Shown here piece by piece: positions 1 to 64,000 of a stretch of 64,000 nucleotides of DNA. This DNA is from an uncultured Alphaproteobacteria bacterium (GTDB lineage Bacteria > Pseudomonadota > Alphaproteobacteria > HIMB59): positions 1 through 64,000 of the forward strand of contig CABYGG010000005.1 of NCBI GenBank assembly GCA_902518505.1, given 5' to 3'. The position numbers and the translations under genes are program-made. Numbering within the stretch: position 1 is the stretch's first letter; each line of letters starts with the position of its first letter. The notes beneath the pieces were generated by a model. The model was given only the letters and a program-made list of their open reading frames with translations, was not told the DNA's origin and did not search any database.

Positions 1-178
1 AAAAAGTTTTTTTTTCTGACTTGCTAATTTCACTTAAGATGTATCTAATTAAAGTTGTCTTACCAGAACCAGCCTCTCCCTCAAAAAAAATAATCTGGTT
101 TTTAGAAATAGACCTAGATATATTTCTAGCTAGAGGTTTTAACTCAATTTCATTAGAGACTGCAAATCTCAAACTCAA
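1..178 (-). CDS. tsaE: tRNA threonylcarbamoyladenosine ATPase TsaE (partial)
   Basis: P-loop ATPase that works with TsaB/TsaD in making N6-threonylcarbamoyladenosine (t6A) on ANN-decoding tRNAs. The visible N-terminal part (about 59 codons, cut by the left window edge) reads into a beta strand followed by a Walker A loop, FFEGEAGSGKTTLIRYIL, the usual TsaE pattern in which the loop follows a GxLGAGKT-like segment. The start is a TTG at 178-176 that directly abuts the metK stop TAA (181-179), so it is probably translated by coupling to metK. The C-terminal half is outside the window. A second t6A gene, tsaB, lies at the other end of the window. Confidence 0.8.
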   Translation of the reverse strand, partial: MSLRFAVSNEIELKPLARNISRSISKNQIIFFEGEAGSGKTTLIRYILSEISKSEKKTF

Positions 179-1351
179 TTAAGCTAGCGATTTAAAATCG
201 GACACTAAATCTAGAGCTTCCCATGAAAATGCTCCTGAAGAGCTGTCATGTGTTCTACCAAAATGACCGTAAGCTGCTGTTTGTTCGTAAATTGGCTTAT
301 TTAACTGTAATTTCTCTCTGATTCCTCTTGGAGAAAGATTCATAATGTCAGGTATGGCGGACTCAATTTTTGCTTCATCTATTTTATTAGTGCCTTGAGT
401 ATTCACATAAATTGATAATGGTTTGGCTACACCGATTGCATACGACAACTGGATAGTACACTGATCACATAAACCAGCAGCAACAATATTTTTTGCTAAG
501 TATCGTGAGGCATAAGCAGCGGAGCGATCGACTTTTGTGGGATCTTTTCCGGAGAAAGCCCCTCCACCGTGAGGTGCTGCACCACCATAGGTGTCGACAA
601 TAATTTTTCTTCCTGTTAATCCCGTATCACCATCTGGTCCTCCGATAACAAAATTACCTGTTGGATTTACGTAGTATTCCTTATCGTCTAAATTTTTTAA
701 TAACTCTTCAGGGATAGATTCTTTTAATGCTGGGTTTACTATTTCTTTAACATCAGCAGGGGACAATCCATCAGCATGTTGTGTTGATATCACGACAGAT
801 GTAACTGCACTTGGTTTACCATCGACGTATTTAAGAGTTACTTGGCTTTTTGAGTCAGGCTCTAATCCTTTTAAGCTACCGTCTTTTCTTCCCTTAGCCA
901 TTATCTCTAAGATTTTATGAGAATAAAAAATTGGTGCCGGCATCAGCTCAGGTGTTTCCGTACAAGCGTATCCAAACATAATTCCTTGGTCTCCCGCCCC
1001 CTCATCTTTGTCAGATGATGAGTCTACACCCATTGCAATATCTGCAGATTGTCCGTGAAGTAAATATTGAATATCTGCGGTTTGCCAATGAAAACCATCT
1101 TGCTCATAGCCGATGTCTTTTATGCATTCCCTTACTTTAGAAATAATTTCATCTTTGTCTTCTTGGACAGGCCCTCTTACTTCACCGGACAAAACAACTT
1201 TGTTGGTTGTTGTTAGTGTTTCACAAGCGACTCTAGCAAAGGGGTCTTTGGAGATAAAATGATCGACAACTGCATCAGAAATTCGATCAGAAACTTTATC
1301 TGGGTGCCCCTCAGACACTGACTCAGATGTAAAAATGTAATTTTTTCTCAT
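179..1351 (-). CDS. metK: S-adenosylmethionine synthetase
   Basis: Makes S-adenosylmethionine from methionine and ATP in the cytoplasm. From the ATG at 1351 the protein is 390 residues, the normal family length. It carries GHPDKV (15-20), [12 protein letters not shown] (118-129) and the phosphate-binding GGGAFSGKD (262-270). A longer reading frame extends to 1399 but runs into ahc[12 protein letters not shown] matches the usual MetK N terminus. The start lies one base after the ahcY stop, so it is the third gene of an adoK-ahcY-metK operon. In many alphaproteobacteria metK instead sits between lnt and trmB, where it is absent here. Confidence 0.97.
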
Positions 1352-1352
1352 T

Positions 1353-2633
1353 TTAGTACCTATATGTATCTTTCTTAAATGGGCCCTGCTGTTCGACACC
1401 TAAATAATCGCTCTGTTCCTTGGACATTTCAGTCAGTTTAGCACCAACTTTTTGCAGGTGAAACATCGCAACCATTTCATCTAGTTTTTTAGGAAGGACA
1501 TAGACTTTATTTTCATAGTTTTTGTAATTCTCCCATATTTCAATTTGAGCTAAAACCTGATTTGAGAATGATGCACTCATCACAAAACTAGGATGGCCAG
1601 TGGCATTACCTAAGTTCACCAACCTTCCCTTTGAAAGTATTATTAGCTTCTTACCATCTGGAAATGTTACTTGGTCAACTTGAGGTTTTATCTCTTCCCA
1701 TTTATAGTTTTGCAAATCATCTATTTGAATTTCATTATCAAAGTGTCCAATATTACAGACAATTGCACGATCTTTCATTTCTCTCATGTGGTCTTGGGTA
1801 ATGATATCTTTATTACCTGTTGCGGTTACAAAGATATCAGCATACTTACATGCATCATCCATAGTAACAACCTCATAGCCTTCCATTGCTGCTTGTAGTG
1901 CGCAAATAGGATCAACTTCTGTTACTTGAACTCTAGCTCCAGCTCCTCTTAATGAAGCTGCGCTACCTTTTCCAACATCTCCAAACCCAGCAACAACAGC
2001 AACTTTACCCGCCATCATTACGTCAGTTCCTCTTCGAATTCCGTCTACTAAACTTTCCTTACAACCATATAAATTATCAAATTTACTTTTTGTTACAGAG
2101 TCATTTACATTTATAGCAGGAACTTGAAGAGTTCCTTTAGATGCCATTTGCTCTAAACGAAGAACACCTGTGGTAGTTTCTTCAGATAATCCTCTGACAT
2201 TTTTCAAAAGCTCAGGGTACTTCTCATGCATTCGAAGTGTTAAGTCTCCACCATCATCTAGTATCATATTAGGCTCCCACCCATCTGCCTCAATTGTTTG
2301 ATCAATACACCACCAAAATTCCTCTTCATTCATACCCTTCCAGGCAAAAACAGGTGTACCGCTTTGGGCAATAGCAGCAGCTGCATGATCTTGGGTAGAG
2401 TAAATATTACAAGAGCTCCATCGACATTTGGCGCCAAGCGCTACAAGTGTTTCAATTAAGACAGCAGTTTGGATGGTCATATGAAGACAGCCCATAATAT
2501 TGGCTCCGGCCAACGGTTTTGACTCTCCATATTGTTCACGAATAGCCATTAATCCTGGCATTTCAGTTTCTGCTATTTCAATTTCTTGTCTCCCAAATTC
2601 ATGTTGGGAAATATCTTTTACTTTGTAATCCAC
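1353..2633 (-). CDS. ahcY: Adenosylhomocysteinase (SAH hydrolase)
   Basis: Hydrolyses S-adenosylhomocysteine, the inhibitory product of methyltransferases, to adenosine and homocysteine, using bound NAD. The protein is 426 residues, within the family's range. It contains the NAD-binding loop GFGDVGKG (216-223), the N-terminal substrate segment with MGCLHMT, and the conserved C-terminal tail ending KDTYRY. It lies between adenosine kinase and metK, so the operon removes one product (adenosine) and rebuilds SAM. No riboswitch is recognisable in the 55-base gap upstream. Confidence 0.97.
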
Positions 2634-2688
2634 TTAACCCTCCTTTTAGATAGATTTTTTAAAATAAGATATGATTTATTCTTCATTA

Positions 2689-3642
2689 TCAAGCTCTTTT
2701 TATCCTTGGTCCCAGCTGCTGAATAACTTCTTCAGCCTTTCTATTACCATTTTTAAGCGCTTCATCGACAGGTTTTCCAGATAAATAAAAATCTAAAAAT
2801 CCTGCAGCAAAATTATCTCCTGCACCTGTTGTGTCCAGAACATTTTCTATTTTTTGAGCAGATTGATGTTTTACATCGTCTTCAAAAAAATAATATGCAC
2901 CCTCAGCACCAGAGGTCATAACAATTTTTTTTCCAAAATTTTTAAAAAAAGAACTCACATCTGCCATTGAATCAGATTGTGTAAACATCTTTGCTTCATC
3001 AAAATTACAAAAAACTAAATCTACATTATCAGTTATAAAATTTTTTAATTCATCTCTGTGTCGATCAACACAAAAGGGGTCTGACAATGAAAGAGATATT
3101 TCTATGTTTTTTGATTTTGCAATATCTGAAAATTTTTTGAGTGTTTTTTTTGTTAGTTCATGATCCCAAAGATATGACTCCATGTAAACATGATCAATTG
3201 AATTGAGTATATCTTCATTAACTTCGTCTGGATTTAATTGTGATCCTATTCCGATGTGTGTAGCCATGGTTCTTTCACCATCGGGTGAAACTAATATATT
3301 ACAGCACCCAGTTGGGAGATCTGTTTTATTGGAGACACCTTTAAACAAGATATTTTCTTTTTGTAAATCTTGAACAAAAGCATTTCCATACTCATCATCA
3401 TTGACCTTGCCGTAAAAACTTGCCTCATGGGAGCCAAAGTTTAATTCATGGATAGTATTACAAACTGATCCACCCGAAGTAATTAATGGGTTATCGAAAT
3501 TTGACCTAATTTCCTTAATTTGAGATTCCTCTATCAATGTCATAGAGCCTTTAGTTAATTTCAAATTATTGATGACACTATCCTCTACCTGGCATATGAC
3601 ATCAACTAAAGCAGTACCTACCCCTAGAATTTTTTTCACCAA
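2689..3642 (-). CDS. PfkB-family sugar kinase, probable adenosine kinase
   Basis: Ribokinase/PfkB fold protein of 317 residues with the C-terminal catalytic motif DTTGAGDNFAAGF (about 270), where the Asp is the catalytic base and GAGD forms the anion hole. Its place directly upstream of ahcY makes adenosine the likely substrate: phosphorylating adenosine pulls the reversible SAH hydrolase reaction forward. The substrate is inferred from context; PfkB specificity cannot be read safely from sequence. The start is TTG at 3642 or GTG at 3639. No clear Shine-Dalgarno sequence precedes either. It opens the minus-strand adoK-ahcY-metK-tsaE operon. Confidence 0.85.
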   Translation of the reverse strand: MVKKILGVGTALVDVICQVEDSVINNLKLTKGSMTLIEESQIKEIRSNFDNPLITSGGSVCNTIHELNFGSHEASFYGKVNDDEYGNAFVQDLQKENILFKGVSNKTDLPTGCCNILVSPDGERTMATHIGIGSQLNPDEVNEDILNSIDHVYMESYLWDHELTKKTLKKFSDIAKSKNIEISLSLSDPFCVDRHRDELKNFITDNVDLVFCNFDEAKMFTQSDSMADVSSFFKNFGKKIVMTSGAEGAYYFFEDDVKHQSAQKIENVLDTTGAGDNFAAGFLDFYLSGKPVDEALKNGNRKAEEVIQQLGPRIKRA

Positions 3643-3916
3643 ATGAAACTAAGGGATTTTAAACAGAGATCTATTAAAAAATCTTGAATTTCTTATGAAA
3701 GTTGAACATAGATGTGAATTATTTTTTTTGATGTGCATATAGCGAATCAGGTTAGAATTAGGGCTATAAAAATGGACCTAAATAATATTTTTTAAGAGAT
3801 ATTCGTAGTTTCTGAAAATTTGATAAAAACCTGTGAATATTTTCAAATTACTTGTTAATTGAATCTTTAATTTCCAATTGAATTTATTGGCTTTTCAGAA
3901 TTTAATACAAAATAAA

Positions 3917-3946
3917 TTGACTAAGATTGTCTATAGATTGTATAGT
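3917..3946 (+). promoter_or_regulatory. Probable sigma-70 promoter of nrdA
   Basis: TTGACT (3917-3922) is followed after 18 bases by TATAGT (3941-3946), each one base from the -35 and -10 consensus. Transcription would start near 3953, about 59 bases before the nrdA ATG and just upstream of the NrdR-like palindrome. This is a pattern match only. Confidence 0.55.
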
Positions 3947-3959
3947 CACTAGGCAATAA

Positions 3960-3975
3960 ACACTACATCTAGTGA
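3960..3975. promoter_or_regulatory. NrdR-box-like palindrome upstream of nrdA
   Basis: ACACTACATCTAGTGA is close to the published NrdR box ACACWATATWTWGTGT (13 of 16 positions by my count) and contains the inverted repeat CACTA/TAGTG. It falls immediately downstream of the predicted start of transcription, a repressor position, and 36 bases before the nrdA ATG. NrdR is the ATP/dATP-sensing repressor of ribonucleotide reductase genes and usually binds two boxes; I could not find a convincing second box. nrdR itself is not in the window. Confidence 0.55.
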
Positions 3976-4011
3976 TTATTCAAAAAAGTACACTTAAACT
4001 TGGTAGGAAGA

Positions 4012-6750
4012 ATGGAAACAAATAACGCAGAATCACTTGAAAATTCAACAAAAAACACAGTTATAAACAAGCAAAACGAAGAAATAAACCTACTAAGTCT
4101 CAGTGTTGTAAGGCGTGATGGATCGATAACACCTTTTAAATCTGACAAAATTGCAAATGCCATAAGAAAAGCATTTTTGGCACAAACTGATCTTCGTGAT
4201 AGCAAACAAATTGACAAAAATGTTTCAGTGTTAACTGAAACAGTCACCGCAGCTCTAACTAGACGCATTGCAAACGGTGATATGATTCATATCGAGGATA
4301 TCCAAGACCAAGTGGAATTGGCCCTCATGAGAGGTGAGCATCATAAAGTAGCTCGCGCCTATGTACTTTACAGAGAACAAAGAGCTAACCAACGTTATAA
4401 GACTGCTCAACTGAATGAACAAATTGGTGCCAAAGTATCCACAATGGCTGTTACCAAAAGAGATGGAAATAAAGAGGATATCTCTTTAGAAAAAATTACA
4501 AATCGTATTTCTATTTTGTCAAACGGTTTAGAGATAGATCCTATTACAATTGCTCAAAAGGCAATTCAAGGTCTTTACGATGGTATCACAACAAATGAAA
4601 TTGATACTTACCTAGCAGAAACAGCTGCTGCTTTGACAGTTGAACATCCTGATTACTCATATCTAGCTGGGAGAATTAAAGCTAATGCTCTTCATAAAGA
4701 AACACCGGGTTTTATTATAGCAACAAAAAATCTTTATGAGGATGGTTTATTGCGTGACGAATACTATGAAAAAGTAAAAGCTAACGCTGAAGAGATTGAA
4801 AAAATTATTGACTACGATCGTGATTATTACTTTGATTATTTTGCACTGACTACTTTGTTCAGAGCTTATCTTTTACAATCAAACAATAAAACAACAGAAA
4901 GACCTCAGGATTTATGGATGAGAGTAGCTTTATGTGTGTCTGGAGATAAGTTTGATTTTTATCAAGTCAAGAAAACTTATGATAGCCTATCTCAGGGTTT
5001 CTACACACACGCAACTCCCACTCTATTTAATAGTGGTTTGAAGATGCAACAATTGTCGTCCTGTTTTCTTATTGGAATGGAAGATGACTCTATCGAAGGA
5101 ATTTTTAATACTGTAAAAGACTGCGCTTTAATTTCAAAAACTGCTGGTGGCATTGGCCTTCATGCTCATAACATTAGAGGTGGTGGTAGCCGTATTAAGT
5201 CAACCAACGGCAAGTCTAATGGATTGATACCTTTCCTTAAAATTTTTAATGAAACAGCAAGGTCTGTTGATCAGGGTGGAGGTAAAAGAAAAGGCTCTTT
5301 TGCTGTCTATTTGGAGCCATGGCATGCAGACATTGAAGCTTTTTTAGAGCTTAGAAAAAATACGGGAGCTGAAGAATTTAGAGCCAGAGACTTATTCTAT
5401 GCCTTATGGATCCCTGATTTATTTATGGAAAGAGTCGAAGAAGATGCCGATTGGACTCTAATGAGTGAACACGAATGCCCTGGTTTATCGGATACATATG
5501 GCAAGGAGTTTGTTGATCTTTATACAAAATATGAAAATGAAATGCCTGACTTAAAAAGAATAAAGGCAAGAGCATTAATGTCTAAAATCATCGAAGCCCA
5601 AATTGAAACTGGTCAGCCATACATGCTTTACAAAGATGCTGTTAATAACAAGTCTAACCAAAAAAATATCGGTGTCATTAAATCTTCTAATCTCTGTGCA
5701 GAGATAGTGGAGTATTCTGAAAAAGATGAAACTGCTGTTTGTAACCTTGCGTCAATTGCATTACCAAAATTTGTAACTGACGAAAGTAAGTTTGATTATC
5801 AAAACTTATATCAAGTTGCAAAACTGGCGACTAAGAATTTAGATCAAGTTATTGATATAAATTTCTATCCTACTAATAAAACTGAAAACTCAAATAGTCG
5901 TCACCGTCCTATTGGTCTTGGTATACAGGGTTTAGCAGATGTTTATTTTAAAATGAATATCCCTTATGACTCTGTTCAAGCGCAAATAATTAATAAACAA
6001 ATTTTTGAGACAATTTATTTTGGAGCTTTAGAAGCATCAATGGAACTTGCTGCTGATAAGGGGCCTTACTCTACTTTTAAAGGTTCCCCTCTATCTGAAG
6101 GGAAATTCCAATTTGATCTTTGGGGTGTTAAACCGTCAAGTATGTGGGACTGGAAGGGATTAATGGAGAAAATCCAAAAGCATGGTGTTCGAAACTCTTT
6201 GACCACTGCATGTATGCCTACAGCCTCCACTGGTATTATCCTAGGAAATACTGAAACGTTCCAAGTACAAACATCAAACATTTATAAAAGACAAACTCTC
6301 TCAGGTGAATTTTTATTAGTAAATCGTCACCTTGTTAAAGAACTTATGAAGAGAAACTTATGGAGCAAAGAATTACGTGATCAAATTATTTTGGAAAATG
6401 GTTCTGTACAAAATATTGAAGGATTTCCTGAAGACTTAAAAGATGTTTATAAAACTGTTTGGGAAACATCTCAAAAAACAGTTATAGATATGGCAGCTGA
6501 TAGAGCGCCATTTATTGACCAAACCCAATCCATGAACTTATGGTTGGCAACACCTACTTTTGGAAAAGTAAACTCCATGCACATGTATGCATGGAAAAAA
6601 GGCTTAAAAACAGGCATGTATTACCTGCGAAGCCGATCAGCCGTAGACGCAGTTAAAGTAACGGTGTCTTCTGAAAAAAAAGCAAAAGAGTCTTATGTCA
6701 AAGAGGCGCAATCTAATGAACCAGAAGATTGTGTAACATGTAGTGCGTAA
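4012..6750 (+). CDS. nrdA: Class Ia ribonucleotide reductase, large subunit
   Basis: Reduces ribonucleoside diphosphates to deoxyribonucleotides together with NrdB. From the ATG at 4012 (preceded by AGGAAG; an upstream in-frame TTG at 4000 is less likely) it has 912 residues, longer than the 761 of E. coli NrdA. The extra length is N-terminal and looks like two ATP-cone domains in tandem (around 25-110 and 140-225), the dATP/ATP activity switch. Catalytic features are present: SSCFLIG and AVCNLAS supply the substrate-side cysteine pair, SNLCAEI the N-x-C-x-E active site, and the C-terminal CVTCSA the shuttle cysteines. It is followed by nrdB and a glutaredoxin. Confidence 0.96.
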   Translation: METNNAESLENSTKNTVINKQNEEINLLSLSVVRRDGSITPFKSDKIANAIRKAFLAQTDLRDSKQIDKNVSVLTETVTAALTRRIANGDMIHIEDIQDQVELALMRGEHHKVARAYVLYREQRANQRYKTAQLNEQIGAKVSTMAVTKRDGNKEDISLEKITNRISILSNGLEIDPITIAQKAIQGLYDGITTNEIDTYLAETAAALTVEHPDYSYLAGRIKANALHKETPGFIIATKNLYEDGLLRDEYYEKVKANAEEIEKIIDYDRDYYFDYFALTTLFRAYLLQSNNKTTERPQDLWMRVALCVSGDKFDFYQVKKTYDSLSQGFYTHATPTLFNSGLKMQQLSSCFLIGMEDDSIEGIFNTVKDCALISKTAGGIGLHAHNIRGGGSRIKSTNGKSNGLIPFLKIFNETARSVDQGGGKRKGSFAVYLEPWHADIEAFLELRKNTGAEEFRARDLFYALWIPDLFMERVEEDADWTLMSEHECPGLSDTYGKEFVDLYTKYENEMPDLKRIKARALMSKIIEAQIETGQPYMLYKDAVNNKSNQKNIGVIKSSNLCAEIVEYSEKDETAVCNLASIALPKFVTDESKFDYQNLYQVAKLATKNLDQVIDINFYPTNKTENSNSRHRPIGLGIQGLADVYFKMNIPYDSVQAQIINKQIFETIYFGALEASMELAADKGPYSTFKGSPLSEGKFQFDLWGVKPSSMWDWKGLMEKIQKHGVRNSLTTACMPTASTGIILGNTETFQVQTSNIYKRQTLSGEFLLVNRHLVKELMKRNLWSKELRDQIILENGSVQNIEGFPEDLKDVYKTVWETSQKTVIDMAADRAPFIDQTQSMNLWLATPTFGKVNSMHMYAWKKGLKTGMYYLRSRSAVDAVKVTVSSEKKAKESYVKEAQSNEPEDCVTCSA

Positions 6751-6783
6751 GATTTTCAATCAATTTAATTTAAGGAGCAAGTC

Positions 6784-7773
6784 ATGATATCTAAAGGATG
6801 CAAATCAATTTTCCCTATACAACACCAAGAAATTTTCGATCGTTACAAGCAACACGTTCAAGCATTTTGGACACCTGAAGAGGTGTCTCTTCAAGATGAT
6901 TTAAGAGATCTAAAAACTCTAGGAGAAGGAGAAATACATTTTATTAAACATGTGCTTGCATTTTTTGCAAATTCAGAGGCAATGATAAATGAAAATCTAG
7001 CATCCAGATTTTATAATGAGATTTTAATTCCTGAGTCTCGATTGTTTATCACCATGCAAATGCTGAATGAGTCTATTCACGCAGAAATGTATGGTTTACA
7101 AATTGAAGCTTATGTAGAGGACCCAACAGAAAAAGATAAGCTATTTTCTGCTATTCAAAACGTTCCTTGTATTAATAAAAAAGCACAGTGGGTTTCAAAA
7201 TGGCTGAATGGAAATCAAAATTTATTAACACGCTTAATTGCCTTTGGTTTAGTTGAAGGGTTATTTTTTGCTGGATCCTTTTGTGCCATATATTACTTTA
7301 GAAAAAGAGGTTTACTTCCAGGCTTAGCCTTATCAAATGACTGGATAGCAAGAGATGAAGGAATGCACTTCAGTTTCTCAGCTTTGATGTTTAAAACATT
7401 AAGTGAAAAGTTTAATAAAGGAACCTTGTCAGATGAAGATATTAAATCGATGGATTTAATCCCTGGTCCTGTCGCACAGTCTGAGTTCGAAGAAATAGTC
7501 AGAGAAGCAGTGGAGTTTGAAAAAGAATTTGTTACTGATGCACTTCCTGTTGATCTTATTGGTATGAACAAGGAAATGATGTGTATGTATATTGAAGCTG
7601 TTTCAGATCGAATTGCTGATCTTTTTGGATTTGAAAGGGTATTTAATACTGAAAATCCTTTTGATTTCATGAGAGCTCTTGATGTTCAAAATGTGACTAA
7701 TTTCTTCGAGAAAAGGGTATCTGAATACCAGCGTCCAACAGATCGTTCTTTGTCTTTTGACGAGTCTTTCTAA
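6784..7773 (+). CDS. nrdB: Class Ia ribonucleotide reductase, small subunit
   Basis: Diiron protein that generates the tyrosyl radical used by NrdA. The 329 residues keep the class Ia set: an early Asp in VSLQDDLRDL, the Glu of FANSEAMINEN, ESIHAEMY with the metal ligands E and H and the radical Tyr at +7, and ARDEGMHF with the second E/H pair. This makes a tyrosyl-radical enzyme more likely than a radical-free or Mn/Fe variant. A clear AAGGAG Shine-Dalgarno sequence precedes the ATG. It lies 33 bases after nrdA and directly abuts the glutaredoxin gene. Confidence 0.96.
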   Translation: MISKGCKSIFPIQHQEIFDRYKQHVQAFWTPEEVSLQDDLRDLKTLGEGEIHFIKHVLAFFANSEAMINENLASRFYNEILIPESRLFITMQMLNESIHAEMYGLQIEAYVEDPTEKDKLFSAIQNVPCINKKAQWVSKWLNGNQNLLTRLIAFGLVEGLFFAGSFCAIYYFRKRGLLPGLALSNDWIARDEGMHFSFSALMFKTLSEKFNKGTLSDEDIKSMDLIPGPVAQSEFEEIVREAVEFEKEFVTDALPVDLIGMNKEMMCMYIEAVSDRIADLFGFERVFNTENPFDFMRALDVQNVTNFFEKRVSEYQRPTDRSLSFDESF

Positions 7774-8013
7774 GTGGAAGTCAAAATTTATAGTAAAGAC
7801 AACTGTATTTTTTGCACTAAAGCCAAGGCAGTTTTATCCTCACATAACCCCCAAGTATTAATGCTTGATGAGGATTACAGCCGTGATCAGTTTTTTGAAA
7901 TATTTCCAACTGCCAAAACATTTCCCCAAATCATAATTAACGGTGAGAAAATTGGTGGCTACCATGAGCTAGAACGTTGGATGGCATTTAATAAACCTGA
8001 CGATGATTTTTAG
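7774..8013 (+). CDS. Glutaredoxin, probable electron donor to NrdAB
   Basis: Small thiol oxidoreductase of 79 residues with the thioredoxin-fold active site CIFC near residue 12, the cis-proline TFPQI and the GGYHEL glutathione-binding segment. Its GTG start follows the nrdB stop TAA with no spacing (TAA then GTG), so it is almost certainly translated by coupling to nrdB. It probably re-reduces NrdA, as glutaredoxin 1 or NrdH do elsewhere. The active site is glutaredoxin-like rather than the CMQC type usual in NrdH. Confidence 0.88.
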   Translation: MEVKIYSKDNCIFCTKAKAVLSSHNPQVLMLDEDYSRDQFFEIFPTAKTFPQIIINGEKIGGYHELERWMAFNKPDDDF

Positions 8014-8019
8014 TTTTAA

Positions 8020-10698
8020 CTAGTGAGCTAATCCCCAGTTCAAGCCACCACCGAAGTCGACTTTTATAGGAGTTTTAAAAGATTTGTATTTTTTATGTGA
8101 TGTTTCCATCAACTTAGTTATTTGTGGAATAATATCTTTTTCTTTTTTATGAATTTCAAATAAAAGCTCATCATGGACTTGCGATGTCATTTTAGATTTA
8201 CATTTATTTTTCTCTAAATAGCTATGAATATCCAACATTGCAATTTTAATTAACTCAGATGCTGTGCCTTGAATAGGTGCATTGATAGCTTGTCTTTCTG
8301 CAAAAGATCGGAGCATAAAATTTTTAGCATTGATGTCTTTAATGTGAGACTTTCTTCCAAAAAGGTTTTCAACGTAGCCTAGTTTTTTTGCTTTATCGGT
8401 AGTTGATTTCATAAAGTCACTAATGTTTGGAAATTTTTGAAAATAGTTATCTATGAAAAGCTTTGCTTCAGCATTGCTAACACCTAACTGTTTAGCTAAA
8501 CCATATTGGCTAATTCCATAGATTATTCCAAAATTAATAATCTTGGCCATTCTTCGATCATTAGCATTAATTGTTTTTTTGTTAAAAACTAATTGGCCTG
8601 TACTTTGATGAATATCTTGATCCTCTTGGAAAGCTTTTAATAAATTAGGGTCTTCGCAAGCCTCACAAAGCACACGAAGCTCGATTTGGGAGTAATCGAA
8701 GCTATATAACTCATGATCTTTTTCTGCAATAAATGCTGTTCTAATTTTCTTTCCGATCTCAGTTCTAATAGGAATATTTTGTAAATTAGGTTCAGATGAA
8801 CTTAATCTGCCCGTAATAGTAGCTGCAATATTAAATGTGCTGTGAACTCGATCGTTATTATCAGCATGTTCAGCTAAAGAAGATGTATAGGTCGACACTA
8901 GCTTGGAGTATTGACGCCATTGTAGAATATGCGAGGCAATCTCTATTCCCTCAGATTCTAATTGTTCTAAGACTTTGACATTAGTTTGAAAATCTCCTGC
9001 TTTTGTTTTTTTTGTTACCTTCACTTCAAGTTTCTTAAAGATTTCGGTAAGTTGCTTTGGCGAACCAATATTGAACTCCTCACCTGCGATTTTGAAAATT
9101 TTCTGTTCAATTTTTTCAATTTCTTTATTTAGATCTTTTTCCAGTTTTGTTAAAAATTTAAGATCAATCTTACAACCATTGTTTTCAACCTGTTGAAGGA
9201 CTAAGCTTAATTTTTTATCGATATCAAAATATATATAACTATCGGGGGCATCTAATATTTGATCGTGTAATGTCTCATATAATTTATAAGTGGCATAAGC
9301 ATCATGAGCAGCGTAATTTGTTGCAGACTGTAAAGGCACTTCAGAAAAATCTTTATAATTTCTTTTAGACTCATTTTTAATGACATCTTTAAATTTTTCT
9401 TTTTCTTCTCCAAAATAAAAATAATACAAATCCTCAAGATTATGTTTTGTTAAACCGTTATTGACAAAAAAAGACATTAATAAGGTATCTTGAAAAGAAA
9501 TAGTATTTACATTAAAGCGTTTTAAAATAACACTATCGTATTTAGCATTATGAAAAATCTTTAAAATTGAAGGATCTTCACATAATAAATTCAGCTCTTT
9601 TAATATTTTTTTTTGATCTGTCTCAGATATTTCATTTTCAGGTGATTTAAAAGGTAGGTAATAAGCTTGCTGTGCATTAGATAATGAAATGCCAATGATA
9701 TTTGCTTCATTGACGTCTAAACTATCTGTCTCTAAATCTATCGCTAAGGTTTTTTCAGATTGAAGAGACTTTAGATATTCGATTATATCTTTTGTCTTAA
9801 TAAGTGATTTAAATTCTAAGTTTTTTTTGGCTGCATGCGGTTTTGTTTCATGAGCGCTATTTCTAATTAATGATTTAAATTCATATTTTTTGAAAAAGTC
9901 ATTAAGTTTTGGTGAGTCTTCAAAATCTTTTAACTTTTCGATTGTAATAGGTAGTTCAAGATCATTTTTTAGAATTACTAGTTGGTGGCTTATTTTTGCT
10001 TTTTCCTCATGATCATGTATAAGATTTTTAATTCTTTCATTTGATATTTTCTCTTTATTTGCCAGAAGGCCCTCAAAAGAACCAAATTCATTAATTAATT
10101 TAGAGGCTGTTTTTGGTCCGATGCCAGGGACGCCAGGAATATTATCAACACTGTCACCAATTAGAGCTTGTACATCTGTAATCTTGTCAGGGCCAACACC
10201 AAATTTTTCCAATACCTTTGCTTCATCAATTTCAATATTTTTCATTGGATCCATGATTCGATTATTAGCTGATAACAGTTGAAAAAGGTCTTTGTCTGAA
10301 CTAAATACTGTTGTGGGTATCTTATTGTCTTCACCATATTTGACGTAACTTGCTATAACATCATCGGCCTCAAAGTCTTTTTTTTCAATAACATCTAAAC
10401 CAAACGCATCAATAGCTTCACGAATAATACTAAATTGAGGAACTAAATCTTCTGGTGCCTCACCACGATTTGCTTTGTATTCAGGAAATAAAGTATTTCG
10501 AAAAGTATTCCTTCCTGCATCAAGAATGATTAGTATTTTGTCATTTGGATGCTCTTCAATAAGTCTAAGCATCATATTGCAAAACCCATAAACTGCATTT
10601 GTGGGAATACCCTTAGAATTATTCATTGGGGGTAAGGCGTAATAAGCTCGGAAAATATATCCGGAACCATCAACAAGTATTAGTCTTGGCTTAGACAT
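8020..10698 (-). CDS. polA: DNA polymerase I
   Basis: Repair and Okazaki-fragment polymerase of 892 residues with three domains in order: 5' nuclease (about 1-290), 3'-5' proofreading exonuclease (about 295-490) and polymerase (about 520-892). The exonuclease looks active: DLETDS (Exo I), NAKYD (Exo II) and YAAHD (Exo III) keep the four acidic residues. The polymerase keeps FDYSQIELRVL (motif A), RRMAKIINFGIIYG (the O helix, motif B) and QVHDELLFE (motif C). It lies 32 bases downstream of regA and ends 6 bases from the convergent glutaredoxin gene. Confidence 0.97.
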   Translation of the reverse strand: MSKPRLILVDGSGYIFRAYYALPPMNNSKGIPTNAVYGFCNMMLRLIEEHPNDKILIILDAGRNTFRNTLFPEYKANRGEAPEDLVPQFSIIREAIDAFGLDVIEKKDFEADDVIASYVKYGEDNKIPTTVFSSDKDLFQLLSANNRIMDPMKNIEIDEAKVLEKFGVGPDKITDVQALIGDSVDNIPGVPGIGPKTASKLINEFGSFEGLLANKEKISNERIKNLIHDHEEKAKISHQLVILKNDLELPITIEKLKDFEDSPKLNDFFKKYEFKSLIRNSAHETKPHAAKKNLEFKSLIKTKDIIEYLKSLQSEKTLAIDLETDSLDVNEANIIGISLSNAQQAYYLPFKSPENEISETDQKKILKELNLLCEDPSILKIFHNAKYDSVILKRFNVNTISFQDTLLMSFFVNNGLTKHNLEDLYYFYFGEEKEKFKDVIKNESKRNYKDFSEVPLQSATNYAAHDAYATYKLYETLHDQILDAPDSYIYFDIDKKLSLVLQQVENNGCKIDLKFLTKLEKDLNKEIEKIEQKIFKIAGEEFNIGSPKQLTEIFKKLEVKVTKKTKAGDFQTNVKVLEQLESEGIEIASHILQWRQYSKLVSTYTSSLAEHADNNDRVHSTFNIAATITGRLSSSEPNLQNIPIRTEIGKKIRTAFIAEKDHELYSFDYSQIELRVLCEACEDPNLLKAFQEDQDIHQSTGQLVFNKKTINANDRRMAKIINFGIIYGISQYGLAKQLGVSNAEAKLFIDNYFQKFPNISDFMKSTTDKAKKLGYVENLFGRKSHIKDINAKNFMLRSFAERQAINAPIQGTASELIKIAMLDIHSYLEKNKCKSKMTSQVHDELLFEIHKKEKDIIPQITKLMETSHKKYKSFKTPIKVDFGGGLNWGLAH

Positions 10699-10730
10699 TT
10701 AAGCAGAATAACAAAGATTGTAGTGAGTTT

Positions 10731-11291
10731 CTATTCTTTAGGGGCGTGCTTATTTAAAATTCTTTGAAGAGTTCTTCTGTGCATTTTTAGTCTTCTAGCA
10801 GTTTCAGAAACATTACGATTACACTGTGTAAAAACTCTTTGAATATGTTCCCACCTTATTCTATCAGCAGACATTGGGTTCTCAGGTGGTGGGGGCAAGG
10901 ATGTAGCGGTAGCAGACATTAATGATTTTTCGATATCATCTATGTTTGCTGGTTTGGTTAAGTAATCATCAGCACCCAATTTAACGGAGGATACAGCCGT
11001 TGCAATGTTACCATAACTTGTCAACATAACTGTCCTACATTCTGGATTTTGCTCCTTGATCACCTTAATGACATCGAGTCCTGAACCATCACCTAGACGA
11101 AGATCAACTATGGCATAATTAAAATTATTTCCAGCTAAAACATCTAAAGCCTCTTTTTTTGAAGCTGCTGCTGTTACTGTGAAATCTTTACGTTGAAATG
11201 AGGTGGTCAAACGCTCACGGAAGGGTTTATCATCCTCAATAATAAAAAGTGTTTTATCTTTGACTAATGTATTTTGCTCTAAATCCGCCAT
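10731..11291 (-). CDS. regA: Redox response regulator RegA/ActR/PrrA type
   Basis: Global redox response regulator paired with RegB. The 186 residues comprise a receiver domain (about 14-125) with the phospho-acceptor D63 in IVDLRLGDG, a four-proline hinge (SLPPPPENP), and a Fis-type helix-turn-helix (about 145-186) with SETARRLKMHRRTLQRIL, which is nearly invariant in alphaproteobacterial RegA. The start ATG overlaps the regB end by 13 bases, so the two are co-translated. In known species RegA-P controls respiration, CO2 or nitrogen fixation and photosynthesis genes; which targets apply here is not visible. Confidence 0.93.
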   Translation of the reverse strand: MADLEQNTLVKDKTLFIIEDDKPFRERLTTSFQRKDFTVTAAASKKEALDVLAGNNFNYAIVDLRLGDGSGLDVIKVIKEQNPECRTVMLTSYGNIATAVSSVKLGADDYLTKPANIDDIEKSLMSATATSLPPPPENPMSADRIRWEHIQRVFTQCNRNVSETARRLKMHRRTLQRILNKHAPKE

Positions 11292-12523
11292 GTTAAAGTT
11301 ACTTCTGCTCCATCATTACTTTGTACTAATATTTCACCATTTAGATTTTCAATCATTTGTTTTGTTATGAATAGGCCGAGGCCCATATTTACCCCTTTTT
11401 CAGGTCTGCTAGAATAGAATGGTTTTCCAAAATTAGCTATAAACTTCTTATCAAAACCGGGACCATCATCTCTGATTTTAATTGAATAAGAATTTTTCGA
11501 TGTCTCTGAGATTACTAATATTTGTCTATAAGCGAAGCTTATGGCATTTTTTATAATATTATTCATCGCTATGTTCAGTTCGGGTGTGATTTTAATGTTG
11601 ATATTTTTAGAATTTTCATCAGATCTATAATCTAATTTCACAGCTCGATAGTTATTTGAAAATTGATCACATAAAGATTGCACATAGGCATCTAATGACA
11701 TATTTGTAATTTCAGAAGAGAGTTCTTTTGACTCTGGGTTTGTTGAGAGCTCTTTGAGTATTTCCTTACACCTGTCTAACTCTAATAATAGAGTTTTAAT
11801 ATCTTTCCCATAATCATCTTTTAATTTTTGATCTTTTTTTAAGTCATCAACAATTAAATTTATGGTATTCAGTGGTGTGCCTAATTCATGAACAGCTGCA
11901 GCTGCTAAACCTCCAACTTTTAAAAGCTCTTTTTCATTTTGAAGTTGTTTACTAGCTAACTCATATGCTTTTTGGGTGCTTTTGTAATTTAATGAAAAGT
12001 AATAAAGATAAAAAACTAAAAAAATACTACTTATGAATAAAGAAATCATAATAGCTAGGCTGTATGTAAAATTTATATTAGGATGCACAGACAAAGGAAG
12101 ATTAATATAAAAGTTAAATATTAAAGCAAAACAAACTAATGCTAAACTTAAGATAATTATTATTCTTTCTATCGTGAGATATGATGCTGCAATAGCAATA
12201 GGAGCTAAGATAATAAATATAAAAGGATTAGTGTGTCCACCATTTAAAGCAATCAAACTTGAAATTTGAACAATATCAAAACATAAAAATAAGAAGACTT
12301 GTTTTTCAGAAATAATTTTATCTCCTTTATTTAAATAAAATCCTAAGAGAATACTAGCCATTAAGATAAAAGCTATTATCCAAGAGCTCATTGCTACTGT
12401 CTTAGAAATTTCGAAAAAATACTGTGTTATAAATAAAGTAGCGGCCTGACCTCCAAAAGCAATTGCACGTATAATTAAAAAATCTGAAGAATTAACAAAA
12501 AGAAAGTTTTTTTGATTATTCAA
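11279..12523 (-). CDS. regB: Redox sensor histidine kinase RegB/ActS/PrrB type
   Basis: Membrane histidine kinase of 414 residues: about six transmembrane helices (12-178), then dimerisation and ATPase domains. It keeps the ubiquinone-sensing heptapeptide GGHTNPF (95-101; family pattern GGxxNPF), the H-box VHELGTP with phospho-acceptor H212, and C252 in DRCKEIL. The 40-residue spacing from H212 to C252 equals that between H225 and the redox-active C265 of Rhodobacter RegB. The catalytic domain has NAISFA and GxGLGLF. The TTG start directly follows the gyrB stop TAG. Genes regB-regA thus form the tail of a dnaA-dnaN-recF-gyrB operon. Confidence 0.93.
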   Translation of the reverse strand: MNNQKNFLFVNSSDFLIIRAIAFGGQAATLFITQYFFEISKTVAMSSWIIAFILMASILLGFYLNKGDKIISEKQVFLFLCFDIVQISSLIALNGGHTNPFIFIILAPIAIAASYLTIERIIIILSLALVCFALIFNFYINLPLSVHPNINFTYSLAIMISLFISSIFLVFYLYYFSLNYKSTQKAYELASKQLQNEKELLKVGGLAAAAVHELGTPLNTINLIVDDLKKDQKLKDDYGKDIKTLLLELDRCKEILKELSTNPESKELSSEITNMSLDAYVQSLCDQFSNNYRAVKLDYRSDENSKNINIKITPELNIAMNNIIKNAISFAYRQILVISETSKNSYSIKIRDDGPGFDKKFIANFGKPFYSSRPEKGVNMGLGLFITKQMIENLNGEILVQSNDGAEVTLTWRI

Positions 12524-16059
<3,536 letters not shown>

Positions 16060-17169
16060 CTAGATTCTCATTGGCATTAAAATATACAAGCTTGTTGTAT
16101 CTTTAGGATCCTTTACAATTACTGGTGATGATTGGTTTAGTAACTCCAAGATCATAGTATCTCCTTCAATAACGTCTTGTAAATCTAATATATATTTGGA
16201 GTTGAAAAGAATTTCTAAACTTTCAGCTGCATAATTTGCTGCAACCTCTTCATCTCCTTTGTTGCTGTCTGTGCTTGTAGCCATAATCTTGATACTATTA
16301 TTTTCAAATTGTAATTTTACTGTTGGAGTTTTATCTTGATTAACTGTTGAAACCCTATCGATAGCGTTGAAAAAAGGATCTGCCTCAACTTGTAACAATT
16401 TATCATTAGACACAGGTATGACTTTCTCATAATCTGGAAATGTTCCATCTATTAGCTTACTAATAATTATAAAATTCTCTGCCTCTATACTGACCTGAGT
16501 ATCTGTACAGATTATTTTTACCTTACCCTCAAAATCACCTATCATACGATCCAGCTGTAGTATGAATTTTCTTGGTAAAATTATACCTTGTATATTGATA
16601 GCATTTGCTAAATCTAACTCTGTCTTAGCTAATCTGTGGCCATCAGTTGCTACACATTTTAAAATTGTACTTGTCCCATTGCTTACTGTATGAAAGAAAA
16701 TACCATTTAAATAATATCTCGTCTCTTCTGCGGATATAGCAAACTTAGTTTTATTAAATATTCTCTGTATTTCGGATATCGATAACTCGAATGAGTTTGT
16801 TGGATCTAAAGGAACAAATTTTGGAAATTCGTCAGCAGTTAATGCATTTAATTCAAAAACAGAATTATCGGAGTTTATTATTAATCTGTTTCCCTCTAAT
16901 TTACATTTCACTATAGAGTTTTTTTTTGTTTTACGAATAATATCAGTGAGGATTCTTGAGTTTACTGTTGCTTCACCGTTTTTTGATGAGTCTATTGAAA
17001 CAAATTCTCTAATAGAGATATCCATGTCAGTAGATCTAATTTCCACTTGGTTGTTATCACATTTTATATAAATGTTGGATAGAATTGGAATAGTTGATCT
17101 ACTATCAACAATCGAACTTACGTGGTTTAAAACTCTTAAAAAAGCCTCTCGGCTAACTCTAAAATCCAT
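16060..17169 (-). CDS. dnaN: DNA polymerase III sliding clamp (beta subunit)
   Basis: Ring-shaped processivity clamp that tethers replicative and repair polymerases. The 369 residues fit the three-fold repeated clamp domain. Recognisable pieces include SSIVDSRSTIPILSNIYI at the N terminus, the middle-domain segment KCVATDGHRLAKTE, and the C terminus ILMPMRI, which forms part of the protein-binding cleft. The ATG directly follows the dnaA stop TAA. Confidence 0.96.
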   Translation of the reverse strand: MDFRVSREAFLRVLNHVSSIVDSRSTIPILSNIYIKCDNNQVEIRSTDMDISIREFVSIDSSKNGEATVNSRILTDIIRKTKKNSIVKCKLEGNRLIINSDNSVFELNALTADEFPKFVPLDPTNSFELSISEIQRIFNKTKFAISAEETRYYLNGIFFHTVSNGTSTILKCVATDGHRLAKTELDLANAINIQGIILPRKFILQLDRMIGDFEGKVKIICTDTQVSIEAENFIIISKLIDGTFPDYEKVIPVSNDKLLQVEADPFFNAIDRVSTVNQDKTPTVKLQFENNSIKIMATSTDSNKGDEEVAANYAAESLEILFNSKYILDLQDVIEGDTMILELLNQSSPVIVKDPKDTTSLYILMPMRI

Positions 17170-18537
17170 TTAGGAAGTTTGCAATATTCTAGTCAAAAGT
17201 TCAATATCTTCTGCTAAGTTAGGATCGTTTACCATAATTTCCTCAATAGTTTTTATTGCGTGTATAACAGTAGTATGATCTCTACCACCAAATTTTCTGC
17301 CAATCTCAGGCAATGATCTTGTAGTGATTGACTTCGCTAAATACATTGCAACTTGTCTTGGACGAGCCACAGACCTTGACCTTCTTGGGGAGTGCATATC
17401 AGATAGCTTTATATTATAGTGCTCAACTACTCTCTTTTGAATTTCATCAATAGTAATTTTTCTTGAGTTAGTTCTGAGTAGATCTTTTAATACATCCTTT
17501 ACAAGATCAACTGATATATCCGAGTCCTGAATTGATGCATGAACTGCTAATCTATTCAATGCGCCTTCCATTTCTCTAACATTATTGGTAATTTTATTTG
17601 CTAAAAACTCAATAACTTCTTGCTTTAGTTTTATAGATTTTTGTTCTGCTTTAGCTTGGAGAATACCCAATCTTAGTTCATAAGTCAGAGGATGTATATC
17701 CGCAACTAGTCCCCAGCCTAGTCTAGACTTTAATCTATCCTCTAAACCGTCAAGATCAGCGGGAGATTTGTCAGCTGAAATGATAATTTGTCTTTTTTTA
17801 TCTATTAGGGTATTGAATGTATGAAAAAATTCTTCCTGAGTATTATCTTTACCAATTATAAATTGCACATCATCGATCATGAGAACATCTACAGATCTAA
17901 ATTGTTCTTTAAAGCTCATAATATTTTTAAATCTTAAAGCTTTAATAAACTGATACATAAATTTTTCTGCAGTCAAATAAACAACATTTTTTTTGGGGTT
18001 TCTTTTTTTAATATTCCAAGCAACTGCATGCATTAAATGAGTTTTTCCTAATCCAACACCTCCATACAAAAATAATGGATTGAAGCTTACTACTTCAGAT
18101 TGTGCAACGCGTTGTGCTGCTGCATAAGCTAACTCGTTAGGTTTACCTACAATAAAATTATCAAAAGTAAATTTTGGGTCTAATGGTGCGGAAATATCAT
18201 CATAATATGTGTCTTCATCATCATCTTTATCTTCATAAATAACTTCAGTGCCAGGAATAATTCGATTATTCTTCTCTTTAACGATTATAGCTAATTTATC
18301 AATGCTATGACCTTGGTCCATATAAGCTTTTTTTATAACAGATGCATAATTTTTGATTATCCAGTCGCGTAAAAACCTAGTCGGAACTGAGAGAGTGAGA
18401 GAAGTATCAATTAAAGACTCAAAATAAATTGGTTTAATCCAGTTTTGGAAGGTGTCTTTGTCAAGTGATTTTTTTAATTCAGATGAGATCTTTGACCAAG
18501 ACACATCTATGCCACCTTGATGCTTTTCGTCTTCCAC
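17170..18537 (-). CDS. dnaA: Chromosomal replication initiator DnaA
   Basis: AAA+ initiator that opens the replication origin. The 455 residues show all four domains: N-terminal interaction domain (about 1-80), an acidic linker rich in D/E (about 100-118), the ATPase with Walker A GGVGLGKTH and Walker B VLMIDDVQF, and the DNA-binding domain IV with the signature GRDHTTVIHAIKTI. It is preceded by rpsT and followed by dnaN, recF and gyrB without gaps. No cluster of DnaA boxes is visible in the 105-base upstream gap, so an origin there is not supported. Confidence 0.97.
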   Translation of the reverse strand: MEDEKHQGGIDVSWSKISSELKKSLDKDTFQNWIKPIYFESLIDTSLTLSVPTRFLRDWIIKNYASVIKKAYMDQGHSIDKLAIIVKEKNNRIIPGTEVIYEDKDDDEDTYYDDISAPLDPKFTFDNFIVGKPNELAYAAAQRVAQSEVVSFNPLFLYGGVGLGKTHLMHAVAWNIKKRNPKKNVVYLTAEKFMYQFIKALRFKNIMSFKEQFRSVDVLMIDDVQFIIGKDNTQEEFFHTFNTLIDKKRQIIISADKSPADLDGLEDRLKSRLGWGLVADIHPLTYELRLGILQAKAEQKSIKLKQEVIEFLANKITNNVREMEGALNRLAVHASIQDSDISVDLVKDVLKDLLRTNSRKITIDEIQKRVVEHYNIKLSDMHSPRRSRSVARPRQVAMYLAKSITTRSLPEIGRKFGGRDHTTVIHAIKTIEEIMVNDPNLAEDIELLTRILQTS

Positions 18538-18642
18538 TAACTTAATTCCTTCCTCTAAAAGATGTGCTATTTAAGCATGAAAAGTTAAAAAAGAAGAATA
18601 AAAAAAATGTTTTTTTTAAAATAAATTGCTTGAAAAAAAAAA

Positions 18643-18909
18643 TTATTTTGAAATTGCAGTTATATCTTTTTGCAGTTTTGATATAGTTCTAGATGCCTTA
18701 TTGAGGTGCATAATTTTCCTTTTAGTTGATTTATGCAATACAGACATAACTAGTTTTAGTTTCGCCATTGATTCCTCTACCTTTTTATCTTTAATGAGTT
18801 TATCAATTGCCTTTAGCTGGGTTGAAACATTTGATTTTACAGCTTTGTTAATTATTTTTTTTCTATCAGACTGTCGAAGTCTTTTTTTTGCTGATTTATG
18901 TTGTGGCAT
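18643..18909 (-). CDS. rpsT: 30S ribosomal protein S20
   Basis: Primary binder of 16S rRNA; 88 residues, lysine-rich and helical, starting MPQHKSAKKRLRQSDRK as is typical for S20. Neighbouring dnaA and mutM is a common alphaproteobacterial arrangement. The opposite strand carries a 95-codon open frame that is only a shadow. The 105-base gap to dnaA holds T-rich runs on the minus strand but no clear hairpin. Confidence 0.95.
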   Translation of the reverse strand: MPQHKSAKKRLRQSDRKKIINKAVKSNVSTQLKAIDKLIKDKKVEESMAKLKLVMSVLHKSTKRKIMHLNKASRTISKLQKDITAISK

Positions 18910-18954
18910 ATAAAAATATTATTAACAAGTTGTTCGTCTAAAAGTGTTAATAAC

Positions 18955-18963
18955 TTATACACA
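18955..18963 (+). promoter_or_regulatory. Single DnaA box between mutM and rpsT
   Basis: TTATACACA is a perfect match to the TTATNCACA DnaA box, in the 59-base gap upstream of rpsT (and hence of the rpsT-dnaA run). One box could let DnaA-ATP autoregulate this transcription unit. It is not enough to define an origin. Confidence 0.4.
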
Positions 18964-18968
18964 TTTTT

Positions 18969-19787
18969 TTATTTTTGTAAAGCAGGCGAAAAAAAAGTTG
19001 ATCGCCCATTTTGAATGATTTTTTTTATCTTATAGGTCTTTTTTTTGTATATTACATGTTTCTTTTGATAAACCTTAAATAAACTCTGAAAACTTCCGAG
19101 GGTTCCGTCTGGGGATTTATAATCATTTATTGAAGAGCCACCATTTTTTAATGATAGTTTCAAAACAAATTTACAAGAACTTAATAATTGAGATATTTCT
19201 ACTTTTTTAAGGGTGTAAGTTAGTCTTTGAGGATTTAACTTTGAATGATAAAGAGCCTCATTAGCGTATATGTTTCCAATACCCACTATTAAACTTTGAT
19301 CAAGTAAAGCTTGTTTTAAAGAGATTTTTTTTCTTATAAGTTTGTTATGTATCTCATTTAAATTAACCTTATTAATTAGTAAATCAGTGCCATAGTTTTT
19401 AAAAAAAAATTTTACTTCTTTTGAGTCTTTAAGCCTAAAAAACATACCAAACCTACGAGGATCATTATAAACAATTTTAAATTTGTTAAATTGTAGAATT
19501 ACATGGTCATGTTTTTCTTTTTTATAATTTTCATTTAAATAAAACTTTAATCGACCACTCATTCCCAAATGAATAATTACATAACTATCGTTTTCTAATT
19601 CTAAGATTATGTATTTTGCAAAACGTTTAACAGATATGATTTTTTTCTGGGATATTTGCTCAAGATCTTTAAAGTTTAAATTTTTTCTTAGTTTTTTTTG
19701 TGACTTTTTAATAGAAATAATTTTTTTTCCTTTAACTTTTGACTTTAAATATCTTATTGTTGTTTCTACTTCAGGTAGTTCGGGCAT
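18969..19787 (-). CDS. mutM: Formamidopyrimidine-DNA glycosylase with a zincless finger
   Basis: Base-excision repair enzyme that removes 8-oxoguanine and formamidopyrimidines. The 272 residues begin MPELPEVE with the catalytic P2 and E3, and keep the DNA-contact Lys in RFAKYIILEL and the HLGMSGRL segment. The C-terminal zinc finger is unusual. The last 34 residues align without gaps to E. coli Fpg, but the four zinc cysteines are Y247, K250, S267 and L270. The DNA-contacting R262 in NGRSTFF is kept, so the fold may survive as a zincless finger, as in NEIL1 or plant FPG. Its start codon overlaps the divergent ubiE start codon by two bases. Confidence 0.93.
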   Translation of the reverse strand: MPELPEVETTIRYLKSKVKGKKIISIKKSQKKLRKNLNFKDLEQISQKKIISVKRFAKYIILELENDSYVIIHLGMSGRLKFYLNENYKKEKHDHVILQFNKFKIVYNDPRRFGMFFRLKDSKEVKFFFKNYGTDLLINKVNLNEIHNKLIRKKISLKQALLDQSLIVGIGNIYANEALYHSKLNPQRLTYTLKKVEISQLLSSCKFVLKLSLKNGGSSINDYKSPDGTLGSFQSLFKVYQKKHVIYKKKTYKIKKIIQNGRSTFFSPALQK

Positions 19788-20484
19788 GATAACTAAAAAT
19801 AATTCAAATCACTATAATATTACAGATATTTTTGAAAATGTATCTCATGCAAAATATGACTTAATGAACGATATTATGAGTCTTGGAATACATAGACTTT
19901 GGAAAAAATATTTTGTTGATATTGTATTATCAAAATATTCTAGCAATGAGAAAATTTTAGATATTGCAAGTGGTAGCGGGGATATTTTTAACTTGCTTCC
20001 TATTTCAAAAAATCTTTATGCTCTAGATCCTGTTTCTGAAATGCACAACATATCTAGAAAAAAAAATAGTTTTAAAAAAATTAATTACGAAGTTGGTTAT
20101 GCAGAAAATTTGCCTTATAAAAAAAATTTTTTTCAAATTATAACATGTACTTATGGTGTAAGAAATTTTAAAAATCGAAAAAATGGTTTTTCTGAAATTA
20201 ACAGATGTCTTAAAAAAAATGGTTATTTTTTCATTATGGAATTTGGTATTCCAAAAAGAGATTTATTAAAAAGTTCATATAAAAACTTTTTAAAATATGT
20301 TTTACCTTTTACTGGAAGCATCATCTCTAATGATAGACATAGTTATAAATACTTAGCTGACAGTATTATTTCTTTTCCTAATCAAAATAAGCTTCTTGAA
20401 GAACTGATAAATACAGGTTTTTCTCATATTAAAACTATTGATTTCATTTCTGGAGCTAACAGCATATATATAGTTCAAAAATAA
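19786..20484 (+). CDS. ubiE: Ubiquinone biosynthesis C-methyltransferase UbiE
   Basis: SAM-dependent C-methylation step of ubiquinone synthesis. The 232-residue protein (from ATG 19786) has the UbiE N-terminal signature HAKYDLMNDIMSLGIHRLWK, the SAM-binding loop LDIASGSGDIF and TCTYGVRNFKN, the family's second signature. An open frame extends upstream to 19609 but is antisense to mutM; the ATG at 19786 gives the expected N terminus. That ATG and the mutM ATG form one CATG, so no intergenic DNA exists between these divergent genes. ubiB, which often follows ubiE in alphaproteobacteria, is absent; the stop overlaps the coaC start by one base. Confidence 0.93.
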   Translation: MITKNNSNHYNITDIFENVSHAKYDLMNDIMSLGIHRLWKKYFVDIVLSKYSSNEKILDIASGSGDIFNLLPISKNLYALDPVSEMHNISRKKNSFKKINYEVGYAENLPYKKNFFQIITCTYGVRNFKNRKNGFSEINRCLKKNGYFFIMEFGIPKRDLLKSSYKNFLKYVLPFTGSIISNDRHSYKYLADSIISFPNQNKLLEELINTGFSHIKTIDFISGANSIYIVQK

Positions 20485-21002
20485 TGAAAATTTTAATAAT
20501 AATAACTGGAAGTGTTGGCTGTTATAAGTCTTTAGATCTAATTCGTGAGTGCCAAAAAAAAGGCATTGAATATGAAGTTATTGCAACAAAAAACACCTAT
20601 GAGTTTATTTCAAAACTATTACTTGAAACAATTTCCAATAAGCCAGTATATTCAGAGCTATTTGATTTAGATTTGGAAAAAAAAATTGGACACATAAAAT
20701 TAGCGCGAGATAATACTCATATTATTGTTTACCCTGCGACAGCTAATATAATTTCAAAATTTGCAAAAGGTTTTTGTGACGACCTAGCTCTAACATGTAT
20801 GATTGCTGCAAACAAACCTATATATTTCGCACCTGCAATGAATAAAGAAATGTGGGCTAATCAAATTATTCAAGACAATGTGGACTATTTAAAGAAAATT
20901 GGTCATCGTTTTATTGGGCCAGATGATGGATCTTTAGCTTGTGGCGAGTATGGTAGTGGTCGATTAGTTGATCCTAGTGAAATAATTAGTCAACTTAAGT
21001 AA
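20484..21002 (+). CDS. coaC: Phosphopantothenoylcysteine decarboxylase (CoaC half)
   Basis: FMN-dependent decarboxylase that makes 4'-phosphopantetheine in coenzyme A synthesis. The 172 residues keep the ITGSVGCYKS N terminus, the catalytic His of GHIKLAR, the PAMNKEMW loop and ACGEYGSGRL with the active-site Cys. In most bacteria this is the N-terminal domain of a bifunctional CoaBC (Dfp) of about 400 residues. Here it ends at a TAA, and the CoaB part continues in the same reading frame straight after that codon. Confidence 0.92.
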   Translation: MKILIIITGSVGCYKSLDLIRECQKKGIEYEVIATKNTYEFISKLLLETISNKPVYSELFDLDLEKKIGHIKLARDNTHIIVYPATANIISKFAKGFCDDLALTCMIAANKPIYFAPAMNKEMWANQIIQDNVDYLKKIGHRFIGPDDGSLACGEYGSGRLVDPSEIISQLK

Positions 21003-21641
21003 TTGAAACACGCATTAATAACTATTGGGTGCACTCGAGAGTATATAGATCCAGTAAGATATATGTCAAATGAGTCATCAGGTCGGCAAGGGATGGCTTT
21101 AATAAAAAGCCTATTAAAATTTAATTATAAAGTTATTTGTTTACACGGATATCTTCAAACAAAACAAATAATTTCAAAAAATGTCAAATTTATCTTCACT
21201 CCAACAGCAGATGAAATGTTAAAAGAAGCAAAAAAATATAAGTCTATCGACTTAGGAATTTTTAATGCTGCGGTTAGTGATTATAAAGCTAAAAAATATA
21301 ACAAACTGAAAATTAAGAAAAAAAATGGAATGTCTTTAGAATTAATCAATAATCCTGATATTTTAAGATCAATGTCTTTTGGAAAATATAAACCTAAGGT
21401 TACAGTCGGATTTGCTTATGAAACAAATGATGTATTTCAAAATGCAAAAAAAAAATTACTTTCCAAAAATTGTGATTATCTAGTTTTAAACTTTCCAACA
21501 ACGGAAAATAAAATTTTTAATTCAAAATACAATAATGGTATTTTAATTGGAAGATCAGGTGATTTTTTAAATTTAGGAAATGTAAGTAAAACAATTTTTG
21601 CAAATAAAATTGTTAAATACATTAGTAATAGAAAGAATTAG
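21003..21641 (+). CDS. coaB: Phosphopantothenate-cysteine ligase (CoaB half)
   Basis: CTP-dependent ligase joining phosphopantothenate and cysteine. The 212 residues start with a CoaB-like ITIGCTREYIDPVRYMSNESSG and keep FNAAVSDY, INNPDIL and VGFAYETND. It begins at TTG directly after the coaC stop TAA and in the same frame, so a single codon change would restore a fused CoaBC. Either the gene has split cleanly, with translation by stop-restart coupling, or some readthrough occurs. Both halves look intact, which argues against decay. Confidence 0.9.
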   Translation: MKHALITIGCTREYIDPVRYMSNESSGRQGMALIKSLLKFNYKVICLHGYLQTKQIISKNVKFIFTPTADEMLKEAKKYKSIDLGIFNAAVSDYKAKKYNKLKIKKKNGMSLELINNPDILRSMSFGKYKPKVTVGFAYETNDVFQNAKKKLLSKNCDYLVLNFPTTENKIFNSKYNNGILIGRSGDFLNLGNVSKTIFANKIVKYISNRKN

Positions 21642-21642
21642 A

Positions 21643-22086
21643 GTGGTTTATATAAAAGTAAAAAAAATAAATGATAACGTTAATCTTCCAACTTATGAGA
21701 CATCATCTAGTGCAGGAATGGATATTAGAGCATTCTTGCCTAATGGAAAAGTTAGCATACTACCAAAAGAAACAAAACTAATTGGAACTGGATTATTTTT
21801 TGAAATTCCGAATGGATTAGAGGTTCAAATTAGGCCTCGAAGTGGGCTAGCTGTGAAAAACTGTATTACTGTTCTTAACAGCCCAGGAACTATAGATGCT
21901 GACTATCGAGGTGAAATAAAAGTGATTTTAATAAATCATGGATCAAAAATGTTTGAAATTGAAGATAAAATGAGAATTGCACAAATGGTTGTGTCAAAAT
22001 ATGAAAAGATTAATTTTGAACTAGTAAGTGATTTAAGTGAAAGCGAGAGGGGGAGTGGTGGTTTTGGATCAACAGGAACAAAGTGA
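21643..22086 (+). CDS. dut: dUTP diphosphatase
   Basis: Hydrolyses dUTP to dUMP, keeping uracil out of DNA. From the GTG at 21643, one base after the coaB stop, it has 147 residues, the normal trimeric dUTPase length. All five motifs are visible: SSAGMDIRA, RPRSGLAVK, the TIDADYRGEI uracil pocket, RIAQMVV, and the glycine-rich tail RGSGGFGSTG. Upstream in-frame TTG codons inside coaB are less likely starts. Confidence 0.95.
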   Translation: MVYIKVKKINDNVNLPTYETSSSAGMDIRAFLPNGKVSILPKETKLIGTGLFFEIPNGLEVQIRPRSGLAVKNCITVLNSPGTIDADYRGEIKVILINHGSKMFEIEDKMRIAQMVVSKYEKINFELVSDLSESERGSGGFGSTGTK

Positions 22087-22807
22087 AAAACTGATTGAAG
22101 AGTTTGGAAGACAAATTTTAGTTCCTGGGATTAATGAAGAGGGGCAACAAAATATCTCTAAGAAAAAAATTTGTATCATCGGCTTAGGTGCTCTGGGAAC
22201 TGTTGCATCACAATATCTTGTTCGAGCTGGGGTTGGTGAGACTCACCTTGTTGATTATGATATTATAGAGAAGTCAAATTTACATCGTCAAATTAATTAT
22301 GATAAAGATGATGTTGGTAAATCTAAATCAAACACTTCAAAACATAAACTTAAAAATATAAATGACTCAACAATAATAAAAGAGCATTCTTTAAATTTTG
22401 AGTCTTTCATAAAAAAAAATCCAAATAATAATTTTGATTTAATATTTGATTGCACGGATAATCATCAGAATAAAATTTTTTCTTCAAAATATTCTAAAGC
22501 TAATAAAATCTCATTTGTGTCAATATCAATTAACTCTTCAGAGGGAATATACTTTGCACAAAACAATGAAGAAAATAATCCATCATGTTTTGAGTGTCTA
22601 TTTCCTAAAGCTGATCAGAATCACCGTTGTCTTAACAGCGCAATGATAGGTCCAGTTGCAGGATTTGTTACTAGTTTTGCTTGTATGAAAATTATATTCG
22701 CCCTCGCCAAAATAAAAACTCAATTGAAAAGTGAAATCAATTTGATAGACCTTTTGACTTCAGACATAAACAAACTACAATTAAGTATTAAAGATTGTCC
22801 TCATTAA
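22064..22807 (+). CDS. MoeB/ThiF/HesA-family adenylyltransferase
   Basis: E1-like enzyme that adenylates the C-terminal glycine of a small sulfur carrier (MoaD or ThiS). The protein, about 247 residues from TTG 22064 (start uncertain; it overlaps the dut end), has the ATP-binding GLGALGTVASQYLVRAGVG, the DYDIIEKSNLHRQ segment and CTDNHQNK. One zinc pair, CFEC, is present. The second pair, normally a CxxC at the C terminus, is reduced to a terminal DCPH, leaving only one cysteine and perhaps a histidine ligand. There is no rhodanese domain. It cannot be assigned to MoeB rather than ThiF from sequence alone. Confidence 0.85.
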   Translation: MDQQEQSEKLIEEFGRQILVPGINEEGQQNISKKKICIIGLGALGTVASQYLVRAGVGETHLVDYDIIEKSNLHRQINYDKDDVGKSKSNTSKHKLKNINDSTIIKEHSLNFESFIKKNPNNNFDLIFDCTDNHQNKIFSSKYSKANKISFVSISINSSEGIYFAQNNEENNPSCFECLFPKADQNHRCLNSAMIGPVAGFVTSFACMKIIFALAKIKTQLKSEINLIDLLTSDINKLQLSIKDCPH

Positions 22808-22808
22808 A

Positions 22809-23324
22809 ATGAATACATTTACACCTCAATCTAGTTATAGTTATGAAGAAATCATTGAGTGTGGGAAAGGAAATTTATTTGGAGAGGGAAATGCTCAACT
22901 ACCAGCACCTCCTATGCTTATGTTTGATCGCATCACTAATGTTAATAAAGATGGCGGTGTACATGGAAAGGGAGAGATAACTGCTGAACTGGATATAAAC
23001 GCAGATTTATGGTTCTTTAAATGTCATTTCTTGGGTGATCCTATAATGCCCGGATGTTTGGGTCTTGATGCTTTATGGCAAATGTTGGGATTTTATCTAG
23101 GTTGGCTTGGGTATCCTGGAAAAGGTCGTGCTTTGGGTGTTGGAGAAATAAAATTTGTTGAAGAAATAAAACCAGACAAAGAATTAATAAAATATAAAGT
23201 TAGCTTAAAAAAATCTTTAAATAAAAAAGGGTTGTCAATTGGGTATGGAGATGGGCAGATAATTCACAAAGAAAAAATAATTTACCATGCCAATGATTTA
23301 AGAGTGGGTTTATTCAATGAGTAA
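22809..23324 (+). CDS. fabA: 3-hydroxydecanoyl-ACP dehydratase/isomerase FabA
   Basis: Introduces the cis double bond of anaerobic unsaturated fatty acid synthesis at the C10 stage. The 171 residues carry the catalytic His in [22 protein letters not shown] (the stretch around residue 75) and [11 protein letters not shown]. It opens the fabA-fabB-fabI run, in which each gene overlaps the next by 8 bases, a layout common in alphaproteobacteria. Confidence 0.96.
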
Positions 23325-24534
23325 TAAAAGAGTTGTCGTTACTGGATACGGTATTGTTTCTTGTATAGGAGATAACAAAAAAGAAGTTTTACAGAGCTTA
23401 AAAGATGTGAAATCTGGGATTAGTCATTGCAAAGAATATGAAGAGCTTGGAATGAGAAGTCATGTACATGGAAAACCTAAAATAAACATTGAAGAAAATG
23501 TAGATCGAAAAATTTTGCGTTTTATGGGTGAAGGCGCAGCATACAATTATATTGCAATGAAGGAGGCAATTGAACATTCAGGTCTTGATGAGGGACTTAT
23601 ATCTAATGTTAATACTGGGTTAGTGATGGGATCAGGTGGACCTTCAACGTATCAATTGCAACAAGCATTTGATATAGCAAGAGAAAAAGGCGTTAAAAAA
23701 ATTGGACCTTATATGGTAACTAGAACAATGGCATCAGGAAATTCTGCTACTTTAGCAACTCCTTTTAAAATTAAAGGTGTAAATTACTCCATTAGTTCAG
23801 CGTGCTCCACAAGTTTGCACTGCATTGGCAATGCTTATGATCTCATAAGACATGGGCAACAAGAAATTGTATTTGCAGGTGGTGGTGAGGAAACACATTG
23901 GACAATGTCAATTTTATTTGATGCTATGGGTGCTTTATCAAGTAAATATAATGAAACACCTGAGGTTGCTTCTCGAGCTTACGACTCTTCAAGAGATGGG
24001 TTTGTCATTGGGGGAGGTGCAGGTGTTTTAGTAGTTGAGAGCCTAGATAGCGCAAAAGCAAGAGGGGCCAATATTGTTGCTGAAATTCAAGGTTTCGGTC
24101 AGACTTCAGATGGATATGACATGGTTCAACCCTCTGGAGAAGGGGCAGTAAGGTGTATGCAGATGGCAACACAGGGTAGACCTGTTGATTATATCAATGC
24201 TCATGGAACATCAACACCTGTCGGAGACATGATTGAATTACAAGGTATAAAAGAGGTTTTTGGAGATAAGGTTCCTCCAACCAGTTCTACAAAATCACTA
24301 ACTGGTCATTCACTCGGAGCAACTGGTGTACAAGAAGCCGTTTACTCTCTTTTAATGATGGAAAATGATTTTATGGTTGAGTCGGCCAACATTACAAACT
24401 TAGATGAAAAGGCTGAAGGAATGAACATTCTCTTAGAAAATAAAAATGATATCAAAATCAATTCTGTACTTTCGAATAGTTTCGGTTTTGGTGGAACAAA
24501 TGCATCTATCTATCTAACTAGCTTTAATGAGTAA
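23317..24534 (+). CDS. fabB: 3-oxoacyl-ACP synthase I FabB
   Basis: Elongating beta-ketoacyl-ACP synthase needed for unsaturated chains. The 405 residues keep the Cys-His-His triad: [21 protein letters not shown] and [12 protein letters not shown], plus the glycine-rich [12 protein letters not shown] end. It overlaps fabA and fabI by 8 bases each. Pairing with FabA favours FabB over FabF. Confidence 0.95.
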
Positions 24535-25303
24535 AATTTTAGAGGGCAAAAAAGGATTGGTTGTAGGTATAGCCAACGATCATTCGATTGCATGGGGCAT
24601 TGCAAAGTCCTTGAGTGATGAAGGCGCAAGTATGTATTTGACATATCAAAATGATTCAATAAAAAAAAGAGTTGAACCCCTATCTGAGAAAATTAACTGC
24701 TTAGGAATTATGCCTTGTGACGTATCTGAAACATCTTCACTTGAAAATGTTTGTAATGGCGTTAGAGGAAATATTGACTTTTTTGTTCACGCGGTTGCCT
24801 ATTCAGATAAAAATGAACTATCAGGTAAATATTTAAATACCACTAGAGAAAATTTTCTTAAAACACTACATATTTCTGCATACTCATTGACTGAAATGGT
24901 GAGGATGCTTTCGCCAAAAATGAATGATGGTGCATCTATCATGGCTCTTACTTATTATGGGTCCACAAGATATATGCAAAGTTATAATGTAATGGGTGTT
25001 GCAAAGGCTGCATTGGAAACATCTATAAAGTATCTTGCTGTTGATATGGGTGACAGAGGAATTAGAGTTAATGCAATTTCAGCTGGGCCCATGAGAACTT
25101 TAGCAGGTGCCGTTATAAACAAATCAAGAAAAATTTATAATTATACAATTGAAAATTCTCCTATTAAAAAGCCATTAACATTAGAAGATATTGGTAAGTC
25201 ATCTGTTTACTTAATGAGTGATCTGTCTAAAGGTGTAACAGGTGAAATACTTTACGTAGATAACGGATATAACAACGTAGGAATGAGTGTTCAAGAGCTA
25301 TAG
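24527..25303 (+). CDS. fabI: Enoyl-ACP reductase (NADH) FabI
   Basis: Last reduction of each fatty acid elongation cycle. The 258 residues form a short-chain dehydrogenase fold with the FabI cofactor loop [13 protein letters not shown] rather than the classical GxxxGxG. The active site YNVMGVAK has Tyr and Lys six residues apart (Y-x6-K), typical of FabI. The gene ends the coaC-to-fabI plus-strand run and is followed by an intrinsic terminator. Confidence 0.95.
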
Positions 25304-25309
25304 TTTAAG

Positions 25310-25336
25310 ATCAGGGGCAAACGCCCCTTGATTTTT
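25310..25336 (+). terminator. Rho-independent terminator after fabI
   Basis: GGGGC (25314-25318) pairs with GCCCC (25323-25327) around a four-base loop. The stem is extended by ATCA/TGAT pairing with one bulged T and is followed by five Ts. It ends the plus-strand fatty acid run; on the minus strand (pnp) there is no T-run. Confidence 0.85.
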
Positions 25337-25367
25337 GATAATTATTTAAATTAGAGAGGTAACTAGA

Positions 25368-27431
25368 TTAAACTTCTTTCATGCTAAGCTTTACTTTGCC
25401 CGCACGATCAACATCAAGTACTTTGACTTGAACTTCTTGACCCTCAGATAAAACATCAGAGACATTCTCGACTCTTTTTTGTGAAATTTGTGAGACATGA
25501 AGTAATCCATCTCTGGCACCCATAAAGTTTACAAAGGCACCAAACTCAACAATTTTGACAACTTTACCAGTATAAACTTTGCCAACTTCTGGCTCCGCAA
25601 CAATGTCTTCAACCATTTGCTTAGCTTTGTTAATTGACTCTTCATTACTGGAAGCAATTTTTACAATTCCATCATCGTTGACTTCTAGCTTTGCACCAGA
25701 GACTTCGACTATGTTTTTAATTACCTTACCACCTGAGCCAATAACATCTTTAATTTTAGCTTTATCAATAGTGATAGAGATTACTTGAGGAGCATGCTTA
25801 GAAAATTTTGTTCTAGCTTCTGGTAAGGCGTCCGACATAACACCAATAATATGTTTTCTTCCACCTGATGCTTGATTTAAAGCAATTTCCATAATCTCTT
25901 TAGTAATACTGGTAATCTTAATATCCATTTGAAGAGAAGTAATACCGTCCATAGTACCAGCAACTTTGAAGTCCATATCACCTAAGTGATCTTCATCACC
26001 TAAGATATCGCTAAGCACTACAAAGTCCTCGCCCTCTTTGATTAGACCCATCGCTATACCACCAATATGTTTTTTAATTGGCACACCCGCTGCCATCAAA
26101 GCAAGGGATGAGCCACATACTGTAGCCATAGAACTAGAACCATTGGATTCAGTTATCTCAGATACTAATCTTAGTGTGTATGGGAAATCCTCTTTTTTTG
26201 GTAACATTGGATGAACTGCACGCCATGCTAGTTTTCCATGACCAATTTCTCTTCTACCAGTTGCCCCTACTCTTCCTACTTCTCCTACAGAGTAAGGAGG
26301 AAAATTATAATGCAACATAAAATGTTGCTTATGCATAGGGTCAAGAGAGTCAATCATTTGCTCATCATCGCCCGTTCCTAATGTGGTAACAACTAATGCT
26401 TGAGTTTCCCCACGAGTAAAGAGACTTGAACCATGGGCTCGAGGAAGAATGTCTAATTCACATGTAATTTGTCTTACTTCATCTAATTTTCTTCCATCAA
26501 TACGGCTTTTATTTTTGATGATATCGCCTCGAACTACGTCTTTTTCTATATCTTTAATGATTGTTGAAGCGGCTAAAATCTGATCATCTTCAACATTATC
26601 GACAATAGAAGATCTGATCTCTGTCAGTTTTTGACTTCGCTCTTGCTTATCAACTAAACCGTATGCTTCACGAATAGGATCTGAAATTTTACTTTCAATG
26701 TCTTTTTGTAAACCTTCATAAAAATCAGGTAGGCTTGGGACTTCAAAAGTCTTAATTTCTGTTTTGCTTGCAAAGTTTTGGACTTCTTTAATAAATGTCT
26801 GATAAAAATCATGTCCGAACATTACTGCCTCTAGCATGGTGTTCTCAGAGAGTTCTTGAGCTTCAGACTCAACCATTAGGACACCCTCTTCTGTTCCAGC
26901 TACAACAAGATCTAGTTCAGAGTTTTCCATATCCTGAATAGATGGATTTGCAAGTAGCTTTCCATCTATATATCCAACTCTAGCGGAACCCAAAGTACCT
27001 GCCACAGGAAGACCTGAAATAGCTAATGCTGCACCAGTTGCATACATAGCAATAATATCAGGATCAACAACGCTATCGTAAGATAGGACAGTTAATGTTA
27101 CTTGTGTTTCATTTTTAAAGTTTTTGTGAAATAGAGGCCTAATAGGTCTATCAATTAAACGACTTGTTAATGTTTCTCTTTCAGTCGGTCTAGCCTCTCT
27201 CTTAAAGAATCCCCCAGGTATTTTACCTGAGGCATAATATTTTTCCTGATAGTTAACTGTTAATGGGAAAAAATCAATATCTGGTTTTTGTGTTTTTGCT
27301 GCACAAATATTAGCCATAACCATTGTTTCACCACAGGTTACAACCACAGATGCATCTGCTTGTTTTGCTATTCGATTTGTTTCTAATGTAATTTGTTGGT
27401 TACCCAACTCAAATTTATGTTCTATTTTCAT
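25368..27431 (-). CDS. pnp: Polyribonucleotide nucleotidyltransferase
   Basis: Phosphorolytic 3'-5' exoribonuclease of the RNA degradosome. The 687 residues show two RNase PH domains separated by a helical linker, the second with RTEIG-like [20 protein letters not shown] and [15 protein letters not shown], then a KH domain ([16 protein letters not shown], about 560) and an S1 domain ([19 protein letters not shown], about 620). It follows rpsO by 29 bases, as in most bacteria, and ends the minus-strand translation supercluster. Confidence 0.97.
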
Positions 27432-27460
27432 CTTCCTCTTTCTTTATAGCTAATTAAAAA

Positions 27461-27715
27461 TTATTTTTTTCTTAGCTTTAGTTTATCTGCTACTTCTGTG
27501 TACTTTCCTACATTCCTCTTCTTTAAATACGCCATCAATCTATTTCTTTTACCAACCATCATCAGCAGACCTCTTCGAGAATGAAAATCTTTCTTATGGA
27601 TTTTGATATGTTCTGTTAACAGATTAATTTTTTTTGTGAGAAAAAAAATTTGGGACTCTGGTGAACCAGTGTCATTATCAGCACGAGCTATATCGTTTAT
27701 TTGTATTTCCGACAT
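27461..27715 (-). CDS. rpsO: 30S ribosomal protein S15
   Basis: Four-helix ribosomal protein binding 16S rRNA and forming a bridge to the 50S subunit. From the ATG at 27715 it is 84 residues (a longer frame runs to 27742). Recognisable are [26 protein letters not shown] and [24 protein letters not shown]. An AAGGAG-type ribosome-binding site precedes the chosen start. The gap to truB is under 50 bases. Confidence 0.96.
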
Positions 27716-27763
27716 CAGTACTCCTTTCAAAGTAAACATCATCTGACCAGGATGTCGCCCAGT

Positions 27764-28462
27764 TCAAATGGTAATCAGATTGGTATGTAAATCATTTATA
27801 GTTGAGAAATCAAGAATTTTTTCATATGGAACAGCTTGATTTATATCAAAAGTCCCTATTTTCAATCTTTTAATCATACTTGCATAAGCTATATCACCAA
27901 GAGAATTTGCAAATTCTTCTGCGAATGCTCTCACATAAAACCCCGAATGGCAATTCAACTCAACCCTCATTTTTGAGTTATTTGAAGATAGAACTTTTAA
28001 ACTTTGAACTGATATTTTTTTATAACGATGTTCTATAACTTTGTTATCTCTAGCGAGCTCATAAAAATTTTTACCATTTAATTTATGTGCAGAAAAGTCT
28101 GGTATTTTTTGTTGATATGTTCCTATGAACTTTTTTAAATGTAAAACTCTTTCATTTATATTATGCGAGGACGACTTCATTTTAAAGAATCTACCCTCTG
28201 AGTCTAAAGTATTTGTTGAGGCACCAAATCGTATCTCAACCTCATAACTTTTTTTTTCTTGATGTATATTTGGTATTTTCTTCGTAGCTTTATTAATACC
28301 TACTAATAATAAACCAGAAGCTAAAGGGTCCAGAGTTCCAGCAAAGCCAATTTTTTTAAAGGAATAACGAAATTTTAATTTTCTAATAACTCCAAATGAC
28401 TCTATGCCCTGTGGTTTATTTATTAATAACCATCCATCATTTAGAAAGTTTTCTTTTGCCAA
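27764..28462 (-). CDS. truB: tRNA pseudouridine(55) synthase
   Basis: Makes pseudouridine 55 in the T loop of tRNAs. The 232 residues start with a typical GWLLINKPQGIESFGVIRKLK and contain the catalytic Asp in FAGTLDPLASGLLLVGI (about 45). The C-terminal PUA-like tail is short compared with E. coli TruB (314 residues). The start lies three bases after the rbfA stop. Confidence 0.94.
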   Translation of the reverse strand: MAKENFLNDGWLLINKPQGIESFGVIRKLKFRYSFKKIGFAGTLDPLASGLLLVGINKATKKIPNIHQEKKSYEVEIRFGASTNTLDSEGRFFKMKSSSHNINERVLHLKKFIGTYQQKIPDFSAHKLNGKNFYELARDNKVIEHRYKKISVQSLKVLSSNNSKMRVELNCHSGFYVRAFAEEFANSLGDIAYASMIKRLKIGTFDINQAVPYEKILDFSTINDLHTNLITI

Positions 28463-28465
28463 GAT

Positions 28466-28810
28466 CTATAATTTATCTAAAAGTGATTGTACTTTTAAAG
28501 ACTTTTGAAAAAATTCATCAAAAATTAAAGATATTTTTGGAGTATATTTACTTGTAAGAGTTCTTGCTATTAAACTTTGTATTTCTCTCAGATAAAGTTT
28601 ATTAAATTCCTTAAAATCCTCCTCTGAAATATTATGAATAAGATAAATTTTTGCAAATCTTAGATCTTTACTTACTTTTACTTCAGTAATTTCGAAACGA
28701 ACAGTTGGAAATTTTAAAAGATAATCTTTTTGGGTTACGAGATATTCAGATACGAGTCTTTTAATTGAAAGCTCAACTTTTTTGGTTCGAAAACTTGGCT
28801 TATTGTCCAC
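28466..28810 (-). CDS. rbfA: 30S ribosome-binding factor A
   Basis: Assembly factor for the 5' end of 16S rRNA in the small subunit. The 114 residues fit the family (single KH-like domain), with KVSKDLRFAKIYLI and IARTLTSKYTPKISLIFDE. It sits between infB (one base away) and truB, the conserved order. Confidence 0.92.
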   Translation of the reverse strand: MDNKPSFRTKKVELSIKRLVSEYLVTQKDYLLKFPTVRFEITEVKVSKDLRFAKIYLIHNISEEDFKEFNKLYLREIQSLIARTLTSKYTPKISLIFDEFFQKSLKVQSLLDKL

Positions 28811-28811
28811 A

Positions 28812-30824
28812 CTATAATTCTTTTTGAACTTCCTTAGTTACGTAAAATTCAATTTCATCTTTTTCCAAAATATCTGAATAGTCTTTAAATGAAATGCCAC
28901 ACTCGTAATTTTCTCTAACCTCTTTGACATCATCTTTAAATCGTTTAAGAGTACCAACTTCTCCTTCGTGTATAATTTTACCTTCTCTAACAAGCCTGAT
29001 TTTAGCAGAATTTTGGACTATACCGTCAGTAACAAAACAGCCTGCAATTGTACCAAACTTTGAGGATTTGAAAGTATCACGAACCTCAGCATGGCCAATA
29101 ATTTCTTCTTTAGTGTCTGGGGTGAGGAGACCAGAGAGCATTTTTTTCATATCATCAATTAATTCATAAATAATTGAATAATATCGTATATCTACTTTAT
29201 CACGTTTTGCGATTGTTCGAGCTTGTGGAATAGCTCTGATATTAAAACCAATTACTAACCCTTGTGCAGAACTCGCTAAACTCACATCGCTTTCATTAAT
29301 TGCACCAATAGCATTATGGACGACATTTATTTTAACTTCTTCATTACCTACTTTTTCTAGTGAAGAAACTATTGCTTCAAGAGATCCTTGAACATCTGCT
29401 TTGACAATGATTGGGAGTTTTTTCATATCTCCCTTTGATACATTAGCCATCATTTCCTCAAGTGATGATTTTTTAACTGCTTCAGTATTTTCTAATTTTT
29501 TTTGTTCTTTTACTTTTTCTGTAATATCTTTTGCAATATCCTCATTTGGCATTACATAAACTGTATCGCCTGCTTGTGGCACTGAATCAAAACCCAGTAC
29601 TTCAATCGGCATCCCAGGACTAGCTGATTTAATTCTGCTACCATTTTCATCAAGTAAAGCTCTGACTCTTCCATAAGATGAACCACATGTAAAATGATCA
29701 CCTTCTTTAAAGGTTCCATTTTTTACTATCACAGTTGCAACAGGTCCTTTTCCCGTTTCAATTTTGGACTCAACTACAATTGCCTCAGCGAGTTTGTTAT
29801 GTTCGACATTAAGATCTAGGATTTCTACTTGTAACAAAATGTTATCTAATAATTTTTCTAGATTTGTTTTTTTAATTGCAGATATTTCAGTTTCTAATAC
29901 ATCTCCACTGTAGCTTTCTACAACTACCTCGTGAGTTAACAAATCATTTCTAACAATACTTGGGTCAACATCTGGTAAGTCCATTTTATTAATTGCTAAA
30001 ACAATAGGAACTTTTGCTGCTTTAGCATGTGAAATTGCTTCAATTGTTTGGGGTTTAACACTATCGTTAGCAGCAACTACTAATACAACAAGATCTGTTA
30101 AATTTGCTCCCCTCGAGCGAATATTTGAGAAAGCTGCGTGACCAGGTGTATCCAAAAAAGTAATAGGATTGTTTTTATGTTGAATTTGATACGCACCAAT
30201 ATGTTGAGTAATTCCACCAGACTCTTTTGAAGTTACGTTAGTATTTCTAAGTGCATCCAACAAAGATGTTTTACCATGATCAACATGGCCCATTACAGTT
30301 ACAATCGGAGGCCTAGGTGAAATTTTAGATATTTTTGTTTTTTGGTGATTTGCGATTTCATCTTTTAAACTGATCGCCTCTTCTCTTTTCGGTGTATGTC
30401 CTAATTCTGTAACTATCAGCTCAGCTGTATCTCCGTCTATATATTGATTAGCCGTAGCCATAATTCCACTTTTCATAAGTGCTTTTACAACATCACCTGT
30501 TTTTTCAGACATTCTACTAGCTAATTCCTGCACAGAAATTTTTACGGGTATGTCAACTTCACGAACAATTTTTTGAGAACTAGTTAAATTTGGCTTAAAT
30601 TTTGTTTTTTGTTTTTCTCTATTTCTTTTTGTTTTTGCAAGACTGGGCATTTTTTCGTAGTCTGGTTCTTCATCTAAAAGATTATTCACTGAAATAGAGG
30701 AAAGTTTTTTTTGAAATGCTGTTGTATTAAGAGTCAGTTTTTTTCTGGGAGGTGCGGATGTTGTAGATGTAGGCGTGGAAGGTTTAGCCGAAGATGTATT
30801 TGTGTTCTTTGTCTCTTTTGTCAT
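28812..30824 (-). CDS. infB: Translation initiation factor IF-2
   Basis: GTPase delivering initiator fMet-tRNA to the 30S subunit. The 670 residues have a short, T/S/P-rich N terminus (about 1-45), an IF2 N-domain (about 90-145), and the G domain with GHVDHGKT (179-186), the switch DTPGHAAF and NKMD. The rest covers the C1/C2 tRNA-binding domains. It is shorter than E. coli IF-2 (890), with the loss in the N-terminal extension. It follows nusA by 6 bases; ylxR, often between the two, is missing. Confidence 0.97.
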   Translation of the reverse strand: MTKETKNTNTSSAKPSTPTSTTSAPPRKKLTLNTTAFQKKLSSISVNNLLDEEPDYEKMPSLAKTKRNREKQKTKFKPNLTSSQKIVREVDIPVKISVQELASRMSEKTGDVVKALMKSGIMATANQYIDGDTAELIVTELGHTPKREEAISLKDEIANHQKTKISKISPRPPIVTVMGHVDHGKTSLLDALRNTNVTSKESGGITQHIGAYQIQHKNNPITFLDTPGHAAFSNIRSRGANLTDLVVLVVAANDSVKPQTIEAISHAKAAKVPIVLAINKMDLPDVDPSIVRNDLLTHEVVVESYSGDVLETEISAIKKTNLEKLLDNILLQVEILDLNVEHNKLAEAIVVESKIETGKGPVATVIVKNGTFKEGDHFTCGSSYGRVRALLDENGSRIKSASPGMPIEVLGFDSVPQAGDTVYVMPNEDIAKDITEKVKEQKKLENTEAVKKSSLEEMMANVSKGDMKKLPIIVKADVQGSLEAIVSSLEKVGNEEVKINVVHNAIGAINESDVSLASSAQGLVIGFNIRAIPQARTIAKRDKVDIRYYSIIYELIDDMKKMLSGLLTPDTKEEIIGHAEVRDTFKSSKFGTIAGCFVTDGIVQNSAKIRLVREGKIIHEGEVGTLKRFKDDVKEVRENYECGISFKDYSDILEKDEIEFYVTKEVQKEL

Positions 30825-30830
30825 TCAAAA

Positions 30831-32333
30831 TTAGCTATTAAGATAAATCTCCCTAGCATCCATTATAATTTTTTCTGCAGCAGATTTTTCAACTCTTTTT
30901 TGTAGTATGCCATCTCTGCCCACTAATTCATCAGTTGCTAAATCTGCAAGGTCTTGACGTGAAAAGATATTGTTCTCAATCAATGTAGCTAAAATTTTAT
31001 TATCAAACTCTGAAATCCCTTTAACATAATCATCTAGTTTTGAAGATTGTATTAATTTCTCAAGTTCTGCCTTCTCGTTTTCCATATACTGCGTAGCACG
31101 CGCATATATCTCAGCAGCAAGCTCATTATCAAATCCTTCAATTTTTTCTATATCTTGGCTTGAAGCGTTAGCAATTTTTTCAATACTTGTATATCCCTCG
31201 ACCGCCAATAATTGTGCGATCATATCTTCGAGATCAAGTTTTTCAGCGAAAAGAGAAGTGATTTTTTTAAATTCCTCTTGTCTTCTTTCTGCATCTTCTT
31301 TTTCAGTTAATATGTCAATTTCAAGATTGGTAAGTATTGAAGCTAATTTTACATTTTGACCTCTTCTACCAATAGCAATACTTAACTGATCCTCAGGTAA
31401 TACTATCTCTACTCTATTTGAGTCTTCAAATTCATTAACCTTTGCAACTTGTGCAGGCGCAATGGCATTTTGAACATACATCGACCTTAGCTCTGACCAA
31501 TTTACGATATCGATTTTTTCACCTTGTAATTCATTAACAATGGCCTGAACTCTTGAACCTCTCATACCTACGCATGCCCCTACTGGATCGATGGACTTAT
31601 CGTTCGCACGAACTGTAATCTTTCCTCTGCTACCAGGGTCTCTTGCAACAGATAAAATTTCTATTTGACCCTCATATATTTCAGGTACTTCCTGTTCAAA
31701 TAATTTTGCCATAAACTGAGGGTGAGTTCTTGAAAGAAAAATTTGATGTCCTTTGGCCTCTTCTTTTATATCAAAAAAGTAAGCTCTAATACGATCACCA
31801 TTTTTAAAATTCTCTCTTGGAATGAGTTCATCTTTTCTCAAAAATCCCTCAGCTTTACCAAGATCAACAATAATATTTCCAAATTCAATTCTTTTTACAA
31901 TACCCGATAAAACTTCTCCGACGCGATCTTTGAAATCATTAAACTGTCTTCTTTTTTCAGCTTCTCTAACTCTAGAGTAAATAACTTGTCTTGCCATATT
32001 GGCTGTAACTCTTCCAAAGTTTACGGATGGTAAAGGAATTGTTATTTGTTTTCCAATTTCAGTATCAGCATCATATTTTTTAGCATGATCTAATAAAATT
32101 TGATTTGCCTGCAAAACAGGATCAATTTTTTCAACCACATCTTTAATGTGAGATAAACTTATATTTCCTGTCATACGGTCAATAGATGCTTTAATGTTAT
32201 TGTCCATTCCGTATTTTGATTTTCCAATAATTTCAAAAGACTCCTCAAGAGCCTCCATTACTATATCCATTTCGATGCCCTTCTCTTGTGAGACGACTTC
32301 GGCAACTTTTAATATTTCTGTGTTATTTAGCAT
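30831..32333 (-). CDS. nusA: Transcription termination/antitermination factor NusA
   Basis: RNA polymerase-associated elongation factor. The 500 residues show the N-terminal polymerase-binding domain (about 1-130), an S1 domain (VGEVLSGIVKRIEFGNIIVDLG), two KH domains (PVGACVGMRGSRVQAI and SIAIGRRGQNVKLA) and acidic C-terminal repeats with helix-hairpin-helix motifs. rimP, which nearly always precedes nusA, is absent; the gene upstream is trmB. A terminator-like hairpin sits 15 bases before the start codon. Confidence 0.96.
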   Translation of the reverse strand: MLNNTEILKVAEVVSQEKGIEMDIVMEALEESFEIIGKSKYGMDNNIKASIDRMTGNISLSHIKDVVEKIDPVLQANQILLDHAKKYDADTEIGKQITIPLPSVNFGRVTANMARQVIYSRVREAEKRRQFNDFKDRVGEVLSGIVKRIEFGNIIVDLGKAEGFLRKDELIPRENFKNGDRIRAYFFDIKEEAKGHQIFLSRTHPQFMAKLFEQEVPEIYEGQIEILSVARDPGSRGKITVRANDKSIDPVGACVGMRGSRVQAIVNELQGEKIDIVNWSELRSMYVQNAIAPAQVAKVNEFEDSNRVEIVLPEDQLSIAIGRRGQNVKLASILTNLEIDILTEKEDAERRQEEFKKITSLFAEKLDLEDMIAQLLAVEGYTSIEKIANASSQDIEKIEGFDNELAAEIYARATQYMENEKAELEKLIQSSKLDDYVKGISEFDNKILATLIENNIFSRQDLADLATDELVGRDGILQKRVEKSAAEKIIMDAREIYLNS

Positions 32334-32347
32334 TATCTTTTCTAGTT

Positions 32348-32372
32348 AAAAAAAAAGGCGGGATAACCCACC
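32348..32372 (-). terminator. Terminator-like hairpin in the nusA leader
   Basis: On the minus strand GGTGGG pairs with CCCGCC (one G-T pair) around a TTAT loop and is followed by nine Ts. It lies between the trmB stop and the nusA ATG, ending only 14 bases before that ATG, so it cannot simply end trmB and leave room for a nusA promoter. An attenuator read through under some conditions is more likely, comparable to leader terminators reported upstream of rimP-nusA in other proteobacteria. Confidence 0.75.
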
Positions 32373-32385
32373 TCCTCATCGTTGG

Positions 32386-33030
32386 TTAATAATTTTTAAG
32401 AACGCTAAAATAGAATAATTTATGATTTTTGTCTAAGGCTTTTTTCTCAAATTTAGTGTGTAAAGCGTTGGAATCACTATATTTCCAACATTTAGGGCTA
32501 ATATCTGGCATGGTGTATTTAAACTTTTTCATCAAGGCTAAAGCTTCAATAAAATAGTCACCATGATCAGTTGCAAAACGAAAAAATCCATTTTTTTTTA
32601 GTTTTTTAGTGAGATCTTTTACAAGGAGTTGATTAACAGTTCGTCTTTTTTTATGTTTATTTTTTGGCCACGGATCTGGAAAATATATTCTTATTTCTTG
32701 AAGATAATTGTTTGGTATGAATGGTAAAAGATCTTGAATGTTTAAATGGAATACTTGAAGATTTTTCAAATTATCATCAACAGAGTTTCTGATAGCTCTT
32801 AGAACTCCATCAGCAAAAATATCACAACCAATAAAGTTAATTTTTGAATATAGTTTTGCATCTTCACTAATTTTTTCTCCATCACCAATTCCAATTTCTA
32901 AAATTCTTGGTGTTTTGATTTTATTAAATAATCTTTTGTTTGGTTCTTTAAGAAATTTTGAGTATTGCTCGAGTCTTACAAATGACTTTCCTTTTTTTCT
33001 ACCAAAGTATTTATTTTTTGATTCGAACAT
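32386..33030 (-). CDS. trmB: tRNA (guanine-N7)-methyltransferase
   Basis: Methylates G46 in the tRNA variable loop using SAM. The 214 residues have the Rossmann SAM loop EIGIGDGE and the family motif IYFPDPWPKNKHKKRRTVN, which is diagnostic. The start overlaps the lnt end by 20 bases. In related genomes metK precedes and rimP follows trmB; both are missing from this position. Confidence 0.95.
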   Translation of the reverse strand: MFESKNKYFGRKKGKSFVRLEQYSKFLKEPNKRLFNKIKTPRILEIGIGDGEKISEDAKLYSKINFIGCDIFADGVLRAIRNSVDDNLKNLQVFHLNIQDLLPFIPNNYLQEIRIYFPDPWPKNKHKKRRTVNQLLVKDLTKKLKKNGFFRFATDHGDYFIEALALMKKFKYTMPDISPKCWKYSDSNALHTKFEKKALDKNHKLFYFSVLKNY

Positions 33031-34510
33031 ATAAAAGACTAACTAAAAACATTAAGAAAATTATAAGAGTAACTGGAAATAAAGTTGATGAACAATTTGA
33101 TTTATATTTATTAATTGGATATTGATAATAGAGGTAACCTTTTTTGTTTGTTGGAATAGTCTCAATAATTTTACCCGAATAATCAACAACAGATGTAATA
33201 CCTGAAGGAGTTGATCTTATGAGAGGTTTTTGGAATTCAACACTTCTTAAAAGGGAATTAGCCATGTGTTGATGCGGCCCGTACCATTTACCAAACCAAG
33301 AGTCATTGGAAATTTGTATCACCAAATCTGCATTACAAACCTCAGTATTAATTGATTTATAATTAAAAATAGACTCAAAACAAATCATTGGAACAGCATT
33401 TATACTTTTGGGTAATTTTAAAATTTTTTGATTAGTTCCAGGAGTATAGTTCATTCCTAAATTTAAAAACTTGCTTACAATAGGTTTTACAAAGGGAATG
33501 TATTCTCCAAATAAAACCAACTTTTGTTTATCATAAAAATCAATAATCTTTCCTTGATGATCAATGATATATAGACGATTAAATAATTGGTTTTTCTCAA
33601 TAGCGCTCGACCCAACTATTATTTTTTGATCCTCGTTAATTAAAGAGGATAATCTACTAAGAAGTCCGTCCCTGTTATTCAAATCAATTGGTAATGAGCC
33701 TTCAGGCCAAATAATTAAATCTACTTTTGGAGAATTTGTGAGAGCTTCTAAGGTTAATTTTTCATATATTTCAAGGTTTCTTAGAACGTCAAATTCTACT
33801 AATGACTCATAAAGATTAGGTTGAATTAAAAGAATGTTTAGAGTTTCATTACTTGTTTTTCTCTCAGTATTATTTTCAAAAAAACCAAATGCATAAATTA
33901 AAACAAGCACCGATGATAAACTAAAAGTTACAACTTTATTTTTGCAATAGAGAAAATAAATAATTAAACCCACAATCAAATGGATAACTAATCCCAAACC
34001 ATAAACGCCTAAAAATGGTAGTGACTTTAAGATCCATATATTTTTGTAATATATAATTGCACTAGGATTCCAAGGGAAGCCTCCAAAAATAAATTCCTTT
34101 AGTATTTCTACTATAGATAAACCTAGTGGTAATAAGAAAATCTGTAATAATTTTTTTTTAAATGTAACTAAGATGAGAATTGTTGCTGAATAATGTAGGA
34201 ATGCAATAAATATAGAGAGTAAACCAACTAAAATAATACCTAAGAATAAATATCTAAAACCTCCTGAATAAAAGGACTGAGTAATCCAACTTAATGTAAT
34301 TATTTGAGTAAATAAGAAAAAATAAAATATGTTTTTTTTTGAAAAATTATTATTAGTTAGGATATTATAAAAAATGATTGAAAATGATAAGTAATAGAAA
34401 ACAGATACTCCAAATGGAGGAAGAGAAAATACATAAACAATAGAAAAAATAATTATTAAGTTTATTGGCCTAGAGAGATAGGTCAGTAGATTATTGAGAT
34501 TTGACACCAC
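33011..34510 (-). CDS. lnt: Apolipoprotein N-acyltransferase
   Basis: Inner-membrane enzyme that adds the third acyl chain to lipoproteins. About 499 residues: several N-terminal transmembrane helices (to about 205), a periplasmic nitrilase-like domain with the Glu of IIWPEGSLP, the Lys of DKQKLVLFGEY and the Cys of MICFESIF, and a C-terminal transmembrane helix. No ATG is available near the start. GTG at 34510 or 34507 is most plausible (TTG at 34525 is possible), giving about 20 bases of overlap with corC. Confidence 0.92.
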   Translation of the reverse strand: MVSNLNNLLTYLSRPINLIIIFSIVYVFSLPPFGVSVFYYLSFSIIFYNILTNNNFSKKNIFYFFLFTQIITLSWITQSFYSGGFRYLFLGIILVGLLSIFIAFLHYSATILILVTFKKKLLQIFLLPLGLSIVEILKEFIFGGFPWNPSAIIYYKNIWILKSLPFLGVYGLGLVIHLIVGLIIYFLYCKNKVVTFSLSSVLVLIYAFGFFENNTERKTSNETLNILLIQPNLYESLVEFDVLRNLEIYEKLTLEALTNSPKVDLIIWPEGSLPIDLNNRDGLLSRLSSLINEDQKIIVGSSAIEKNQLFNRLYIIDHQGKIIDFYDKQKLVLFGEYIPFVKPIVSKFLNLGMNYTPGTNQKILKLPKSINAVPMICFESIFNYKSINTEVCNADLVIQISNDSWFGKWYGPHQHMANSLLRSVEFQKPLIRSTPSGITSVVDYSGKIIETIPTNKKGYLYYQYPINKYKSNCSSTLFPVTLIIFLMFLVSLLYVRIKK

Positions 34511-35318
34511 TAACCACAACTTCAAGAATTTTTCTTGTTGATACCTTGTGAATGGTGAAAGATAATTTTTTATTTATTGTAAATTTTTCTTTTTTCTTTG
34601 GTATACGACCAGCTATATTAAAGATGATACCGCCTATAGTTCCAACATCCTCTTTTAAATCATCTGGGATATTGACATCAAATTCTCTTTCAAAATCATC
34701 AACAAGCATTGCAGCATCCATAATTATATTATTATTTTTTTGCCGAAACATTGGTGCTTCATCCTTATCGTGTTCGTCTTCAATCTCACCTACTATTTCT
34801 TCCACTAAGTCTTCGATGGTAACCAAACCAGTAACACTATTAAATTCATCCATAACAATTGCTAAATGGATGTTTTGTTTTTTCATTATTTGAAGAAGAT
34901 TAAAAACAGGTGTAGCGGAGGGAATATAAATGACCTCTCTTAACAAACTCTTGATATTAAAAGACTTATTGTTGATTTTCTTGAACAAATCCTTGATATG
35001 AACCATTCCCAAGCAATGTTCTAAATCCTTTTTTACGACTGGCATTCTTGAGTGAGCTTCTTTATTGATAATTTTAATGATGTTTTCTTTATCGATATTT
35101 TGATCAATAAAAATTATTTCACCTCTTGGAACCATTACATCATCAACAGTTTTTTTGTGTACCTTTAAAAGATTATTGAAGATTTTCTTTTCTTCATTCT
35201 TGGCAATACCTGAACTATCTGAAGTCGCTGAGATAAGATCAATAATATCTTTTTTAAAATTCTCGTCTTGAATCAGTTCTTTGACTAACTTTATCGCTAA
35301 ATTTTTTTTAATTTTCAT
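34491..35318 (-). CDS. CBS-domain hemolysin/CorC-type protein
   Basis: CorC/HlyC family protein of 275 residues: a paired CBS domain (about 60-190) with DVMVPRGEI at its start and VTGLVTIEDLVEEIVGEIEDE after it, then a CorC_HlyC C-terminal domain. No DUF21 membrane domain is present. The family is linked to magnesium or cobalt handling, but its exact role is unsettled. Position between ybeY and lnt is the standard alphaproteobacterial order. Confidence 0.88.
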   Translation of the reverse strand: MKIKKNLAIKLVKELIQDENFKKDIIDLISATSDSSGIAKNEEKKIFNNLLKVHKKTVDDVMVPRGEIIFIDQNIDKENIIKIINKEAHSRMPVVKKDLEHCLGMVHIKDLFKKINNKSFNIKSLLREVIYIPSATPVFNLLQIMKKQNIHLAIVMDEFNSVTGLVTIEDLVEEIVGEIEDEHDKDEAPMFRQKNNNIIMDAAMLVDDFEREFDVNIPDDLKEDVGTIGGIIFNIAGRIPKKKEKFTINKKLSFTIHKVSTRKILEVVVSGVKSQ

Positions 35319-35757
35319 GTACTTTTTTTAAACCTAATAGTTTCATCAGTGTGTTTTCTAAAAATCTCATATTACTTCTCGATTGTTTATCGTAATGATG
35401 ATAACCAAATAAATGATGTAATCCATGACTCACTAGCATAAAGAAATTTTGTTCGTTAATTTTTTTATTGCGATTTAAAATATAACTATCTGCAATAGCA
35501 ATATCACCAGAAAAGTCTCCGTCAGGAAAAGATAACACATCAGTTATTTTATTTTTATTTTTAAATTTTTTATTCATGCTTTTGATTTCTTCATTAGAAA
35601 CTATTTTTATTGTCAGTTGTGTTTGATGATCAGCTTGATGGATTGTTTGAAAATATTCTGACAACTTTTTTAACTTTTCTTTGGAGGATTTTAGAAATTG
35701 CTCTAAATTCTTGTCTCCAATTATCTCAATCACAAATTTTTTATTACTAATCCTCAA
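35308..35757 (-). CDS. ybeY: Endoribonuclease YbeY
   Basis: Metal-dependent RNase acting in 16S rRNA 3'-end maturation and ribosome quality control. The 149 residues carry the zinc motif HGLHHLFGYHH, which keeps the three His ligands of the HGxLHLxGYDH consensus (the usual Asp is His). TDVLSFPDGD upstream is also typical. It sits between phoH and corC as in most proteobacteria, overlapping corC by 11 bases. Confidence 0.92.
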   Translation of the reverse strand: MRISNKKFVIEIIGDKNLEQFLKSSKEKLKKLSEYFQTIHQADHQTQLTIKIVSNEEIKSMNKKFKNKNKITDVLSFPDGDFSGDIAIADSYILNRNKKINEQNFFMLVSHGLHHLFGYHHYDKQSRSNMRFLENTLMKLLGLKKVHEN

Positions 35758-35759
35758 AA

Positions 35760-36716
35760 TTACTTATCGTAAGCATTAATTATTTTTTCTACTAGTGTGT
35801 GTCTACATACATCACTACTATTTAAATGAACAAACCCAATGTCTTTAACTTTTTCTAATTTCTCCATTGCATCCTGCATTCCACTTTTTGCATTATCGGG
35901 TAAATCTTTTTGACTTAAATCTCCCGTGATTACCATTTTTGAGTTTTGTCCTAACCTAGTTAAGAACATTTTCATCTGTGTCGATAGGGTGTTTTGTGCT
36001 TCATCTAAAATTATAAAAGATTTATTTAAAGTTCTTCCTCTCATAAAGGCAAGAGGGGCTATTTCTATTAGATTATTTACCATTTTTCGGTCAATTTCCT
36101 CACCTGGCATCATCTCATACAAGGCATCGTAAAGTGGTCGTAAATAGGGATCAATTTTCTCTTTCATATCTCCAGGTAAAAAACCTAATCGTTCACCCGC
36201 TTCAACTGCTGGTCTTGATAATATTAATCGATTAATTTTTCCTTCTACAAAAAGACTAACTGCATATGCAACAGCTAAGTACGTTTTTCCTGTTCCCGCT
36301 GGACCAACAGCAAAAACGACATCTTTTGATCTCATTTCTTTTAAAAAGAGTTCTTGGTTTTTAGTCTTGGGATAAATTGTTTTTAATTTTGTATTGATTT
36401 GAAATTTCTGATCTTGTTCGATTTGTTCTTTGATATATGTAGGTTTTGCTAAATCAATATTGTTTTCTATTTCTTCTGCAGAAATATCGTTATTCTTCAA
36501 TTTTTGATATAAGCCTTGAATAATAAAGTAGGCTTTTTCAACTGGATCTCTATTGCCTTTTATAGATAGAAGGTTGCCTCTTGTGTATAGCTTTACTTTA
36601 AATTTATTCTCTAAGACCTTTAAATTTTTATCGTGGTAACCAAATAGGCTTGATAGAAATTGATTATCCTCAAACTCGAGTTGTTTTTGATGGGAAGAAA
36701 TATTTACAGGGCTCAA
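35760..36716 (-). CDS. PhoH-like ATPase
   Basis: P-loop ATPase of the PhoH family, linked to RNA metabolism with YbeY. The 318 residues have Walker A GPAGTGKTYLA (about 137), Walker B FIILDEAQNT and the sensor region MVITGDLSQKDLP. An N-terminal KH-like segment (about 35-75) is also present. The TTG start directly follows the miaB stop TAG. Despite the name and the nearby pho genes, this member is the constitutive one of the miaB-ybeY cluster. Confidence 0.92.
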   Translation of the reverse strand: MSPVNISSHQKQLEFEDNQFLSSLFGYHDKNLKVLENKFKVKLYTRGNLLSIKGNRDPVEKAYFIIQGLYQKLKNNDISAEEIENNIDLAKPTYIKEQIEQDQKFQINTKLKTIYPKTKNQELFLKEMRSKDVVFAVGPAGTGKTYLAVAYAVSLFVEGKINRLILSRPAVEAGERLGFLPGDMKEKIDPYLRPLYDALYEMMPGEEIDRKMVNNLIEIAPLAFMRGRTLNKSFIILDEAQNTLSTQMKMFLTRLGQNSKMVITGDLSQKDLPDNAKSGMQDAMEKLEKVKDIGFVHLNSSDVCRHTLVEKIINAYDK

Positions 36717-38045
36717 CTAAATTTTTTCTCCCAATAATGAGTGTGTTAAAACCTCTTTGATTTGCACAGGAATTATTTGACCTATTATTTCTTTTTCTCC
36801 CTGCAGGGCTACACTTTGATTAAATTGTGACTTGCCTTTGATTTGTCCCGAGTGTTTACCAGCACCATCAATTAATACTTGCACTGTCTTTTTTACAAAC
36901 TGGTTGTTGTATTCAATTTGTTGTTCATTGAGTAAATCTTGTGTGATCTTTAATCGCTCATTGAGAATTGCTTCATCTATTTCTTCACGATCGGCTGCAG
37001 GTGTACCTGGTCTTGGGCTATACTTAAAAGAATAAGAATTCATGTATTTAACTCTTTCAATTAGATCGATTGTGTCTTCAAAATCTTTGTCTGTTTCTCC
37101 AGGAAAACCAATAATAAAGTCCGAGGAAAGTGCTATATCGGGTTTTACTTTTCTGACCTTTTCGATGATTTCAAAATAATAATCCCTAGTATGTTTTCTA
37201 TTCATTAATTTTAAAACTTTGTCAGAACCTGATTGAACAGGAAGGTGAAGATAGGGCATAAGTTTTGAGTTTTCACCATGAAGGGAAATTAGGTCATCAG
37301 TCATATTCACAGGGTGACTTGTAGAATAGGTAATTCTTTCAACTCCATCTATTAAACTAATACTGTTAATAAGAGTTGCTAGATTATTTGATTGACCTTG
37401 AGTGTCTAAACCATGATAGGCGTTAACATTTTGACCTAAAAGTGTGAATTCCACCACCCCCTGATCAATTAAAGATTTAACCTCATCAGAGATTTCCTTA
37501 ACTGTTCTTGAATATTCTGATCCTCTTGTATAAGGAACAACGCAGAAATGACAAAACTTATCACAGCCTTCTTGGATAGTCACAAATGCAGATTTATTCG
37601 ATGTATTCGTTTTAATATGATTGAGCGTGTCAAATTTTTCAATCACATCAAATTCAGTGATAGAGGTTTTTGGTAAGTTATTTTTATCTAAAAATTTATT
37701 TAATGACTGAATAGATTGTGGTCCGATCACTAAGTCCACGTAAGGTGCCCTTTTTTGAATTAATTCACCTTCAGCTTGAGCTACACAACCAGCAACAATA
37801 ACTTTTTGATCTTCTTTCCCCTTTTTATGAATTTTTCCTAAATCTGAAAATGTTTTTTCTGTTGCCTTTTCACGGATGTGGCAAGTATTTAAAACTACAT
37901 AGTCTGCATTTTGAAAGTCATCGGTTTGATTAATATTATGCGATAGAAAAATATCTTTCATTTTATCAGAGTCATAAACATTCATCTGACAACCAAATGT
38001 TCTAATATAAAATTTCTTATTTGATGGCATTAAGGGATTTTGCAA
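36717..38045 (-). CDS. miaB: tRNA-2-methylthio-N6-dimethylallyladenosine synthase
   Basis: Radical-SAM methylthiotransferase acting on A37 of tRNAs. About 440 residues: N-terminal UPF0004 domain with three cysteines (GCQMN, NTCHIREKA, AGCVAQ) for the auxiliary cluster, radical-SAM motif CDKFCHFCVVPYTRG, and a C-terminal TRAM domain. The start is ATG 38045 or 38030; both lie within the end of rimI. Confidence 0.95.
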   Translation of the reverse strand: MQNPLMPSNKKFYIRTFGCQMNVYDSDKMKDIFLSHNINQTDDFQNADYVVLNTCHIREKATEKTFSDLGKIHKKGKEDQKVIVAGCVAQAEGELIQKRAPYVDLVIGPQSIQSLNKFLDKNNLPKTSITEFDVIEKFDTLNHIKTNTSNKSAFVTIQEGCDKFCHFCVVPYTRGSEYSRTVKEISDEVKSLIDQGVVEFTLLGQNVNAYHGLDTQGQSNNLATLINSISLIDGVERITYSTSHPVNMTDDLISLHGENSKLMPYLHLPVQSGSDKVLKLMNRKHTRDYYFEIIEKVRKVKPDIALSSDFIIGFPGETDKDFEDTIDLIERVKYMNSYSFKYSPRPGTPAADREEIDEAILNERLKITQDLLNEQQIEYNNQFVKKTVQVLIDGAGKHSGQIKGKSQFNQSVALQGEKEIIGQIIPVQIKEVLTHSLLGEKI

Positions 38046-38496
38046 ACAAAATTGCGTCTTGCGTATTTGGAGCGTTTATAGACTTACTCCGATAATAGTT
38101 TTTTCTTTCATTGTAGGCTTTATAGCCTAATTTTTCATAAAGTTTAATAGCAAATTTATTAATAGCACTCGCTTCCAGAAAGATTTTAAATGATTTTCCA
38201 GTACTTTTTAGTTGTTTTTCAAGCTCTTCTAAAATCATTCTTCCCAACCCTTGGTTTCTAAATTCAGGCAAAACAGCAATATGTAAAATTTCAAATTCAC
38301 TGACCTTTTGATCTTGATATAAAAAATGTCCTATCAAAGCACCTTTGACGTTAGTTTGATCTAGAAGATAAATATTAAAACTTGTTTCTTTATTGAGGTG
38401 AAGCTCAATATCTTTTTCACTCCAATTAATCTCTAGTTGGTCTTTATGATTGATAATCCAATTTTTAGAATCAGACAGAGTATGTGTAAAGTTCAA
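38017..38496 (-). CDS. rimI: GNAT acetyltransferase, RimI-like
   Basis: GCN5-type N-acetyltransferase of 159 residues with the acetyl-CoA loop PEFRNQGLGRMILEELEKQLK and a C-terminal KLYEKLGYKAYNERKNYY, both typical of RimI, which acetylates the N terminus of ribosomal protein S18. Its place directly before miaB supports this; in relatives tsaB precedes it, but here tsaB is elsewhere. Overlaps miaB by about 29 bases. The substrate is inferred. Confidence 0.83.
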   Translation of the reverse strand: MNFTHTLSDSKNWIINHKDQLEINWSEKDIELHLNKETSFNIYLLDQTNVKGALIGHFLYQDQKVSEFEILHIAVLPEFRNQGLGRMILEELEKQLKSTGKSFKIFLEASAINKFAIKLYEKLGYKAYNERKNYYRSKSINAPNTQDAILFAKSLNAIK

Positions 38497-39485
38497 GCCA
38501 CAATATTATCATAAAAAACCTTGGAACACTCATACCAGTTAAATTTTTTTGTATATTCTTGACATTTTTTTCGATCGATAGTCAAACAATTCAAAACATT
38601 ATCTTTTAAGTTATCACCAATAAAACCGTTGACCCCATTAACAATAATATCTTTAGGACCTGTTACATCATAAGCAGCGACTGGTGTGCCGGTTGCATTT
38701 GCCTCAGTTACCACATTTCCAAAGGTATCAGTCTTGCTAGGGAAAACCATTACATCTGAACTAGCATAGTAATTCACTAAATTCTGGCCAAACTGGTAAC
38801 CAACAAATTTTATATCTGTATATTTTTTTTTTAGTTTATTTAACTGTGGTCCATCGCCAACGACAACTTTAGTACCTTCTAAATCTAAATCTAAAAAAGC
38901 TTGAATATTTTTTTCAGTAGCCACTCGACCGATATAAGAAAATATTGGTCCCGGGCCTAAGTCTAATTTTTGATAGTTGCCAAATTTTTGATGATCGACA
39001 CCTCTTGACCAAACAACGGTATTTTTAAAATTCATATTTATTAATTCGGCCTGCATGGATGGGGTAGGAACAAGAACTTTTTTCGCTTTATTGTGAAAAT
39101 GCTTTATGAAGAAGTAAAAGAAACTTGCAGGTATTTTTATACGTTGTTGAATATACTCAGGGAAACGAGTATGAAATGAAGTTGTAAAAATAATTTTTTC
39201 TGAAAGACATATTTTTCTGGCCAAAAAACCTAGGGGCCCCTCTGTAGCAATGTGAATATGATCAGGATTGATCTGATCCATCATATTTTTCAATGTTTTT
39301 TTGCGAGTAATCACAACTTTAATCTCATTATACGAAGGAAGGCCAAAGCGAACTTTAAATAACTCAGGGTGTATTACTTCTACCTGCATACCCATTTTTT
39401 CCAATTCCGGTATGGTATTCAGATAAGAACGGACGACGCCGTTTACCTGAGGTTTCCATGCATCTGTTACTAATAATAATTTCAA
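38493..39485 (-). CDS. Glycosyltransferase family 1/4, probable diacylglycerol glycosyltransferase (Agt-like)
   Basis: GT-B fold glycosyltransferase of 330 residues: N-terminal LVTDAWKPQVNGVVRSYLN, nucleotide-sugar domain with YIGRVATEKN (about 185) and the donor-binding MVFPSKTDTFGNVVTEANATGTPVAA (about 255). It overlaps the plcP-like gene by four bases. In marine alphaproteobacteria such a pair (plcP-agt) makes sugar lipids from diacylglycerol released from phospholipids during phosphate starvation. I infer that role here from the pairing, the Pho-like element upstream of plcP, and the nearby pst-pho genes. The sugar cannot be told from sequence. Confidence 0.75.
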   Translation of the reverse strand: MKLLLVTDAWKPQVNGVVRSYLNTIPELEKMGMQVEVIHPELFKVRFGLPSYNEIKVVITRKKTLKNMMDQINPDHIHIATEGPLGFLARKICLSEKIIFTTSFHTRFPEYIQQRIKIPASFFYFFIKHFHNKAKKVLVPTPSMQAELINMNFKNTVVWSRGVDHQKFGNYQKLDLGPGPIFSYIGRVATEKNIQAFLDLDLEGTKVVVGDGPQLNKLKKKYTDIKFVGYQFGQNLVNYYASSDVMVFPSKTDTFGNVVTEANATGTPVAAYDVTGPKDIIVNGVNGFIGDNLKDNVLNCLTIDRKKCQEYTKKFNWYECSKVFYDNIVA

Positions 39486-40270
39486 GCTACAGATACCTTA
39501 TTAAGAGTTTGTTTTTCTAAAGACTGGATTTTTTTTTCATTCCAAAAGACTAACTCCAAGTTGCCTTTAAAGTCCTCAACCATTGCACTACAGCTATCTA
39601 CCCAATCTCCTAGATTATGATATGTCTTGTCACCAATTTTTTTTATTTGGGGATGGTGAATATGACCACAAACAATTCCATCACAATTATTTTTTTTTAT
39701 TCTCTCAAGACATGCATTTTCAAAATTTTCAATATATCGTTGAGCATCTTTTACTCGTGTTTTTAAATATCCTGATAAAGACCAATACGAAAGACCAAGT
39801 TTTCTTCGACAGAAATTTAAAATATTATTAAACCAAACAGAGTAGTCATAAAGGACGGCACCTATCTTTGCTAACCATTTTGAATTTAGAACTATTCCAT
39901 CAAATTCATGCCCATGCATTAAGAGAAGTCTTTTATTGTTCGCTGTTGTATGAATTCTATTTTTTCGAACTTTAATGTTTGCAAATGAAAAACCACAATA
40001 ATCTGAAAAAACTTCATCATGGTTTCCAGGTATATAATAGACTTTGGTACCTGAGCGTGCTTTTCGTAAAACTTTTTGTATGAAAGTATTAAAATCAGGA
40101 TTCCAAAACCAATTTTTTTTTAGACGCCATCCGTCTATAATATCTCCAAGTAAATAAAGATGATCACAATCATTATATTTTAAAAAGTGTAAGAGCTCCT
40201 TTACTTTTGAAGCACGTATGCCAATATGAATGTCTGAAATAAATATAGATCGATGTTTTTTGATTTGCAT
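39482..40270 (-). CDS. PlcP-like metallophosphoesterase (phospholipase C type)
   Basis: Calcineurin-like phosphoesterase of 262 residues with all metal-site motifs: SDIHIG (D13, H15), GDIIDGWR (D43), GNHDE (N83, H84), MHGHEFD (119-124) and GHIHHPQ. Sequence around LGDIIDGWRLKKNWFW and RKARSGTKVYYIPGNHDE resembles the alphaproteobacterial PlcP family, annotated as LpxH-like, whose members remove the head group from phosphatidylcholine or phosphatidylglycerol under phosphate starvation. LpxH of lipid A synthesis is the alternative, but the adjacent glycosyltransferase and an upstream copy of the 17-base Pho-like element favour PlcP. Confidence 0.8.
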   Translation of the reverse strand: MQIKKHRSIFISDIHIGIRASKVKELLHFLKYNDCDHLYLLGDIIDGWRLKKNWFWNPDFNTFIQKVLRKARSGTKVYYIPGNHDEVFSDYCGFSFANIKVRKNRIHTTANNKRLLLMHGHEFDGIVLNSKWLAKIGAVLYDYSVWFNNILNFCRRKLGLSYWSLSGYLKTRVKDAQRYIENFENACLERIKKNNCDGIVCGHIHHPQIKKIGDKTYHNLGDWVDSCSAMVEDFKGNLELVFWNEKKIQSLEKQTLNKVSVA

Positions 40271-40314
40271 AGAATCTAAAAATAGATATATCTACGATTG
40301 ATAGTATTGAGGAT

Positions 40315-40331
40315 TGTTAAAGTTTTATTAA
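40315..40331 (-). promoter_or_regulatory. Pho-box-like 17-base element upstream of plcP
   Basis: On the minus strand TTAATAAAACTTTAACA, identical to copies upstream of pstS and of the ATP-grasp gene. It contains the half-sites TTAATAA and TTAACAA at an 11-bp step, the PhoB half-site spacing. It ends 44 bases before the plcP ATG. On the other side it touches the ATG of the SET gene (40332) directly. Confidence 0.6.
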
Positions 40332-40850
40332 ATGGACTCTTCACAAAAGCTTTATATTAGAAAAAATTCTAAAATTCATGCATCTGGTCTTTTTGCAAAA
40401 GCTGATATCAGTGCTGGCACTAGAATCATTGAATATCGCGGGTTAAAGATAACTAAAGCTCAATCCGACAAGATTGCTGATGTTCACATAGAGGCAAACA
40501 AAAGGGCTAAAACAGTCGGGTCTGTTTACATTTTTACACTGAATCAAAAATACGACATCAATGGAAAAGTAACATGGAATTTAGCAAAATATATTAATCA
40601 TTCCTGCGACCCTAATTGTGAAACTGATATCATCAAAGGAAAAATATGGATTAGCGCAATTAAAGATATTAAGAAAGGCGAGGAGCTGTCCTACGACTAT
40701 GGATATGACATGTTTTGTTTCGAGGATCACCCGTGTCGATGTGGGTCTCAAAACTGTATTGGATATATTGTTCGAAGCAATCTTAGATGGAGAGTTAAAA
40801 AAAGGTTAATTGAAAATAAAAAGTCAAGATTTAACAAAAACTTCACATAA
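40332..40850 (+). CDS. SET-domain protein lysine methyltransferase
   Basis: 172-residue SET domain protein with eukaryote-like features: the substrate-entry strand HASGLFAKADI, the SAM/active-site NHSCDPNC (89-96), the catalytic-tyrosine motif GEELSYDYG (116-124), and a post-SET zinc motif with CRC (135-137) and C142. It therefore probably methylates lysines on some protein, but bacterial substrates of this group are little known. It starts right at the edge of the Pho-like element and is 17 bases upstream of dgkA, with which it is probably co-transcribed. Confidence 0.87.
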   Translation: MDSSQKLYIRKNSKIHASGLFAKADISAGTRIIEYRGLKITKAQSDKIADVHIEANKRAKTVGSVYIFTLNQKYDINGKVTWNLAKYINHSCDPNCETDIIKGKIWISAIKDIKKGEELSYDYGYDMFCFEDHPCRCGSQNCIGYIVRSNLRWRVKKRLIENKKSRFNKNFT

Positions 40851-40867
40851 GTAGTTAAACTTCAGAT

Positions 40868-41215
40868 ATGGATTTTAAAAATAAAAATATAGTAGATGCT
40901 TTTTGGTGTTCAATTGAAGGCCTAAAAATTCTCCTTCAAGAAAAAGCAGCAAGAAGAGAGCTATTATTGCTTCCCTTGTCTGCTCTATACATCGTAATTT
41001 TTCAACCGGCTCTTTTGTTCATACTTTGGCTGATAATTTTACCTTTGCTCATACTTAGTATTGAGGCTCTAAACACTGCAATAGAATATACCTGTGATAA
41101 AATTACTATGGATAAGTCAAACAAAATAAAGAAAGCTAAAGATTTGGGCTCTGCTGCAATTTTTTTATCTCTAACAGCCTATGGAATAGTTTTATTCTTA
41201 GGTTTATTTAATTAA
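40868..41215 (+). CDS. dgkA: Diacylglycerol kinase
   Basis: Small inner-membrane kinase that returns diacylglycerol to phosphatidic acid. The 115 residues have an amphipathic N terminus, the EKAARRELLLLPL segment, three hydrophobic helices and the active-site motif SIEALNTAIEYTCDKI (about 65-80). Given the PlcP/glycosyltransferase pair across the divergent promoter, its substrate pool is the same DAG: DgkA would rebuild phospholipid, whereas Agt would divert DAG to glycolipid. Confidence 0.92.
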   Translation: MDFKNKNIVDAFWCSIEGLKILLQEKAARRELLLLPLSALYIVIFQPALLFILWLIILPLLILSIEALNTAIEYTCDKITMDKSNKIKKAKDLGSAAIFLSLTAYGIVLFLGLFN

Positions 41216-41219
41216 TTTG

Positions 41220-41291
41220 GGAAGATTGACATGATTTTTCTACAAGTAGAGGAGGTCTATGTTTCAATCACAGGGGAAATGCCAATCTTCC
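41220..41291. other. Structured segment between convergent dgkA and arsC (candidate small RNA)
   Basis: GGAAGATTG (41220-41228) is perfectly complementary to CAATCTTCC (41283-41291). After one mismatch, CAT (41230-41232) pairs with ATG (41279-41281). The enclosed 46 bases hold a second hairpin, TCTA/TAGA around 41239-41250, and a weaker TTTTTC/GGGGAA pairing. It is more GC-rich than nearby gaps. A 24-codon ORF (41231-41305, beginning MIFLQVEEVY and preceded by GGGAAG) overlaps it, so a tiny gene is an alternative. The loop is too large for a simple intrinsic terminator. No known RNA family is recognised. Confidence 0.4.
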
Positions 41292-41331
41292 ACCTAATAA
41301 AATAATCATTTATATTAAATTAAAGTTAAAT

Positions 41332-41802
41332 TTAGATTAAATTTCCAATTTCTTTTATTTGATCGATATTTAATAAGTTGTTTTGCTTATAATTTTGAAC
41401 TAGTGCAAGACATCTTTTTTTAAGAACATTGAATACTTTTAAAAATTCTATCTCAACTTCCTCTTCAGTGCCTTTAAATTTTGCAGGATCAGCTACACCC
41501 CAATGTGCCTTTAATGTATTTTTGAGATACAGGGGGCAAGTTTCTCCAGCTGCATTATCACACACAGTAATAACCAAATCAAAATTAATATCTGAAAAAT
41601 CATTCCATGATTGACTTTTAAAATTGTCTAGGAAAATTTTATTTTTTTCTAATGTTTTGATACTTAATGGATGCACATATCCTGCAGGGTGGCTTCCTGC
41701 ACTATAAGCATTAAAAAAGTCTTTACCATAATGGTTTAAAAGCCCCTCTGTTATAATTGATCGACAAGAGTTACCTGTACAAAGTACAAGAATTTTAATC
41801 AT
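41332..41802 (-). CDS. arsC: Arsenate reductase, low-molecular-weight phosphatase type
   Basis: LMW-PTP fold protein of 156 residues with the P-loop CTGNSCRS (C8 to R14, CX5R) and the later VCDNAAGETCPLY with the resolving cysteines of thioredoxin-coupled ArsC (B. subtilis type). It reduces arsenate, a phosphate mimic imported through Pst, to arsenite. It is the last gene after phoB, one base downstream, so it is probably induced together with phosphate uptake. No arsenite exporter is visible in the window. Confidence 0.88.
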   Translation of the reverse strand: MIKILVLCTGNSCRSIITEGLLNHYGKDFFNAYSAGSHPAGYVHPLSIKTLEKNKIFLDNFKSQSWNDFSDINFDLVITVCDNAAGETCPLYLKNTLKAHWGVADPAKFKGTEEEVEIEFLKVFNVLKKRCLALVQNYKQNNLLNIDQIKEIGNLI

Positions 41803-41803
41803 T

Positions 41804-42493
41804 TTAATTTTCTGAATCGATAGAGTAGCCAGCGGATCTAACTGTTCGAATGAAATCTTTTTCTCCTGGTAAATTCAGCTCTTTTCTGAGTCTTCTTATG
41901 TGAACATCAACTGTTCTAGGTTCAACGTAAGCGTCATTTAACCAAACATTATCCAATAGTTGCTGCCTAGAATAGACTCTACCTTTATTTTCAATAAAAA
42001 ATTTTAAAAGATTAAATTCAGTCGGTCCTAAATTTAATTTTCTCTCACCCCTTGATACCCTTCTGTTGGTAAGATTAATGTTAATATCATGAAACTTGAG
42101 TGAGTCGTTCTCTTCTCTTGCTTTTGTTCTTTTAAGTAATGATTTAATTCTAGCAAGGATCTCACTTGGAAGAAAAGGTTTGGTTACATAATCCTCCACA
42201 CCTAATTCAAAACCTCTAATTTTATCATCCTCTTGACCTTTAGCTGTTAACATTATAATTGGAATTTTTTTTAGATTATCTTTTCTTTTAATTCTCTTTA
42301 AAACTTCAATGCCCGATATATTTGGTAGCATCCAATCTAATAAAATTAAATCAGGCAGCCAATGTTCGATCTCTTGGATTGCAGATTCTCCGTCGTATGA
42401 AAATTTTATTTGGTAGTTTTGTTGTTCTAAATGAAATCCAATTAATTCTGAGATTGGTTTTTCATCCTCTACAACTAAAATCTTGTCTGTCAT
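41804..42493 (-). CDS. phoB: Phosphate regulon response regulator PhoB
   Basis: OmpR-type response regulator of 229 residues: receiver with acidic EDE pocket, phospho-acceptor Asp in LILLDWMLP (about 54), the switch Thr/Lys (MLTAKG, TKPF), and a winged-helix DNA-binding domain with RTVDVHIRRLRKEL and FIRTVRSAGYSID. The location after phoU and downstream of pst identifies it as PhoB. Overlaps phoU by four bases. Confidence 0.95.
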   Translation of the reverse strand: MTDKILVVEDEKPISELIGFHLEQQNYQIKFSYDGESAIQEIEHWLPDLILLDWMLPNISGIEVLKRIKRKDNLKKIPIIMLTAKGQEDDKIRGFELGVEDYVTKPFLPSEILARIKSLLKRTKAREENDSLKFHDININLTNRRVSRGERKLNLGPTEFNLLKFFIENKGRVYSRQQLLDNVWLNDAYVEPRTVDVHIRRLRKELNLPGEKDFIRTVRSAGYSIDSEN

Positions 42494-43173
42494 TCAAAAT
42501 CAGATTTTTTTAAATCAATATAATGACCTGTAATGTTAAAAATGACCTCTTCAGCTATGTTAGTAGCATGATCACCTATTCTTTCTAAGGACTTTGCAAT
42601 TAAAATTGGCTTAGTGCCTTCATCAACAACACTTGTTTCTTTATTGTGCATTCTTTCTATTAAATCAGATAATAAAGATTTGTACTGCCTGTCAATTTCT
42701 GCATCTTGATTCCATGAGATCCTTGCCTGTACCTCATCTTTTTTAAAAAAACTCTCAAGTGTTTGATTAACCATTTTTTGGACACCTTTACCTAAATTAT
42801 GCATTTGGTCCGTTAAATCCTCGTCAAATGAAGAAGAAATTGAAATAGCTCTTTTTGCTAAATTTCTAGAGTGATCTCCCATTCTCTCAAGCTCTTTTGA
42901 AACTTTGAGGGCAGTGAAAACTAGTCTTAAATCACTGGCAACGGGTCTATGTAAAGTCATAATTTCGAAACTTAAATCCCTAACATCTCTTTCCACTTCA
43001 TCAACTTGTTCATCAAGATTCTGTGTTGTCTGTGCATCAGATGAGTCTTTAGATTTAATAACATTTACTGCAATTTCAATTTGTTTCTCAACAATATTAC
43101 TCATTTTAATTAAATTATCTGTAAGATGATTTAACTTTTGTTCAAAGTTTTTATCTGTGTGTGCTGTTTCCAT
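42490..43173 (-). CDS. phoU: Phosphate signalling regulator PhoU
   Basis: Helical protein that links Pst transporter status to PhoR. From the ATG at 43173 it has 227 residues and two PhoU domains, each with the metal-binding ExxxD motif region (KELERMGDHSRNLAK and KSLERIGDHATNIAEEV). The gene follows pstB by one base and overlaps phoB. Confidence 0.95.
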   Translation of the reverse strand: METAHTDKNFEQKLNHLTDNLIKMSNIVEKQIEIAVNVIKSKDSSDAQTTQNLDEQVDEVERDVRDLSFEIMTLHRPVASDLRLVFTALKVSKELERMGDHSRNLAKRAISISSSFDEDLTDQMHNLGKGVQKMVNQTLESFFKKDEVQARISWNQDAEIDRQYKSLLSDLIERMHNKETSVVDEGTKPILIAKSLERIGDHATNIAEEVIFNITGHYIDLKKSDFE

Positions 43174-43174
43174 T

Positions 43175-43951
43175 TTAACCAAACCTTCCAGTTATGTAGT
43201 CATTTGTTTGTTCTTTATCAGGTTTTGTAAATATCTTACCAGTTTCTCCATATTCGACAAGGTTACCTAAATGAAAAAACGCAGTTTTAGATGATACTCG
43301 TGATGCTTGAGACATAGAATGAGTTACTATAATAATTGTGTAATTTTCTTTCAATTCGTTAATTAAATCTTCTATTTTTGCGGTTGCTATTGGATCTAAT
43401 GCAGAACAAGGTTCGTCCATCAAAATGATTTCCGGTCTTATAGCAATCGCTCTTGCAATGCACAATCTTTGCTGTTGTCCTCCTGATAAACCGGTAGCAA
43501 TATCATCCATTCTATCTTTTACCTCTTCATAAAGACCCGCTCTGTGAAGTGAGTCTTTTACTATTTCATCTAATTCATTTTGAGAAGAAGCAATACCATG
43601 AATTTTTGGTCCGTAGGCAACATTTTCATAAATAGTTTTTGGAAAAGGATTGGGTTTTTGAAAAACCATTCCAACTTTTTCGCGAAGAGTTTCTACCTGT
43701 ATATCAGGGCTATATATATCAACATTGCCATTCAACAAAAACTTACCTTTAACATTACAAATATCTATTACATCATTCATACGGTTTAAACATCGCAAAA
43801 ATGTCGACTTACCACAACCTGAGGGTCCTATAAGAGAAGTTACTTCATTTTTTGGAAAATTAAGAGCAACGTTATTGATTGCCATTTTTTTTCCATAGTG
43901 GACATATACCTCACTTGTTTGCAAAGCATAATTGCTGTTTTGATCTACCAT
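43175..43951 (-). CDS. pstB: Phosphate ABC transporter ATP-binding protein PstB
   Basis: ATPase of the high-affinity phosphate importer. The 258 residues contain Walker [10 protein letters not shown], the Q-loop FQKPNPFP (the PstB-specific NPFP), the signature [14 protein letters not shown], Walker [12 protein letters not shown] and the switch His. It overlaps pstA by 7 bases. Confidence 0.97.
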
Positions 43952-45195
43952 TTCACCTCCAATTTTCTTCTTACCAACACTGCCACAGTATTCATTATAA
44001 TCAAAAAAGATAAAAGTAGCATTATTCCTGCAGATGTTTTTTCGAGGAAACCTCTTTCAGCGCTCTCAGACCATAGATATATTTGTGAAGGAAGACCAGT
44101 GGCAGGGTCGAATGCCCCTCCCGGTATTTCCATCACAAAAGCAACCATACCTACCAATAATAAAGGGGCTGTCTCACCCAAAGCTTGTGCCATTCCAATA
44201 ATTGTTCCAGTAAGAGTACCTGGCAAAGATAAAGGGATTACATGATGAAATACAGTTTGCATTTTAGTAGCCCCCACAGCAAGTGCTCCCTCTCTAATTG
44301 AAGGGGGGACGCCTCTGAGCGATGCCCTAGATGCTATAATAATTGTTGGTAAAGTCATAAAACCTAAAACTAATCCTCCAACTAAAGGGACTTGATATGG
44401 CATCCCAAAAACTCCAATTAGCATACCTAAGCCTAAAAGTCCGTAAACAATAGAGGGAACCGCCGCAAGGTTATTTATATTTACTTCAATAATGTCAGTT
44501 ATTTTTCCTGGTTTAACAAATTCCTCTAAGTACACAGAAGCCAAAAGTCCGATTGGAAAAGCAAAACTAAAACAGATCAATAAAGCATAAAAAGACCCCA
44601 TAAGTGCTCCAAGTATTCCGGCTGTTTCTGGATCTCTTGAGTCTCCATTTGTGAAAAACCAAAAATTGAATGTCTTAGACATTTTACCTTTGGAGTCTAA
44701 AGAGTCTAAGATAGAAAGTTGATAATCATTTATTTTTCGTTGTGCTTCGGGAACATTTCTTGGATAGTTTCCTTTGACAATTTGGTCAAGATCTGATGAG
44801 GCAGATATATCTAAATTGACAGTTTTTCCAATTACATTTGGATTGTTTGCAATATAATCTCTCAGCTGATAATCAAATTTTCTTGTGTACATTTCTCTGA
44901 CTTTAATAAAATTTTCTTCATCTAATCCAGGATGGTTTTGGTTAATCACTTGATCAGCAAGATCAACATAAGATGCTTTCATTATTTCTTTTTTGGAGGA
45001 GTTACTAGAAACCTCTATAAAATTTGGGTCAAAATAAACATCAGCATTAATAGTTGTTCTAACAAAAGCACCACTGCCGGTAGAAAAAATTTTATACATT
45101 AAAATAAGCACGAAGAACAAAGAGAGAGTCATCGCAAACATTCCATAAAATTTGAAACGTTTCTCTGCTGCAAGTCTCTTTTCTAAACTACTCAT
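43945..45195 (-). CDS. pstA: Phosphate ABC transporter permease PstA
   Basis: Inner-membrane channel subunit. The 416 residues are long for PstA (about 296 in E. coli): a periplasmic region of about 130 residues between the first helix (about 15-37) and the second carries [15 protein letters not shown]-type sequence; this large DUF3333-like insertion is common in alphaproteobacterial PstA. The permease motif [13 protein letters not shown] and the C-terminal helices are intact. Overlaps pstC by 8 bases. Confidence 0.94.
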
Positions 45196-46624
45196 ATTTT
45201 TCTCTGTACTTTTTTACTATTGTTATAGCAGCAATATTAAGAATTAATGTCATTACAAATAAAGTTAGGCCTAAAGCAAAAGCAACTAAGGTTTTTGGAT
45301 TATCAAACTCGACATCTCCTATCAAACTTGTAACAATCTGTGTTGTTATTGTAGTCGCTGGCTCCAAGGGATTAAAAGTAAGATTTGCTCTTAGGCTGGC
45401 GGCCATAACGACAATCATTGTCTCACCTATTGCCCTAGATATAGCTAATAAAAATGAGCCCATTATTCCAGCTAGAGCTGCTGGTAAAATTACTTTTTTA
45501 ATAGTTTCTGATTTAGTTGCTCCAATTGCATAAGAACCCTCTCTTAAAGATTGAGGAACTGCTTTTATGACATCGTCACTAAGAGAGGAAACAAAAGGTA
45601 TGATCATAACACCCATCGCTAAACCTGCAGCTAGAGCACTTTCAGCGGACACCGGTAATCCAACGCCTTCACCGACATCTTTTATGAAAGGTGCCAGTGA
45701 TAAAGCAGCAAAAAATCCATAAACAACTGTGGGTATGCCAGCAAGAATTTCAATTATTGGTTTAGCTATATCTCTTACTTTTGATGACGCATACTCTGCT
45801 AAATAAATTGCTGTTAGCAGTCCTAAAGGAACAGCGACTAACATGGCAACAGATGCAATTAAAAGCGTTCCGGTAAGCAAAGGTACAAAACCAAAAGCCT
45901 CTTTTAAAGCCTCTTGATCGAAGCCTTCTGATGCATTGATAACAAAAGCTCTATTGGGATTCCATGCCGTATTAAAGAAAAAGTCCATAAAATTTACGTA
46001 CCGAAAAAAATTAATGGCCTCGAAAACAAGAGAAAAGAAGATTCCAAAAGTAATGAATATTGCAATATAAGAACTGCCCTTGATAACATATGAAATTATT
46101 TTCTCAACAATTGGCTGTGCATTTAGTTTTCCTGATATTGATTTCGTAGCCAAAAATCCTAAAAGCACAGGTAGAATAATAAATAGAGTTAAATTCGACC
46201 ATCCGTAGATCTTGTCAAAATTTGCTAAATTTTTTGCTGCAATTATCTCACTCTCACTGGCCATTTTTAAAATTGATTTATCGCCTACGGTCAAATCAAT
46301 TTCTGGTAAATTAACAATTATAGATAGGTTGCTAATCTTATTCATAATTAAACCGAATTTTCCAGAGCTCCATGTAGCGACATCTGGAAATAACACAGGG
46401 GACATTACAAACATCTCTTGAAAGTTTGATTTAAAAATAAGTAAAAAGAACCAAATAATTATTGCTGGAAAAAAAACTAAAAGGACAACGTAATATCCAT
46501 AATAATCTGGAAGAGAGGAAAGATTTTCATTTTTTTTAAATTTTAGGCTTAATGCTCTTTTTTTACCATAGAAGTAAAAAGAGTAAGAAAGTATAAAAAC
46601 AAAAACAAGTGATAAATAAAGCAT
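45188..46624 (-). CDS. pstC: Phosphate ABC transporter permease PstC
   Basis: Partner channel subunit, 478 residues, again longer than E. coli PstC (319) because of an N-terminal extension with two extra helices (about 1-22 and 47-66) and a periplasmic domain. The permease cassette EGSYAIGATKSETIKKVILPAAL and the family's AIYLAEYAS are present. Translation starts 80 bases after pstS, beyond a perfect hairpin. Confidence 0.95.
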   Translation of the reverse strand: MLYLSLVFVFILSYSFYFYGKKRALSLKFKKNENLSSLPDYYGYYVVLLVFFPAIIIWFFLLIFKSNFQEMFVMSPVLFPDVATWSSGKFGLIMNKISNLSIIVNLPEIDLTVGDKSILKMASESEIIAAKNLANFDKIYGWSNLTLFIILPVLLGFLATKSISGKLNAQPIVEKIISYVIKGSSYIAIFITFGIFFSLVFEAINFFRYVNFMDFFFNTAWNPNRAFVINASEGFDQEALKEAFGFVPLLTGTLLIASVAMLVAVPLGLLTAIYLAEYASSKVRDIAKPIIEILAGIPTVVYGFFAALSLAPFIKDVGEGVGLPVSAESALAAGLAMGVMIIPFVSSLSDDVIKAVPQSLREGSYAIGATKSETIKKVILPAALAGIMGSFLLAISRAIGETMIVVMAASLRANLTFNPLEPATTITTQIVTSLIGDVEFDNPKTLVAFALGLTLFVMTLILNIAAITIVKKYREKYE

Positions 46625-46656
46625 ACTGTCCTATTCCTCTATAAACTGATTTTGTC

Positions 46657-46682
46657 TTAGGGGCAAGAAATCTTGCCCCTAA
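46657..46682 (-). repeat. Perfect hairpin between pstS and pstC
   Basis: A 12-base arm, TTAGGGGCAAGA, and its exact complement are separated by two bases. On the minus (transcribed) strand no T-run follows; the bases after it are GACAAAATCAG. It is therefore unlikely to be a full intrinsic terminator, and fits a 3'-end stabiliser or processing site that keeps pstS mRNA more abundant than that of the permease genes. Confidence 0.75.
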
Positions 46683-46704
46683 AAATAAGATAATTAATTA
46701 ATGC

Positions 46705-47781
46705 TTACTTACAAAGTCCGCTTGAAAAAGCGTAACCAGCATCTTTTAATGGATGTTTTTTTTCAGCACATGCTGCAATATCAAATCCCATTGCATCTAA
46801 GCTGTCAGTAACGTTTCTTACTCTATTGATAAGGTCTGGTACCATAGGTGCAGCACCAATTTTTGTTAGGTAACCGTTATCACCAATTGCTTCATCACTT
46901 ACCATCATTTGTGCAAACTCCTGAATGCCAGGTACAACCCCGATGTGATCTGCTTTTAAGTATATGAAAAGAGGTCTTGCCATTGGATACTCATAAGTTG
47001 CAATGGATTCAGCAGATGGTACTACTCCCTCAACAGTAGATGGTTGTAATTTATCTCCGTTGTCTTTTAGATAAGAATAACCAAAGTAACCAAAACGTTC
47101 TGGATCCTCAACTAGTTTTTGAACAATAAGAGTGTCATTCTCACCCATCTCGATGATTTTTCCATCTTCTCTGTAATCAGTACATCCATCGTCACTGCCA
47201 GTTACTGCTTCTAATGTACATCCAGCTTCCATTACTTTACCATCAAATGCATCTCTTGTTCCTGAGGTTGGAGGAGCTACTAATACTTCAATTTTATATG
47301 CAGGAAGGCTTGGGTTAATTTCGTTCCAAGTTTGATATGGATTTTCGACCACTTCACCATCAACAACAACTTTTGCAGCCATAGCTGTAAAGATTTCTTC
47401 TCTTGTTAGAGAAAAAGGTTCTGCTTCGTTGGAGTGAGAAAAAGTAATACCGTCATTAGCCCACATCACTTCAATTACGTTTGTTACACCGGCTTCAAGA
47501 CATAATTTAGCTTCTTTAGCTTTCATTGGTCGTGACGCTCCAGTAATATCTGGAAATTCAACTCCCACACCAGCACAAAATGCTTTCATTCCACCACCAG
47601 TTCCAATTGGATTGTAAGTGGGGGTTTTAAAACCTGACTCGCCGAGTCTTTGTGCGTTTACTGTTCCATATGGGTATACTGTTGATGAGCCAACAATATT
47701 AATTTGATCTCTTGCAAAAGTTTCAGCAGAGAAAAGTACGCTTACTGCTAGAGCAAGAAAAGTTAACATAGATTTTTTCAT
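46705..47781 (-). CDS. pstS: Phosphate ABC transporter periplasmic binding protein PstS
   Basis: Binds phosphate in the periplasm for PstCAB. The 358 residues start with a clean signal peptide (MKKSMLTFLALAVSVLFSAETFA, cleavage before RDQ) and the phosphate-binding GSSTVYPYG, with the later APPTSGTRDAF and TGASRPMKAKE segments. It is preceded by GGAAC-type ribosome-binding sequence and by a Pho box about 60 bases upstream. It is separated from pstC by a hairpin, consistent with higher PstS output. Confidence 0.96.
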   Translation of the reverse strand: MKKSMLTFLALAVSVLFSAETFARDQINIVGSSTVYPYGTVNAQRLGESGFKTPTYNPIGTGGGMKAFCAGVGVEFPDITGASRPMKAKEAKLCLEAGVTNVIEVMWANDGITFSHSNEAEPFSLTREEIFTAMAAKVVVDGEVVENPYQTWNEINPSLPAYKIEVLVAPPTSGTRDAFDGKVMEAGCTLEAVTGSDDGCTDYREDGKIIEMGENDTLIVQKLVEDPERFGYFGYSYLKDNGDKLQPSTVEGVVPSAESIATYEYPMARPLFIYLKADHIGVVPGIQEFAQMMVSDEAIGDNGYLTKIGAAPMVPDLINRVRNVTDSLDAMGFDIAACAEKKHPLKDAGYAFSSGLCK

Positions 47782-47840
47782 AGTTAAGTTCCTTTATGTT
47801 GTTTAAATTGAGCTAAAAATATCCATTAGAAGTAAATCTT

Positions 47841-47869
47841 ATGTTACAAATATGTTAAAGTTTTATTAA
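47841..47869 (-). promoter_or_regulatory. Pho box array upstream of pstS
   Basis: Reading on the minus strand, three half-sites recur at exact 11-bp steps: TTAATAA, TTAACAT and GTAACAT. The last two with their 4-base spacer match the 7-4-7 layout of the PhoB box (consensus CTGTCAT). The first 17 bases are identical to elements upstream of plcP and the ATP-grasp gene. The array overlaps the phoR stop and ends 60 bases before the pstS ATG, leaving room for a -10 (TCTAAT about 10 bases on). Confidence 0.75.
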
Positions 47870-49131
47870 GCATGCTTTGGAATTGTGATTAAAAACTCTG
47901 AGCCTTTTCCAACTTCACTTTTTATGTCAATAAAACCCATGTTTTTATTCAAAATATGTTTCACAATTGAAAGGCCTAATCCAGTACCACCAACCTCTTT
48001 GGATCGAGCACTGTCCACTCTGTAAAATCTCTCGGTAAGCCTTGAGATGTGCTCTTCTGCAATGCCTATGCCATTATCCTTGAAGGAAATTTCGACATAT
48101 TCAGTCATATTGCTAGTATTCATTTTTTCACGAGCTTTAATTAAAATTTTAGCACCATCTTTTGAATATTTAACAGCGTTGTTAACGATATTGACAACCA
48201 CTTGAATAAATTCTTCATGAGGACATCCAACTAAAAGAGATTGGTCTAAATTAATATCAACATTTATTTTTTTCTTTAAAATTTTTGACTCCAATGAGTT
48301 TATTCCAATTTTAACGGTATTTAATAAATTACAAAATTGGTCATTCTCATTAGTTTTTTTATTCTCGATGGAACTTAAACTTAATAGATCATCAATCAAA
48401 GAGTTCATTCGATTTGACTGATCTTGAATAATTGAAATAAATTTTTTTTTATTTTTTTCATCGTCAACAGTTAAAAGTGTTTCTAAATATCCTATTATTG
48501 AAGAGAGTGGAGTTTTTAATTCGTGACTTACATTAGCTACGAAGTCAGTTCTTACCATCTCAAGATTTTTAATTGCAGTAATGTCTTTAAAAGCAACGCA
48601 AAAAAAATCGTTAATTGGAAATCCTGTAACGTCGTAATATCGGTCATTTGGTATTAATCTGTTCCACTCAAAATTTTTTTTTGATTTAGTTTTAAGTGCG
48701 TTACTTAGATTTTCAGACAAAGATAAGTCTCTTAAACCTATTTTAAGGTTATCTGCATTTTCTAAATTAAATGTCTCTTTGAAAATATTATTAACGAATA
48801 TGATATTATAATCGTAATCTATAATAACTATTGAGAGGTCTAAGGAGTTAAGAATGTCTTGATACTCCAAACTTTGTTTGTCACCAACTTCGATGCGTCT
48901 TTCTTTGTCTAAAAGAGTCTCTTCTAAAATATTTCGGACTTTTGTAAATAACATATTGTCAGATTTTCTTAGGTCAAAAGTTTTTTTTTCAAGATAGCTC
49001 TCAAAGAAATAATAAGAAATGAAATAAACTAAACTCTGAGAAATAATTGATATTAAAAAAATATTAATTGAAGTACTAAAAAACAAAAATAAGTTTAATG
49101 AGAGAACAGCAATAGAAAATACAAATAACAT
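47866..49131 (-). CDS. phoR: Phosphate regulon sensor kinase PhoR
   Basis: Membrane histidine kinase controlling PhoB. The 421 residues have two N-terminal transmembrane helices (about 2-45), a PAS domain (about 85-190), the H-box VANVSHELKTPLSSIIGY and the ATPase motifs NNAVKYS, DNGIGI and GGTGLGLSIV. It lies one base after ppk and just upstream of pstS, so sixA-ppk-phoR seems to be one transcript read ahead of the Pho-box promoter of pst. Confidence 0.93.
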   Translation of the reverse strand: MLFVFSIAVLSLNLFLFFSTSINIFLISIISQSLVYFISYYFFESYLEKKTFDLRKSDNMLFTKVRNILEETLLDKERRIEVGDKQSLEYQDILNSLDLSIVIIDYDYNIIFVNNIFKETFNLENADNLKIGLRDLSLSENLSNALKTKSKKNFEWNRLIPNDRYYDVTGFPINDFFCVAFKDITAIKNLEMVRTDFVANVSHELKTPLSSIIGYLETLLTVDDEKNKKKFISIIQDQSNRMNSLIDDLLSLSSIENKKTNENDQFCNLLNTVKIGINSLESKILKKKINVDINLDQSLLVGCPHEEFIQVVVNIVNNAVKYSKDGAKILIKAREKMNTSNMTEYVEISFKDNGIGIAEEHISRLTERFYRVDSARSKEVGGTGLGLSIVKHILNKNMGFIDIKSEVGKGSEFLITIPKHA

Positions 49132-49132
49132 T

Positions 49133-51217
49133 TTATTGTTTTTCTATTTTTTTATAGACCTTTTTGGCAGCAGTGCCTCTCCCTGAGAGACTAGGGTTGG
49201 TCATAAAATATTTATGTGAGTCTATTTTTAGTTTAGAGTTTATTTTTTGATAATTTCCATCTGAGTCGAGTATCCAAGTATTTTGATTATCGTTAATGGC
49301 AGTGTACATAATTTGATATAAAATTTGTTCGTGAACAGTTTTGTTATCGATAGGAACTAATGTTTCCACGCGCCTGTCAAAATTTCTAGTCATCCAGTCA
49401 GCAGATGAAATATAAATTTTTGCTTTTTTACTGGGTAGTTTATTGCCTTTTCCGAAACAAACTACACGTGAATGCTCTAAAAATCTTCCTACAATACTTT
49501 TAACTTCTATGTTTTCTGACATTCCTTTAACACCAGGAACTAAGCAGCAGATACCTCTAATTAAACAAGTAATTTTCACTCCTGCTTTAGATGCTTCGTA
49601 AAGTTTGTTAATTATTTCTTGATCAACTAAATTATTCATCTTGATCCATATGTTAGCTGGCTTTTTAATTTTTGATAAACCTATTTCGTAGTCAATATGT
49701 TCGTATAGTTTTTGTCTTAAGTTATATGGAGAGAAAGATATTCGTTTAAAATCTTTTGCCATGTTGTAACTACTCATATAATGAAATAATTTTATAGCAT
49801 CAGATGCTAGATCTTTATTACAAGTAAAAAATGATAGATCTGTATAAACCTTTGCTGTTTGAGGATGATAGTTACCAGTACCATAGTGAACGTAATGGAC
49901 TAAATTTTTTTTTTCTCTTCTAGTAACTAAGGAAACTTTTGCATGAATTTTTAGATTTAAAAAACCATACACTACTTGAACTCCAGCTTTTTCCAAATTT
50001 GATGCCCACTGTAGATTTTTTTCTTCATCAAACCTTGCTTTTAACTCAACAACTGCTGTTACAGATTTACCAGCATCAGCAGCACGAATGAGTGCATCAA
50101 TGATTGGCGATTGATCGCTAGTACGATACAAAGTTTGCTTAATTGCCACAACGTTTTTGTCGTTTGATGCTTGATCTAAAAAACTAACAACAACATTAAA
50201 AGACTCAAAAGGGTGGTGTACAACTAAATCCTTTTTTTTGATTGCTGCAAAACAATCACCGCCAAAATCATTTATTCGCTGTGGGAAACGAGGTTTAAAT
50301 TTTTTATAATTTAAATTCTTGTTTTTTATATTTCCAAAGACTTCTGATAATTGGTCGAACCCCAGTAGATCTTCGTATTCAAAAATTTCATTTTCAGATA
50401 CATTCAACTCGTTAATGATGAATGATTTAAAATTATTATTAAGACTTTTTTGAACATCTAATCTGATTACCTGTCCTCTTTTTCTTTCCCTGACAAGTTT
50501 TTTAAACTCTCTGATAAGATCGTCTGCCTCCTCCAAAACCTCTAAATCACTGTCCCTTATTACGCGAAATAGATTTGTATCAATAACATCAAAATCATGG
50601 AATACATCCCCAACATAATTGTTAATTATTGACTCTACGGGATAAAAATAAATACCCTGTTTATCAATAATTTTAAGAAAGCGTTGTTTTAAATCTGATA
50701 CTCTCATAACTGAGATAAATTCTTTTTTTGATTTTTTATTTTTAATTTTAGCGATAAGACACAAACTTAAATTTGGTATAAAGGGCAAAGGGTGTGTGCT
50801 ATCAACTGTAATTGGTGTCAGAATCGAAATAATTTCATTCAAATAATAATTTTTTATGTGGGACAAATGTTTTTTTAAAAACTTATCTCTTAAAATATAG
50901 ATTTTATTTTTTTTTAATTCTTTTTCAATTTGACCATACGATTCATTTTGCCTTTTAATCAAACCTCTTGTTAATGAGTCAACAATTTTAATTTGATCCT
51001 CAATCTTCATTCCATCAAAACTTTTTTTATTAGGAGTGAGTTTTAACTGTTCAATTAATCCAGCCACTCTTACTGAAAAAAATTCATCTAAGTTTGATGC
51101 AGCAATACTTATAAAATTTAGTCGTTCTAAAATTGGGACGTTTTTATCATAGGATAATTCATTTACTCTCTCATTAAATTTTAGCCAGGATATTTCTCTA
51201 TTAAAATACTTATTCAT
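49133..51217 (-). CDS. ppk: Polyphosphate kinase 1
   Basis: Makes polyphosphate from ATP reversibly. The 694 residues cover the N-terminal, head and two phospholipase D-like C domains. The autophosphorylated His lies in KIHAKVSLVTRRE and the second essential His in GRFLEHSRVVCFG. Overlaps sixA by 8 bases and ppx lies divergent, so synthesis and breakdown genes for polyphosphate flank one promoter region. Confidence 0.96.
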   Translation of the reverse strand: MNKYFNREISWLKFNERVNELSYDKNVPILERLNFISIAASNLDEFFSVRVAGLIEQLKLTPNKKSFDGMKIEDQIKIVDSLTRGLIKRQNESYGQIEKELKKNKIYILRDKFLKKHLSHIKNYYLNEIISILTPITVDSTHPLPFIPNLSLCLIAKIKNKKSKKEFISVMRVSDLKQRFLKIIDKQGIYFYPVESIINNYVGDVFHDFDVIDTNLFRVIRDSDLEVLEEADDLIREFKKLVRERKRGQVIRLDVQKSLNNNFKSFIINELNVSENEIFEYEDLLGFDQLSEVFGNIKNKNLNYKKFKPRFPQRINDFGGDCFAAIKKKDLVVHHPFESFNVVVSFLDQASNDKNVVAIKQTLYRTSDQSPIIDALIRAADAGKSVTAVVELKARFDEEKNLQWASNLEKAGVQVVYGFLNLKIHAKVSLVTRREKKNLVHYVHYGTGNYHPQTAKVYTDLSFFTCNKDLASDAIKLFHYMSSYNMAKDFKRISFSPYNLRQKLYEHIDYEIGLSKIKKPANIWIKMNNLVDQEIINKLYEASKAGVKITCLIRGICCLVPGVKGMSENIEVKSIVGRFLEHSRVVCFGKGNKLPSKKAKIYISSADWMTRNFDRRVETLVPIDNKTVHEQILYQIMYTAINDNQNTWILDSDGNYQKINSKLKIDSHKYFMTNPSLSGRGTAAKKVYKKIEKQ

Positions 51218-51719
51218 TCTTGTAATTATAACTTTTAAGTCTTTTTACTAATTGTAGTTCTTTAATTTCACCAGTATTTTTTTTTATCTCACTCCAGGAA
51301 TTAATATATAGATTAATCTCGCAAAATGCACATGTTGGAAATTTTATTATTTTATCTTTTGCAATATAGTTAATTAAATCAATCAAAGCTGGATTATGAC
51401 CTACTATCATTAAATTTTTGTTAATTTTAATTTTTTTTATCCATTTAATTAAATCGTTAAAGTTGAAAGTATATAGTTCACTTTCAAAATTAACTTTAAT
51501 TGAGTCTTTAAATATTTTTTTGCAAGTCTCTTGTGTTCTTTTTGAATTCGATGAAAAAATTGAGATATCTTTAAAATTTAGTTTTTTAAAAATATGCGTT
51601 GCCATTACTTTGCAACTAAAAATCCCCCTCTCAGATAATGGTCTTTCATGATCGTCTAATTCTAAATTTTTCCAAGAGGATTTAGCGTGACGTAATAAAA
51701 ATAGTTTTTTTTCAATCAT
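51210..51719 (-). CDS. SixA-type histidine phosphatase
   Basis: Histidine phosphatase superfamily protein of 169 residues with LFLLRHAKSSW (phospho-acceptor His about 11), HERPLSERG and the second catalytic His in MIVGHNP. SixA removes phosphate from phosphohistidine proteins such as components of the nitrogen phosphotransferase system. Its exact target here is unknown. It shares an 11 to 23 base divergent gap with ppx and overlaps ppk. Confidence 0.85.
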   Translation of the reverse strand: MIEKKLFLLRHAKSSWKNLELDDHERPLSERGIFSCKVMATHIFKKLNFKDISIFSSNSKRTQETCKKIFKDSIKVNFESELYTFNFNDLIKWIKKIKINKNLMIVGHNPALIDLINYIAKDKIIKFPTCAFCEINLYINSWSEIKKNTGEIKELQLVKRLKSYNYKNE

Positions 51720-51730
51720 CTGTTAAATAT

Positions 51731-53191
51731 ATGCAATATAATATGCTTAATAAAAAAGATTCTATTGCAGTAATAGATATAGGGTCAAATTCAGTAAGAT
51801 TGTGTGTATTTAGGGGCAATATGAGAAGCCCTGATGTGCTCTATAATAAAAAATTTTTTTGTGGGTTAGGTGAATACCTTCCAAAAACAAAATTGATCAG
51901 CAAAGAGGCTGAAAAAAAATGTATCAACTCAATGATTTTTTTTAACTCAATAATTGAAGAAATAAAACCTAACCACTCTGTCGCTTTGTGTACTGCAGCA
52001 ATTCGAAATGCTTCTAACAAAAAACAAATTACAAATAAGATACAAAAAGTTTTTAAGGGAAAAGTTTTAACTTTATCTGGAAGACAAGAGGCCTCCTATG
52101 CCACACTAGGCGTTCGTTCTGCAATACCTAGGGCCAATGGGACCATTATTGATATGGGAGGTGGCAGTCTTGAATTAGCACAAATAACACCACATAAAAT
52201 TAAAAATATATCTTCTTTTCCTTTGGGTATATTAAACTTCACTAAAGAACATAAAGAGCATAAAAAAATTAACAAAGAAATAAATTCAAAACATAAAAAT
52301 CAAAAAATCTTCTATTTAATTGGTGGAGCATTTAGGACAATTGCAAGATGTTATATTTATTTTAATAAATTGCCCTTTAATGAAATACACAACTTGAGTA
52401 TCTCTCGGAAAAATTTTTATGAATTAAAATCAGAATTACAAAAAATTGGGATTGACGACCTACAAAAAATTCCGAAAATTTCTGTCGACAGAATAAAACA
52501 TATTCATATTGCAATAGAAGTATTGGACAAGGTGTTAAAATTATCAAACTGCGAGCAGTTTATTTATCCAAGATACGGGATTAGAGAGGGTTTCATTTAC
52601 GAAAATCTTCCCAAAAAGCAAAGGCTTTTAGATCCAACTGAAATTTCTTTAGAATTAATAGCTAAAAGTAGATGTCGTTTTTTAATATTTAATAAAAAGA
52701 CTTTTGCTTGGATTAAAAATGTTTATTTAAAATTTATAAATTTAAAAATGTCCCCTAACCAACTGAGAGTAATAAAACTCTCATGCATTATTTCAGATTT
52801 GGGATGGGAGCAAACAGCCAAAATTAGAGCTTCTTATGCATTCAACCTAATATTAAATAGTCCTCTAGTAGGAATAGAACAATCAGAAAAAGTATTTATT
52901 GCATATTTAGTGTATTTAAGGCACACGAAAAATATCTTAGACCAAAGGGTTATTGAAAAAGAATTAAGTACCTATTTATCTTATTTATCAAGTGACGAAA
53001 AAAAGTTAGCTTATCAGATTGGGTGTGTATTAAATTTTTTATACTCTATAACTAAGGGTTCTTCTTTTTTATTAAAACAGCTTGATCTTAAATCTTTAAC
53101 ATTGGCAGAGCAAAAAAAGGTTTCGTCTATTCAAAAAGTACCAAAATCAGGCAAAACTGAACAGCTTTATAACCTAATTAGAAAATTTTAA
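51731..53191 (+). CDS. ppx: Exopolyphosphatase (Ppx/GppA family)
   Basis: Hydrolyses polyphosphate ends or pppGpp. The 486-residue protein has the actin-like phosphate loops AVIDIGSNSVRL and IIDMGGGSLEL, YLIGGAFRTIA, and a C-terminal HD-like helical part (about 315-486). It starts at ATG 51731 or 51743; both leave almost no room for a promoter, since sixA starts 11 bases away in the other direction. Ppx and GppA cannot be separated from sequence; the ppk neighbour favours Ppx. Confidence 0.9.
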   Translation: MQYNMLNKKDSIAVIDIGSNSVRLCVFRGNMRSPDVLYNKKFFCGLGEYLPKTKLISKEAEKKCINSMIFFNSIIEEIKPNHSVALCTAAIRNASNKKQITNKIQKVFKGKVLTLSGRQEASYATLGVRSAIPRANGTIIDMGGGSLELAQITPHKIKNISSFPLGILNFTKEHKEHKKINKEINSKHKNQKIFYLIGGAFRTIARCYIYFNKLPFNEIHNLSISRKNFYELKSELQKIGIDDLQKIPKISVDRIKHIHIAIEVLDKVLKLSNCEQFIYPRYGIREGFIYENLPKKQRLLDPTEISLELIAKSRCRFLIFNKKTFAWIKNVYLKFINLKMSPNQLRVIKLSCIISDLGWEQTAKIRASYAFNLILNSPLVGIEQSEKVFIAYLVYLRHTKNILDQRVIEKELSTYLSYLSSDEKKLAYQIGCVLNFLYSITKGSSFLLKQLDLKSLTLAEQKKVSSIQKVPKSGKTEQLYNLIRKF

Positions 53192-53244
53192 TATTAGATT
53201 AATATTTTTTTAATTAAAATTACATAATCAATAAATCTAATATT
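53190..53244. repeat. 11-base perfect inverted repeat between ppx and the anchor-I gene
   Basis: AATATTAGATT (53190-53200) and its exact complement AATCTAATATT (53234-53244) flank 33 bases of nearly pure A/T. The left arm overlaps the ppx stop and the right arm ends 23 bases before the next start codon. It could be an operator pair or a long RNA hairpin around the translation start region. Confidence 0.5.
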
Positions 53245-53267
53245 CTTTGGTATTTGGAGAAAAAATA

Positions 53268-54827
53268 ATGAAATTATTATTATCAATGCTTTTAAGCTTT
53301 GTTTTTTTCAATGTAAATGCATTGGAACTTAATAAAATCTCAGGCTATTCAACTTTTTCATGGGACGAAGGTGGATCAGAAATTTTAGCTTACGACTCTC
53401 AAAGAAACAGAATATTTGTAACAAACAATCTAACAAAATCTATAGATGTTTTAGATATTACAAGATTACCATATACAGAAAAATTAATTTCAATCAAACC
53501 AAGAGCAGGTGTTGGTGGAATAAACAGTGTTGCTGTTTCAGAACAAGCAGGTTTGCTTGCTTTAGCAATCGAGGCAGAAGACAAACAAGACAATGGTGCT
53601 GTTTTGTTCTATAATCTTAATACATTAAAATTGGCTTTTGGGTACTCAGTAGGTGCGCTGCCTGATAATGTTGTATTTACTCCGGATGGGAAATATGCAT
53701 TGGTCGCCAATGAGGGTGAGCCAAATGATGACTACACTGTTGATCCCAAAGGATCTGTTTCAATTATTGATTTAAACAAATGGTTTGTTGGCCCTAGTGA
53801 AGATAAAATCAGAAATATAAACTTTTATTACAATGGGGCTCCAGAGGGTGGCAGAATTGTAAAACCTGGATCATCTTTTTTGTATGATGCTGAACCAGAG
53901 TTTATAGCAGTTAGCGGTGACTCTAAAAGAGCTTATGTAGCTCTTCAAGAAAATAACGTTATTGCAAAGATAGATATTAGTTTGGGCATAGTTACTGATT
54001 ACTTTGGTTTAGGCTATAAAGATTGGTCTCAGTCCGCTCTTGATGCTTCGAATAAGGATAACAGAGTTAATATACAGCCTTGGCCGGTTAAAGGAATGTA
54101 TCAACCAGACACCATGGTAGTTGTCAGTAAAGAGATTAATGGTGAAATGTATGATTATGTTTTAATGGCTAATGAGGGAGATGCAAAAGATTACGATGGA
54201 TTCTCAGAAGAGGTAAGGGTCGCTGATTTAACTTTAGACCCTTCAGTCTTTCCTAATGCCTCAGAGCTACAAAAAAAATCAAATCTCGGTAGGTTAAAAA
54301 CAACTACTACTATGGGAGATGCTGATGGTGACGGTTTTTATGAAGAAATCTATACCTACGGCGGAAGATCTTTTTCAATTTTAGACGGTAATACCGGACA
54401 AATTATTTATGATAGCGGTAATGATATTGCTGTTAGAACAGCGTTTTCAGGTTTTTTTAACTGGAATGAGGATGCGGGATCTTTTGATGACAGAAGTGAC
54501 GATAAAGGTGCAGAGCCAGAGGCTCTTACAGTTGGAGAAATTGATGGAAGAACAATAGCTTTTGTAGGTCTTGAAAGACAGGGCGGTATCATGATGTACG
54601 ATATTACTGGTATGGTAAAACCAAAATTTCTTGGATATTTTAATGGTAGAAACTTTTTTGGAGATGGTACAAAACAAACTGGTGGTGACATATCTCCTGA
54701 ATCATTAGTTTTTATACCTGCCGACAAGACACCTCCACTTTATCATGTCAGAAAAGGAACTCCTTTATTGATTGGAGCCTATGAACTTTCGGGTTCAACT
54801 GCTATTTACGAAGTTATAATTGATTAG
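53268..54827 (+). CDS. Secreted choice-of-anchor-I/MSP130-like beta-propeller protein
   Basis: Extracytoplasmic protein of 519 residues from the ATG at 53268 (after GGAG). It starts with a signal peptide (MKLLLSMLLSFVFFNVNA) and continues with propeller-like repeats: AVSEQAGLLALAIEAED, VFTPDGKYALVANEGEPN, YVLMANEGDAKDYDGFSEEVR and GAEPEALTVGEIDGR. These match the choice-of-anchor-I/MSP130-like family, related to an atypical cyanobacterial alkaline phosphatase. Several acidic DxDGDG-like calcium sites (MGDADGDGF) are present. Location beside ppx and the pho genes fits a phosphatase or phosphate-scavenging role, but activity is not shown by sequence. Confidence 0.82.
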   Translation: MKLLLSMLLSFVFFNVNALELNKISGYSTFSWDEGGSEILAYDSQRNRIFVTNNLTKSIDVLDITRLPYTEKLISIKPRAGVGGINSVAVSEQAGLLALAIEAEDKQDNGAVLFYNLNTLKLAFGYSVGALPDNVVFTPDGKYALVANEGEPNDDYTVDPKGSVSIIDLNKWFVGPSEDKIRNINFYYNGAPEGGRIVKPGSSFLYDAEPEFIAVSGDSKRAYVALQENNVIAKIDISLGIVTDYFGLGYKDWSQSALDASNKDNRVNIQPWPVKGMYQPDTMVVVSKEINGEMYDYVLMANEGDAKDYDGFSEEVRVADLTLDPSVFPNASELQKKSNLGRLKTTTTMGDADGDGFYEEIYTYGGRSFSILDGNTGQIIYDSGNDIAVRTAFSGFFNWNEDAGSFDDRSDDKGAEPEALTVGEIDGRTIAFVGLERQGGIMMYDITGMVKPKFLGYFNGRNFFGDGTKQTGGDISPESLVFIPADKTPPLYHVRKGTPLLIGAYELSGSTAIYEVIID

Positions 54828-54840
54828 TAATATTTATTTT

Positions 54841-54866
54841 ACCCTCTCTAAATTAATAGGGAGGGT
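54841..54866. terminator. Hairpin between convergent genes
   Basis: ACCCTCTCT pairs with AGGGAGGGT (one G-U pair) around an eight-base A/T loop. It lies in the 38-base gap between the convergent anchor-I and ATP-grasp genes and touches the stop of the latter. T-runs are weak on both sides; a two-way terminator is the likely role. Confidence 0.65.
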
Positions 54867-55720
54867 TAGATTAAATAGCTTTTTCTAAACTTGTCATTAA
54901 TAAGTGCAATAGCTTTTTTTCCATCCTCAAGTGAAATCTTATCTGGCGGACCCCAAGCAGTTTTATTGACATCAACAATGTAAATTTTTTTCGTATCCCT
55001 ATCTCTTAAAATGTCTAACTCCCCAAAATCTAGTTTAAATTTTTTACAAAATTCATTTATTAAACTAATCTCTTCATTTTCAAATAAAGAACAAATTGAG
55101 ACTATTTTTGAATAAACAGTTTTAGATTTAAAGCGATATTCTTTTTGAGCAAATTTCACGTAAGCTAATACAATTTCATCTTTAACCCATACGACCCTAT
55201 AATCGATAGCAAATTCGTTATAAATATTATTAATTAATTTTTGGTAAACCTTATTTTTATAAATTTTAAATCCTAACGAAGAACTATTTATAATCTTCCC
55301 GTCATGTTTTGCATTTTGCTCTGATTTTTCTAAAATTGAACCATGAAAGTTTTTTGGATCTAAGCTCAGAGAATAACCAAAAATCTCTAAGAAAACTTTA
55401 TCAACATTAGATTTACTGATGTCAGTGCAATTTTTATTTATTACTATTTTTTTTGGATTTCCAGAGACTTGGTAGTTACTATTAGTTTTGTCATAAAAAT
55501 ATAATTCTATGTCAGCTAGTTCTGGGGAGGACGTAAACCTAACTGGCAAGCCCCATCTAACTTTAGCTAAAGTATAAAGTGGATTCAAAGGCCTTCTAGG
55601 GTAACAGATTATTTTTTTTTTATTTGATGAGGTAGATTCATATAAGCTAATCAAAAAATAAACATCTCTCAGCCCTCGAAGAATAGTACTAATTACGTCT
55701 GAAACAGTTATTGATGACAT
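54866..55720 (-). CDS. ATP-grasp domain protein of unknown function
   Basis: 284 residues from the ATG at 55720. The C-terminal part has the ATP-grasp metal/ATP signature FGELDILRDRDTKKIYIVDVNKTAWGPP (about 233-260), as in carboxylate-amine ligases; an upstream DYRVVWVKDEIVLAYVKFAQ resembles the central ATP-grasp strands. The N-terminal half (IICYPRRPLNPLYTLAKVRWGLPV) is not recognised. No signal peptide or membrane segment is seen. A copy of the 17-base Pho-like element ends 33 bases before the start, so it may respond to phosphate. A longer frame to 55753 would erase most of the promoter and is less likely. Confidence 0.7.
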   Translation of the reverse strand: MSSITVSDVISTILRGLRDVYFLISLYESTSSNKKKIICYPRRPLNPLYTLAKVRWGLPVRFTSSPELADIELYFYDKTNSNYQVSGNPKKIVINKNCTDISKSNVDKVFLEIFGYSLSLDPKNFHGSILEKSEQNAKHDGKIINSSSLGFKIYKNKVYQKLINNIYNEFAIDYRVVWVKDEIVLAYVKFAQKEYRFKSKTVYSKIVSICSLFENEEISLINEFCKKFKLDFGELDILRDRDTKKIYIVDVNKTAWGPPDKISLEDGKKAIALINDKFRKSYLI

Positions 55721-55753
55721 AAATTGATTCTTGAGACCATTACATATATACAA

Positions 55754-55770
55754 TGTTAAAGTTTTATTAA
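55754..55770 (-). promoter_or_regulatory. Pho-box-like 17-base element, ATP-grasp/glnD gap
   Basis: Minus-strand TTAATAAAACTTTAACA followed by T, identical over 18 bases to the pstS copy, with half-sites TTAATAA and TTAACAT at an 11-bp step. It ends 33 bases before the ATP-grasp ATG. The other edge includes the A of the glnD ATG. Confidence 0.55.
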
Positions 55771-58322
55771 TGAAAGATATCTCTCAAATAAAAAAGAAGT
55801 ATCAATCAAATAAGGTTAAATTATTTCAAAAATTAGCATCAACTAATGATGGCTTCTATTTTAATAAAAATCATACAGATCTTGTGGATACAGTTGTAAA
55901 AGAAATAGTTAAAGGAATTTATAATATTTATCCAATAGAAGATTTCTCTTTAATCGCTGTAGGTGGGTACGGCAGACATGACTTGTCACCAAAAAGTGAT
56001 GTTGACTTACTATTTATTTATAAAAAATCTAATAAAAATATGAGAGATTTTATTACTCAATTAAATAACACACTGTGGGATATTGGATTAGAAGTTGGAA
56101 TATCTTTCTTAACAATTAAACAGGCATTAATTGATTCTAAGAAAGATACAAAGACAATTACAAAATTTGTTGAGACTCGTTTTATTATTGGTGATGAAAT
56201 TCAATATGGTGAGTTTGTTAGGTCCATTAAGATTTTAATTGGAAAACAAAATCCCTTAAAGCTCAGCGAATTAAAGCTTATAGAGTTAGTTGAAAGACAT
56301 GACTATCGAATAGGAATTAAAAGTAAATTAGAGCCGAATATCAAAGAGGGTATTGGGGGTCTTAGAGATATTCATACCATACTGTGGGTATCAATCTTTA
56401 TGTTTAATATTTATAGATTAGAAGACTTAACGTCTGTTAATATCTATACCAAAGAGGAAATTAAAGAATTAAAGAATGCTTGGAAATTTCTCTTAACCAT
56501 TCGAGCATTTATTCATTTGTTTAACGAAAGCAAAGGCGATGTTTTATCTATTGAAAATCAATTAAAAATTTCAAAAAAACTCTCTTACAAAGATAAAAAG
56601 AAGGAAAAAGGAGTGGAGATTTTTATGAAAGATTTGTTTGTGAATGTTGCAAAGATTAATTCTCTCTTAAGAACCTTTTATTCAAAGCTTCCAGAGGATT
56701 TAATAATCAAAACAATTTATAAAAGAAAACCCACTAAAACTAAATCATTAGAAAAAGAATTTATAATTGAAAAAGGTTTTCTGAATTTAAAAAATAATAC
56801 CGCTAAAAACCTTCAACTAAAATGGGCAAACGTCTTTGAAAAATCCTTGGAACATAATTTACTCATTCATCCTCGCTTTTTAAAGACCGTCGAGGAAAAA
56901 AGAAAAGTTTTAAAAAAAACCACAAATAAACAGCACCTCCAATCATTTTTAAATATTGTCGTCTCCAAAAAAAATCCTATACAGGCCCTTCATGATTTTA
57001 ATGATACCCAGCTATTTAGCGAAATATTTCCTGAGTTTGGTAGAGTTTGGGGACAAGTGCAGTTTGATATTTATCATCACTACACCACCGACGAACACTT
57101 ATTACTAACACTGCACAACCTAAATGAGCTAAGACAAAAATCCTTTTATAATGAAATATATAGCAGGTTATCCTCAAGAGAAGCTCTTCACATTGCTTTA
57201 CTATTTCATGACATTGGAAAGAAGGGGCCAAAAAATCATTCTGTTTATGGAACAGAGTTAACCAACAAGATCCTAAAAAGACTTCCTGTGTCAGAAGAAG
57301 TGAAAGAATTGACATTGTGGTTAGTTGAAAACCATTTAGCAATGAGCGATACAGCTTTTAAAAATGATACTCAAAGTCCTGAGGCAATTGCTAAATTTAC
57401 ATCTATTGCAAACACAGAAGAAAAAATAAACTCATTGTTTCTTTTTACCTTATGTGACATTGCCTCTGTCGGACCAAACGTTCTAAACGAATGGAGAATA
57501 AGCCTGCTTAGAAGTTTATTTTATAATGCAAGAGATTTTCTGCAAAGAGGTCTAGATACAAAAACGTATTCTACTTCTGTTCAAGAATCTTTGAAGAAAT
57601 CAGTATTACAAAAATCTGATGTTAATTTAAAAAAGTTTATAAAAAATTCGATAAATGAATTTCCAAATCAATTCTGGGAAGCTTTTTCATCAAGAATGAT
57701 CGTCGATATCTTTAAAATTTACCAAAGAAATAAAAAAGCAAAGGTTATTAACTCTGTAAATTTTCTTAATTATGAAAATAAAGAATATAGTGCTGTTGTT
57801 GTCACAAGTAAAAATAGACCAGGGATTTTAAAAGATATTGTTTCGGGGTTTACACACTCTCAATCGAATATTCTTAGTTCAAGAATAATATCTTTAAATA
57901 ACAATCAAGTAATTGATGTGTTTTGGGTAACCAATTTTTTGAATAAAGGTGTTTTAGATTTAAACGAACAGAAAAGAGCAGCTAAACATGTAATGAGCGC
58001 TCTTGATCAAAAAGATTTTAAACCCTTACGGTCATTTACCAAAGGTCTACAAAAACTTGCTGTAAATCCTCAAATTACAATTGATAACGATATGAGTAAG
58101 CAAGTCACTACTTTTCAAGTATTATCTGGCGATAGGCCTGGATTATTAATGGATATTTTGGGAGTTTTTCATGACAAACAAATAAGTGTCCAATCAGCAA
58201 AAATTTCCACATACGGGGAAAAGGTTTTCGATATTTTTCAATTAACGAATAGCAATAACCAAAAAATCAAAGATAAAAAATTACTCAAATCAATAGAAAA
58301 AGATTTAATGTCTATTTTTTAG
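55770..58322 (+). CDS. glnD: Bifunctional uridylyltransferase/uridylyl-removing enzyme GlnD
   Basis: Nitrogen sensor that modifies PII proteins according to glutamine. From ATG 55770 it has 850 residues: nucleotidyltransferase domain with GGYGRHDLSPKSDVDLLF, a helical linker, an HD phosphohydrolase with LFHDIGKKGPKNHS, and two C-terminal ACT domains (VVVTSKNRPGILKDIV and QVLSGDRPGLLMDIL) that bind glutamine. An in-frame extension to 55731 overlaps the divergent gene and is rejected. No glnB is in the window. Confidence 0.96.
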   Translation: MKDISQIKKKYQSNKVKLFQKLASTNDGFYFNKNHTDLVDTVVKEIVKGIYNIYPIEDFSLIAVGGYGRHDLSPKSDVDLLFIYKKSNKNMRDFITQLNNTLWDIGLEVGISFLTIKQALIDSKKDTKTITKFVETRFIIGDEIQYGEFVRSIKILIGKQNPLKLSELKLIELVERHDYRIGIKSKLEPNIKEGIGGLRDIHTILWVSIFMFNIYRLEDLTSVNIYTKEEIKELKNAWKFLLTIRAFIHLFNESKGDVLSIENQLKISKKLSYKDKKKEKGVEIFMKDLFVNVAKINSLLRTFYSKLPEDLIIKTIYKRKPTKTKSLEKEFIIEKGFLNLKNNTAKNLQLKWANVFEKSLEHNLLIHPRFLKTVEEKRKVLKKTTNKQHLQSFLNIVVSKKNPIQALHDFNDTQLFSEIFPEFGRVWGQVQFDIYHHYTTDEHLLLTLHNLNELRQKSFYNEIYSRLSSREALHIALLFHDIGKKGPKNHSVYGTELTNKILKRLPVSEEVKELTLWLVENHLAMSDTAFKNDTQSPEAIAKFTSIANTEEKINSLFLFTLCDIASVGPNVLNEWRISLLRSLFYNARDFLQRGLDTKTYSTSVQESLKKSVLQKSDVNLKKFIKNSINEFPNQFWEAFSSRMIVDIFKIYQRNKKAKVINSVNFLNYENKEYSAVVVTSKNRPGILKDIVSGFTHSQSNILSSRIISLNNNQVIDVFWVTNFLNKGVLDLNEQKRAAKHVMSALDQKDFKPLRSFTKGLQKLAVNPQITIDNDMSKQVTTFQVLSGDRPGLLMDILGVFHDKQISVQSAKISTYGEKVFDIFQLTNSNNQKIKDKKLLKSIEKDLMSIF

Positions 58323-58397
58323 GTTTTTTGTGTTTATCGATTTTAGTCCCTCGATATTATTAGATAATTCTGATATCAATTTTAATAATATTTGAAT

Positions 58398-59402
58398 ATG
58401 AGCAGTTTCCAAAAAAGAGTTTTTTCTGGTGTTCAACCAACAGGAACCCTGCATTTAGGTAACTATCTTGGTGCGATAAAAAACTTTGTAGAGCTTCAAA
58501 AAGAATTTGAATGTATTTATTGTGTTGTAGATCAACACGCCATTACTGTTGAGCAAAATCCAGCTGAGCTTCGCTCAAACACACTTGAGGTATTAGCTTC
58601 ATTTATTGCAGCAGGAGTGGACTATAAAAAACAGATTATATTTCAACAATCAAGTGTAGCAGAACACTCTCAGCTTGCTTGGGTATTTAATTGTGTTAGT
58701 CGAATTGGTTGGCTAAATAGAATGACACAATTTAAAGATAAAGCTGGTAAGAATAAAGAAAACGTAAGTGTTGGTTTAATGGTTTACCCTAATTTAATGG
58801 CAGCTGATATTCTTGCTTACCTTGCAACGCATGTTCCCGTGGGTGATGATCAAAAACAACATTTAGAACTGTCAAGAGACATTGCACAAAAATTTAATAA
58901 TGATTTTAAAGTAGACTTCTTTCCGCTGCCAGAACCACTTATTTATGGAAATGCGACAAGAGTAATGAGCCTTCGAGATGGAACTAAAAAGATGTCAAAA
59001 TCTGATGCATCTGAATTTTCTAGAATTTTATTAACTGATAGTGATGATGATATAAGTTCTAAAATAAAAAAGGCAAAGTCTGACTCAGACCTTATTCCTG
59101 ATGACAAGGATCAATTACAAAATAAACCTGAATGCTTAAATTTAATTAATATTTTGTCCGCTTGTTCAAATGAAAGTGTTGAAAAAACTCTGGTAAGTTA
59201 TGCTGGCAAAGAATACTCAAAATTAAAAAATGACCTTGCAGACAAATTAATTCAAGTTATAGGACCAATTAGAACCGAGATATTAAATCTTCTCAATAAT
59301 AAGGATGAATTAAATAAAGTCCTAGATATGGGCAGCGAAAAAGCATCCACAATTGCAGGCCCAATTCTCAAAGAAGTCTATAAGATAGTCGGTTTTAGAT
59401 AG
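58398..59402 (+). CDS. trpS: Tryptophanyl-tRNA synthetase
   Basis: Class I synthetase charging tRNA-Trp. From the ATG at 58398 it has 334 residues with the HIGH-type motif PTGTLHLGNYLGA and the KMSKS motif KKMSKSDAS. In between are MVYPNLMAADILAY and GDDQKQHLELSRD. Upstream is a 75-base AT-rich gap after glnD. Confidence 0.97.
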   Translation: MSSFQKRVFSGVQPTGTLHLGNYLGAIKNFVELQKEFECIYCVVDQHAITVEQNPAELRSNTLEVLASFIAAGVDYKKQIIFQQSSVAEHSQLAWVFNCVSRIGWLNRMTQFKDKAGKNKENVSVGLMVYPNLMAADILAYLATHVPVGDDQKQHLELSRDIAQKFNNDFKVDFFPLPEPLIYGNATRVMSLRDGTKKMSKSDASEFSRILLTDSDDDISSKIKKAKSDSDLIPDDKDQLQNKPECLNLINILSACSNESVEKTLVSYAGKEYSKLKNDLADKLIQVIGPIRTEILNLLNNKDELNKVLDMGSEKASTIAGPILKEVYKIVGFR

Positions 59403-59447
59403 ACACTTTGGCTTGAAATTTCCAATTTTATAGACATATTATTAGCA

Positions 59448-60005
59448 ATGTTCGTACAAACTGAACCAACGCCTAACCCTGCAACCTTAAAGTTTTTGCC
59501 AGGAAAAGAGGTCATGAAAGACGGAACTATGTTCTATCAAAACCAAGAGTCTGCCTCAAATTCACCTTTGGCAATGAACTTGTTTAATATTAAAGGTGTT
59601 GAGGGTGTTTTTTTTGGGTCTGACTTTATCACTATAACCAAAGGCAAAGATAATGATTGGACGCTTATGAAACCTGCAATTTTGGGTTGTATCATTGAGC
59701 ACTTTACAATGAACAAACCTATTATCTCAGAGCAATCTGCATCAACTGGACATACAATTGATGAGAACGATAGTGATGTTGTAAAAAAGATCAAAGAACT
59801 TCTAGATAGTAAAGTAAGACCAGCTGTTGCTATGGACGGTGGAGATATCATATTTGACAAATATAATGAGGGAGTTGTATTTCTACAAATGCAAGGGGCC
59901 TGTCAGGGATGTCCGAGTTCAACGGCAACTTTAAAAATGGGAATTGAAAATATGCTAAAGCATTATATTCCCGAAGTCCGTGAAGTACGACCCGTTGAAG
60001 TCTAG
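59448..60005 (+). CDS. NfuA-type iron-sulfur cluster carrier
   Basis: Fe-S delivery protein of 185 residues: an Nfu N-terminal domain (FVQTEPTPNPATLKFLPG) and a C-terminal NifU domain with the cluster-binding GACQGCPSSTATLKMGIE. This domain order is the eukaryotic/alphaproteobacterial Nfu1 type. It follows trpS by 45 bases and overlaps the next gene. Confidence 0.94.
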   Translation: MFVQTEPTPNPATLKFLPGKEVMKDGTMFYQNQESASNSPLAMNLFNIKGVEGVFFGSDFITITKGKDNDWTLMKPAILGCIIEHFTMNKPIISEQSASTGHTIDENDSDVVKKIKELLDSKVRPAVAMDGGDIIFDKYNEGVVFLQMQGACQGCPSSTATLKMGIENMLKHYIPEVREVRPVEV

Positions 60006-60831
60006 TCTTTTAATTTTTTTTTTTGGATTTTTATTAAATTCATCTCTTAACGCGGGAGAATTTCATAATTGGGTTGATTTAAATAAATATTATAAAAAAA
60101 ATAATTTTATTCCTGAAATTTTAACGCAAGAAAATATTGGTCATCTTCCTATAATATCAGAATTACCTGATGATTTTTCAGAAATACAAGATGTTTCAAC
60201 AAAGAAAAAACTATTTTACCTCGTAACACTTCCTTTGATTTACAATGCGAATGCCTCAATCATGCAAGAACGAAGAATGGTAATCAATATAGAAAAAAAA
60301 TTTACTAGAAAAGATTTAAATAAAAACGAAACTGACGAAATTATTAGGTTATCTAAAAAATATAAATTAGATTATAGCGAAATTAACACAAAACTTTTTA
60401 GAAAACTCAAACAACGTATTAATATTATCCCAGTGTCACTAGCTCTTGGGCAAGCAATTATTGAAAGTGGTTGGGGACAGTCTAGATTTGCAACTGAGGG
60501 AAATGCTCTTTATGGTCAGTGGACTACAAGTGAAGACAAAGGAATCATTCCTCAAGACAGGGATGAGGATAAAACTCACGCAGTTTTAAAATTTAAAAAT
60601 TTATCAGAGAGTGTTGAGGCGTATATGTTTAATATCAATACCCATCAAGCTTATTATAATTTTCGTGTCATTAGACGTATTGATGAGCGCATAAAATACA
60701 CAGATCCTATTAGTATGAAAGTGAAATATTTAGCAGCCTATGCTGAAATCGGCGATAAATATGTCGATAAATTAGAGCTGATCATCGCTTCAAATAATCT
60801 TCAAGAGTTTGATCGATTTAAATTTAATTAA
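59980..60831 (+). CDS. Bax-like glucosaminidase-domain protein
   Basis: Probable periplasmic peptidoglycan hydrolase of about 280 residues. Hydrophobic SSLLIFFFGFLLNSSLNA near the start is a signal peptide or anchor. The C-terminal glucosaminidase domain has PVSLALGQAIIESGWGQSRFATEGNALYGQW with the likely catalytic Glu. The layout matches the Bax/YhbX-type family rather than FlgJ. The start is GTG 59980 or TTG 59995, both inside the nfuA end; the stop overlaps the convergent deacetylase stop by 8 bases. Confidence 0.83.
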   Translation: MKYDPLKSSLLIFFFGFLLNSSLNAGEFHNWVDLNKYYKKNNFIPEILTQENIGHLPIISELPDDFSEIQDVSTKKKLFYLVTLPLIYNANASIMQERRMVINIEKKFTRKDLNKNETDEIIRLSKKYKLDYSEINTKLFRKLKQRINIIPVSLALGQAIIESGWGQSRFATEGNALYGQWTTSEDKGIIPQDRDEDKTHAVLKFKNLSESVEAYMFNINTHQAYYNFRVIRRIDERIKYTDPISMKVKYLAAYAEIGDKYVDKLELIIASNNLQEFDRFKFN

Positions 60832-61825
60832 CTAAATACTGATAACCAAACCAGAAAATACCATTATTAACTTTTGTGCAATTGAACCTAAGTCTACCTT
60901 TTACAGGTAAACGATTAAGTTCAACTAATAACTTATTATTAAGATTTGTAATTGTTGGATTAAATGATCCTTGAAAATCACTAATAAAACAATTTATGTT
61001 GGAAGAGTCCTCGTTAAAATCTAAAGCATATCTACTGATAGGCTCACTTTGATAAGGGTTGCCAGGTTCAATAAGCACATTATTAAAAGGTAAAACACTT
61101 GATGCATCTTTTATTCGATTAATAGATCCGTAATTCTCATTCAAGGGGAATCTTGGAATAAAATATTTTTGATTAATTGAAAAGGCACCTGAATGTTGTC
61201 CAAATGCTGCATCAAAATACTGAGAAACTACTTTTTGTGCTATAGTGCTATTTTCACCAAAAGGATAAGCAAATAAATTTGGAGTAATACCTAAATTTTC
61301 AAAAATAAGATCCTGTGATTTTTCTATTTCATTCACAATTTCAATTTCACTAAGACTAGATAAACTTGAATGAGAGTGTGTGTGATTTTGAATATCTACA
61401 CCACGACTTAGTACACTTTTAAGCTGAGTCCAATTCATATAATTTTGTCCACCAACGTTTTCTGTATTTAAAAAAAGAGTGACTGGTATCTCATACTTTT
61501 CAAAAATAGGTAATCCCACCTCAAAAAATGATAAATATGCATCATCTACAGTTATTGAAATAGTTTTTTTTTGTAATTTATCTTCAGACAAAAGATCTCT
61601 AGCTAAAATAAAATAAAACCCCTGATCCTTTAAATACTCAAGATGACTTACTAATTGCTCTTCGCGTATATTTGTTGAGGGATACTTATTTTCACCAAAT
61701 CGATGATACATTAGAATATTATTTGGAATTGTATCATTCACACTTGTTGCATAGGATGTGCTAATTGGAAAAGTAAAATTTGACACAAAAATGATCAGTA
61801 AAGTAAAAAATTTTGAAATAGGCAT
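60824..61825 (-). CDS. Exported polysaccharide deacetylase family protein
   Basis: NodB-type carbohydrate esterase. From ATG 61825 it has 333 residues and a signal peptide (MPISKFFTLLIIFVSNFTFP region, cleavage near SYA). The deacetylase motifs are SITVDDAYLSF (metal Asp), DIQNHTHSHSSL (the two metal His) and LFAYPFGEN. A C-terminal region of about 100 residues is beta-rich and unrecognised. A start at 61879 would hide the signal peptide and is less likely. Substrate unknown: peptidoglycan or an exopolysaccharide. Confidence 0.82.
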   Translation of the reverse strand: MPISKFFTLLIIFVSNFTFPISTSYATSVNDTIPNNILMYHRFGENKYPSTNIREEQLVSHLEYLKDQGFYFILARDLLSEDKLQKKTISITVDDAYLSFFEVGLPIFEKYEIPVTLFLNTENVGGQNYMNWTQLKSVLSRGVDIQNHTHSHSSLSSLSEIEIVNEIEKSQDLIFENLGITPNLFAYPFGENSTIAQKVVSQYFDAAFGQHSGAFSINQKYFIPRFPLNENYGSINRIKDASSVLPFNNVLIEPGNPYQSEPISRYALDFNEDSSNINCFISDFQGSFNPTITNLNNKLLVELNRLPVKGRLRFNCTKVNNGIFWFGYQYLVN

Positions 61826-62444
61826 CGATAGCTCTTTATCATACTGTTCAATTACTTTATTTAAAAATGAAAAAATCATTTGGGATAAAACTGTAAAAAG
61901 TGAGTATGGACATGAAAAAATATTATCCGAATTACTTCAAAACTTAGTAACTAAAACAAAAATAAAGGCTGATCATATCAAAAAATTGCATCTAAATTAT
62001 GGACCAGCACGCTTCACAGCAATAAGAAATTGTCACTCACTTATGAAAGGATTTTTTATAGATCATAAAGTAGAAATTGTGGGTTATTCTATCTTTGAGC
62101 ATTTCTTTTTAGGTATTAACAAAGAACTTACTAAAGATGTCTTGTGTGTGATTGACACAAATAGAAAAGATTTAGCTATTCAAAAGATTGATACTTCAGG
62201 GAGATTAGTTGGAAAGACAAAAACTTTAAAAATTGACTCAGACCTAGAGGATATATTGAGTCAAAACTATTTTTTAATAGGAAACGGATTAGAAAAACTA
62301 AAAAAAATTTCTGAATTTGCCTTTATTAAAAATAAAATTATTTCGCCAACAAAATTGAAATCAAATTATTTTATTAAAAAGCATTATAAGAAAAAATCTT
62401 ATTATAAATTCCCAAAAATAATTTATCCCTACTCTCCGATTTAA
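61791..62444 (+). CDS. tsaB: t6A biosynthesis protein TsaB (divergent)
   Basis: Inactive-kinase-like scaffold that pairs with TsaD in t6A synthesis. From ATG 61791 it has 217 residues with FEIGIDSSLSYCSITLF (normally IDTS) and NYGPARFTAIRNCHSLMKG (normally GPGSFTGLR). It is lysine/phenylalanine-rich and less conserved than most family members. The start lies inside the first 12 codons of the divergent deacetylase. Upstream GTG 61758 is possible but unlikely. Confidence 0.82.
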   Translation: MISKVKNFEIGIDSSLSYCSITLFKNEKIIWDKTVKSEYGHEKILSELLQNLVTKTKIKADHIKKLHLNYGPARFTAIRNCHSLMKGFFIDHKVEIVGYSIFEHFFLGINKELTKDVLCVIDTNRKDLAIQKIDTSGRLVGKTKTLKIDSDLEDILSQNYFLIGNGLEKLKKISEFAFIKNKIISPTKLKSNYFIKKHYKKKSYYKFPKIIYPYSPI

Positions 62445-62447
62445 AAA

Positions 62448-62912
62448 TTAAAAATTTAAAAAAGAGTATTTTTTTTCCATATACTTTTGATGATAATCCT
62501 CTGCGGGACAGTAATTCTTAACGGGTTCTATAATAGTAGTAATTTTTTGATTAAATTGGCTTTCGTTCAATTTGTCTGTGATCTGCTTTGCTATTTCACA
62601 TTGAGTTTCGTCATAATAGCCTATCAATGATCGGTATTGAGATCCTCGATCTGGGCCCTGTTGATTTAAAGTTGTTGGATCATGAATTTGATAAAAAAAC
62701 TCCACAAGGTTGGTATATGAAACGAGATTTTCATCAAATTTTAAGAAAACGACTTCGGCATGGTTTGTATTACCTTTGCAAACTTCTTCGTAAGAAGTTT
62801 TATCTGTTAAGCCTTGAGAGTAGCCTACTTGGGTTTCAATCACACCTTTGATCTCAGAAAATTTTTTTTCAGGCCCCCAAAAACATCCTGCTCCAAATAA
62901 TGCTTTAGACAT
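62448..62912 (-). CDS. msrA: Peptide methionine sulfoxide reductase MsrA
   Basis: Repairs S-methionine sulfoxide in proteins. The 154 residues have the catalytic GCFWGPEKKF at the N terminus and the family's DRGSQYRSLIGYYDE and EDYHQKYMEK. This is the short form, lacking an N-terminal extension. It overlaps the TIGR03643 gene by 8 bases and ends 3 bases from tsaB. Confidence 0.94.
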   Translation of the reverse strand: MSKALFGAGCFWGPEKKFSEIKGVIETQVGYSQGLTDKTSYEEVCKGNTNHAEVVFLKFDENLVSYTNLVEFFYQIHDPTTLNQQGPDRGSQYRSLIGYYDETQCEIAKQITDKLNESQFNQKITTIIEPVKNYCPAEDYHQKYMEKKYSFLNF

Positions 62913-63123
62913 TATCTTTTCCTTTTAGTTGTGTCTTTTGAGCACTTCTTTGGTGAATTCTCTCTCTCCAAATTTCATAGCTTTTTTGTTTAATATTTTT
63001 TTTCATAATTTTTTTAACATCACCCTCATCAATTTCATAAATTTTTTTGATATGACTAAAATCTGTTTGATCATCCCAAGCCATTTGAATTATTTCGCTA
63101 ATCTGAGATTGATTAAATTTCAT
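62905..63123 (-). CDS. TIGR03643 family small protein
   Basis: 72-residue helical protein with EIIQMAWDDQTDFSHIKKIY and KQKSYEIWRERIHQRS, the pattern of the TIGR03643/DUF2805 family, whose function is unknown. It lies between msrA (overlap 8 bases) and the SMP-30 gene (2-base gap), so the three are probably one transcript. Confidence 0.85.
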   Translation of the reverse strand: MKFNQSQISEIIQMAWDDQTDFSHIKKIYEIDEGDVKKIMKKNIKQKSYEIWRERIHQRSAQKTQLKGKDNV

Positions 63124-63125
63124 AC

Positions 63126-64000
63126 TTAATGATACAAATCAGGGATATTTTCAGATCTATAACAATTTGAAGCATAACCTTGTTCTTGGGTAACAAACTT
63201 AAACAGTTTTCCTGCATGCGGTTGTCTTTCTGCTTCAATATCGTTGAGACCAACAGATGCAGTTGTAATAAAAAGCTCATTGAGATTTTTCCCACCAAAA
63301 GTGCAACTTGTTACTTTTGAAACAGGAAGTTGTAAAATTAATTTAAGTGAACCTTTTTTATCAAAACAACAAACCTTGCCACTTCCCCACATTGCTACCC
63401 ATAAGTTACCATTTTTATCAACTGTCATTCCATCTGGGTTTCCATCGATTTTATTCATGGAGAGAAAAACTTTTTTATTTATTCCGTTTCCTGACAAATC
63501 ATTGATAGAAAAAATATAAATAATTCTTTTTATAGAGTCAGTTACATAACCTACATTTCTCTCGTAGTCAAAAACTGGTCCATTTGAAATAATATAGGAG
63601 TTATCTGAGTAAATTGGTTTTAAATTGGAGTCATGACATATAACTTTTCCAGTCTGAGACTTTTGTTGAATATCCATTGTTGATATCCAAATTTGTCCAT
63701 TTAAATCTATGTCTGCATCATTAATCCTGTTATTTGGACTATCAAAATTGATCTTTGTTAGAAGCTGTTTTTTAGATAATGAGGGATGAATTGAATAAAG
63801 AGAGTCGTATGAGCTCATGATATAATTTTTATTATCTTGTAAAAGAATATTGGTGACACCGTCTTGTACTGAATATTGACGTTCTTTGTTATTATCTTGA
63901 TCAGTTTCAATTATTTTATTTTCATAAATATCCACCCATAGCAGCTTATCGTGCCTCCAATCCCAAATTGGTCTTTGACCTAGAACACTTTTATATGATT
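63126..64000 (-). CDS. SMP-30/gluconolactonase/regucalcin family protein (partial)
   Basis: Six-bladed propeller protein; the N terminus is beyond the right window edge. The frame is open through the edge: codons upstream of 63935 read VLGQRPIWDWRHDKLLWVDIYENK, the family's opening strand (usually GEGPxW, here GQRPIW). NDADIDLNGQIWISTMD, GPVFDYERNVGYVTDSIKRIIYIFS and PDGMTVDKNGNLWVAMWG carry the metal-site Asn/Asp residues. Substrate (a sugar lactone or other ester) unknown. Confidence 0.87.
   Translation of the reverse strand, partial: SYKSVLGQRPIWDWRHDKLLWVDIYENKIIETDQDNNKERQYSVQDGVTNILLQDNKNYIMSSYDSLYSIHPSLSKKQLLTKINFDSPNNRINDADIDLNGQIWISTMDIQQKSQTGKVICHDSNLKPIYSDNSYIISNGPVFDYERNVGYVTDSIKRIIYIFSINDLSGNGINKKVFLSMNKIDGNPDGMTVDKNGNLWVAMWGSGKVCCFDKKGSLKLILQLPVSKVTSCTFGGKNLNELFITTASVGLNDIEAERQPHAGKLFKFVTQEQGYASNCYRSENIPDLYH

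Follow-up and report, generated by a model that had tools for sequence, protein, structure and literature searches.

The phosphate island and its repeated 17-base element

The window, a 64,000-nt stretch of DNA with 32% GC, comes from a HIMB59-type alphaproteobacterium whose assembly spans 1.21 Mb and is 79.5% complete. The host PhoB is 80% identical to that of a record named HIMB59 and 97–100% identical to those of 27 loci, 25 of which are filed as uncultured Alphaproteobacteria and the other two, from one bin, as Neomarinimicrobiota. The window carries a phosphate island that adjoins glnD and comprises plcP-agt, a phosphatase-family gene, phoB, phoU, pstBACS, phoR, ppk, sixA, ppx and a choice-of-anchor-I gene. 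Such islands are already published: in the parts of PMC10734472 covered here, the flexible phosphate islands of HIMB59, named fGIp-A to H, resemble the window in carrying the pst operon, PhoR-PhoB, ppk, SixA, ppx, ALP and DGK, along with genes named LpxH and RfaG, which are taken here to be plcP-agt, and version A has no PhoR-PhoB. The terms 'pho box' and 'promoter' each occur 0 times in the main text of that paper, and the operators are not described in the parts covered. The relevant features of the window are as follows.

38493..39485, minus strand: agt-like glycosyltransferase (Glyco_trans_1_4, Glycos_transf_1)
39482..40270, minus strand: plcP-like metallophosphoesterase, phospholipid remodelling (Metallophos; LpxH models below cut-off)
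40301..40306, minus strand: -10-like TACTAT, 8 nt after the 17-mer
40316..40333, minus strand: predicted Pho box of plcP-agt, ATTTAAT-AAAA-CTTTAAC (17-mer 40315-40331; flush against the divergent SET ATG)
40332..40850, plus strand: SET-domain gene, divergent from plcP
41804..42493, minus strand: phoB (TIGR02154, 309.6 bits against a cut-off of 296.2)
42490..46624, minus strand: phoU, pstB, pstA, pstC
46705..47781, minus strand: pstS (Pfam PBP_like_2; TIGR02136 match below its cut-off)
47843..47860, minus strand: third half-site at pstS, as the overlapping predicted box CTTTAAC-ATAT-TTGTAAC (matrix rank 8)
47854..47871, minus strand: predicted Pho box of the pst operon, GCTTAAT-AAAA-CTTTAAC (17-mer 47853-47869, running into the stop codon of phoR)
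47866..49131, minus strand: phoR-type histidine kinase (TIGR02966, 295.0 bits, below its cut-off of 334.2)
54866..55720, minus strand: ATP-grasp-like gene, candidate Pho regulon member
55755..55772, minus strand: predicted Pho box of the ATP-grasp-like gene, CATTAAT-AAAA-CTTTAAC (17-mer 55754-55770, running into the start codon of glnD)
55770..58322, plus strand: glnD, at the island border

Beside phoB, positions 41332-41802 encode a member of the low-molecular-weight phosphatase family whose best scores, below the respective cut-offs, are to arsenate reductase models; this gene could tie arsenate detoxification to phosphate uptake.

The initial annotation had singled out a 17-mer, TTAATAAAACTTTAACA, as identical at three minus-strand promoters, and exact copies indeed lie at 40331-40315, 47869-47853 and 55770-55754. 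All three precede minus-strand starts, as had been claimed, with 45 (plcP) and 72 (pstS) bases between the 3' end of the element and the start, and 34 at the ATP-grasp-like gene if that gene begins at the ATG at 55720. The window holds exactly these three exact copies, with no fourth in the host assembly, and TTAATAAAACTTTAACA is the only 17-mer with at least three copies in the window. Allowing up to 3 mismatches, we counted 6 matches in the window compared with a mean of 2.9 in shuffles. In Markov simulations of orders 1, 3 and 5, some 17-mer was tripled in 0, 3 and 3 of 100 runs, respectively, and TTAATAAAACTTTAACA itself in none of the 300 runs. Three copies are thus unusual, as first proposed, but recurrence alone is weak evidence because 0–3 of 100 simulated runs yield some triple 17-mer; what is decisive is the link to particular genes.

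That link is evident across the family, where 63 exact copies occur in 30 of 52 genomes, at plcP (24), the ATP-grasp-like gene (20) and pstS (19), and the reversed-pattern control has zero exact copies in the same 52 genomes. The copies were placed by coordinates, with direct reading of fetched loci for 30 of the 63, and the counts are not independent because the family genomes are close relatives. The initial annotation had envisaged many copies away from phosphate genes as the outcome that would speak against a Pho regulon; instead, 63 of 63 stand at these three promoters. The targets are without exception phosphate genes or genes located in the phosphate island, the latter being the case for the ATP-grasp-like gene.

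Beyond these promoters the signal fades. At up to 2 mismatches, the host assembly shows no excess (10 matches against 13 for the reversed control), and seven near-matches (1–2 mismatches) in the same genome were rejected as further regulon members, being located in or beside genes with no evident phosphate role when the ORFs were read. No further promoter was found in this incomplete assembly, which leaves a very small regulon and counts against the Pho reading. The 17-mer also occurs exactly in 77 viral contig stretches, which we take as chance rather than viral carriage; a comparison of 19 window proteins with the fetched parts of those contigs gave a single match, to a PhoH-like protein (28% identity, L047).

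Half-site register, matrix scan and the PhoB protein

The E. coli Pho box consists of two CTGTCAT-like half-sites 11 bp apart. The 11-bp period reported for the pstS promoter is real, but the frame initially assigned to it (TTAATAA, TTAACAT, GTAACAT) is off by 2 bases; the frame homologous to the classical box is GCTTAAT-AAAA-CTTTAAC-ATAT-TTGTAAC. Bridging spellings in relatives fix this register: the pstS promoters of distant relatives show, for example, CTGTCAT-AAAA-CTTTAAC, with boxes CTGTCATAAAACTTTAAC (L243, L244), TTGTCATAAAACTTTAAC (L248) and TTGTCATAAATCTTTAAT, and those of the sister family CTGTAATAAATCCTTAAT or ATGTAATAAAACTGTAAT (L262). The window elements thus comprise two 7-bp direct repeats with a 4-bp spacer and an 11-bp period, homologous to CTGTCAT boxes. 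They share with the E. coli box the 7-4-7 direct repeat and its period, the AAAA spacer, the position ahead of pstS and an identical PhoB recognition helix, whereas their half-sites CTTTAAC, TTGTAAC and xTTTAAT differ by C5 to A and, often, G3 to T, the changes through which the bridging spellings lead stepwise to the classical box. By the strict E. coli consensus, none of the three sites has a TGTCA core; the pstS boxes of relatives vary as well.

To place this spelling, we read further alphaproteobacterial pstS loci, the best 26 from 228 genomes with a match. Four of these, with 28–31% GC (L303-L306), have A+T-shifted boxes, namely, TTGTAATAAAACTTTAAC, TTGTAACAAAACTTTAAC (two) and ATGTAATAAAAATGTAAC. 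Of the other 22, 16 have a place that differs from CTGTCAT-N4-CTGTCAT at no more than 4 of its 14 fixed positions and 6 have none, a count made with no shuffle control. Most of these 22 GC-richer loci, unlike the window, keep a CTGTCAT-like half-site, and the GC-rich L310, L320 and L323 share the second half-site TGTAAC with the window boxes. The sites had been described as an unusual AT-rich type; they are A+T-rich, but this spelling is common to 4 of the 26 loci, all those at or below 31% GC, so it is not unique and seems to follow base composition.

A matrix scan placed the same sites near the top. The matrix, drawn entirely from outside the clade, was built from 17 sites registered by hand (16 distinct), 10 of them from the sister family and 7 from remote members of the window's own genus; sister-family rows with no evident site (L265/G130), one with too short an upstream region (L266) and repeated sequences were left out. 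It ranked the three sites 1, 3 and 7 of ~128,000 positions, with ranks 2, 4, 5 and 6 inside ORFs and, below them, the first pstS box at rank 7. With the ten sister-family sites only, the three sites ranked 1, 3 and 12, the first pstS box being 12th and the overlapping second one 4th. By this matrix the three promoters top the 56 ORF upstream regions (16.7, 14.0 and 13.5); the median is 2.0 and the 90th percentile 8.8, and the next region, a non-promoter region at 12.0, lies near the 13.5 of the third site. The third half-site is peculiar to pstS, the matrix giving -2.2 and -2.7 at that position for the other two elements. Two other matches were rejected as promoters, one at 19534, which lies inside the ORF 18969-19787, and a weak one 50 bp before the gene at 53247, whose score of 8.0 is under the 90th percentile of the control.

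The recognition helix RTVDVHIRRLRK and the wing TVR of the window's PhoB are identical to those of E. coli. In the relatives' loci, some of which share a genome, the helix is kept in 55 of 56 PhoB matches, the remaining one having Val to Ile, and the wing in 56 of 56. The residues described as contacting DNA, Thr194, Val197, Arg201 and Arg219 (PMC3264566, PMC3973317, the parts covered), are all present in the host PhoB. One feature fits the contact chemistry of PhoB poorly: Arg201 of E. coli PhoB forms a hydrogen bond with a guanine in the complex with DNA (PMC3973317, the parts covered), and the half-sites of the plcP and ATP-grasp-like boxes, all without the G of TGTCA, contain no G at all.

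Presence and absence of the boxes among relatives

We compared box scores with gene content at each of the three promoters. At pstS, the upstream region scores 11.9–16.0 in 32 of 32 scored family genomes with phoB, whereas no box is present in any of the three pst islands devoid of phoR and phoB (G019, 6.7; G020, 6.7; G042, 3.5). In these three, pstSCAB-phoU is present and phoR and phoB are absent from the island, and a PhoB search at E 1e-40 gave no match in the respective genomes, which are 79, 81 and 66% complete; G019 and G020 are alike, so that the cases represent about two lineages. Of the 39 family genomes with pstS, two were unscored, G036 (40 bp upstream) and G021 (pstS begins at a contig end), and two were set aside as ambiguous, G025 (phoR present, phoB not found, 13.5) and G023. 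The latter retains the end of phoR (55% identity over 42 aa), with phoB not found and a pstS upstream score of only 8.8; its leader and pstS start are almost letter-identical to those of G019 and G020, the sequences diverging where the box ends on its downstream side. The box shares bases with the phoR stop codon, so passive linkage may account for its disappearance along with phoR.

Several of these loci show further peculiarities. In G042 (L237:811-2539), the translations between glnD and pstS include PhoU-like and Pit-type permease ORFs and no kinase. The G025 locus (L255, G025:C2:1-8500) has pstC pieces on the opposite strand beside pstS and looks like a chimeric single-cell contig, and in G121 (L264:3130-4072) the pstS match is in two pieces, possibly through a frameshift or sequencing error.

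The other two promoters provide a separate comparison. At the ATP-grasp-like gene, the box is present beside glnD in 22 of 22 genomes carrying the gene (12.4 or 14.0) and was not found in any of the 19 scored genomes that lack it; 18 of these score at or below 6.7, and one has 10.8 elsewhere. Of the 42 family genomes with glnD, G008 was unscored (its match starts inside the gene), and four that appear twice were counted once. Within the order, 22 of 162 genomes have the gene, and every one belongs to this family. Nine homologues from other alphaproteobacteria, 26–33% identical, show no match to CTGTCAT-N4-CTGTCAT with under 5 mismatches, so Pho control of this gene looks local to the clade. 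The window's protein has no Pfam match, and 3 of 11 proteins in the alignment match the RimK ATP-grasp profile weakly, with a best E of 0.0033.

At plcP, all 30 family promoters read carry the 17-mer, exact in 24 and with one mismatch in 6. A TANNNT, sought at offsets 6–11 with no control, follows 8–9 nt after the 17-mer in 30 of 30 (11 distinct, mostly close relatives), a spacing that would be expected if the box replaces a -35 element. At the divergent SET-domain gene, the box tracks plcP: L245, L247 and L248, the three loci with that gene, have it, and seven of seven loci without plcP do not. We use the name plcP because the gene is paired with an agt-like gene, and following PMC4796936, where, in the parts covered, plcP-agt clusters of marine heterotrophs have a predicted upstream PhoB site, as in the window; the main-text parts covered contain no HIMB59 box sequence. 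The SET-domain gene adjoins the phosphate island in both families, even where plcP is absent. In five sister-family loci (L257, L270, L273, L274, L275), the island carries plcP twice; (G)AAATAAAATTTTAACA lies upstream of the copy next to ppk, and no box is evident by eye at the copy next to SET.

Predicted Pho operators and alternative readings

The register, the outside-clade matrix, the co-occurrence with phoB and the identical recognition helix agree, and the reading of the elements as PhoB sites, already proposed in the initial annotation, is strengthened: we consider it very probable that all three are PhoB operators (Pho boxes). The alternatives each have some evidence in their favor. 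Another OmpR-family regulator with TTTA-type half-sites, such as KdpE, might act on the same genes, given that the KdpE half-sites TTTATA and TTTACA (PMC3264566, the parts covered) are close to CTTTAAC and that a first look found several PhoB-like candidates per genome; yet the relatives' boxes have CTGTCAT half-sites, no box is found where phoR and phoB are missing, and the targets are confined to phosphate genes and the phosphate island, making such a regulator very improbable. Slightly more improbable still is a reading that needs no dedicated regulator, in which the elements are either A+T-rich core promoters kept by conservation or copies of a single promoter that was duplicated recently. 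The plcP copies do precede a -10-like sequence and the GC content is low, but the flanks of the three copies look unrelated by eye, the window's other ORF upstream regions score lower, and pstS of G019 and G020 has no box even though the leader downstream matches that of the box-bearing G023.

The box beside glnD could also serve glnD itself, coupling phosphate to nitrogen control, as the A of the glnD ATG falls within the 17-mer. The orientation, however, fits the ATP-grasp-like gene, and we rejected glnD as the target, a very unlikely one, given that the box accompanies the ATP-grasp-like gene throughout and is missing from every scored glnD genome without it.

On the Pho-operator reading, we infer PhoB binding, the phosphate response, the geometry of activation and the extent of the operons from sequence comparison. 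At low phosphate, PhoR would phosphorylate PhoB, two molecules of which would bind head to tail on the 7-bp half-sites, with their 11-bp period, in the -35 position, and recruit sigma-70 RNA polymerase to a -10 element ~9 bp downstream; this would switch on pstSCAB-phoU-phoB, plcP-agt (phospholipid replacement) and the ATP-grasp-like gene. The mechanism is known; what is new are the added predicted boxes and one gene, the ATP-grasp-like one, as a candidate member of the Pho regulon. Among the titles and abstract openings on Pho boxes, PhoB, the Pho regulon or pstS in SAR11, Pelagibacter, HIMB59, AEGEAN-169 and alphaproteobacteria that were covered, mostly outside subscription journals, none describes the box.

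The boxes sit on gene borders, at the phoR stop codon, the glnD start codon and the SET start codon. A more speculative proposal, which we regard as possible but doubtful, is that Pho operators are part of exchanged cassettes, with boxes on their borders, and that PhoB recognizes the guanine-less boxes mainly by the shape of the DNA and less through the contact of Arg201 with guanine. If so, gain or loss of phoBR, plcP-agt or the ATP-grasp-like gene would automatically bring or remove its switch, and recombination at the edge of a box would turn pst from regulated to unregulated.

These predictions provide a working definition of the Pho box for an A+T-rich, mostly uncultured ocean lineage, in which searches with a GC-richer consensus may miss it. 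Moreover, they suggest that the switch may or may not accompany a phosphate island as it travels, in which case DNA could predict which strains regulate phosphate uptake.
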